DNA of 31,477 nt from a virus: IMG/VR virus record IMGVR_UViG_3300044846_001402, positions 1-31,477 of that record; one strand, written 5' to 3'. Both the position numbers and the translations under genes were made by a program. Positions 1 to 31,477 of this stretch are shown here, piece after piece. Each line of letters opens with the position of its first letter. Within the stretch, counting starts at the first letter, position 1. The notes beneath the pieces are model-generated. The model searched no databases and had not been told where the DNA came from. It worked only from the letters and a program-made list of their open reading frames with translations.

Positions 1-170
1 TTCAGTGGCCTATCTGTCAATAAGGTGAGGAAGGCCCATGTGGATGATGTGATTGAATGCTTTACACATATTCTGGATATGCTTTCAACGTATAAACAGA
101 AGGAGATCCCATCTGGGAGAGTGGATATTGATGGCCATGTGTATATCTTTGAGCCAGATTTCTCCATCAT
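1..170. repeat. Terminal direct repeat, left copy (contig-end overlap)
   Basis: The first 170 bases match 31308-31477 at 165 of 170 positions. The differences lie at 18, 126, 133, 134 and 138. Both copies sit in the same gene and in the same reading frame, and joining them makes one continuous coding region. The simplest reading is that the contig is circular or circularly permuted and that the two ends come from different strain variants. A true terminal redundancy of a packaged molecule is less likely, because the copies would normally be identical. Confidence 0.9.
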
Positions 171-659
171 CAGCACTGGCCAGATCATCGATATGAAGCT
201 CATTGAATCTGTACAGGAGGATCCATGTGCAGCGCTTGCCATCTGTTATATTGAGGATGGGATGGAATACTGTCAAGAGGATGCGAGAGGAAAGGTGCTC
301 AATCCATCGGCAAAGCGCAAGGAGACATTCAAGCGCTCATTCCCTGGTGATGAATTTCTGGATTTCTTCAGTTTTTTTTTGCGGCAATCCGAACAGCGGA
401 ATCTCGCTATACTGGGAATACAGATAGTGAGGATGAGGAATCAGAATCAGAAAGTGAAACAGATCACAGCCAGTCAGATCTCATCAATGACAGCGAATGG
501 TTTACCTGGACAGGTCTCATCCTTCATCTGGCTGAAAAGCTTAATAAACCGATTGAAGAAATCACCAGGCAGCCATATGTAAAGACTCTCTTCTGGCTGA
601 ACTATTTCAAATTGAAATCGGAACAAGAATACATATTAATAAAGCATGGCAGATCTTGA
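1..659 (+). CDS. Tail assembly chaperone-like protein with -1 frameshift (3' part)
   Basis: The gene begins at 31158, at the far end of the window, and runs through the contig join into position 1 in frame. The first 50 codons are at 31158-31307. Without a shift the product would be 243 residues ending at 582. A -1 slip on the T run at 372-380 joins the upstream part to another open frame ending at 659, giving about 269 residues. The -1 frame looks like genuine protein: an acidic linker (SEDEESESETDHSQ) followed by a helical segment with LHLAEKLNKPIEEITRQ. It overlaps the next start at 646 by 14 bases. The frame-0 tail after the T run looks like non-coding translation. The layout recalls the G/GT tail chaperones of lambda-like phages, which load the tape measure. 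Here three genes separate it from the tape measure, which is unusual. A missing T in the assembly is the main alternative. Confidence 0.72.
372..380 (+). promoter_or_regulatory. Putative -1 ribosomal frameshift slippery run (T9)
   Basis: Nine consecutive T follow AG and precede GCGG. In the upstream frame the codons read AGT TTT TTT TTG, so the heptamer T TTT TTT fits the X XXY YYZ rule for -1 slippage. After the slip translation continues TTT GCG GCA. Only a short stem (TCCG/CGGA, at about 389-401) lies just downstream, so no strong pseudoknot is visible. Polymerase slippage on the T run could give the same product. Confidence 0.65.
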
Positions 660-1197
660 CTTTCTTGACTCAATCGGCATATCGGAAAATGAACTTCGAC
701 AGCCACAGAGTGCATATGAGAAGCTGATCCTTGGGATTGCTAATCAAGTCACGGAGGATTTTAAAACATACATCAGCGAGAATGTAAATAATACAGGAGC
801 TTTAATGCAGTCAGTGGTATATATGCCTACTGGAGCATTCAGCTTTGAGATACAAGCTGATCAATATTACAAATATCAGGATCAAGGTGTCAATGCATTG
901 CCAGATGTGCCAGGATATAAATACAAAAGACCAACAATATCTGGTAGCCAGTATTCATTCCGTACTCCATTTGTCAGTGCAAATATGGCCAAGGCCATTC
1001 AGCAATGGAAAGGAGGCAGCATGCAAAAGGCATATGCCACAGCATCGAGTATCAAGCATCATGGATTGAAACCAAGAAACATCACAGAGAATGTGATGAG
1101 TGAAGATGTGCTGAATAGAATCGCATCTGATCTGGCTACAGTGACAGGATTGATATTCAATGTATCATTCACAAAAAATACAGAATCATGGCAATAA
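646..1197 (+). CDS. gp10-like head-tail connector / tail completion protein
   Basis: This 183-residue protein lacks membrane segments or a signal peptide. Its middle (about residues 70-95) has DQYYKYQDQGV, then a YKYKRP segment and the stretch SFRTPFVSANMAKAIQQW. The C-terminal half contains ATASSIKHHGLKPRN. From memory, a DQGV...P...A..SI...G(I/L)KPR pattern is typical of HK97 gp10-type neck or tail-completion proteins. Those cap the tail or join it to the head, and are about 110-190 residues long. The start at 646 lies inside the 3' end of the frameshifted gene, and the last bases overlap the next start at 1188, so the genes are probably translationally coupled. The role is inferred from pattern and position. 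Confidence 0.5.
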   Translation: MADLDFLDSIGISENELRQPQSAYEKLILGIANQVTEDFKTYISENVNNTGALMQSVVYMPTGAFSFEIQADQYYKYQDQGVNALPDVPGYKYKRPTISGSQYSFRTPFVSANMAKAIQQWKGGSMQKAYATASSIKHHGLKPRNITENVMSEDVLNRIASDLATVTGLIFNVSFTKNTESWQ

Positions 1198-2399
1198 CTA
1201 TTCACCAGAATCCACAGAGATTCACACCAGCTACAAATCCCATTGTATGGGTATTCTCATCTTCAGAGACTGGCCAGCCGAATTTCAGCTTTAAAGTTGA
1301 ATTAAAAATTAATGGCGCTTTATTCGGTACCTATGAGCTTTATCCAATGCAAGGCAATTTCTGTAAATTTGATGCATGCGAATATGTGAGAAGCTTTCTA
1401 TCATCTCACCTTAAATTTCAGGGAGGATTTATATATGAATCGGAGGATCAATCAGCCACAGTTCAGATTATTGTGTATGAATCATATGGAACTCCTCCAG
1501 TGATTGAGCCAGAATCAGCTGAATCATCACTTGTAAATATTGCATTTAACGGAGCATTGAGATATCAAAGCTTTTATGATTATAATTATCAAAAATACTG
1601 GCTTTACTGGAGCAATGGACTGGAGCCTAAATTCTTAACAACCTATCCAAGAGATCAGAAGCAAATGACATCATTTGATTATCCATTTCTGGTGGGTATT
1701 TTTAGCGAGAAAGGAGATCAACATATTGAATTAAAGCTTGATATTTTTGATATCACTGGCGCATCTATATATACATTCACAGATACAATTATTCTAGATT
1801 ACAATGTGAATATGATCAATATTTCTCCATTAGCTATGGTATCAACTGGATGGGCATCAGGTTTGGATTTTGATGATTGTTATTATTACGAGGTCACTTT
1901 GTATGCCATCAAAGATAGCTCTCCATTCACGTCAAGAGATAGTGAAGTATTCAGATTGTATTTGGATAGATCATGCAGCCGCTTTGAAGATATGCGCATT
2001 TATTGGATGAATAAATTTGGAGTAATTGATCAATTCACATTTAACAAGCTATCCATCGAGAGCTCATCCATCAAGGCATACGATTATCAAGTGCAACAGG
2101 GGCGATGGGGCGAGGGCTTTTATGATTTGGGATTGAATGCACCAGAGAAAAAAATCGCAATGAAATCAGCTGAAGATAGAATCACTATCAACTCAGACTG
2201 GATGAAACCATCTGTACAGAATTGGCTAGTGAGAGAGCTGTATGAATCTCCTCAAATATGGATGCTAAAAGATGGCGAAATGCAGCCAGTGATTGTCGAG
2301 AATAATCAAAGCACATTGAAGACCAGATTCAAGGATGGCCTGATTCAAGAGACAGTAAATATCATCGTAACCTGGTCATTTAGATCACAATTGAATTAA
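1188..2399 (+). CDS. Putative minor tail protein
   Basis: This 403-residue protein is rich in aromatic residues and beta-prone stretches, with no signal peptide or membrane helix. The C-terminal third has RIYWMNKFGVIDQFTFN, then WGEGFYDLGL and a late NSDWMKPSVQNWLVRELYES segment. I recall this order of motifs from tail proteins of Bacteroidota phages that lie next to the tape measure gene. It probably belongs to the tail tip or baseplate. It starts ten bases inside the previous gene and ends one base before the next. The exact position in the virion cannot be read from the sequence. Confidence 0.5.
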   Translation: MAITIHQNPQRFTPATNPIVWVFSSSETGQPNFSFKVELKINGALFGTYELYPMQGNFCKFDACEYVRSFLSSHLKFQGGFIYESEDQSATVQIIVYESYGTPPVIEPESAESSLVNIAFNGALRYQSFYDYNYQKYWLYWSNGLEPKFLTTYPRDQKQMTSFDYPFLVGIFSEKGDQHIELKLDIFDITGASIYTFTDTIILDYNVNMINISPLAMVSTGWASGLDFDDCYYYEVTLYAIKDSSPFTSRDSEVFRLYLDRSCSRFEDMRIYWMNKFGVIDQFTFNKLSIESSSIKAYDYQVQQGRWGEGFYDLGLNAPEKKIAMKSAEDRITINSDWMKPSVQNWLVRELYESPQIWMLKDGEMQPVIVENNQSTLKTRFKDGLIQETVNIIVTWSFRSQLN

Positions 2400-2400
2400 C

Positions 2401-4671
2401 ATGGAGCTATATATAAACGGCATCCTTGTGGATCTCAATGAGAATATTCCATTTCCATTGACATATGCCATCAGTGACATCAAAGATATCTCTTCCAGGA
2501 AGGGGAATAATAGCAAGACAATTGCGCTCCCTGGTACAGCTACGAATGTTCAGCTCATGGCGAATGTGTTCAGCTTATCAGCTACAGCTGGTGCTCCAAT
2601 CACATTCATGAATTATGATCCATCGGTAAAGGCCACAGCGAGATACTATCACAATGGCGTGCTTGAATTCAATGGAGTATGCCAACTCCAGGAGTGCATT
2701 CAGAATGATGGCAACTGGACATTCAATATAGTGCTGATCTCAGAAACTATTGACTACATAGGCCGATTGAAGGATATAAAAATCAATGCTCTGGACTGGT
2801 CAGAATATAATCATCCATTCACAGCTGAAATGCAATCAGCGTCATGGGGGGCACAGATCATGAGTAATGGATCAATGATTGATAATGGAGACGGATCAGG
2901 TTGGTATGGGCTTGGATACTATTATGGCCTTATTGATTATGGATATCAGCGAACTAATCCAGGGACATTCGGAGTGGAGCACATTCCAGCTCAAGTATTT
3001 TGCTATGATATATTAAAGCGCTCATTCAATGCTGCTGGCATCACATGGCAGAGTGATTTCTTTGAGAGCCAAAGATTCAAGCGCTTGCTCATGGCATATC
3101 CTGGAGGAGTGCTCCCTAATATCACACCAGAGCAAGCAGCACTGGATAGTGCATTCACATCAGAGAATAATGATGCTGATGGATTTATAATGAATGCAAC
3201 ATCTGCAACAGGCAATTTTTGGATTAATCCCTTCACCAGTTTCAATATATACGATTGCACAATTGATGCAGATCCATCAGGTCAAATTCAAGATACATCT
3301 CCATTAACATTTGTACCTTCATCAGAGGGATTATTTGGAGTGAGATATCAAGGTGATCATCAAATCACAATCAGCACATCTGCAGCTTTATTGCTTTGGG
3401 GCAATTACAGAGTATCATTAGTGGTGAGGAAAAATGGAGTGATTGATTCGACTACCACAATCACAGAGGGAGCAATATCTGTGGGAGTTCCATCAATGGT
3501 GGTAGATTATTCATTCAATGTGATCCCGTCAATCAACTTGACATTCTCTGATGTGGTGGATGCCAGATTGAGATTGGATGTATGGGATGGTCAAATATCT
3601 GGTTTAGGGAATTTAAATGTGACTATTGAATCAATAGATGCAGAATTGAATATTGAAAAACAGCCACAATCACTCACGCCTGGATCAACATTGAACATTG
3701 CCACATTGCTTCCAGATATGACAGCGGATGTATATTTCAAGGGATTGATCAACATGTTCAATTTATATGTGAAGCCGAATGATGAAGATCCAACAATCAT
3801 GGAGATTGAGCCGCTAGTTGATTTTTATGAAGGCACAGATACAGCTATTGACTGGACATCAAAGCTGGATAAATCTCAAGATATCAAGGTCACTCCGACT
3901 GTGAATTTTGCATCCAAGGAATATCGATTCAGCTTTGAGAAGGATGATGATTACTGGAGCAAGCGATATGCTGATGATACTTTGATTGAATATGGGAATA
4001 ACTCATTAAGCTCTGGCACAGCATTCAGCCAAAATGTAACTGATTTAAAGCTTCCATTCAGCCAGAAGCCATTGGTACAGATCGATGCAGCATCAGAATA
4101 CCAGGATCTAATCATGCCATGTGCATATCAGATGAAGACAGAAAGCGATGGAGTGAGTCAGATTGTTGAAAAAACGTGCAAGCCATTCATAGTTCAATTG
4201 TCATCTGGAGGAGTTGGATCATTGAGATCTGGATTCTGGACTCAAGTGGATGAATATGACAATAATATTAACAGATCAAAATATCCATATGTGGGCCATC
4301 TTGACAGTATTGATGATCCTCAATTTGATTTGATGTGGGGTGTTCCTCAATATGTATTTTATGAAACTGGAGAAGTGACTCTATACACTACAAATAATTT
4401 ATACGGATATCATGAGCGATTCATTCGTGAAATTGTATCCAGGTATGGAAAGCAACTCACAGCAAAGATCATGCTGCAGAGCAAGGACATTGGAGAGCTC
4501 AATTTCAAAAAGCTTATCCAGATTGATGGCGTCATGTTTAGATTACAGAAAATATCAAACTATGACAGCGGTAAATATACAAGCACAGAATCGGAATTCA
4601 TCCGATTGATAGAGGCCGAATCGGCCCAAACATATACAGTAACAATATCACCAGATAAATACCAAAGATAA
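2401..4671 (+). CDS. Large tail protein (tail tip/baseplate candidate)
   Basis: The protein has 756 residues. The N-terminus (MELYINGILVDLNENIPFPL, then a short segment reaching RKGNNSKTIALPGT near residue 40) resembles the opening of large tail proteins that I recall from Bacteroidota phages and prophages, often located beside the tape measure. The middle is beta-rich. The C-terminal part (about residues 660-756) carries RFIREIVSRYGKQLTAKIMLQ, a strand-helix pattern seen in hub-like proteins. Its TAATG end overlaps the tape measure start at 4671. I infer a tail hub or baseplate role from size and position. No enzymatic motif is visible. Confidence 0.5.
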   Translation: MELYINGILVDLNENIPFPLTYAISDIKDISSRKGNNSKTIALPGTATNVQLMANVFSLSATAGAPITFMNYDPSVKATARYYHNGVLEFNGVCQLQECIQNDGNWTFNIVLISETIDYIGRLKDIKINALDWSEYNHPFTAEMQSASWGAQIMSNGSMIDNGDGSGWYGLGYYYGLIDYGYQRTNPGTFGVEHIPAQVFCYDILKRSFNAAGITWQSDFFESQRFKRLLMAYPGGVLPNITPEQAALDSAFTSENNDADGFIMNATSATGNFWINPFTSFNIYDCTIDADPSGQIQDTSPLTFVPSSEGLFGVRYQGDHQITISTSAALLLWGNYRVSLVVRKNGVIDSTTTITEGAISVGVPSMVVDYSFNVIPSINLTFSDVVDARLRLDVWDGQISGLGNLNVTIESIDAELNIEKQPQSLTPGSTLNIATLLPDMTADVYFKGLINMFNLYVKPNDEDPTIMEIEPLVDFYEGTDTAIDWTSKLDKSQDIKVTPTVNFASKEYRFSFEKDDDYWSKRYADDTLIEYGNNSLSSGTAFSQNVTDLKLPFSQKPLVQIDAASEYQDLIMPCAYQMKTESDGVSQIVEKTCKPFIVQLSSGGVGSLRSGFWTQVDEYDNNINRSKYPYVGHLDSIDDPQFDLMWGVPQYVFYETGEVTLYTTNNLYGYHERFIREIVSRYGKQLTAKIMLQSKDIGELNFKKLIQIDGVMFRLQKISNYDSGKYTSTESEFIRLIEAESAQTYTVTISPDKYQR

Positions 4672-7208
4672 TGGCTACAAAAGAGGCAGTTTTTTCGCTT
4701 AAAGTGGACACTGGCAACAGTGTGAATGATATAAAATCCTTCGATCAGGCAGTGAATTCCTTGAATAAGGATGTCAATACCTTACAGAATACAGTTGCTG
4801 AAGGTAGTGGCACAGATGCATTTTCACAGAAGCTCACAGAATTGAATGCAAAAGTGGAAGCTGGTGGATTGAGCATGAGAGAAATGACTCAAGTCATGAA
4901 GCAATATCAAAATATTGCAGCTCAAGCTGGCATGGAGTCACCAGTGGGCCAGCAAGCCATTGCTCAAGCATCACAATTGAAGGATACAATCGGAGATTTG
5001 AAAGCGGCTACCACAGCATTATCCTCTGATTTCAAAGGATTGGATACAGCATTGGCTGGCATTAGCACTGGAGCATCTATATTCCAGGGATTTGAGAGCG
5101 CCATCGCCTTGACTGGTGTGGAGAATGAGAATCTGGTAAAATCAATGCAGAAATTGATGGCGGTCCAGGGTGTGGTAAATGCGATCAGTGAGGTGGCAAA
5201 CAACTTGAATAGTGATGCCATCCTGGGAATACAAGTGCGCACAGCATATGAGAAAGCATATACAGCTGTGGTGGGGAATAGCACTGGAGCATTGAAAGGA
5301 TTGAAGCTAGCACTGGCTGCCACAGGAGTGGGAGCGCTAGTGATTGGACTTGGTTTGTTGATTACGAACTTTGATAAAGTGATGGGAGCCATCAGTGGAG
5401 TATCACAGCGCCAGAAGGATTTGAATGCCACAATGGATGCATATAAATCAGCGGCTGTGGATGCAACTATGCAGACTAATAAGGTGAAAAATTCATTTGA
5501 GCTGGCAAGAGAGGGAGTGATCAGCAAAGAGGAAGCGCTGGCAACATACAACAAGGAGCTGGGAGCAACATTTGGCCAGGCAAAAAATTTGAATGAGGCA
5601 GAGAAATTATTTGCAGCAAAAACAGATGCATACATTCAGGCCGCATCATTAAGAGCTCAAGCTGATGCACTCATGAAGATGGCCGCTGAAGAGAGAGTGA
5701 AGTCATTGCTGGCTGATCAGGAGGCAGAGCGCATTGGCAACACAAAGGCAGCGAAGGATCCGTATTCCATTGTGAACATGGCCAAAAAGAATGGCGATGC
5801 TCAAGCAAAACAATCAAAGGACAGAGCCGATAATCTTGATAAATTAGTGAAGGATCTCACAAAGGAGGCCGAGCAAATTGAGAATAAAAATAAAATTGTG
5901 AGCGAAGGTGAAAAAGCTGTAAATGATCAGGCTGAATCTCGAAGAAAAGCTGCATCTGATAAACAGAAGGCTCGCCTGGAAGAGGAGATGAAAAGAGAGC
6001 GAGAGAGAGCACTCAATATCATTGAGATTCGCAATCAATTGCTGGCTGATATTGAAGCTGCAGAGACAGCATACTATGATAGTCAATTGTCAGCAAGGGA
6101 TAAAGAGCTTCAGGATGTGAATGATTATTATTTCGACTTAATAAAAAGAGCGGAGCAAGCACAGCAAGATACATCTGTACTGGAGGCAGCACAGAAAAAA
6201 GCGCAAGCTGATATCAATGATAAATTTGACAAGGAAGAGCTGGACAAAAGAGCTGAAGCTGAACAGAAAAAACTTGACTTAATCCGGGCATATCAATCGA
6301 TCATTTTGGATGAATATCAAAACGAATTGATCGACTTTGAAAATACGCAAAAGGAAAAATATAAATCATTGAATGAGCTTCATCAAGCTGGTTTAATTTC
6401 AAATGTGGAATATCAAGAGGCTAGCACAATGCTGGAGGAGGAATATGCAAAGAAAATTGAAGAGATCAATAAAAAGAAAAATGATGCCATAAAAGAGAAT
6501 GATAAAAAAGCTCTGGATGCCAAGCTCGCCACAGCACAGAAAATGGTGGACAGCGCACAGCAAGCACTTGATTTTGCAAGTGCATTGAATAGTGCAATCA
6601 ATGACATCGAGAATAATCGCTTGGCACAAATGGCGCAACAGACAGATGCGCAACTATCTGAACTTGAAAAGAGAAGGACAGCTGAACTGGCGAATGCAAA
6701 TCTGACTGGAGCACAGAAGGATGCAATCAATAAAAAATATGCACAGCAAGAATATGCATTAAAGCTCAAGCAATTCCAGCAAGAGGAAGTGATCAAAAAA
6801 AGACAATTCCAAAAGGATAAAGCACTCAAGCTGGCAGAGATTGCGATCAATACAGCGGCTGCCATCATCAAGGGAATAGGACAATTTGGTCCCCCTCCAT
6901 CTCCAGCTGGGATCGCTGCCATTGCAGCGGCTGGTGTTTTGGGAATTACTCAAGCAGCGGCTGTGGCATCTCAAAAATATGAAGGAGGTCAAGCCCCAAC
7001 AATGCCAGATTTTGGTGGTGGAGGAGCATCAACAGGTGCCAGTGCAGCGAGCTTTGCTCCGAATACAAATGTACCTACCACATCACTGGCTGATTATCTT
7101 CCAGGTGGGGCGAATGGTCCAGCTGTGAGCCAGGTGGTAGTGCTTGAATCTGATATCACTGGCACCCAGCAGAAGGTGGCGGCACAGCAGAGCTTGAGTA
7201 CATACTGA
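4671..7208 (+). CDS. Tail tape measure protein
   Basis: The 845-residue protein has the usual build of a tape measure. Residues 1-120 are helical with repeated polar spacing. A hydrophobic stretch near 212-232 (LALAATGVGALVIGLGLLIT) follows. Residues about 380-720 are a long Lys/Glu/Gln/Ala-rich coiled coil. A second hydrophobic Ala/Gly segment lies near 745-780 (IAAIAAAGVLGITQAAAV), followed by a Gly/Ser/Ala-rich end. Tape measure proteins set tail length and pass DNA through the cell envelope. At about 0.15 nm per residue this would give a tail of roughly 125 nm. The start overlaps the upstream stop. Its last 53 bases overlap the convergent minus-strand gene. Confidence 0.88.
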   Translation: MATKEAVFSLKVDTGNSVNDIKSFDQAVNSLNKDVNTLQNTVAEGSGTDAFSQKLTELNAKVEAGGLSMREMTQVMKQYQNIAAQAGMESPVGQQAIAQASQLKDTIGDLKAATTALSSDFKGLDTALAGISTGASIFQGFESAIALTGVENENLVKSMQKLMAVQGVVNAISEVANNLNSDAILGIQVRTAYEKAYTAVVGNSTGALKGLKLALAATGVGALVIGLGLLITNFDKVMGAISGVSQRQKDLNATMDAYKSAAVDATMQTNKVKNSFELAREGVISKEEALATYNKELGATFGQAKNLNEAEKLFAAKTDAYIQAASLRAQADALMKMAAEERVKSLLADQEAERIGNTKAAKDPYSIVNMAKKNGDAQAKQSKDRADNLDKLVKDLTKEAEQIENKNKIVSEGEKAVNDQAESRRKAASDKQKARLEEEMKRERERALNIIEIRNQLLADIEAAETAYYDSQLSARDKELQDVNDYYFDLIKRAEQAQQDTSVLEAAQKKAQADINDKFDKEELDKRAEAEQKKLDLIRAYQSIILDEYQNELIDFENTQKEKYKSLNELHQAGLISNVEYQEASTMLEEEYAKKIEEINKKKNDAIKENDKKALDAKLATAQKMVDSAQQALDFASALNSAINDIENNRLAQMAQQTDAQLSELEKRRTAELANANLTGAQKDAINKKYAQQEYALKLKQFQQEEVIKKRQFQKDKALKLAEIAINTAAAIIKGIGQFGPPPSPAGIAAIAAAGVLGITQAAAVASQKYEGGQAPTMPDFGGGGASTGASAASFAPNTNVPTTSLADYLPGGANGPAVSQVVVLESDITGTQQKVAAQQSLSTY

Positions 7209-7842
7209 TGAATTGCATGTGTTCAGCTGTGAGGAAGGTATCTGAAGAGCTGAATGCACCGAAATCTGAGAGATATCTTTTTGCTTTGTGCAATGAATAG
7301 CCGAGCTTGAGATTCTCTCCAGGATAGGATCTCATTGGCCAGGTATTAAAGTATATGGATTTGAGAAGGTGATTGTGCGACTGATAATCAATCTGGCCAA
7401 AGAGCTCTATAAATCGAGATGACTGGATGAGCACTGGCTGATGACATTCATAATTTACAAGCTCCATATCATTAGCTGCCAGCAAGTCAATGGTATTCTC
7501 ACATGCTTGTTGATATGTGATTGAATGGCCTGGTGAGATGGTGATATATCCATTCCTCATCACTTGGTGAAATGGGAATCGATCTGTGATAAAGAAATCA
7601 TCATTCATGAGAATAAATTCATCACCAATGATGTGGCAAAATAGCATCACTTTATCTGTCACTTCAGAGCCTGGTGATTTTAGATGCGAGGTGTATGGTA
7701 TATGCACATATGGAAGAGAGATATCTGGAGCATCACCAATGATATACACTTCAGCATCTGGATAAGCCATGTAAAGCCATCGCAGAGATTCTGATATCTC
7801 AAAGTGCGAGCGCTTAAATTTGTAAGGATAGACGAACTTCAT
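7156..7842 (-). CDS. Stealth-like glycosyltransferase / sugar-phosphate transferase
   Basis: This is the only convincing minus-strand gene. I start it at MKFVYPYKF (7842) because upstream codons do not look coding and a TATGTTTG promoter element lies just ahead. The product is 228 residues. Key parts are HFEISESLRWLYMAYPDAEV (about 12-31), a YIIGD strand, and DEFILMNDDFFITDRF in the middle. The NDD core in a FxxMNDDFF context recalls conserved region 2 of stealth-type capsular polysaccharide phosphotransferases. Such enzymes move sugars or sugar-phosphates onto surface glycans. It may alter host surface polysaccharide or decorate virions. Its 3' end overlaps the tape measure antisense by 53 bases, so it is probably a late-acquired extra gene. 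The family assignment is from memory. Confidence 0.6.
   Translation of the reverse strand: MKFVYPYKFKRSHFEISESLRWLYMAYPDAEVYIIGDAPDISLPYVHIPYTSHLKSPGSEVTDKVMLFCHIIGDEFILMNDDFFITDRFPFHQVMRNGYITISPGHSITYQQACENTIDLLAANDMELVNYECHQPVLIQSSRFIELFGQIDYQSHNHLLKSIYFNTWPMRSYPGENLKLGYSLHKAKRYLSDFGAFSSSDTFLTAEHMQFISMYSSSAVPPPSAGCQ
7815..7822 (+). promoter_or_regulatory. Bacteroidota-type -7 element (TAAATTTG)
   Basis: TAAATTTG fits TAnnTTTG and lies 44 bases ahead of the protease start at 7867, inside the 5' end of the divergent minus-strand gene. No TTTG is seen at the expected -33 spacing, so strength is uncertain. It could give the capsid genes a transcript of their own. Confidence 0.4.
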
Positions 7843-7846
7843 AGAA

Positions 7847-7854
7847 CAAACATA
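7847..7854 (-). promoter_or_regulatory. Bacteroidota-type -7 element for the minus-strand gene (TATGTTTG)
   Basis: Read on the minus strand, TATGTTTG fits TAnnTTTG and ends four bases before the ATG at 7842, which would make the transcript nearly leaderless. A -33 TTG at the usual spacing is not visible. It forms a divergent pair with the plus-strand element at 7815. Confidence 0.4.
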
Positions 7855-7866
7855 CATAATATACAT

Positions 7867-8772
7867 ATGATAAAGAACATTCCAATTTACGAGATCAGCA
7901 TCGATCTCAATAATGAAGATACAACGGTGAGCTTCAATTCCCTGGTGCATGATCCAGCTCATGAGATATCATTTCAAACCTTCGCCAATGTGAAGCGCTT
8001 TGAATTTAATGATGTGGAGCAAGTGATCAGTGGAGTGGCCATCTCGGCTGATACTCCGATATATCGCTATGATAAAAATACAAAGGAGGAGTATTATGTG
8101 GTATTCACAAAGGAGGCCATCAAGGATATCATATTTGATTATGCTCGCAGAGGCAACTACAATAATGTGAATATTGAGCACAATGGTGCCAATGTGGTGG
8201 ATGATATTTATATGATCCATTCGTACCAGGTGGATGCATCGAAAGGATTAACAGCTCCAGAGAGATTCAAGGATGTCAATGATGGATCCTGGATAGTGAG
8301 CTACAAAACACAGAACACTGAGCTATATAACAGAGCTAAATCTGGAGAGTGGACTGGCTTCAGTGTGGAAGGTGATTTTATCCTGGAGCATATTGGTACC
8401 AGTGAGGATGTAATGATGGCACAGATCAAGGAGGAGATTGATTCTCTCCAGGCATTGGCATTTGCTCGCAAGCGCATATCATTTGACTTCGATGATACAC
8501 TAACTACAGCCAAAGGTCAAGACATGGCCAGGAGATATCTCGCTGCAAATGATGAGGTATTCATCATCACAGCTCGCACTCAATCGAATGGTGGGCCAGT
8601 GTACAGCATGGCTGAAAAATTAGGCATCAAAAAAGAGAATGTTTATTTCACTGGAGGCAAGCATAAGTGGATGCTGGTGAAGCGCCTTCGAATTGAGAAG
8701 CACATCGACAATAATGAGGAAGAGCTTCAGCTGATCAGAGAGAATACCACAGCCGAGGCCTGGAAAATTTAG
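7867..8772 (+). CDS. Prohead protease (XkdF-like) fused to HAD-type phosphatase domain
   Basis: I start at the ATG of MIKNIPIYEI, giving 301 residues. Residues about 55-180 resemble the XkdF-type putative phage serine protease: GVAISADTPIYRYD, then YYVVFTKEAIKDI, NNVNIEHNG and finally GEWTGFSVEGDF. These enzymes cut the scaffold during capsid maturation. The C-terminal part (about 205-301) is a HAD-like domain with FDFDDTLTT (motif I, Asp nucleophile), VFIITAR (motif II), a Lys in GGKHKW (motif III) and HIDNNEEEL in the motif IV position. The second acidic residue of motif IV is replaced by E/N variants, so activity is uncertain. The gene sits just ahead of scaffold and capsid genes, as expected for a protease. 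The fused phosphatase domain is the odd part. Confidence 0.72.
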   Translation: MIKNIPIYEISIDLNNEDTTVSFNSLVHDPAHEISFQTFANVKRFEFNDVEQVISGVAISADTPIYRYDKNTKEEYYVVFTKEAIKDIIFDYARRGNYNNVNIEHNGANVVDDIYMIHSYQVDASKGLTAPERFKDVNDGSWIVSYKTQNTELYNRAKSGEWTGFSVEGDFILEHIGTSEDVMMAQIKEEIDSLQALAFARKRISFDFDDTLTTAKGQDMARRYLAANDEVFIITARTQSNGGPVYSMAEKLGIKKENVYFTGGKHKWMLVKRLRIEKHIDNNEEELQLIRENTTAEAWKI

Positions 8773-8805
8773 AACAACAATACATAATAAGTAAACAACA
8801 GAAAA

Positions 8806-9408
8806 ATGAACGAAAATTTCAAGGCAATCATGGACTCAATCAGAGAACTGAAAGCTACATTTTCAGCCAAGGCAGAAGCTTTCAACGAGGCAGTGCTTGA
8901 GGATGGCACAATGATCTCCTATGAGGGAGAGCTTGTTGTCGGTACAGCTGTTTTTGTAGTGACAGAAACTGAAGAGATCCCAGCTCCAGAGGGCACACAT
9001 GCACTCGGTGGAGAATTGACTGGAGTATCTATTGTTGTAGATGCAAATGGAATCATCACAGAGGTGATTGATACAAGAGCTGAAGCATCAGGTGATGAGC
9101 CAGTGGCAGCTTCTGAAGAGGAAGCTCCAGCAACAATCGAGCAATCAATGTCAGCAGAGGATGTTGAATCTATCGTGAATGCGAAGCTTGAATCATTCAG
9201 TGCGATCTTCGAAGGATTGACTGATATGATCAAATCTATCGCATCAGAGAATGATTCTCTCCGCAATGAGGTGACTGGATTGAAGGGAGAATTCGAATCC
9301 TTCAAATCAGCTCCATCAAACAACGTGACAGAGAGTGAAAAATTTGCAAGAGTTACGAGCACTCTCACAGCTCGACAAATACATTTAAAAAACAATTTAA
9401 ACAAATAA
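8806..9408 (+). CDS. Putative capsid scaffolding protein
   Basis: This 200-residue acidic protein lies between the protease and the major capsid gene, the classical place for a scaffold. Residues 1-85 contain a short beta-rich domain (GELVVGTAVFVV, then GVSIVVDANG). A low-complexity Glu/Ala/Pro linker covers about 90-120. The C-terminal half is predicted helical (MSAEDVESIVNAKLESFSAI, then DSLRNEVTGLKGEFESFKS) and could form a coiled coil. It ends in a basic stretch, as capsid-binding ends of scaffolds often do. It may be a substrate of the preceding protease. No specific family match is claimed. Confidence 0.55.
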   Translation: MNENFKAIMDSIRELKATFSAKAEAFNEAVLEDGTMISYEGELVVGTAVFVVTETEEIPAPEGTHALGGELTGVSIVVDANGIITEVIDTRAEASGDEPVAASEEEAPATIEQSMSAEDVESIVNAKLESFSAIFEGLTDMIKSIASENDSLRNEVTGLKGEFESFKSAPSNNVTESEKFARVTSTLTARQIHLKNNLNK

Positions 9409-9412
9409 CAAA

Positions 9413-10372
9413 ATGTCATTAAAAAAATACATTTCGACAAAATTCGATTATGATGTTGCTGATTTGGCACCATACATCGATCAACAGCGAGAAGATTTGA
9501 TCACTCGCTCTGTGACTGAAGCAAAAACACTTGGGTACATTTCTATTCAAGAAGGAATCAAAGGATCTGAAGCAATCAAATTGCTTGATGATTCAATCAT
9601 TTACCAATCTGGCGACTGTTCAATGGAGCCAGCTGGAGATACAATCTTCACTGATCGCAATATCGCAGTAGAAACTTTGGGATATATGAAGCGCTTTTGT
9701 CAAAAGGATCTTGCTGGATTCTGGACACAATTGGCACTTCGCCCAGGTGCAATGGCTGAAGATCAATCTTTACCATTCGAAGCACAATTAACTTCATATC
9801 TTTTGAGCTTGCATGCAATCGAGCTTGACAAATTGATCTGGAAAGGTAATAAATCAACTGGATCTGGCAACTTGTCATGGATGAATGGATTTGTTCAATT
9901 CTTAACAGTGGCGAATGGATGTGTAAACTTGAACACATCTGGCACAGCTGCAATGGATGAGAATAACGCCTATGACGTATTCTATGAGTGCTTTACAAAT
10001 ACACCAGAAGCTGTAGCTGAAAGTGGATCTTTGATCTGTTTTGCTGGTCGTGAATCATTCAACTTCCTCATGAAGAATTTGGTGGATTTGAATTTCTTCC
10101 ATTACTCTCCAGCGCAAGTGGCTACTATGAACGAGGTGATTGTTCCTGGTACAGATATGCGAGTGGTAAAAGTTCCTGGATTGAATGGATCTGATGCAAT
10201 CTTCACAGGTAAAGCAACTGATTTCGTATTCGGGACTGACTTATCATCTGATTTCGATAATTATGAGATGTGGTATTCTCAAGATGACGATGTGATTTAT
10301 ATCCGTTCTAAATTCCGAGCTGGAGTACAGGTTCCATTCTTGGATCAGATTGGTGTTTGGAGAAACGACTAA
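9413..10372 (+). CDS. Major capsid protein (HK97-fold candidate)
   Basis: The 319-residue protein follows the protease and scaffold genes. Features are a helical N-terminus with REDLITRSVTEAKTLG, the QSGDCSMEPAGDTIFTDRN stretch, a long helix with LHAIELDKLIWKG, and a C-terminal beta region ending in KFRAGVQVPFLDQIGVW. The length and the order suit a Bacteroidota-type major capsid protein of HK97 fold. The gene uses many high-frequency codons and is followed by a hairpin at 10391, as common for highly expressed capsid genes. I counted about 12 GATC sites in its 960 bases, one of the highest densities in the window. Confidence 0.8.
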   Translation: MSLKKYISTKFDYDVADLAPYIDQQREDLITRSVTEAKTLGYISIQEGIKGSEAIKLLDDSIIYQSGDCSMEPAGDTIFTDRNIAVETLGYMKRFCQKDLAGFWTQLALRPGAMAEDQSLPFEAQLTSYLLSLHAIELDKLIWKGNKSTGSGNLSWMNGFVQFLTVANGCVNLNTSGTAAMDENNAYDVFYECFTNTPEAVAESGSLICFAGRESFNFLMKNLVDLNFFHYSPAQVATMNEVIVPGTDMRVVKVPGLNGSDAIFTGKATDFVFGTDLSSDFDNYEMWYSQDDDVIYIRSKFRAGVQVPFLDQIGVWRND

Positions 10373-10390
10373 TTAAAATTAACAAAATAT

Positions 10391-10412
10391 GGGAGCATCT
10401 TTGGGTGCTCCC
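10391..10412 (+). terminator. Hairpin after the capsid gene
   Basis: GGGAGCA pairs with TGCTCCC around an eight-base loop, and a T-G pair can extend it. The run after it (TTCACAAATT) is only weakly T-rich. It may act as a partial terminator or an mRNA-stabilising 3' structure that lets capsid mRNA exceed that of the genes downstream. Confidence 0.5.
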
Positions 10413-10435
10413 TTCACAAATTAAAACGAAATAAC

Positions 10436-10972
10436 ATGGCATTATGTGAAATGACATCTGGCTACAATGACAGAACATGTACCAACGGAAAAGGGGGCAT
10501 CAAATCTGTTCTTTTGTTTCCAGTTAGCGCTATCACTTTACCAATCGGCTTGACAGCTAATCAAATCACTTCATTGACTGTGACTGGTGAAACATTTTTG
10601 TATAAATTGAAGAGCAATCTGTCAAGCTATACAGCACCGATCAAAGTAAACAAGGACAATGGTACACTTTGGTATGAGCAAACTTTGACAATGATCCTAG
10701 CATCAGATACAAAGGAGCTTCGATCAGAGATCCATTTGCTTGCACAGAATGAGGTGTGCGCATTGGTGGAGAAAGCTGATGGTACAATTGTAGCGCTTGG
10801 GCTTGAGGAAGGCCTTCAAGTGAATGATGGTAATGAGTACACATCTGGAGTAGTGAAATCAGATCGTAACGGTCACACAATTGTGCTGGCTGGACTTGAG
10901 AATAATGAGGTGCCAGATGTATTGGCATCTGTTTATGCTGATCTATTGGAGCAGCAATCTCCAGCTGTTTAA
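10436..10972 (+). CDS. Virion structural protein, possible tail tube protein
   Basis: This 178-residue protein begins MALCEMTSGYNDRTC and has GGIKSVLLFP at about 20-30, then a beta-rich middle with a TLWYEQTLTMIL strand and the segment ELRSEIHLLAQNEVCALVE. I recall this N-terminal GGIK and YEQ...L.LA.N pattern from structural proteins in Bacteroidota siphoviruses. The gene lies alone between a hairpin and a strong terminator, so it can be expressed at a level set apart from its neighbours. That fits an abundant virion component such as a tail tube. A head decoration protein is the alternative. Confidence 0.5.
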   Translation: MALCEMTSGYNDRTCTNGKGGIKSVLLFPVSAITLPIGLTANQITSLTVTGETFLYKLKSNLSSYTAPIKVNKDNGTLWYEQTLTMILASDTKELRSEIHLLAQNEVCALVEKADGTIVALGLEEGLQVNDGNEYTSGVVKSDRNGHTIVLAGLENNEVPDVLASVYADLLEQQSPAV

Positions 10973-10995
10973 ATTTTAGACCAATAAAAAAAATT

Positions 10996-11025
10996 AAGGG
11001 AGGGGAATAATCCCTTCCCTTTTTT
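10996..11025 (+). terminator. Intrinsic terminator
   Basis: AAGGGAGGGGA (10996-11006) pairs with TCCCTTCCCTT (11011-11021) over 11 pairs with one G-T, around an ATAA loop, and a run of T follows (to 11025). It is a textbook rho-independent terminator. The portal and tail genes downstream lie on the same strand without an obvious new promoter, so they probably depend on read-through. Confidence 0.85.
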
Positions 11026-11040
11026 GATTAAATTAGACCT

Positions 11041-11271
11041 ATGAAAATCAAGGCAGAATATATTGGCACAGAAATCAGAATGAATGGCAAGAGATGGTAT
11101 ATCTCTGAAGGCAATGAAGCTGAATATAAATCAGCTGGATTGTCATTCATATTTGAAGCGAAATCACCTAAAATCAAGCGCAATGCTAAAAATACAGCGG
11201 AATCAACAGAGCACATTGATTGTGACAGTGAGCGAACTGCAGACTTTGACGGCACCATTCTGGCTGTTTGA
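11041..11271 (+). CDS. Small protein of unknown function
   Basis: The ORF encodes 76 residues starting MKIKAEYIGTEIRMNGKRWY, with a short beta-strand pattern then a basic Lys/Arg linker (KSPKIKRNAKN) and a polar acidic tail. No membrane helix or known motif is visible. The last 89 bases overlap the next gene in another frame. Its place between the tail-tube candidate and the portal suggests a virion-related or assembly function, but nothing in the sequence proves it. Confidence 0.5.
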   Translation: MKIKAEYIGTEIRMNGKRWYISEGNEAEYKSAGLSFIFEAKSPKIKRNAKNTAESTEHIDCDSERTADFDGTILAV

Positions 11272-11551
11272 GTTTACACATCAACAGAGTTTTGAAACAG
11301 TGACATGTATCCTGGACAATATCTCAATGGGGATAGCAAGATATGATGAATTCGTGATCACTGATGGTGTTGATTTGGTATTCCCATATAATGGTGATTA
11401 TACATATCGCATCTGGGAGCAAGATTCTGATACAAATCTAGATCCATTACAAGCTCATTCACTTTGTGAGGAAGGCCTGGCTAATGTTTACGAGATTGCA
11501 TCAGCAAACAATGAATATGACACAGAAATAATTCACAATATATATGAGTGA
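11183..11551 (+). CDS. Phage structural-region protein, unknown function
   Basis: I place the start at the ATG of MLKIQRNQQSTLIVTVSEL (122 residues), since upstream sequence in this frame is not protein-like. It has beta-strands, FWLFEFTHQQSFETVTCIL, then YDEFVIT and GDYTYRIWEQDSDTNLDP, followed by CEEGLANVYEI. I recall proteins with the LFEF / YTYxIxEQ...TNLDP...EEGxxxV pattern in head-tail regions of Bacteroidota phages, without known function. It overlaps the portal start at 11544 by eight bases. A small virion or neck component is the inference. Confidence 0.6.
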   Translation: MLKIQRNQQSTLIVTVSELQTLTAPFWLFEFTHQQSFETVTCILDNISMGIARYDEFVITDGVDLVFPYNGDYTYRIWEQDSDTNLDPLQAHSLCEEGLANVYEIASANNEYDTEIIHNIYE

Positions 11552-13511
11552 TAAGATGATCACACTTTCATTCTCCAAAGAATACCAGAAGCCAGTGGAG
11601 ATGAAGGATAAAAAGATGGGATTTATGAAATGGGGTATCAAGAATGACTATCCATTTTTTCTCATCGACATGCTGAACGGATCAGCCTGGCACCAGGGTA
11701 TTGTAAAGAATAAAACTTTTTATATCGCTGGATCTGGCCTCGAGGTGACATCTGGAGATGCGACTTTATTCATGCAGAATCCATGGTCCGATTTCGATAT
11801 GAATGAGATTGTGCAGCGCATGGTATTCGATTTCGAGGTATTCGGAGCAATGGCTGCCATCGGTACCTGGAATAAAGAGGGATCTCGAGTGGTGAGATGG
11901 GAGCACATCGATATCGATGCCATCAGAATCAGCGAGGATGAGCGCTTGTATTATGTATCTGATGATTGGAATGCCAGGGAGCAAACTCCAGAGGCTACTA
12001 ATTTTAGAACATATCCAGCGCTTGATGAGAGCAATCCAGTGGGATCCTTCATTCTATACTATAAAGAGCCAGCAAAGAAAGCCAAAGGTGAGAAGGGTAT
12101 ATATCCAAAGCCAGCATATAGTGGTGGAATCACAGCCATTCAGACAGATGTGGACATCAGTAAATTCCACATGTATGAGATACAGAATGGATTCAAGGCT
12201 GGCACTCTCATAAACCTAGCGAGCGGATTCCCAGAGACATCTGAAGAGGAGCGCAAAATCAAGGAACAAATCAAGGGCCGCACTCAATCAGTGGAGGATG
12301 CTGGTGAGATCATTATCACCTTCAGTGATTCGACAGATACAGCTCCGACAGTGCTCTCTCTTAATGGCAATGACTTGAGTGATCGCTATCTGATGACAGA
12401 GAAATCAGTGCAACAAAATATCCTGGTGGCGCATTCAGTGACTTCGCCATCATTATTCGGCATCATCAAGGATGGATCATTCAATGCAGCTGAATCAGCA
12501 GATCTCTTTGAGATCTTCAAAATGACATATGTGAATGCTCGCCAGAAGCAAGTAGAATGGATGGTAAACTACATGGCAAAGATATCTGGAGCAATGGCAA
12601 CATTAAAGCTCAAGGATGTGGCACCAATAGCATCAGCTGTGAAGCCATCCGCTGCGATTTCAGCGCCTTCAGCAACAGCTCCGACAGATGCACCAGTGGA
12701 TGTGGCGAAGAGCGCTCTCAATGGAGCACAGATTGCATCACTTGTGGAGGTAGTGGCCCAGATAAAAGCTGGAATACTCACTCCAGATTCAGCACTTCAG
12801 ATATTGCTTGCATCATTCCCATCAATTGATGATGCTCAAGCTAGAAAAATTGTGGGCCTTCCTTCAGTTACCATGTCAAGCTGTGGCCAGGATCATGCAT
12901 TTAGCAAGGATGAGCTCGAGATATTTAACGAGTATGGCCGTAATGCTTCAGATTACTATGTGATCAAGGAGGAAATCATTGAATGGGATACACCATCGGA
13001 CCAGGTATTCACCAGATCAGATGAGATATTTGCATCTGTCGGAGAGCTTTTGATTCAGCTCACTGACTATGATAAAAATGTGGTGGATATGCTTAACAGA
13101 GGAGAGGATTCCACAGCGATTGCCAGAGCTACAGAAACGACAATTCAACAAGTGGCTGAATCAATTGTCAAGCTCACAGCTCTGGAGATATACCAGGCTG
13201 GAGAAGTGACTGATTTGGGCCGAAATTTAGTGGAGCAAGCCGAGGCACCAGTATCTCAATTTGAGGTGGTATATTCATACAAGGAGCGCCCAGGTGTTCC
13301 TCCAGTTAAAACAAAGAGCAGAGAATTTTGCACTCGATTGATTGGATTGAATCGCCTTTATACAAGAGAAGATATCAATCGCATCAGTGGCCGAGTGGAT
13401 AGAAACGTATGGACATATCGAGGTGGATGGTACACGAATCCAGAGACTCAAGTATCAACTCCATACTGTAGGCATATTTGGGTGCAGCAACTTGTAATAA
13501 AAAGAGGATAA
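11544..13511 (+). CDS. Portal protein with fused C-terminal domain
   Basis: The 655-residue protein begins with a portal-like domain (about 1-355): NDYPFFLIDMLNGSAWHQGI, then FDFEVFGAMAAIGTW, the WEHIDIDAIRIS strand, and SVTSPSLFGIIKDGSFNAAE near residues 295-315. A low-complexity Ala/Pro/Ser linker (about 365-390) leads to NGAQIASLVEVVAQIKAGIL, a helical segment typical of portal C-termini. The last 200 residues form an extra domain ending in SREFCTRLIGLNRLYTREDI and WTYRGGWYTNPETQ with a CRHIWVQ motif, which recalls C-terminal domains in Mu F-like minor head proteins. The portal forms the DNA-translocation ring at the capsid vertex. The fusion may join portal and minor head functions in one chain. 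Confidence 0.8.
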   Translation: MSDKMITLSFSKEYQKPVEMKDKKMGFMKWGIKNDYPFFLIDMLNGSAWHQGIVKNKTFYIAGSGLEVTSGDATLFMQNPWSDFDMNEIVQRMVFDFEVFGAMAAIGTWNKEGSRVVRWEHIDIDAIRISEDERLYYVSDDWNAREQTPEATNFRTYPALDESNPVGSFILYYKEPAKKAKGEKGIYPKPAYSGGITAIQTDVDISKFHMYEIQNGFKAGTLINLASGFPETSEEERKIKEQIKGRTQSVEDAGEIIITFSDSTDTAPTVLSLNGNDLSDRYLMTEKSVQQNILVAHSVTSPSLFGIIKDGSFNAAESADLFEIFKMTYVNARQKQVEWMVNYMAKISGAMATLKLKDVAPIASAVKPSAAISAPSATAPTDAPVDVAKSALNGAQIASLVEVVAQIKAGILTPDSALQILLASFPSIDDAQARKIVGLPSVTMSSCGQDHAFSKDELEIFNEYGRNASDYYVIKEEIIEWDTPSDQVFTRSDEIFASVGELLIQLTDYDKNVVDMLNRGEDSTAIARATETTIQQVAESIVKLTALEIYQAGEVTDLGRNLVEQAEAPVSQFEVVYSYKERPGVPPVKTKSREFCTRLIGLNRLYTREDINRISGRVDRNVWTYRGGWYTNPETQVSTPYCRHIWVQQLVIKRG

Positions 13512-14024
13512 ATGAATATGATGATCACAGTGGAGAATCTGAAAAAACTCGGATTGATCCACAATAATACAGATACAAAGATCCTGGGAGTAGCCATCAA
13601 GCGCACTCAAGACATGCACATCCAGCCAGCGACTGGCACATGCTTATATAAAGCTTTGCTTCAGCGTATTGAAGACAATGATTGGGATGCTGATTATAGC
13701 CGTCTAATGAATGATTATGTACTCCCTTGCCTAGTGGCTTTCGTGGATTACAGAGCCGCTGTATTCCTCAATGAGAAGCTCACAAATAAAGCGGTGGGCC
13801 GAAGCACTGATGAATATCAGAATGCGAATACAGATACAGAAACCACAGCCTTGAGAGATCTCCTCCGCAAGGATGCATATTTTTACAAGGAGCGATTGAT
13901 CGGATTCCTAAAAGATGATAATGGTGTCAAATATCCAGAATACCTGGACAGCTGTGGAGATGATTGCAATGAATCAGTGGATAAAGATCGAACTGGCTAC
14001 AAACCGACTGGATGGATAGTGTAA
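13512..14024 (+). CDS. Putative head-tail adaptor protein
   Basis: The 170-residue protein is mostly alpha-helical, with LGLIHNNTDTKILGVAIKRT at the start, QPATGTCLYKALLQRIE near 35-55 and VDYRAAVFLNEKLTNKAVGR near 75-100. A polar C-terminus ends GYKPTGWIV. A helical protein of this size immediately after the portal suits the connector (adaptor) family that attaches to the portal ring from below. It begins directly after the portal stop. The family name cannot be fixed from sequence alone. Confidence 0.5.
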   Translation: MNMMITVENLKKLGLIHNNTDTKILGVAIKRTQDMHIQPATGTCLYKALLQRIEDNDWDADYSRLMNDYVLPCLVAFVDYRAAVFLNEKLTNKAVGRSTDEYQNANTDTETTALRDLLRKDAYFYKERLIGFLKDDNGVKYPEYLDSCGDDCNESVDKDRTGYKPTGWIV

Positions 14025-14170
14025 AAAAAGAATTTAAGGCCTCAAAAAAGGCCATCGACAAACTGAAAAAATACCTGGAGAAGAATGGACAAAACTCTCA
14101 ATCAGCTGATGCGAGAATTCAGCGAGATAGCCACAGCACATCGACAAATAAAAACGTACTTTCAAGGTGA
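14012..14170 (+). CDS. Small basic protein, 52 residues
   Basis: This short ORF starts with ATG at 14012, overlapping the last 13 bases of the adaptor gene, and it extends into the next gene by 86 bases. The N-terminus (MDSVKKEFKASKKAIDKLKK) is a basic amphipathic helix; the rest is polar. It covers the 60 bases that would otherwise be a gap, and the Lys/Ala helix looks real. The part overlapping the next gene looks less protein-like. It could be a genuine small gene or a chance ORF. Confidence 0.4.
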   Translation: MDSVKKEFKASKKAIDKLKKYLEKNGQNSQSADARIQRDSHSTSTNKNVLSR

Positions 14171-14741
14171 TTTCTTTGATGCGATAAGCCGAGATGCTGT
14201 TGAATATCCGATGATGGTGGCAACATTACAGCCAGGATCATTGGGTGATGGATTTGTCCAGGTGAATGTGATCATCACCATCTGTGATAAATACAATATC
14301 CAGGAATATCGCCAGATCAATGAGGTGCATTCAGATTGCTTGAGCATATGCAATGACATCAAGATCACCATGCAACAATATCGCTGGACTGAATTCTCTG
14401 ATATAAACTTCACCATCGCCACAGATCCATTCATTCAGCGCTCTCAAGATGTCACAGCTGGATGGAGCATGAATGTATCTCTGAATGTATTCGATGATGG
14501 CAACTGGTGTGATCTTCCAATGGATGATTATGATTTCGAGAATGGCAATCCTCCTCCATCTGGTGATTGCTATCCAGCAACAGTGACCAATAGCAATGGA
14601 TCATTCAGTCAAAGCATCCCATCTGGAGATACATACATTCTCCCAGATACCACATTCAATGTTTATGTGGATGAAATCCTTCAAAATACAGTAATAGCTC
14701 CCACATTAGAAGCAACAGAAATAAATATCATATGGCAGTAA
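14085..14741 (+). CDS. Tail terminator-like protein with extra C-terminal domain
   Basis: The 218-residue protein has a first domain of about 150 residues with HRQIKTYFQGDF, EYPMMVATLQPGSL and then VIITICDKYNIQEYRQINEV, the helix SDCLSICNDIKI and VTAGWSMNVSLNVF. This alternation is what I expect of tail terminator/completion proteins in Bacteroidota phages, which stop tail tube growth. A second part (about 165-218) has YPATVTNSNGSFSQSIPSGD and TYILPDTTFNVYVDE, a motif I recall from adhesive or virion-surface segments in these phages. It overlaps the fibre start at 14732 by ten bases. Confidence 0.55.
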   Translation: MDKTLNQLMREFSEIATAHRQIKTYFQGDFFDAISRDAVEYPMMVATLQPGSLGDGFVQVNVIITICDKYNIQEYRQINEVHSDCLSICNDIKITMQQYRWTEFSDINFTIATDPFIQRSQDVTAGWSMNVSLNVFDDGNWCDLPMDDYDFENGNPPPSGDCYPATVTNSNGSFSQSIPSGDTYILPDTTFNVYVDEILQNTVIAPTLEATEINIIWQ

Positions 14742-16576
14742 ATATCAATATACCTTCACAGGTAACTCAAAACATCACAGAGGGAGTGACATCAACAGCT
14801 CCATCGGAGGATGCAGTATTCAATGCGCTTGCTGATAAAGCGAATAGTGCTGATCTGGCAGAGGTCGCAACATCTGGAGATTATAATGATCTAATCAATC
14901 AGCCTACTATTCCAAGCGGTACAGTTACATCTGTAGGTTTAACTATGCCGAGTGCATTTAACGTGGCAGATTCTCCAGTGACTGGTGCTGGAACTTTGGC
15001 AGTGACTGGTGCTGGCTTGACATCTCAATATGTCAGAGGTGATGGATCTCTAGGTAATTTTCCAAGCAATGGAGGAGGAGGATCTTCAGTTAATTACTTT
15101 TTGAATGGTAGTGTATCTCAGGGAAATTTTGGAGGTAGTGCATACTATGAATTGAGTAAAACACCAGTCATCGGAGCTGGAACTAATTTCACACGAACTA
15201 ATGCACAAGGGAATGGATATATTGCTTCATTTATCACTGATGCTGGAGATCCTAATTTATTGAATATACCTGGAGGCAATTGGAATCTTGAATTTTATTT
15301 CAATAGCTCATCAAGTGGTGGAAGCCCCTCATTTTATGCTGAACTTTACAAAGTTGATTTGAGTAATGCATTCACGTTAATTGCAAGTGGTGCGACCAAT
15401 CCAGAAGGCATCACCAATGGTACAACTGTAGATCAGTATTTCACATCTATTCCTGTTCCACAAACTACAATTTTAGCAACAGATAGAATTGCCATTCGTA
15501 TCTTTGTCATTCCAGGTGGAAGGAATATCACCTTGCATACTGAAGATAATAACTTGAGCCAAATAATCACTACATTTTCAACTGGCTTGAATGCTTTGAA
15601 TAGTTTGACTGCGCAAGTGCAATATTTTGGAGTGGGTACATCTGGCACTGATTTCAATATTGATTCGGTTACAGATACACATACATTCAATTTACCAACT
15701 GCATCAGCAACGAATAGAGGTGCATTGAGCACATCTGATTGGACTGCATTCAATGGTAAACAAGCTGCATTGGTAAGTGGTACAAATATCAAGACAATCA
15801 ACGGAACTTCTGTACTTGGTAGTGGTGATATAACAATAAGTGGGGGCGGTGGAATAACCGTAGGCACAACAGCCGTAACTTCGGGGACTATTGGGCGTGT
15901 ATTTTTTCAAGGCACAGGAGATGTAGTTCAGCAATCCGCTAATATGTTTTGGGACAATACTAACATTCGTTTAAATATTGGTGCCGTTGCTTCAAATACC
16001 GCCAGACTTGATATAAAAGCCCCAGGTGCTTTGGGTACGGATATAGCATTTCGAGTTAGGAATTCAGCGGATAGCGCTGATATATTAACTGTGCAAGGTG
16101 ATTCAATTGTACATGCAAAAACGAGAATGAATTGTGGTACATCTGGAATGACCACAACGGGAGGCGCATTACATGTATATGCTGGAAATAGTGCCGACAA
16201 TGTGGCAAGATTCTACGGCACAACAGGCACTTCTTTTTTAAATATTAGAACAGTGAGTAATGGTGCACTCATGGAGTTATATAGCTCTTCAGGTGTAGCA
16301 GGAATCATTTTAAATGGTCAATTTAGTAATGCAATTACTTTGGCTGCAGGGCGCAATATTGTTTTTGATACTGTGTCTGGTGGTAGAATAGGAAGTGCAA
16401 CAAATGAAAAAATAGGATTTTGGAATGCCACACCAATAGTTCAACCTACGACAGCAGTAACGGCAGCTACATTAGTAAGTGGAGGAGGTACAGCAATCAC
16501 AAGTACAGATACTTTTGATGGATACACTTTGCAGAAAGTAGTCAAAGCATTACGAAATACGGGGATTTTAGCATAA
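14732..16576 (+). CDS. Tail fibre protein (receptor-binding candidate)
   Basis: This 614-residue protein has a helical N-terminus (VTQNITEGVTSTAPSEDAVF) followed by fibre-type repeats, GTVTSVGLTMPSAF, GAGLTSQYVRGDGSL, then a unique beta-rich domain (about 120-290). The conserved hinge TSDWTAFNGKQAALVSG and the TINGTSVLGSGDITISGGGG linker (about 345-370) precede a Gly/Ser/Thr-rich shaft. The C-terminus DGYTLQKVVKALRNTGILA is an element I recall from fibre proteins of these phages. From about 15840 the base usage changes sharply and GATC vanishes, so the distal part looks swapped in. No intramolecular chaperone peptidase is recognisable. Confidence 0.8.
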   Translation: MAVNINIPSQVTQNITEGVTSTAPSEDAVFNALADKANSADLAEVATSGDYNDLINQPTIPSGTVTSVGLTMPSAFNVADSPVTGAGTLAVTGAGLTSQYVRGDGSLGNFPSNGGGGSSVNYFLNGSVSQGNFGGSAYYELSKTPVIGAGTNFTRTNAQGNGYIASFITDAGDPNLLNIPGGNWNLEFYFNSSSSGGSPSFYAELYKVDLSNAFTLIASGATNPEGITNGTTVDQYFTSIPVPQTTILATDRIAIRIFVIPGGRNITLHTEDNNLSQIITTFSTGLNALNSLTAQVQYFGVGTSGTDFNIDSVTDTHTFNLPTASATNRGALSTSDWTAFNGKQAALVSGTNIKTINGTSVLGSGDITISGGGGITVGTTAVTSGTIGRVFFQGTGDVVQQSANMFWDNTNIRLNIGAVASNTARLDIKAPGALGTDIAFRVRNSADSADILTVQGDSIVHAKTRMNCGTSGMTTTGGALHVYAGNSADNVARFYGTTGTSFLNIRTVSNGALMELYSSSGVAGIILNGQFSNAITLAAGRNIVFDTVSGGRIGSATNEKIGFWNATPIVQPTTAVTAATLVSGGGTAITSTDTFDGYTLQKVVKALRNTGILA

Positions 16577-16594
16577 ATTTACAAATAAAAAATC

Positions 16595-16906
16595 ATGGGA
16601 CTTTTAATTAATTCAACAAAAGAAAAATCAATCACCATTACAGGTACGGACATCGCTTTGCCATTAGTATACGGAAGATTGGAATTTGCAGCAAGAGCAA
16701 ACGGAACTACTTTAGAAATTGCAGTCGGAACTTATGCAAGTAAGTCAGCATTTGAATCGGGTAGCGGTCAAATATTTACGGACGTTCCACAAGGGAATTT
16801 AACCGTAGAACTTCAGACAGGTGAAATTCAAGGCCTAGATACAGCACATTTATATGCTCAGGCTGCATTCGCACAGATGGGATACGATGTAACTATTGAA
16901 CTGTAG
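16595..16906 (+). CDS. Small fibre-associated protein, unknown function
   Basis: A 103-residue protein beginning MGLLINSTKEKSITITGTDI and continuing LPLVYGRLEFAARANGTTLE, a beta-rich pattern without membrane segment. It ends AQAAFAQMGYDVTIEL. It directly follows the fibre and shares the fibre tip's base style (no GATC, different codon use). The two were therefore probably acquired together, and the product may be a fibre accessory or a small virion protein. No known function. Confidence 0.55.
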   Translation: MGLLINSTKEKSITITGTDIALPLVYGRLEFAARANGTTLEIAVGTYASKSAFESGSGQIFTDVPQGNLTVELQTGEIQGLDTAHLYAQAAFAQMGYDVTIEL

Positions 16907-16928
16907 AACATAGATACATATATACTAT

Positions 16929-17345
16929 ATGACATCATTCATCCGCACAGCCATCTGGACATGCATGGCATTCTTTGCTCCAGTGAGCTTGATCATCTTG
17001 GCTGTAGGCCTGGCAATATTTGCAGATACTATCGTGGCTCTGTCACTTACAAAGCAAAAATTCACAAGCAAGCGCTTGAGAAATGGAATCTTGAGTAAGA
17101 CAATTGCATATGAAGCTGCAATCTTGCTTCTGTTCTTGGTGGATTATGCGATGATCAATGATGCAGTGCTCACAGTGTTCAGTGTTCCATTCGTGGTGAC
17201 GAAAATTGCTGGCCTCTTCCTCATTGGAATCGAGATCTCATCTATTGATGAGAAGATCAGAGAGAGATATGGAGATGATAAAGGAATAATTAGCCGATTC
17301 AAGGCATTCCTAAATAGCATTAAAAAAATAAAGGACAGTTTATGA
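16929..17345 (+). CDS. Holin
   Basis: This 138-residue membrane protein has three predicted transmembrane helices: about 8-32 (AFFAPVSLIILAVGLAIFAD), 58-78 (AYEAAILLLFLVDYAM) and 82-104 (AVLTVFSVPFVVTKIAGLFL). A charged C-terminus ends in a Lys-rich helix. Holins open the inner membrane at a set time so that the lysin can reach the cell wall. It heads the lysis cassette and overlaps the next gene by four bases (ATGA). The holin call rests on topology and context, as no sequence family was tested. Confidence 0.78.
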   Translation: MTSFIRTAIWTCMAFFAPVSLIILAVGLAIFADTIVALSLTKQKFTSKRLRNGILSKTIAYEAAILLLFLVDYAMINDAVLTVFSVPFVVTKIAGLFLIGIEISSIDEKIRERYGDDKGIISRFKAFLNSIKKIKDSL

Positions 17346-17776
17346 GGATTCTCCTGGTATTCATTCTCCTCACATCATGCACAGCGGCCTTCCATGTGCG
17401 CCAGGCAAAGAGGCACATCGTAAAAGCCCAGGCCAAAGGTGCCACATTCGGTACAGATACCAGCTACAGATACATTTATCGCACAGATACACTGTGGAAT
17501 GAAATCACAAAGGAGAAGGAGGTGATCAGATCAGTGATTGATTCGGTGCCAGTGCTTCACCGGGTGATCAAATATGTACCTTTAACCAGGTACCAGGAGC
17601 GAATTCAATACAAACTGAAAAGAGATACCTTGAGAGTGATTAAATACATCGCCAAAAAGGAGCACAAAGCAAAGATAAAAACATCACCAGTCACCTTGAT
17701 TACAAAAATCATTTTGGCCATCTGGCTGATTGTTGTATCTTGGATGATGTATAAAATGGCAACATGGAGAGAATAG
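17342..17776 (+). CDS. Predicted one-piece spanin (u-spanin)
   Basis: The 144-residue protein has a lipoprotein signal at the N-terminus (MRILLVFILLTSC, with the lipobox Cys at residue 13) and a single transmembrane helix near the C-terminus (about 118-138, TLITKIILAIWLIVVSWMMY). The middle is basic and predicted extended or helical. An outer-membrane lipoprotein end and an inner-membrane C-terminal helix in one chain is the defining plan of u-spanins such as T1 gp11. These fuse the two membranes at the end of lysis. It sits between holin and lysin, the expected location, and overlaps both. The plan also supports a Gram-negative host. Confidence 0.75.
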   Translation: MRILLVFILLTSCTAAFHVRQAKRHIVKAQAKGATFGTDTSYRYIYRTDTLWNEITKEKEVIRSVIDSVPVLHRVIKYVPLTRYQERIQYKLKRDTLRVIKYIAKKEHKAKIKTSPVTLITKIILAIWLIVVSWMMYKMATWRE

Positions 17777-18243
17777 TGGAGGAAGCTCGCAAATATATCG
17801 GGCAAAAAGAAAAAACTGGCAACATGGGATTCATCAATCCAGAATTTGATGCCAAGATGAGAGCTGTCGGATTCGCCAATGGCCATGCCTGGTGTGCATA
17901 TTTCGCTGAACTTGTATGGAGAGAAGCTGGCCAGGATACAAAACCATTCAGCGCATCAGCATTCAAAACATATCTTCAATACCAGGATGCTGGAAGGAAG
18001 GGATCAGAGACAGCTGTGCCTGGATCACTCGCAGTGTGGAGATCTGTAAAAGCTGGAAAGCCAGGGTGGACTGGGCATATTGGAATTGTGAGCGAGGTAT
18101 CAGCTGAATCATTCAAATGCATTGAAGGGAATACAAATAAGGCTGGAGGAAGAGAAGGCATCGAGGTGGCAGAAAAGACTCGCACATATCAGTGGAAGGC
18201 CATTAATGGATTACAACTAGTGGGATTCATACATCCTCTATGA
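17764..18243 (+). CDS. Endolysin, CHAP/NlpC-like cysteine peptidase-amidase
   Basis: The 159-residue protein begins MERIVEEARKYIGQKEKTGN, the opening of small single-domain lysins. The catalytic Cys lies in HAWCAYFAELV (Cys44) and the His in WTGHIGIVS (His105). A CIEGNTN segment (about 119-125) supplies the third polar residue. Such enzymes cut peptide bonds or amide bonds in the cell wall. No signal peptide or SAR helix is present, so release depends on the holin. Length is typical of one-domain CHAP lysins, with no separate wall-binding domain. Confidence 0.85.
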   Translation: MERIVEEARKYIGQKEKTGNMGFINPEFDAKMRAVGFANGHAWCAYFAELVWREAGQDTKPFSASAFKTYLQYQDAGRKGSETAVPGSLAVWRSVKAGKPGWTGHIGIVSEVSAESFKCIEGNTNKAGGREGIEVAEKTRTYQWKAINGLQLVGFIHPL

Positions 18244-19235
18244 AATTTGATGTCGAACTGATCAGAGAATTTCTGACTGAACATCCAGACATTGGAAGCC
18301 GAACAGCTGCCAGTGCCCTGATGGCTTTGTATCCAGAGATATTTATCAGCTACAATAGTGTATATCATAAAGTTAGATATTACAGAGGTGAGATGAAAAA
18401 TAAAAAATGTCCTTCACCTATAGCAATCCGCACAGAAGAACAAAAAATTGAAGCAATGGCCTGGAATAAAACACTACCAGAGAGCGACTATGAGGAGATT
18501 GAGACATTCACATTCCCTCCTGGAAGCAATCGAATTCTGATCTTGAGTGACATTCATCTTCCATACCAGGATAATGAAGCGCTCTCAATAGCGATTGACT
18601 ATGGAATAAAGAACGGAGCGAACTGTGTATTCTTGAATGGAGATACTATCGACATGTACCAGGCATCCAGATTTATAAAGGATCCCAGATTGAGATCCCT
18701 GGCTGGTGAGCTACAGATGACCAGAGATTTCTTTGAGACGTTAAATGAGGCCATCCCTGGGCCGATATATTTTAAGCTAGGCAATCATGAGGAGAGATGG
18801 GAGAACTATCTCAAAGTACGAGCTCCTGAGCTGCTAGGCATCACTGACTTCGAACTCCAGCATGTGCTTAAATTCGGACAGTATGGTGTTCAGCTGATCA
18901 AGAGCAAGCAAAAGGTAATGATCGGCAAGCTGGCAGTGATGCATGGCCATGAATTCGGCAACAGTGTATTCTCTCCGGTGAATCCAGCTCGAGGTCTCTT
19001 CATGAAAGCGAAGGCAAGCTGTATTATTGGACATCATCATCAAACATCAGAGCATAGCGAGAAGGATATGCATGGGAATGTGGTGACTACCTTCAGCCAG
19101 GGGTGTCTATGTGGACTTTCACCAGAATATCTTCCATATAACAAGTGGAATCATGGTTTTATTTTCGTGGAGGTAGATCCTTCTGGAGATTATAGAGTGA
19201 GAAATTTGCGCATCATTGATGGCAAAGTAAGATAA
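18240..19235 (+). CDS. Calcineurin-like metallophosphoesterase
   Basis: The 331-residue enzyme carries the full metal-binding signature: DIH (Asp104, His106), GDTID (Asp135), GNHE (Asn182, His183), MHGHEF (His235, His237) and GHHH (264-267). The first 60 residues form a separate helical segment that may bind DNA (TAASALMALYPEIFISYNSV). These enzymes hydrolyse phosphate esters and can act on nucleotides or nucleic acids. The target is unknown. It follows the lysin by an ATGA overlap and is the last gene of the late unit, directly ahead of the terminator. Confidence 0.8.
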   Translation: MKFDVELIREFLTEHPDIGSRTAASALMALYPEIFISYNSVYHKVRYYRGEMKNKKCPSPIAIRTEEQKIEAMAWNKTLPESDYEEIETFTFPPGSNRILILSDIHLPYQDNEALSIAIDYGIKNGANCVFLNGDTIDMYQASRFIKDPRLRSLAGELQMTRDFFETLNEAIPGPIYFKLGNHEERWENYLKVRAPELLGITDFELQHVLKFGQYGVQLIKSKQKVMIGKLAVMHGHEFGNSVFSPVNPARGLFMKAKASCIIGHHHQTSEHSEKDMHGNVVTTFSQGCLCGLSPEYLPYNKWNHGFIFVEVDPSGDYRVRNLRIIDGKVR

Positions 19236-19248
19236 ATTTTTATCTTTG
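19216..19248 (+). promoter_or_regulatory. Possible Bacteroidota promoter (TTG...TATCTTTG)
   Basis: TATCTTTG (19241-19248) fits TAnnTTTG and a TTG at 19216-19218 lies 22 bases upstream, inside the end of the phosphoesterase gene. Transcription would start near 19255 and stop at the terminator at 19289-19312. That gives an RNA of about 55-60 bases with no ORF. Confidence 0.4.
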
Positions 19249-19288
19249 TTCAGCACAAGGTAAGTATAGTTTAGTTTAGGTAAAAGAG

Positions 19289-19312
19289 AGCACTCCGATG
19301 GGGTGCTTTTTT
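19289..19312 (+). terminator. Late-operon intrinsic terminator
   Basis: AGCACTCC (19289-19296) pairs with GGGGTGCT (19300-19307) in eight pairs with one T-G, around a three-base GAT loop, followed by TTTTT (to 19312). It lies at the end of the late unit, just before the early promoter, and so insulates the two. Confidence 0.85.
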
Positions 19313-19339
19313 ATTTTATTAAAAAAATGTTGAAAATAA

Positions 19340-19370
19340 TTTGCATATATAAAAACCATGATTAACTTTG
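19340..19370 (+). promoter_or_regulatory. Early promoter, Bacteroidota type
   Basis: TTTG at 19340-19343 and TAACTTTG at 19363-19370 are separated by exactly 19 bases, matching the TTTG-N19-TAnnTTTG form of housekeeping promoters in Bacteroidota. It is the best promoter match in the window. The first ATG is at 19406, which leaves a leader of about 28-30 bases. Confidence 0.75.
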
Positions 19371-19405
19371 TGAGGTCATAAGACGCAAAATTTAATTTTT
19401 AACAC

Positions 19406-19522
19406 ATGAAAAATTTTATCAATTACTTTACTCCCAGAGACAATGATGAGAAAAATTCTCTCCTGGGGATGTTTGCTGGTGTTCTGGTGCTATCTATTAT
19501 CTTTTACTTTTACTCACTTTAA
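19406..19522 (+). CDS. Small single-pass membrane protein
   Basis: A 38-residue ORF with start ATG at 19406 and TAA at 19520. It begins MKNFINYFTPRDNDEKNS and ends with one transmembrane helix (about 19-36, LGMFAGVLVLSIIFYFYS). Being first in the early unit with its own promoter, it is a candidate for an early membrane factor, for example in host takeover or superinfection exclusion. That role is only a guess from position. Confidence 0.55.
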   Translation: MKNFINYFTPRDNDEKNSLLGMFAGVLVLSIIFYFYSL

Positions 19523-19534
19523 AAGCTATTTAAA

Positions 19535-19741
19535 ATGAAAAATCAGACATTTGTTGAATTCGTTGTGGAGATAGTCACCAATGAGAATTTTTTGAATCAA
19601 GATGATGATCACAAAAAATATATTTATGGATTGCTGGAGGAATCCTATGAGATGAGAGTGCAATCGAGATATGATGCTGGATATCATGAAGGATATTTAA
19701 ATGGAATGAGAAGAGCTAATCAAATATTAAAAGGAGAATAA
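19535..19741 (+). CDS. Small early protein, unknown
   Basis: A 68-residue, mostly helical polar protein (FVVEIVTNENFLNQDDDHKK, then a YDAGYHEGYLNGMRRA repeat-like stretch in the C-terminal half). An alpha-helical G-Y-x-x-G-Y pattern near 48-58 suggests a compact helix pair. It follows the membrane protein and ends two bases before the next start, behind an AAGGAG leader at about 19732, one of few Shine-Dalgarno-like sites here. No family recognised. Confidence 0.6.
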   Translation: MKNQTFVEFVVEIVTNENFLNQDDDHKKYIYGLLEESYEMRVQSRYDAGYHEGYLNGMRRANQILKGE

Positions 19742-19742
19742 C

Positions 19743-20189
19743 ATGAAAATTAAATGCGATGAATGCAAAGGCATTGGATCATATGACTGTGATTCGGAGC
19801 CAGGGCCATATGGCAAACAAATAACTGTTGAATGTGAAGATTGTGATGGCGAAGGCTGGATCGAGGTGGAAGATGATGAGGAGGAATCTGTCACATATGT
19901 AGATAAAATTTGTGACAATGTATCAATCACTTTTGTTGATGAGCTTTGTGAAAAAATGAGCTACAAACTTGTTGATGATGCTGAACATGTATTCATGACA
20001 TTCTCAGCCAATCCATATCGCACATATCACATTACATATTTCATCAGCCGAGGTGACGTGGTGGAGGAATCAACTCCATTGCTGGGAGGCTTGACATTGA
20101 CAGCTGAGAGCATCACACATGCCATCAGCCAATTTATGAGCACCAGTGGAGTGGATGAGAGTGAAATCAAATATATTGTTGAGCTATGA
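19743..20189 (+). CDS. DnaJ-type zinc-ribbon protein
   Basis: A 148-residue protein with two CxxCxGxG-type knuckles: CDECKGIGS (residues 5-13) and CEDCDGEGW (about 31-39). They are spaced as in the DnaJ central zinc domain, so they probably hold one zinc. An acidic linker (EVEDDEEES) follows, then a 90-residue C-terminal part without known domain (YHITYFISRGD, then GGLTLTAESITHAISQF). Zinc knuckles of this type bind unfolded proteins or nucleic acids. Because it is an early gene with no J domain, a regulatory or host-binding role is more likely than a co-chaperone. Confidence 0.65.
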   Translation: MKIKCDECKGIGSYDCDSEPGPYGKQITVECEDCDGEGWIEVEDDEEESVTYVDKICDNVSITFVDELCEKMSYKLVDDAEHVFMTFSANPYRTYHITYFISRGDVVEESTPLLGGLTLTAESITHAISQFMSTSGVDESEIKYIVEL

Positions 20190-20455
20190 CACCAGAACAA
20201 AGAGCACGGTTCCTGTACACTGATATGTTTTCAATCACCGTGGATGACTATTGTGCAAAGCAGTGTGCATTGATAGCTGTAGATGAGATATTGAATCAAT
20301 GTAAAAAAATCAATGTTTCTCATAAGGTTAGTGCATATAAAACAGCTGAAGACTTCATGCAGTCTGGCACTGATATTCAAAATCAATTAGACCATCATGT
20401 TCTGTCAAATTATTCCTATTGGCAGCAAGTAAGACAACAAATAGAAAAACTATGA
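20186..20455 (+). CDS. Small early protein, unknown
   Basis: An 89-residue protein, all-helical, with MFSITVDDYCAKQCALIAVD near residues 13-32 and a C-terminal WQQVRQQIEKL. I recall a phage protein with the AKQCALIAVDEI core that recurs in Bacteroidota phages without assigned function. It overlaps its predecessor by four bases (ATGA) and its successor by four. Confidence 0.6.
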   Translation: MTPEQRARFLYTDMFSITVDDYCAKQCALIAVDEILNQCKKINVSHKVSAYKTAEDFMQSGTDIQNQLDHHVLSNYSYWQQVRQQIEKL

Positions 20456-20598
20456 TCACATATAAAGCAACATACAGAGCGAAGGTGGATGGCAAGTGGA
20501 GAGTCATGCACAGAGTATTCCAGGCCTATGATATGAATCATGCAATCAGAGTGCTCGATATGTGGGATCCATTGATCATTAAAATCGAGAAAGTATGA
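20452..20598 (+). CDS. Small basic early protein
   Basis: A 48-residue ORF with ATGA overlaps on both sides, which supports its reality. Sequence runs MITYKATYRAKVDGKWRVMH, then a helix (DMNHAIRVLDMWDP) and a short end. It is beta-hairpin-plus-helix-like and basic. Function unknown. Confidence 0.6.
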   Translation: MITYKATYRAKVDGKWRVMHRVFQAYDMNHAIRVLDMWDPLIIKIEKV

Positions 20599-21230
20599 AG
20601 ATTACAGAAAAAATCACAGTTACGAATGAGGATAACATGGAGCTCATGGCGAGGTGTCCAGATAATTATTTTGATCTCGCCATTGTGGATCCTCCGTATG
20701 GGATTGACATTGCAAAATGGGATAGTATTGATTCAAAACCAAATCAAGAATACTTTGACGAACTTTTTAGAATATCAAAAAATCAAATTGTATGGGGTGG
20801 AAATTATTTTAATTTGCCACATTCGGAAGCTTGGATATGTTGGGATAAAACAATGAAAAATGGTAAAATGGCACTTGGAAAAGGTTTTAAAAGTGAATTT
20901 GAGTTAGCTTGGACAAATACAGATAATAAAGCTACAATGATTCATTTGACACATGACGGTAATATACAAGGTTTTAACGGTGGTTCTGTAAATTACCAAT
21001 ATAAAACAATACACCCAACGCAAAAACCCGTTTTACTTTATAAATGGCTTTTAGATAAATACGCAAAAGAAGGTGATAAGATCCTGGATACTCACCTGGG
21101 ATCTGGAAGCATAGCCATCGCATGCCATGAGTATGGATTCGAGCTCACAGCATGTGAACTGGATGAGGAATACTACCTTAAAGCTGTGGAGAGAATAAAG
21201 AATCATGTATCCCAACAAAAACTTTTTTGA
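20595..21230 (+). CDS. DNA methyltransferase (N6-adenine or N4-cytosine), beta order
   Basis: The 211-residue enzyme carries the catalytic motif DPPYG (residues 32-36) near the N-terminus and the AdoMet-binding motif DTHLGSGS (165-172) near the C-terminus, with IHPTQKP before it. That circular order is typical of the beta class of amino-methyltransferases. Motif I is THLGSGS instead of FxGxGT, a form I recall from other phages. It probably modifies phage DNA against host restriction. Bases 20700-21075 differ in codon style from the flanks and lack GATC, so the middle, which includes the target-recognition region, was probably exchanged. Its target is unknown, and no nuclease partner lies beside it. 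Confidence 0.85.
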   Translation: MKITEKITVTNEDNMELMARCPDNYFDLAIVDPPYGIDIAKWDSIDSKPNQEYFDELFRISKNQIVWGGNYFNLPHSEAWICWDKTMKNGKMALGKGFKSEFELAWTNTDNKATMIHLTHDGNIQGFNGGSVNYQYKTIHPTQKPVLLYKWLLDKYAKEGDKILDTHLGSGSIAIACHEYGFELTACELDEEYYLKAVERIKNHVSQQKLF

Positions 21231-21231
21231 T

Positions 21232-21417
21232 ATGAATACAAAACAATATTACATTATCGAGTGCGGAGTGAATGAGATTGATTTCGCACTGGAGCTACTG
21301 GCGGAAATTAAAAAAGAAGGTCACTACTATGTGCTGAATGTCACCATGCACATGGAAGCTGTGAGCATGAAGAGAGTTACCAGGGAGGAGTTTAACAAAT
21401 TTAACGAATACGCATAA
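21232..21417 (+). CDS. Small protein, unknown
   Basis: I start at 21232 (MNTKQYYIIECGVNEIDFAL), one base after the methyltransferase stop; an upstream in-frame ATG at 21205 inside that gene is less likely. The 61-residue product is a compact alpha/beta protein (ELLAEIKKEG, then YYVLNVTMHMEAV). Its last base overlaps the ATG of the next gene. No family recognised. Confidence 0.55.
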   Translation: MNTKQYYIIECGVNEIDFALELLAEIKKEGHYYVLNVTMHMEAVSMKRVTREEFNKFNEYA

Positions 21418-21839
21418 TGGCAAGTGTAAAACAACTAATCAAGCTCGCAGAAGAGCACAAAATCAATCGCAGATGCAGAAATCGAGAGCTGGTATATAAA
21501 AGATATTATCTGTTCAGTGAACTTCGCAAGGAGCTCACTCTGGAGGCCATTGCCAGATTATTCGAAATGAATCACAGCACAGTGCTGTATGGACTGAAGC
21601 AACATGATACATTTATCAGAATGAATGATCGCATTTATATCAATACTGTGGCTGATTTATTCGAGAGAGTAAACGAATTCAATATTCGAGATATGGATCC
21701 ATCAAATGTGCATATGAAGATTATCAATGATGAGAGCCAATTTATCACCATGGAGATATACCTTCACACAAAGCATGCGGATCTGTACAGAGACAATCAA
21801 GGAGTGATCAGCAGAGAGGTACTAAAGGAGATGCTATGA
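21417..21839 (+). CDS. Orphan DnaA domain IV-like DNA-binding protein
   Basis: The 140-residue protein lacks the AAA+ part of DnaA. Residues 21-64 (RNRELVYKRYYLFSELRKEL, then LEAIARLFEMNHSTVLYGLK) match the layout of the DnaA C-terminal DNA-binding domain: a basic helix, a turn, and the signature helix with HSTVLYG (53-59), comparable to DHTTVLHA in bacterial DnaA. The C-terminal 70 residues are of unknown type. A free-standing DnaA box-binding domain in a replication region suggests origin recognition or interference with host DnaA. It lies about 260 bases upstream of the repeats at 22095-22287, its most obvious candidate target. Similarity is by eye. Confidence 0.7.
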   Translation: MASVKQLIKLAEEHKINRRCRNRELVYKRYYLFSELRKELTLEAIARLFEMNHSTVLYGLKQHDTFIRMNDRIYINTVADLFERVNEFNIRDMDPSNVHMKIINDESQFITMEIYLHTKHADLYRDNQGVISREVLKEML

Positions 21840-22093
21840 GAGAGAAAATCAGAAGGATGAGCTGTATTGTGTACATGCTTAAAGTAAAGCCGCACAGCAT
21901 TGATCAGATCACTTCCAGGATCAATCATATGACTGGAATGGAATATCATCGGAGCTCCATTGAGAAGGATATCAGCATGCTCAGAGAGGAATTCGAATGC
22001 CCAATTGAAAGGAATGAGCAAAATCGCCTGGTGATCCTGGAGGAGTATTCATTCATTGAGAAGGTGATTGAATGGATTGAATTCTATCAGTGA
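21836..22093 (+). CDS. Winged-helix DNA-binding protein
   Basis: An 85-residue protein with a helix-turn-helix in residues 14-52 (YMLKVKPHSIDQITSRINHM, then YHRSSIEKDISMLREEFECP). Helix 3 (RSSIEKDISMLREEF) and the following strand resemble the HTH_11 fold used by DeoR- and WYL-type regulators. No effector domain follows. It starts inside the last four bases of its predecessor and ends immediately before the repeat region. It is therefore a candidate repressor acting on those sites or on the downstream replication genes. Confidence 0.65.
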   Translation: MREKIRRMSCIVYMLKVKPHSIDQITSRINHMTGMEYHRSSIEKDISMLREEFECPIERNEQNRLVILEEYSFIEKVIEWIEFYQ

Positions 22094-22094
22094 C

Positions 22095-22135
22095 TAGGTG
22101 TAAAAAAAGTGTCAAATTTTTACACTTTACACCTA
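22095..22135. repeat. Large imperfect dyad (inverted repeat)
   Basis: TAGGTGTA (22095-22102) pairs with TACACCTA (22128-22135), and the inner AAGTGT (22107-22112) with ACACTT (22122-22127); four A bulge out and the loop is nine bases. The outer arms contain the same AGGTGTA core as the repeats at 22234-22266. There is no T run behind, so it is no terminator. It suits a protein-binding dyad or origin hairpin. Confidence 0.7.
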
Positions 22136-22233
22136 TCAAGTAAAAAAAATGAACATGAAATTTTTTGAAAAATCGTTTTTTTTTTGCTTTACACTGCCAA
22201 AAAACGCTGTATCCTTTGATATGATTGGCTTTG

Positions 22234-22287
22234 AGGTGTAAAAATAGGTGTAAAAAGGTGTAAAAATTACTGTCAAAAAATTACACC
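22234..22287. repeat. Iteron-like direct repeats AGGTGTAAAAA
   Basis: AGGTGTAAAAA occurs exactly at 22234-22244, 22246-22256 and 22256-22266 (starts 12 and 10 bases apart, roughly one helix turn). A fourth exact copy lies at 22096-22106. Reverse copies of the GGTGTAA core lie at 22129-22133 and 22281-22287, with a shorter TTTACAC at 22188-22194. The whole non-coding stretch 22094-22384 is AT-rich. Spacing near one turn and the position between DnaA-like and primase genes suggest replication iterons or operators. Confidence 0.72.
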
Positions 22288-22354
22288 ACAGATAAAAGAA
22301 AATTGTATAAATGAAATAAATGTATAAACGCAATAATTTTATGGATCATTGCTG

Positions 22355-22362
22355 TACATTTG
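22355..22362 (+). promoter_or_regulatory. Bacteroidota-type -7 element (TACATTTG)
   Basis: TACATTTG fits TAnnTTTG and ends 22 bases before the ATG at 22385. A correctly spaced TTG is not seen. It lies directly downstream of the iteron-like cluster, so a protein bound to the repeats could control it. Confidence 0.5.
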
Positions 22363-22384
22363 ACGAAATCATTAAAAATTAAAT

Positions 22385-22615
22385 ATGAAAAAACGACTAA
22401 TTGTCAGAAATTTAAGAGAATTTTTTGAATCAAATGTGAATAATCCATTCACACATCTTGCAACATTAGAGAGAGAGATCATGATCAGTGCACATCCAGA
22501 TCTGGAGATTGAGATTCAATCAACTGATGGCTGGATATTGTTTTGTCAAACTGGTATGAAGGTGGCAGAGGATGGATCATTAAACTATATTTATCAATTT
22601 ATCACTTCCAGATGA
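22385..22615 (+). CDS. Small protein, unknown
   Basis: A 76-residue protein (MKKRLIVRNLREFFESNVNN, with a strand pattern near 45-60 ending in WILFCQTGMKV). No known motif. It is the first gene behind the repeat region and shares an ATGA overlap with the primase/helicase gene, so it may be a replication accessory. Confidence 0.6.
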   Translation: MKKRLIVRNLREFFESNVNNPFTHLATLEREIMISAHPDLEIEIQSTDGWILFCQTGMKVAEDGSLNYIYQFITSR

Positions 22616-24852
22616 AGCTGCCAATATCAAGGATCAATAGATTGATTGATGATGGATATAGTGTCATCACAATCGGAGATAAAAAGGTACCTAATATCAA
22701 GTGGAAGGAATTCCAAACCAGGGCCATGTCGAAGGAGGAATTCGCAAAGCTTTATGATCTCCCTTCCACAATGGGCCAGGGCATCTGCACTGGATATGAT
22801 GGCCTGGAGGTGATTGATATCGATCTCAAAACTCTCCCAACTTTACAAGCACAGCAAGAATTCTGGAAGGAATATCTCACATTTTTGAAGGATAATATCG
22901 CTGATTTTGATGAGAAATTTGTGATATACAAAACCATTAACAATGGATATCACATTCTATACAAGTGCGAGCTGATCCAGGGCAATCAGAAACTGGCAAA
23001 GCTTCAAAATCAGCCAGAGGCCATCATCGAAACGAGAGGCATCGGAGGATATGTATTCATCTATGATAAAAAGGTGACAGCTCTGGGATATTCTGAGATC
23101 AAGCAAATCAGCATCAAGGATAGAGAGGTGTTAATGGCCATCTCCAGATATTTCGATTACAAGGAGCCAGTGGAAGAGCAAGCTCCAGAGCATGTGCCAG
23201 AGGATTCCATCTCACCATGGGCCGATTTCAATCAACGCAATACAGTATGGGAGCTCATCCAGGATGATTTTACCATAGTGCGGAGATTGAAGGATAAGCA
23301 AGTGGTAAAGAGACATGGTGCAACATCAGAGCATAGCGGATATATTTACAATAATTCTGGCAATCTCTTCCTCTTTACAACTGGCACCATATATCCAGCC
23401 GAGAAGATCCTATCTCCATTCGCCATCTATGCCTGGAGATTTCACAATGGTGATATCAAGGAAGCATCCAGGGATCTATATGCCAAAGGATATGGATCTC
23501 GCCATGTAAAGAAACCAGCTCCATCTGATTATTCACCAGCTGATATATCCATCGATGCCAATGAGCTGATATTCCCTATTGATATATTCCCATCAGACAT
23601 CCAGAGATACATGCTCGAATGCCATCGCACTCTGAACAGCTCCATCGATTACATGGGATGTTCGATGATGTGGCTTCTGAGCATCATCATCGGTAACTCA
23701 ATTAAGATCCAGGTGAAACGTGGATGGATTGAATCTGGCATCCTTTGGATGGCTATCGTAGGGAGGCCTGGTGTGGGTAAAACTCCGAATATCAATAATA
23801 TCATATTCCCTCTCCAGAAGGCCAATAATAACGAAATCAAGACCTATATCAAGCGCCTAGATGCCTATCGAGAATATATGGATAAAGATAAAAAGGAGAG
23901 AGAAGGTGAGGAGCAACTGAGGAAGCCGATCAAGACTCAATTCATTGCATCTGATATCACTCTGGAGGCATTGGTGGAGCTTCATGAGGAGAATAAGAAT
24001 GCGGTGGGAGTATTCAAGGATGAGCTCGCTGGCTGGCTGAAGGATATGAATAAATATCGAGCTGGATCTGATCTTGAATTCTGGCTGTCATCCTGGAGCA
24101 ACAAGGGAGTGGCGCTCAATCGTAAAACTTCAAAGAGCTCATTTGTTGAATCACCAGTGATCCCAATCCTGGGAGGTATTCAGCCAGGCATCCTCAATCA
24201 ATTCTATACTGAAGAGAATAAAGATAATGGATTCATTGATCGTATTCTCACATGCTATCCAGATCTCGATGTGGAGGAGTATAATGATAATGAAATGGAT
24301 GAGGGCCTTCTCCAGTGGTATGAGGATTTTATCATCGATATGTACCAGAGAGTGAAGCGCCATATCGTGGTATATGACAATGATAATGAAATCACATCAA
24401 TCATCGCCACATTCAGCACCAAGGCCCAGGAGGAATGGAAGCGGATCTTCAATGAGATTACAGTGATGCAAAATTCACCGATGGAAAATGAATACATGAA
24501 GAGCATGCTCCCAAAGCAAAAGAGCTATATTCCCAGATTTGCACTTCTGATCAATACACTGGATACCATGACTGGCCAACATGATTATGATGTGAACTAT
24601 ATCACCAGAGAATCATTACTGAAGGCCGAGCGCCTATCCAGGTACTTTATCAACATGGCCAAAAAGGTCAAGATGCAATCATCGGAGACCTTCGAGATCA
24701 AAAAGGTGATGAATGTGAATAAGCTGAAGAGCAAAAAGGATCAAGTGCAAGAGATGTTCAAAGCGAATCCAGAATTCAATCGGAGCCAGATGGCTGATCT
24801 CCTTGGGATCTCAAGGCAAACAATTCAAAACTATATCAATGAGATTAAATAA
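22612..24852 (+). CDS. Primase-polymerase fused to helicase (DUF3987-type)
   Basis: I start at 22612 (MKLPISRINRL), which overlaps the previous stop by ATGA; 746 residues. The N-terminal domain (about 1-200) has AEP primase-polymerase signs: EVIDIDLK with Asp69 and Asp71 in a DxD pattern, NGYHILYKC (111-119) and ETRGIGGYV (140-148). The central part (about 330-620) resembles DUF3987 helicases: Walker A GRPGVGKT (384-391) and acidic Walker B in VFKDEL (Asp470, Glu471). The C-terminus (about 723-746, SQMADLLGISRQTIQNYI) is a helix-turn-helix. It can prime, unwind and perhaps bind the origin, and is the only visible replicase-type gene. DNA synthesis beyond priming probably relies on the host polymerase. 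Confidence 0.85.
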   Translation: MKLPISRINRLIDDGYSVITIGDKKVPNIKWKEFQTRAMSKEEFAKLYDLPSTMGQGICTGYDGLEVIDIDLKTLPTLQAQQEFWKEYLTFLKDNIADFDEKFVIYKTINNGYHILYKCELIQGNQKLAKLQNQPEAIIETRGIGGYVFIYDKKVTALGYSEIKQISIKDREVLMAISRYFDYKEPVEEQAPEHVPEDSISPWADFNQRNTVWELIQDDFTIVRRLKDKQVVKRHGATSEHSGYIYNNSGNLFLFTTGTIYPAEKILSPFAIYAWRFHNGDIKEASRDLYAKGYGSRHVKKPAPSDYSPADISIDANELIFPIDIFPSDIQRYMLECHRTLNSSIDYMGCSMMWLLSIIIGNSIKIQVKRGWIESGILWMAIVGRPGVGKTPNINNIIFPLQKANNNEIKTYIKRLDAYREYMDKDKKEREGEEQLRKPIKTQFIASDITLEALVELHEENKNAVGVFKDELAGWLKDMNKYRAGSDLEFWLSSWSNKGVALNRKTSKSSFVESPVIPILGGIQPGILNQFYTEENKDNGFIDRILTCYPDLDVEEYNDNEMDEGLLQWYEDFIIDMYQRVKRHIVVYDNDNEITSIIATFSTKAQEEWKRIFNEITVMQNSPMENEYMKSMLPKQKSYIPRFALLINTLDTMTGQHDYDVNYITRESLLKAERLSRYFINMAKKVKMQSSETFEIKKVMNVNKLKSKKDQVQEMFKANPEFNRSQMADLLGISRQTIQNYINEIK

Positions 24853-24944
24853 TAAGGGCACAGCCTTAAAAACTAATTTAATAACCAGGTAATAACCTTA
24901 AATACTGTTTACAAAAAGCAATCAAAACGTAAAAACAATTTAGC

Positions 24945-25175
24945 ATGAAAGTAAAACTAACCTTTAACCTTCCAGATGAGGAATCTGAATTCCAGGATGC
25001 CATCAATGGTAATTCGTACAAAGCGGTGATCTGGGAGATCGATCAATATCTCCGCTCAGAATTGAAGCATGCTAATCTTCCAGATGATATTGGAGAGAAA
25101 GTGCTTGAGATTCGCAAGGAGCTGCACAGCATCCTGGAGGATCATTCAATCAGTATGGAAAAAATATGGCAATGA
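24945..25175 (+). CDS. Conserved small phage protein, unknown
   Basis: A 76-residue acidic protein, MKVKLTFNLPDEESEFQDAI then AVIWEIDQYLRSELKHANLP. I recall the MKVKLTFNLPEE...A.WEIDQxLR pattern as a frequent small protein in phages, without known function. It follows a 92-base spacer that contains only a weak hairpin (around 24855-24868). The final bases overlap the next gene. Confidence 0.65.
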   Translation: MKVKLTFNLPDEESEFQDAINGNSYKAVIWEIDQYLRSELKHANLPDDIGEKVLEIRKELHSILEDHSISMEKIWQ

Positions 25176-25405
25176 TGGAAAATAAGACAGCAGTAGAGTG
25201 GCTTTATCAAAGGATATTAGCGAATGATATCAAAGCAGTATATGAGAAAGCATTGGAGATAGAGAAACAGCAAATTGAAAAAGTATTTGTAGATGTCACT
25301 ATGGCAACTTTACAAAACCTTGGTATAAAATCAACTCTTCAAGATGTAATTGATTTTAAGAAAATTGCTGAAGTTTATTACAATGAAGAATTCAAATCAA
25401 AATAA
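25172..25405 (+). CDS. Small 'AVEWL' family protein, copy 1
   Basis: Start chosen at 25172 (ATGA overlap); an in-frame ATG at 25166 is possible. The 77-residue product starts MMENKTAVEWLYQRILANDI and has EIEKQQIEKVFVDVTMATLQ, a helical pattern. It is paralogous to the next gene (MDKRTAVEWLINELK). The family is widespread in Bacteroidota phages from memory, with unknown function. Confidence 0.6.
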   Translation: MMENKTAVEWLYQRILANDIKAVYEKALEIEKQQIEKVFVDVTMATLQNLGIKSTLQDVIDFKKIAEVYYNEEFKSK

Positions 25406-25406
25406 G

Positions 25407-25652
25407 ATGGATAAAAGAACAGCGGTGGAGTGGCTAATAAATGAGCTTAAGACAGGTGATTTTGACAATGCACCAATATCAGTAATGCTAGGTATAATTG
25501 AGAAAGCTTTTGAGATGGAGAAAGAGCAGATACAAACTGCTTATGTAACTGGATATTTAGAAGATATACCAAACCCAAGTGAGCTACATTACTATGAATA
25601 TATGGGAGAACAATACTACAACGAAACATACAACAATGAACAAGGAAAATAA
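25407..25652 (+). CDS. Small 'AVEWL' family protein, copy 2
   Basis: The start at 25407 follows the stop of copy 1 by one base; 81 residues beginning MDKRTAVEWLINELKTGDFD, with an EMEKEQIQTAYVTGYLED helix. It shares the K-T/R-AVEWL opening, the (E/A)xEIEKxQI core and a Tyr-rich YYNE end with copy 1, so the pair is a tandem duplication. It overlaps the nuclease gene by 17 bases. Confidence 0.6.
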   Translation: MDKRTAVEWLINELKTGDFDNAPISVMLGIIEKAFEMEKEQIQTAYVTGYLEDIPNPSELHYYEYMGEQYYNETYNNEQGK

Positions 25653-26100
25653 AGCACGCCTAACAGCTCTCGAGAGAGCACATCTGATGGAGAAGTATCC
25701 ATCCGTACCAGAACATGCCTTAGCAATGAGCAAATGGAGCGACACGTCAGCCAATGGACTAACTAAATGTGTGACTGCATTCATTCAGATGAGTGGATAC
25801 CAAGCAGAACGTATCAATACAATGGGAGTATATCGAGAGGCTGCAAAGGTGAAGGATGTCGATGGCATCTCTCGCACTGTGGGCAAAGGTAAATGGACAA
25901 AATCAACAAGCACATCGGGATCAGCGGATATCTCCGCAACTATCAAAGGGAGATCTGTCAAGCTGGAGATTAAATATGGCAAGGATGTACAGTCAGATGC
26001 ACAGAAGAGATACCAGGAATCAATTGAACGAGCTGGTGGCATTTACTTAATTGTGAGGAATTTTGATGAATTTATTACCTGGTGGGATAATTTCTCTTAA
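25636..26100 (+). CDS. VRR-NUC endonuclease / Holliday junction resolvase-like
   Basis: Start at 25636 (MNKENKARLTALERAHLMEK), 154 residues. The C-terminal half has the VRR-NUC pattern: GSADIS (Asp98), LEIKYG (Glu111, Lys113), then DAQKRYQESIERAGG with Gln123 and a YLIVRNFDEFITWW end. The D...ExK arrangement is the PD-(D/E)XK nuclease active site. Family members cut structured or branched DNA. It probably resolves recombination or replication intermediates; it sits next to the ERF/exonuclease pair. Confidence 0.75.
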   Translation: MNKENKARLTALERAHLMEKYPSVPEHALAMSKWSDTSANGLTKCVTAFIQMSGYQAERINTMGVYREAAKVKDVDGISRTVGKGKWTKSTSTSGSADISATIKGRSVKLEIKYGKDVQSDAQKRYQESIERAGGIYLIVRNFDEFITWWDNFS

Positions 26101-26107
26101 TTATTTT

Positions 26108-26115
26108 TATATTTG
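26108..26115 (+). promoter_or_regulatory. Bacteroidota-type -7 element (TATATTTG)
   Basis: TATATTTG fits TAnnTTTG and lies 22 bases before the ERF start at 26137. No clear TTG lies 19-23 bases upstream. This is the only gap longer than 20 bases between 24945 and 28255, consistent with an internal promoter for the recombination genes. Confidence 0.45.
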
Positions 26116-26136
26116 TGAAAACTTTAATTTTTAACT

Positions 26137-26682
26137 ATGAAAAAACAAGCAACTGAGGGCACAGAGCTCCAGATCCCTTCGGGGAATGTTTATGCCAAGC
26201 TATGGCATGCAAAACAAGAGATCGGAAAGGTGTATAAAAATGCCACGAATCCGCACTTCAAACGATCATATGCTGATCTGAATGCTATCCTGGAAACGGT
26301 GGAGCCGATTCTCCTGGCACATGGATTGCTTCTCATTCAGCCGATTGAGGATGGCAAGGTAATCACCATGATCCTGGATCCAGAGACAGAGACATCCATC
26401 TCATCGAGCATGCAACTTCCAGATGGACAGAATCCACAGCAAATCGGATCGGCTGTGAGTTATTTCAGAAGGTACAGCTTGAGCTCACTTTTATGCTTAC
26501 AATCCACAGATGATGATGCACAGCTGGCAAGCAAGCTGAAATCAAAACCAACAGCCACAGATGATCTGGTGGATAAATTCCTGGGATCATTACAAGCTGG
26601 AAGCAACAAGTGGAGCGCTGAGAAATTCATCAGCACATATGCTCTCACTGAAGATCAGATCATCAAAATACAACAGTTATGA
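26137..26682 (+). CDS. ERF-family single-strand annealing protein
   Basis: A 181-residue protein starting MKKQATEGTELQIPSGNVYA. The signature IGSAVSYFRRYSLSSLLCLQ (103-122) followed by DDDA matches the ERF core (G-S-A-x-(T/S)-Y-x-R-R-Y-x-L...DDD). The earlier segment HFKRSYADLNAILETVEPIL fits the ERF front half. ERF proteins anneal single strands in phage recombination. The length is at the short end for the family. It pairs with the exonuclease at 26838. Confidence 0.88.
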   Translation: MKKQATEGTELQIPSGNVYAKLWHAKQEIGKVYKNATNPHFKRSYADLNAILETVEPILLAHGLLLIQPIEDGKVITMILDPETETSISSSMQLPDGQNPQQIGSAVSYFRRYSLSSLLCLQSTDDDAQLASKLKSKPTATDDLVDKFLGSLQAGSNKWSAEKFISTYALTEDQIIKIQQL

Positions 26683-26828
26683 AGCGCTGGACAGAATTCG
26701 CACTCATCGCCATCACCATCATCACTCTCACAGCAATCTGGGGACTGACATGGCACTATTTCGGATGGTATGGTATCATCACACTTGCTGTGATTGCCAT
26801 CGGCCTATCAATTTATACAACAATTTAA
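26679..26828 (+). CDS. Small membrane protein
   Basis: A 49-residue ORF beginning in an ATGA overlap with ERF and ending with TAA at 26826. Two transmembrane helices are predicted (about 7-24, ALIAITIITLTAIWGLTW, and 28-48, GWYGIITLAVIAIGLSIYTT). Found inside a recombination block, it could be a host-membrane effector. Nothing indicates its function. Confidence 0.55.
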   Translation: MKRWTEFALIAITIITLTAIWGLTWHYFGWYGIITLAVIAIGLSIYTTI

Positions 26829-26837
26829 CACTTAATT

Positions 26838-27455
26838 ATGAAATTTCGAGCATCAAGCCTGGGCAAGCTCATGGCGAATGACAGATCTGGCAAAAATATG
26901 GGCCAGACAGCGAAGAGCTACATTGAGCAAATCGCAAAGGAGACATTTTTCAAATATCGCACAGAGATCAACTCAAAGTATATCGATAAGGGCCAGCAAC
27001 AAGAGCATGATTCAATCGAGCTCCTCAATATAGTGCGCCAGGAATCATATGCCAAGCACATTGGAAGAGTGGAGAATGAATATCTCACTGGAGAATGTGA
27101 TATCCTGGCTGATGATCGGATCATCGATGTCAAAACATCCTGGTCATGGGATACCTGGCCAGAGCTTCCAAAAAAAGCACACAATTCAGATTACGAGTGG
27201 CAGATGCGTGCATATATGCTCCTTTATGATCGCAACATGGCAGAGGTGATTCATTGCATGGTCACCACAGATCCAGATCTTTTGAGCGCATATGATAATC
27301 ATGAGCTTCACCAGGTTGATCACATTCCAGCGGATAAGCGAATCACTGTGGTATCATATGAGAGAGATATCCTCCTGGAGGCCGAGATCATGGAGCGCTT
27401 GAAAATATGCTCTGAGTATTATGATCAATATATGCAACTTTTAATCAATAAGTGA
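26838..27455 (+). CDS. YqaJ-like recombination exonuclease
   Basis: A 205-residue protein with the opening MKFRASSLGKLMANDRSGKN and the nuclease core LTGECDILADD (Asp88) then IIDVKTSW (Asp97, Lys99), giving a D...DxK site. The following YEWQMRAYMLLYDRN has the helical Q-x-x-x-Y typical of lambda exonuclease/YqaJ enzymes. These degrade one strand from double-strand ends, giving single strands for the ERF annealing protein. The two genes form a SynExo-type pair two genes apart. Confidence 0.8.
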   Translation: MKFRASSLGKLMANDRSGKNMGQTAKSYIEQIAKETFFKYRTEINSKYIDKGQQQEHDSIELLNIVRQESYAKHIGRVENEYLTGECDILADDRIIDVKTSWSWDTWPELPKKAHNSDYEWQMRAYMLLYDRNMAEVIHCMVTTDPDLLSAYDNHELHQVDHIPADKRITVVSYERDILLEAEIMERLKICSEYYDQYMQLLINK

Positions 27456-27793
27456 TGATAAGACAAAAACAGATTGTTGATGGTGCGAATGGATCAATAT
27501 ACTATGAAATCAACTTCACTGTACAGCATGATCAATTGATATCAACAGAGCTTTATGAAGAGCTTCATGATCACCTTGAAAAAATAATCCTGGCAGATAG
27601 GTGGACATTCAAATCAGCATGCAAGCCATCAGAGCCAGTGGATCCAGATCGATATGTGGAGGAATACGGTGATGCAATCACTGACTTAACATTCCTTTAT
27701 GATTTATTGAGAGTAGAGGGCCATGATCCAGATGGTAAATTTATGAAGGGCATCAGATATGCTTATGACTATTTAACAAACAAACAGAAATAA
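27455..27793 (+). CDS. Small protein, unknown
   Basis: Start taken as ATG at 27455, overlapping the previous TGA (TGATG); a GTG three bases upstream is possible. The 112-residue product is mostly helical and acidic, with YYEINFTVQHDQL and DAITDLTFLYDLLRVEGHDP. No family identified; it is probably a recombination/replication accessory from its place. Confidence 0.55.
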   Translation: MIRQKQIVDGANGSIYYEINFTVQHDQLISTELYEELHDHLEKIILADRWTFKSACKPSEPVDPDRYVEEYGDAITDLTFLYDLLRVEGHDPDGKFMKGIRYAYDYLTNKQK

Positions 27794-27794
27794 A

Positions 27795-28070
27795 ATGGAA
27801 CAAAAAGACAATTCAATCGTCATCTTCAAAAATGACAAAAAGACAAAAGAGAATCAGCCAGATTACAAGGTGAAGATGGTGGTGGATGGCAAGGTGAAGG
27901 AGGCATCTGTGTGGATCAGAGAATCAGCATCTGGAGTGAAATATATGAGTGGGCCAGTCCAGGATCCATATGTGCAGCCAGAGGCACCAGCGCCAGCGCC
28001 AGAGCAAGCTCCGATATCAACATCAAAAAAGATTCAAGATGCAACAGAGCCAGATGATCTCCCTTTCTAA
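27795..28070 (+). CDS. SSB-like or DUF736-like protein with acidic tail
   Basis: A 91-residue protein. The front (about 5-55) has beta-strand pattern SIVIFKNDKKTKENQPDY, then KVKMVVDGKVKEASVWI and SGVKYMSGPV, which recalls short OB-like DUF736 proteins. The end is a Pro/Ala-rich linker followed by DATEPDDLPF, which resembles the acidic DDIPF tip of bacterial SSB that recruits repair proteins. It would suit a single-strand DNA-binding partner of the ERF/YqaJ pair. Binding is not shown directly. Confidence 0.6.
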   Translation: MEQKDNSIVIFKNDKKTKENQPDYKVKMVVDGKVKEASVWIRESASGVKYMSGPVQDPYVQPEAPAPAPEQAPISTSKKIQDATEPDDLPF

Positions 28071-28251
28071 GGATGAGCAACTGACTGACTGGATGATTCG
28101 TCAAGTGAAAGAGCGGTGCCAGGATCGGTACCGCTTGATTCACCTGGCTGAGGATACTGGACTGAGATACAATCAGCTCTGGAGATTCGTGAATGGGCAC
28201 CAGGTCAATCAGCAATTTATCAATGACCTGTTCAAATTTTTAGTACATTAG
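28054..28251 (+). CDS. Small helix-turn-helix protein
   Basis: I start at ATG 28054 (MISLSKDEQLTDWMIRQVKE), which overlaps the preceding gene's last 17 bases; an in-frame ATG at 28039 is possible. The 65-residue product has a Cro/C1-like pattern, RLIHLAEDTGLRYNQLWRFV followed by NGHQVN and a helix. It is likely a transcription regulator. Confidence 0.6.
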   Translation: MISLSKDEQLTDWMIRQVKERCQDRYRLIHLAEDTGLRYNQLWRFVNGHQVNQQFINDLFKFLVH

Positions 28252-28254
28252 TGA

Positions 28255-28782
28255 ATGTTTTGGTCAAGGGAGGCATATGAGATAAGTAAAAAGATCACCA
28301 GCAATAATGAGCTGCATGTGGATCTGGTGTCTCATGTGTTCCTCCTTTTGCACCAGCTCAATATACCAGCGGAGGATCTCCCTCGCACATTCTCAAAATT
28401 CGCCTTCAATCAGTGGAACTGGAAGCAATCAGAATTCAATCGCCAATATCAAAGAGGAATCATCAATGTGGAGCTTCCAGACTGCTTCACTGGTAAAACA
28501 GATGAGGAAGATTTCACAGAGCATGAGGATCTGTTGATTCAATTCCTGGAGATGGAGCCAAAGGATGATAATGAGCTATTCTGTAAAGAGATCGCCAAGA
28601 TGCATCTGTATGGGATGACGTATCGAGATATTCGCAATGAGACAAATATATCACTTCAAATTATTCACCAAGCAATAAAGCAATTCAAATATGATCTTTA
28701 TAATCATTACAATCACACTGTGCTCCATCGGCCTGGCCAGAGCACTCATGACATTCAATCTGCCAGATGTGAAACCGTTTAA
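28255..28782 (+). CDS. Sigma factor-like / late transcription regulator
   Basis: A 175-residue protein with a helical front (SREAYEISKKITSNNELHVD) and a C-terminal helix-turn-helix (about 115-155: CKEIAKMHLYGMTYRDIRNE, then ISLQIIHQAIKQF) that resembles the region-4 DNA-binding helices of sigma-70 factors. I recall such sigma-like proteins in many Bacteroidota phages. It lies near the end of the early unit, so it is the best candidate for turning on late genes. A strict sigma-2 core-binding region is not clear by eye. The last 92 bases overlap the next ORF in another frame. Confidence 0.62.
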   Translation: MFWSREAYEISKKITSNNELHVDLVSHVFLLLHQLNIPAEDLPRTFSKFAFNQWNWKQSEFNRQYQRGIINVELPDCFTGKTDEEDFTEHEDLLIQFLEMEPKDDNELFCKEIAKMHLYGMTYRDIRNETNISLQIIHQAIKQFKYDLYNHYNHTVLHRPGQSTHDIQSARCETV

Positions 28783-28909
28783 CTGTCAATCATGCCTCGC
28801 CTTCTGGATCGCTGTGGTGGGATATCTCGCCATTGATCCATATATGGTGATGCTGGCCTTTATTACTTATCTTCTCTCTGACTTAATTATGATCTATGAA
28901 GCAAGATAA
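28691..28909 (+). CDS. Small membrane protein with C-x-x-C motif
   Basis: A 72-residue protein with two predicted membrane helices (about 1-20, MIFIIITITLCSIGLARALM, and 38-65) and the motif KPFNCQSCLAFW between them. I recall the FNC..C..FW pattern from small integral membrane proteins in phages, of unknown function. If the start were at 28748 the overlap with the regulator would shrink to 35 bases. Confidence 0.6.
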   Translation: MIFIIITITLCSIGLARALMTFNLPDVKPFNCQSCLAFWIAVVGYLAIDPYMVMLAFITYLLSDLIMIYEAR

Positions 28910-29075
28910 TACATCACCAATTGAGAGCACTCCAGTGGATCGATCAGCCGATGAGCTTCACCTGGCTACAATTGGAGGAATACTGATCAATGAGCTATTC
29001 AAATCGAGAGAGCTCCGCAAGAAAATCAGAGGTACAAATTTAGAACGTCTATTAAAACAAATACTAAAATCATGA
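28896..29075 (+). CDS. Small protein, unknown
   Basis: A 59-residue ORF, start 28896 overlapping the preceding TAA by 14 bases, stop overlapping the next ATG (ATGA). It has a polar front and a basic helical end (LFKSRELRKKIRGTN, then LLKQILKS). The two tight overlaps and the helix pattern support a real gene. Confidence 0.5.
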   Translation: MKQDNTSPIESTPVDRSADELHLATIGGILINELFKSRELRKKIRGTNLERLLKQILKS

Positions 29076-29422
29076 TACTATCAAATGAACTCCAGGCCCA
29101 AGTGGACAGATTCGGGCGGACCAGATCATGCTCACTCACCAGTGAGCTGAAGAATGAACTCGCTGTCATTTTAAAAGAAATCAAAGGAATCCGCCTCAAC
29201 AAATCATGTGGCACATGCATTCGAAATGCCATGCAAGATGTGATCAATCACCAGATGGAGAATGTGCGCATTGAGAAATTTATCGGAATCAAACAAGAGG
29301 CACCAATTACTGAAAATGTTGATCTCGATGCAATGAGCTATGCTGAACTAAAAGCATATGCTGGTGTGAAAGGGAATATAAAGAGAGAGAAGATATACGA
29401 ATTGATACATCTCTCTAAATAG
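29072..29422 (+). CDS. Small protein with SAP-like C-terminus
   Basis: A 116-residue protein: helical front, a CGTCIRNAMQ motif near 46-55, and a C-terminal helix-turn-helix-like MSYAELKAYAGVKG..REKIYELI that resembles the HeH/SAP DNA-binding fold. It directly precedes the small terminase candidate, so a DNA-packaging role is thinkable. Function is unassigned. Confidence 0.55.
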   Translation: MILSNELQAQVDRFGRTRSCSLTSELKNELAVILKEIKGIRLNKSCGTCIRNAMQDVINHQMENVRIEKFIGIKQEAPITENVDLDAMSYAELKAYAGVKGNIKREKIYELIHLSK

Positions 29423-29445
29423 AACAGATTTACATATATATAGTT

Positions 29446-29844
29446 ATGGCCAAAGATAAAGCATTCCTTTATACACTATTTGAACTTGCAGAGAGGTACA
29501 TCGATGAATGCCTCTCTCACACTGTCCAGGAGGTATCTCAGGGCAAAGTGGTGGAGAAGATGAATCGACATATACCAACTATTGATTTTTTCTTGAGAAT
29601 TTGGATACCTAGAAACTACGATAAAAGTTACACTATAAAAAGAATGACGTACTATCGCTGGCTTAACTGGGACAATACAGAGAAGCAAAGAGTGATCCAT
29701 GCAATCGATGAAGCATTCAAAGCTCTCGCCAGGGATATTGTGGCCAATGAAGGCAAGGGGATATTCTATGCAAAGAATCGCCTTGGGATGCATGATCGCC
29801 AGCAAGTGGAGACAAAAACTGTGGACAAATTTGAATTCGAATAA
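29446..29844 (+). CDS. Terminase small subunit candidate
   Basis: A 132-residue helical protein, MAKDKAFLYTLFELAERYID, with a central SYTIKRMTYYRWLNWDNTEK segment that may be a DNA-binding helix pair. It lies about 110 bases before terL, the typical place for terS, but on the other side of a strong terminator. Its size suits a small subunit that picks the packaging site. The assignment depends on position and helical content. Confidence 0.6.
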   Translation: MAKDKAFLYTLFELAERYIDECLSHTVQEVSQGKVVEKMNRHIPTIDFFLRIWIPRNYDKSYTIKRMTYYRWLNWDNTEKQRVIHAIDEAFKALARDIVANEGKGIFYAKNRLGMHDRQQVETKTVDKFEFE

Positions 29845-29909
29845 AACATCAGCTGCAACCCTGATATGCGTATCTCATCACTGGCATCTGTCATAAGTGA
29901 ATGCGCAAT

Positions 29910-29945
29910 GAGCTGTGCATCCAGATGAGGTGTGCAGCTCTTTTT
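29910..29945 (+). terminator. Early-operon intrinsic terminator
   Basis: GAGCTGTGCATC (29910-29921) pairs with GGTGTGCAGCTC (29929-29940) in 12 pairs with three G-T, around a seven-base loop, followed by five T. It ends the early unit just after the small terminase candidate and before terL. Confidence 0.85.
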
Positions 29946-29946
29946 G

Positions 29947-29954
29947 TATCTTCG
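29947..29954 (+). promoter_or_regulatory. Possible late promoter -7 element (TATCTTCG)
   Basis: TATCTTCG differs from TAnnTTTG at one base and lies only four bases before the terL start at 29959. No -33 TTTG is present, so host polymerase may use it poorly without an activator such as the sigma-like protein. Confidence 0.4.
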
Positions 29955-29958
29955 CCAT

Positions 29959-31161
29959 ATGAGCACAATCAAAGGATATAAACCACATGCCAATCAGCGA
30001 CTGATCCATGATGCCATCAACAAGGGATCAGAGAAATATATCGCTTTAAATATTGGGAGGCAATTTGGCAAGACTATGCTCGGCATCAATCAGATGCTGT
30101 ACTGGGCCATCAATGACAAAGGATGCAATATCGCCTGGATCACTCCAGTGTACAAGCAAGGGAAAAAAGTATTCAGCGAGATGGAGAGAGCCACAGCTTC
30201 CAGTGGATTATTCGACTTCAATAAATCAGATCTAATCATTAGTGGATTTGGATCCACAATCACATTTTTTTCTGGTGAGCGCCCAGATAATATACGAGGG
30301 AATACATTCGACTATCTGATAATCGATGAGATGGCATTCACCAGGCCAGAGCTTTGGGATGAGGTGCTGAGTGCGACTGTTTTGGTGAAGGGTAAAAAGG
30401 TGCTATTCATCAGCACTCCCAAAGGTAAAAATCACTTCCATCGGATATGCATGCAACCTAACTATGATACCAGATATCGGTACTTTCATTTTACATCATA
30501 TGACAATCCGATGATTCATCCAGCGGATCTGGAAGAGAGGAAGCGATCCATGCCAGATCACATATTTCGCCAGGAGTACCTGGCCGAATTCATCGACAAT
30601 GCCAGTGGCCTATTTAAGAATGTGAGGGCCTCATCTGGTACCTGGGAGCCGAAAGGTAAATCATATGCTGGCCTGGACATTGGCCGAGCGGATGACTATA
30701 CTGTGCTCACCATCTTGAATGAGGATGGCCAGATGATCCATGTGGAGAGATGGCGCCATGATGAGTGGAGCAAGATCATCGATAAGGTGGCCAATGTGAT
30801 CAAGGCCTTTAATGCGGTGACTGTGGTGGAGGTGAACAATCAAGGGGATGTATTTTATGAGATGCTGCAAACTAAATGCAGAAACCAGGTGCATCCATTC
30901 GTCACCACATCGAAGAGCAAGCCGATGATTATTGAGGATCTCGCACTGGCATTCGAGCAAGGTGATATCAAGGTCACATCTGATCAATGGCTGATTGATG
31001 AGCTTGAGAATTTTACTTACATTTACAATGTCAATACTCGCAAGGTGCAATATTCAGCACCATCTGGGATGCATGATGATGGAGTGATGAGTACAGCTCT
31101 GGCCATGCATGCACTGAAGCACTATCGAATGAAAGGAAAATATAAAATATTAAGAGCATGA
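29959..31161 (+). CDS. terL: Terminase large subunit
   Basis: I start at 29959 (MSTIKGYKPHANQRLIHDAI), 400 residues; upstream codons in frame belong to the terminator/promoter. The ATPase has Walker A GRQFGKT (33-39), Walker B LIIDEM (Asp123, Glu124) and an STPKG segment near 152-156. The nuclease begins AGLDIGRADD (Asp240, Asp245) and ends MHDDGVMSTALAMHA (Asp near 375). The protein cuts concatemers and drives DNA into the capsid. It opens the late unit and overlaps the next gene by ATGA. Confidence 0.93.
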   Translation: MSTIKGYKPHANQRLIHDAINKGSEKYIALNIGRQFGKTMLGINQMLYWAINDKGCNIAWITPVYKQGKKVFSEMERATASSGLFDFNKSDLIISGFGSTITFFSGERPDNIRGNTFDYLIIDEMAFTRPELWDEVLSATVLVKGKKVLFISTPKGKNHFHRICMQPNYDTRYRYFHFTSYDNPMIHPADLEERKRSMPDHIFRQEYLAEFIDNASGLFKNVRASSGTWEPKGKSYAGLDIGRADDYTVLTILNEDGQMIHVERWRHDEWSKIIDKVANVIKAFNAVTVVEVNNQGDVFYEMLQTKCRNQVHPFVTTSKSKPMIIEDLALAFEQGDIKVTSDQWLIDELENFTYIYNVNTRKVQYSAPSGMHDDGVMSTALAMHALKHYRMKGKYKILRA

Positions 31162-31477
31162 AAGCAATCGAAATCACACTACCAGCTACATTGAGCCAAT
31201 GCACTCCAGAGATGCTCTCAAAGTGGCTACTCATTGCACCTGTATTTCATGAAGCAAAAGAGAATCTATCTGCATCGCTGGACTTTCAATGCCAGGTGAT
31301 ATCCATCTTCAGTGGCCTATCTGTGAATAAGGTGAGGAAGGCCCATGTGGATGATGTGATTGAATGCTTTACACATATTCTGGATATGCTTTCAACGTAT
31401 AAACAGAAGGAGATCCCATCTGGGAGAGTGGAGATTGATAACCAGGTGTATATCTTTGAGCCAGATTTCTCCATCAT
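31158..31477 (+). CDS. Tail assembly chaperone-like protein, 5' part (continues at position 1)
   Basis: The start ATG at 31158 overlaps the terL stop (ATGA). The visible protein starts MKAIEITLPATLSQCTPEML and carries a second segment FHEAKENLSASLDFQCQVIS before reaching the repeated end region. Position 31308 corresponds to window position 1 in the same frame, so the rest of the gene is at 1-659. The right copy encodes EIDNQV where the left copy encodes DIDGHV. The role is explained under the left part. Confidence 0.75.
   Translation, partial: MKAIEITLPATLSQCTPEMLSKWLLIAPVFHEAKENLSASLDFQCQVISIFSGLSVNKVRKAHVDDVIECFTHILDMLSTYKQKEIPSGRVEIDNQVYIFEPDFSI
31308..31477. repeat. Terminal direct repeat, right copy
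   Basis: Matches 1-170 with five base differences (window positions 31325, 31433, 31440, 31441 and 31445). The differences change three codons (D to E, G to N, H to Q) and leave one silent change. This is most likely circular assembly of mixed strains. Confidence 0.9.

Follow-up and report, generated by a model that had tools for sequence, protein, structure and literature searches.

A candidate iteron origin in a metagenomic virus and the C-terminal helix-turn-helix that probably reads it

Between a stop codon at position 22093 and an ATG at 22385, the 31,477-nt virus contig analysed here (the whole stretch is referred to as the window) contains a 291-bp non-coding gap (22094-22384) in which a short sequence is repeated many times. 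This raises the question of what the repeats do and which protein recognizes them. An earlier note had taken them for a candidate replication origin, with the products of two genes upstream, at 21417 and 21836, as the proposed binders. An iteron-type origin remained the best explanation, while these two binders had to be abandoned, since the repeats did not track with them. Comparison of related sequences makes it very probable that the repeats at 22095-22287 are origin iterons, which a helix-turn-helix (HTH) at the C-terminus of a PrimPol/MCM-like initiator-primase-helicase, encoded at 22612-24852, would bind as double-stranded DNA. The comparison shows that the iteron cluster travels with the replicase gene and that the repeat unit follows the recognition helix of the gene product.

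The repeat array and its neighbouring genes

Four exact copies of AGGTGTAAAAA, all on the + strand, were present within 171 bp, as the earlier note had counted, with starts at 22096, 22234, 22246 and 22256 (138, 12 and 10 bp from start to start, which places three of them 10-12 bp apart); the whole 31,477-base record held no further exact copy. The 41-base dyad and the reverse core copies claimed in addition were also located, at least four inverted cores being present in the same gap. The most frequent 7-mer of the gap was GTGTAAA/TTTACAC (seven copies, plus a terminal TTACACC). Among 5000 dinucleotide-preserving shuffles of the gap the maximum for any 7-mer was five copies, so that seven was never reached, nor did any other 291-bp segment of the record have as high a 7-mer count. 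The A+T content was 75% in the gap and 59% in the record. An Rfam search of the window gave nothing at the gathering threshold.

The left group of units coincides with the dyad (22095-22135), whose 10-bp arms (TAGGTGTAAA and TTTACACCTA) are separated by 21 bp. It contains one forward unit (22096-22106) and two units on the - strand (TTTTTACAC, 22117-22125; TTTACACCT, 22126-22134), and was found at the equivalent position in relatives. To its right lies a spacer with about 78-80% A+T (22137-22187), a candidate melting region, followed by a lone central core, TTTACAC, on the - strand (22188-22194). The right group consists of three direct + strand AGGTGTAAAAA units (22234-22266; starts at 22234, 22246 and 22256, 12 and 10 bp apart), and the array ends with an inverted core on the - strand, ATTACACCA (22279-22287; its TTACACC at 22281-22287). 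Both the lone core and the terminal core are present in relatives L005 and L008. Analysis of GC skew, proposed earlier as a check, was uninformative here: with nearly every gene on the same strand, the cumulative curve was monotonic and gave no origin signal.

The neighbouring genes, all on the + strand, were as previously claimed. The gene at 21417-21839 encodes a 140-aa protein resembling DnaA domain IV (Pfam Bac_DnaA_C at E = 3e-5, which does not reach the curated cut-off), that at 21836-22093 an 85-aa protein (the winged-helix protein of the earlier note, and its second candidate binder), and that at 22612 the Prim-Pol/DUF3987 protein. A further gene (22385-22615), to whose 76-aa product no function was assigned, lies between this last gene and a candidate promoter of the 22385/22612 operon, TACATTTG (22355-22362, + strand), about 68 bp to the right of the iterons; where searched, the 76-aa protein was confined to the relatives closest to the window (57-100% identity). 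The TACATTTG octamer occupies an equivalent place in L049-L053 and L055, and fits the -7 element of Bacteroidetes promoters (TAnnTTTG). A gene for an adenine/cytosine-type DNA methyltransferase lies at 20595-21230, two genes upstream of those next to the origin. The clues to the host of this 31-kb contig were solely the Bacteroidetes-type promoter element and the relatives found in Bacteroidota MAGs. No close DNA relatives were found among isolated phages. At the protein level there were only partial matches, to phages of Cellulophaga and Arthrobacter and to fragments of faecal phages, so no isolated phage was found for testing; plasmid matches covered DUF3987 only, and in part.

That the 21417 or the 21836 protein binds the repeats would be in keeping with their position next to the array and with the weak match of the former to the DnaA C-terminal domain. 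Their identity and that of the repeat unit are, however, doubly dissociated. In L052 the 21417 protein is 98% identical to that of the window and the repeat unit is GTGGAAAG instead; in L050 and L051 it is just 42-44% identical and the GTGTAAA repeats are unchanged, L050 retaining them even though it lacks the 21836 gene. Between L010 and L012 the 21417 and 21836 proteins are 96% and 98% identical, respectively, and the repeats are unrelated. Among the relatives collected by searching with the DnaA-IV-like protein, L005 and L008 have the window's repeats; L006 and L007, with a 98% identical DnaA-like protein, have a similar gap layout and the unit GTGGAAAG. The units GTGTGCAC/GTGTGAAA were found in L010, L016, L017 and L022, and AAATCGG units in L012, L013, L020 and L023-L025, in which an unrelated 791-aa BT4734_N/PriCT/DUF5906 protein replaces the DUF3987 protein. 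Because L052, L050, L051 and the L010/L012 pair uncouple the two upstream proteins from the repeats, relatives having the same genes without these repeats, the finding that the earlier note had named as refuting its reading, do literally exist as far as its two binders are concerned. Nearly all the remaining relatives with the cluster, moreover, lack both genes. Binding by either protein is thus highly unlikely, and it would be the downstream replicase, rather than the genes upstream, that sets the unit, since near-identical upstream proteins accompany different units. A DnaA-type origin was rejected on the same grounds, as the unit does not follow the DnaA-like protein (98% identity with different units; 42-44% with the same units).

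In L018 (5640-6180), two origin modules lie in tandem, the one with AAATCGG units being placed 5′ of a GTGTGCAC/GTGTGAAA module with a DUF3987 replicase. The 791-aa replicase cognate to the former is absent from this 34-kb record, and the arrangement looks like a replicon replacement caught midway.

The downstream replicase and its repeat cluster in relatives

The gene at 22612-24852 (+ strand) encodes a 746-aa protein with a PrimPol domain (residues about 1-184), a DUF3987 domain (about 324-690) and an HTH (708-745). Pfam detected Prim-Pol with E = 0.001 in the window protein (below the cut-off) and 3e-7 in that of L010, and the fold aligned with pRN1 ORF904 (1rni; VIA-align Z 15.8), NrS-1 also being matched. 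The DUF3987 domain aligned with MCM helicases over about 270 residues (VIA-align Z about 15, rmsd about 4), a score well above the typical background, and among solved helicases MCMs came nearest to residues 324-690; the model gives this domain an MCM-like AAA+ fold and makes it a predicted helicase. The AlphaFold2 (AF2) model had a pLDDT of 80, and a model of the isolated HTH domain one of 90. The HTH (24733-24846, + strand) is tri-helical, with AF2 helices at residues 708-718, 724-731 and 735-745, the third of which is the putative recognition helix (24814-24846, + strand) and contains R735 and N740, the two residues whose covariation with the iterons is strongest (see below). A PDB look-up with the isolated HTH yielded no match over the background expected for helical domains, and therefore no HTH subfamily is claimed. 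Residues 708-745 would be the iteron-binding domain, so that one protein would combine the helicase with an origin-binding domain, the latter at its C-terminus.

Relatives were collected using the DUF3987 protein as query, and the flanks of the replicase gene in 189 full-length loci were examined for clusters, a cluster being defined by a 7-mer that is present six times or more within 350 bp. A cluster was present beside the gene in 176 of the 189 (84 upstream, 92 downstream): in 79 of 86 loci in a first scan (47 at the 5′ side, 32 at the 3′ side) and in 97 of 103 further full-length loci in a second (37 and 60, respectively), although the scans overlap in part and the 189 loci do not equal independent viruses, the non-redundant set (<97% identity) having 101 members. 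As controls, one of 430 shuffled flanks and none of 86 gene bodies reached six copies. Loci with a weak cluster or none include L057, L073, L094, L172, L175, L222 and L223. Clusters contained 7-16 units. The earlier note had advised searching related genomes for the spacing of the unit, and this spacing did recur: in 55 relatives, distances between units on the same strand peaked at 10, 11 and 12 bp (48, 77 and 31 cases, respectively). In 53 of these 55 the cluster was more A+T-rich than its own locus. The A/T-rich region by which iteron origins are known is thus found in the window and in its relatives, as is a cluster of short repeats about one helical turn apart beside the initiator gene.

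The right iteron group ends about 70 bp upstream of the TACATTTG promoter element, itself conserved in relatives, so the repeats could have a regulatory role instead of, or beside, that of an origin. They might then be a transcriptional operator through which the initiator HTH, or another regulator, autoregulates the 22385/22612 operon. That the cluster may stand on either flank of the gene speaks against an operator of the promoter alone: in 92 of the 176 relatives it is found on the 3′ side, at about 2.3 kb from the promoter of the gene, and 7-16 copies grouped around an A/T-rich stretch exceed what an operator needs. An operator in place of an origin is hence considered unlikely.

For the iteron origin favoured here, we infer the physical binding, melting, helicase loading and priming, and with them the origin role itself; the steps after binding are drawn from the identity of the domains and from analogy with SaPI Rep, Cch2 and P4 alpha. 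Several copies of the initiator would occupy the two iteron groups flanking the A/T-rich stretch and, once bound, would assemble the AAA+ helicase ring; the ring would open the DNA, on which the N-terminal PrimPol would then synthesize primers. Since PrimPol, AAA+ and HTH domains are present in one chain, it is proposed that a single protein serves as initiator, helicase and primase.

Two further features of these regions were recorded. A palindromic box, TTGATWATCAA, is present inside the iteron clusters of many relatives, often twice and about 115-130 bp apart (seen in the iteron regions of L072, L083, L091, L097, L100, L106 and L113). It also occurs in an unrelated AAATCGG-type module (L012:5640-5980) and is absent from the window. 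Exact TGATNATCA was found at 1.26 per kb inside clusters and 0.06 outside, and the box is possibly a site for a host factor. The unrelated BT4734_N/DUF5906 replicases have short repeat clusters upstream as well (L036:445-612, unit TTGTCAC; L040:5351-5521, GGGCACA; L012:5746-5828, AAATCGG), which suggests an initiator-iteron logic in a second replicase family.

The recognition helix and the repeat unit

If the HTH reads the iterons, differences between iteron units should follow differences between HTHs. Among 59 non-redundant members, the distance between iterons followed that between HTHs when the rest of the protein was controlled for (partial r 0.33, reached in none of 2000 permutations); with the HTH controlled for, the correlation with the rest of the protein was 0.04. 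Of 631 variable columns, N740 and R735 showed the strongest covariation with iteron bases, and T737 and Q736 were in the top 11; all four lie in the third HTH helix (735-745) of the AlphaFold2 model. The shuffling in the covariation test did not model phylogeny, and the automatic alignment of units was ambiguous in orientation for near-palindromic TTTAAAC units.

A better control was the comparison of windows within the protein, which is independent of unit orientation and is the strongest available because all windows share one phylogeny. The unit of each of 101 members was predicted from the closest member not belonging to its clade, using 8-residue windows along the whole protein. Windows at the recognition helix alone predicted the unit with a score of 0.61 (at residues 733-735), compared with a mean of 0.31 (sd 0.04) for all windows, 0.393 for the best one outside residues 715-746, and 0.34 for the 690-residue body. 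For 42 held-out members, the HTH-nearest relative was a better predictor of the unit than the body-nearest one (Wilcoxon p about 0.002), a difference that fell to p = 0.078 once training relatives with >65% body identity were removed. In the window's own clade, GTGTAAA pairs with the helices SRQTIQNY and SRQTINNY, and GTGGAAAG with SRQTIKNW and SRQTINQW. At the level of sequence comparison, specific binding of the repeats by the initiator HTH is strongly implied, and the recognition helix of the PrimPol/DUF3987 protein appears to specify the iteron unit.

These results bear on two other readings. The NrS-1 PrimPol, a structural relative, primes at 5′-TTTGGTTA-3′ and 5′-GTG-3′ (PMC8718748), and GTG is present in many of the units described here, which might thus be single-strand template motifs for primer start by the PrimPol. 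The covariation of the unit, however, is with the recognition helix at the C-terminus, residues of the PrimPol or the linker showing none, and units occur on both strands 10-12 bp apart, as expected of double-stranded DNA binding. This makes template motifs a very unlikely explanation of the repeats, even if template priming may be an additional function. A DNA packaging (pac/cos) or partition site is hardly credible. The HTH does have weak sequence matches to terminase small subunits and weak structural ones to ParB (Z about 5), but these are within the range of any HTH, and the cluster travels with the replicase gene, its unit following the replicase's own HTH.

Natural exchanges provide pairs in which the HTH and the iterons differ together. 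The L113 and L114 proteins are 99% identical over residues 1-690 and differ in the HTH (recognition helices SRTQIYRY and SLQMIYKY, respectively), as do their 3′ iterons (GTGTAACAT and TTTAAACT, the L114 type being TTTAAAC); the DNA that flanks the swapped stretch is about 90% identical on either side. The bodies of the L069 and L072 proteins are 94% identical and their HTHs differ. Their iterons, which lie 5′ of the gene and 2.2 kb from the HTH codons, were exchanged in register (CTTTACA to GGTTGTCA) with unchanged spacers, and L081 and L082 showed a similar pattern. It is quite possible, if somewhat short of probable, that these replicons work as a lock and key in which the recognition helix and all 7-16 iterons have repeatedly switched together under diversifying pressure, yielding many mutually exclusive specificities. 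Either an HTH-iteron cassette would be exchanged as a whole (L113/L114), or the units would be replaced one at a time, in register and with the spacers untouched (L069/L072, L081/L082), and the pressure may come, for example, from incompatibility, superinfecting relatives or origin-hijacking satellites. This reading includes a putative amino acid-base code, in which R735 goes with G and, at position 740, N goes with A, R with CA and K with CC.

Related systems and a conserved leader

The arrangement can be compared with those of several known initiators. The SaPI ori has two repeat sets flanking an A/T-rich stretch, and its Rep/ori pairs are specific. The alpha protein of satellite phage P4 unites primase, helicase and a C-terminal origin-binding domain, as the protein described here would, and likewise acts at an iteron-type origin (ori/crr); to our knowledge it has no full-length homology to the 22612 protein. 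In lambda, the O initiator and its iterons change together between related viruses.

Primase and helicase activity have been described for the P4 and SaPI replication proteins (PMC7145576). As described in PMC7581432 for SaPI Rep (Ubeda et al. 2007), the C-terminal domain of this helicase recognizes iterons beside its own gene; in SCCmec Cch2 the C-terminal domain of the helicase binds direct repeats (iterons) beside the gene (PMC7581432). Since both proteins bind iterons adjoining their own genes through C-terminal domains, the present system would work like SaPI Rep/ori or P4 alpha, a likeness of arrangement and not of membership. As in SaPI Rep, the helicase belongs to a mobile element and would recognize short adjoining iterons through its C-terminus. 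Unlike it, the present protein consists of a PrimPol, an MCM-like DUF3987 domain and a simple tri-helical HTH, and its iterons lie 5′ or 3′ of the gene, with a unit that varies across dozens of lineages. Cch2 shares the C-terminal recognition of adjoining iterons, but Cch2/CCPol-MP are a separate helicase and primase-polymerase, with an ATPase of another family.

The same kind of domain order, DUF3987 followed by a C-terminal WH, is found in the PrimQH/All3500 AEP families. Kazlauskas et al. (2018) predicted a helicase function for this DUF3987 and proposed the WH as a possible origin-recognition domain (PMC5862659). That paper names no origin or iteron (the word 'iteron' does not occur), and the candidate sites and specificity residues identified here go beyond its description. 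The N-terminal PrimPol fold fused to a helicase is shared with NrS-1 PrimPol and pRN1 ORF904; in NrS-1, site choice was ascribed to the PrimPol/HBD reading a single-stranded motif (PMC8718748), whereas here specificity would reside in a C-terminal HTH of the double-stranded DNA type. Geminivirus Rep and its iterons, according to PMC12548392, change together between related viruses. This co-change resembles that seen here, as does that of lambda O, but both initiators are unrelated to the present one and geminivirus Rep nicks DNA for rolling-circle replication.

Among the papers retrieved, none combined iterons and DUF3987. Many phages and mobile elements encode DUF3987 proteins, and replication origins for them were, as far as we could find, not previously known. 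The present result offers a candidate origin, its probable reader protein and the putative specificity residues in a family that was encountered here almost exclusively among metagenomic viruses. More than 100 natural initiator-iteron pairs are provided as well, some with proteins 94-99% identical outside the DNA-binding end. With such near-identical pairs it can be tested directly how a single HTH scaffold is adapted to a new DNA sequence, and in what way an initiator changes together with a dozen of its sites while replication is kept.

A conserved leader of about 90 nt, outside the window, was found mostly directly upstream of the replicase gene (L012:5870-5958, L010:4510-4600, L069:206-297, L072:2894-2985, L073:144-235 and L032:3196-3285). 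It had no Rfam match. Its predicted fold comprises a hairpin and a long stem with a kissing loop (17 pairs by RNAalifold, 10 of them showing compensatory changes), and on visual inspection the hexamers of the two loops were perfectly complementary in six different versions. In L069, L072 and L073, the hexamer of the first loop recurs immediately ahead of the start codon, which suggests translational control. A covariance model of the leader detected more copies, many of them directly before the replicase gene.
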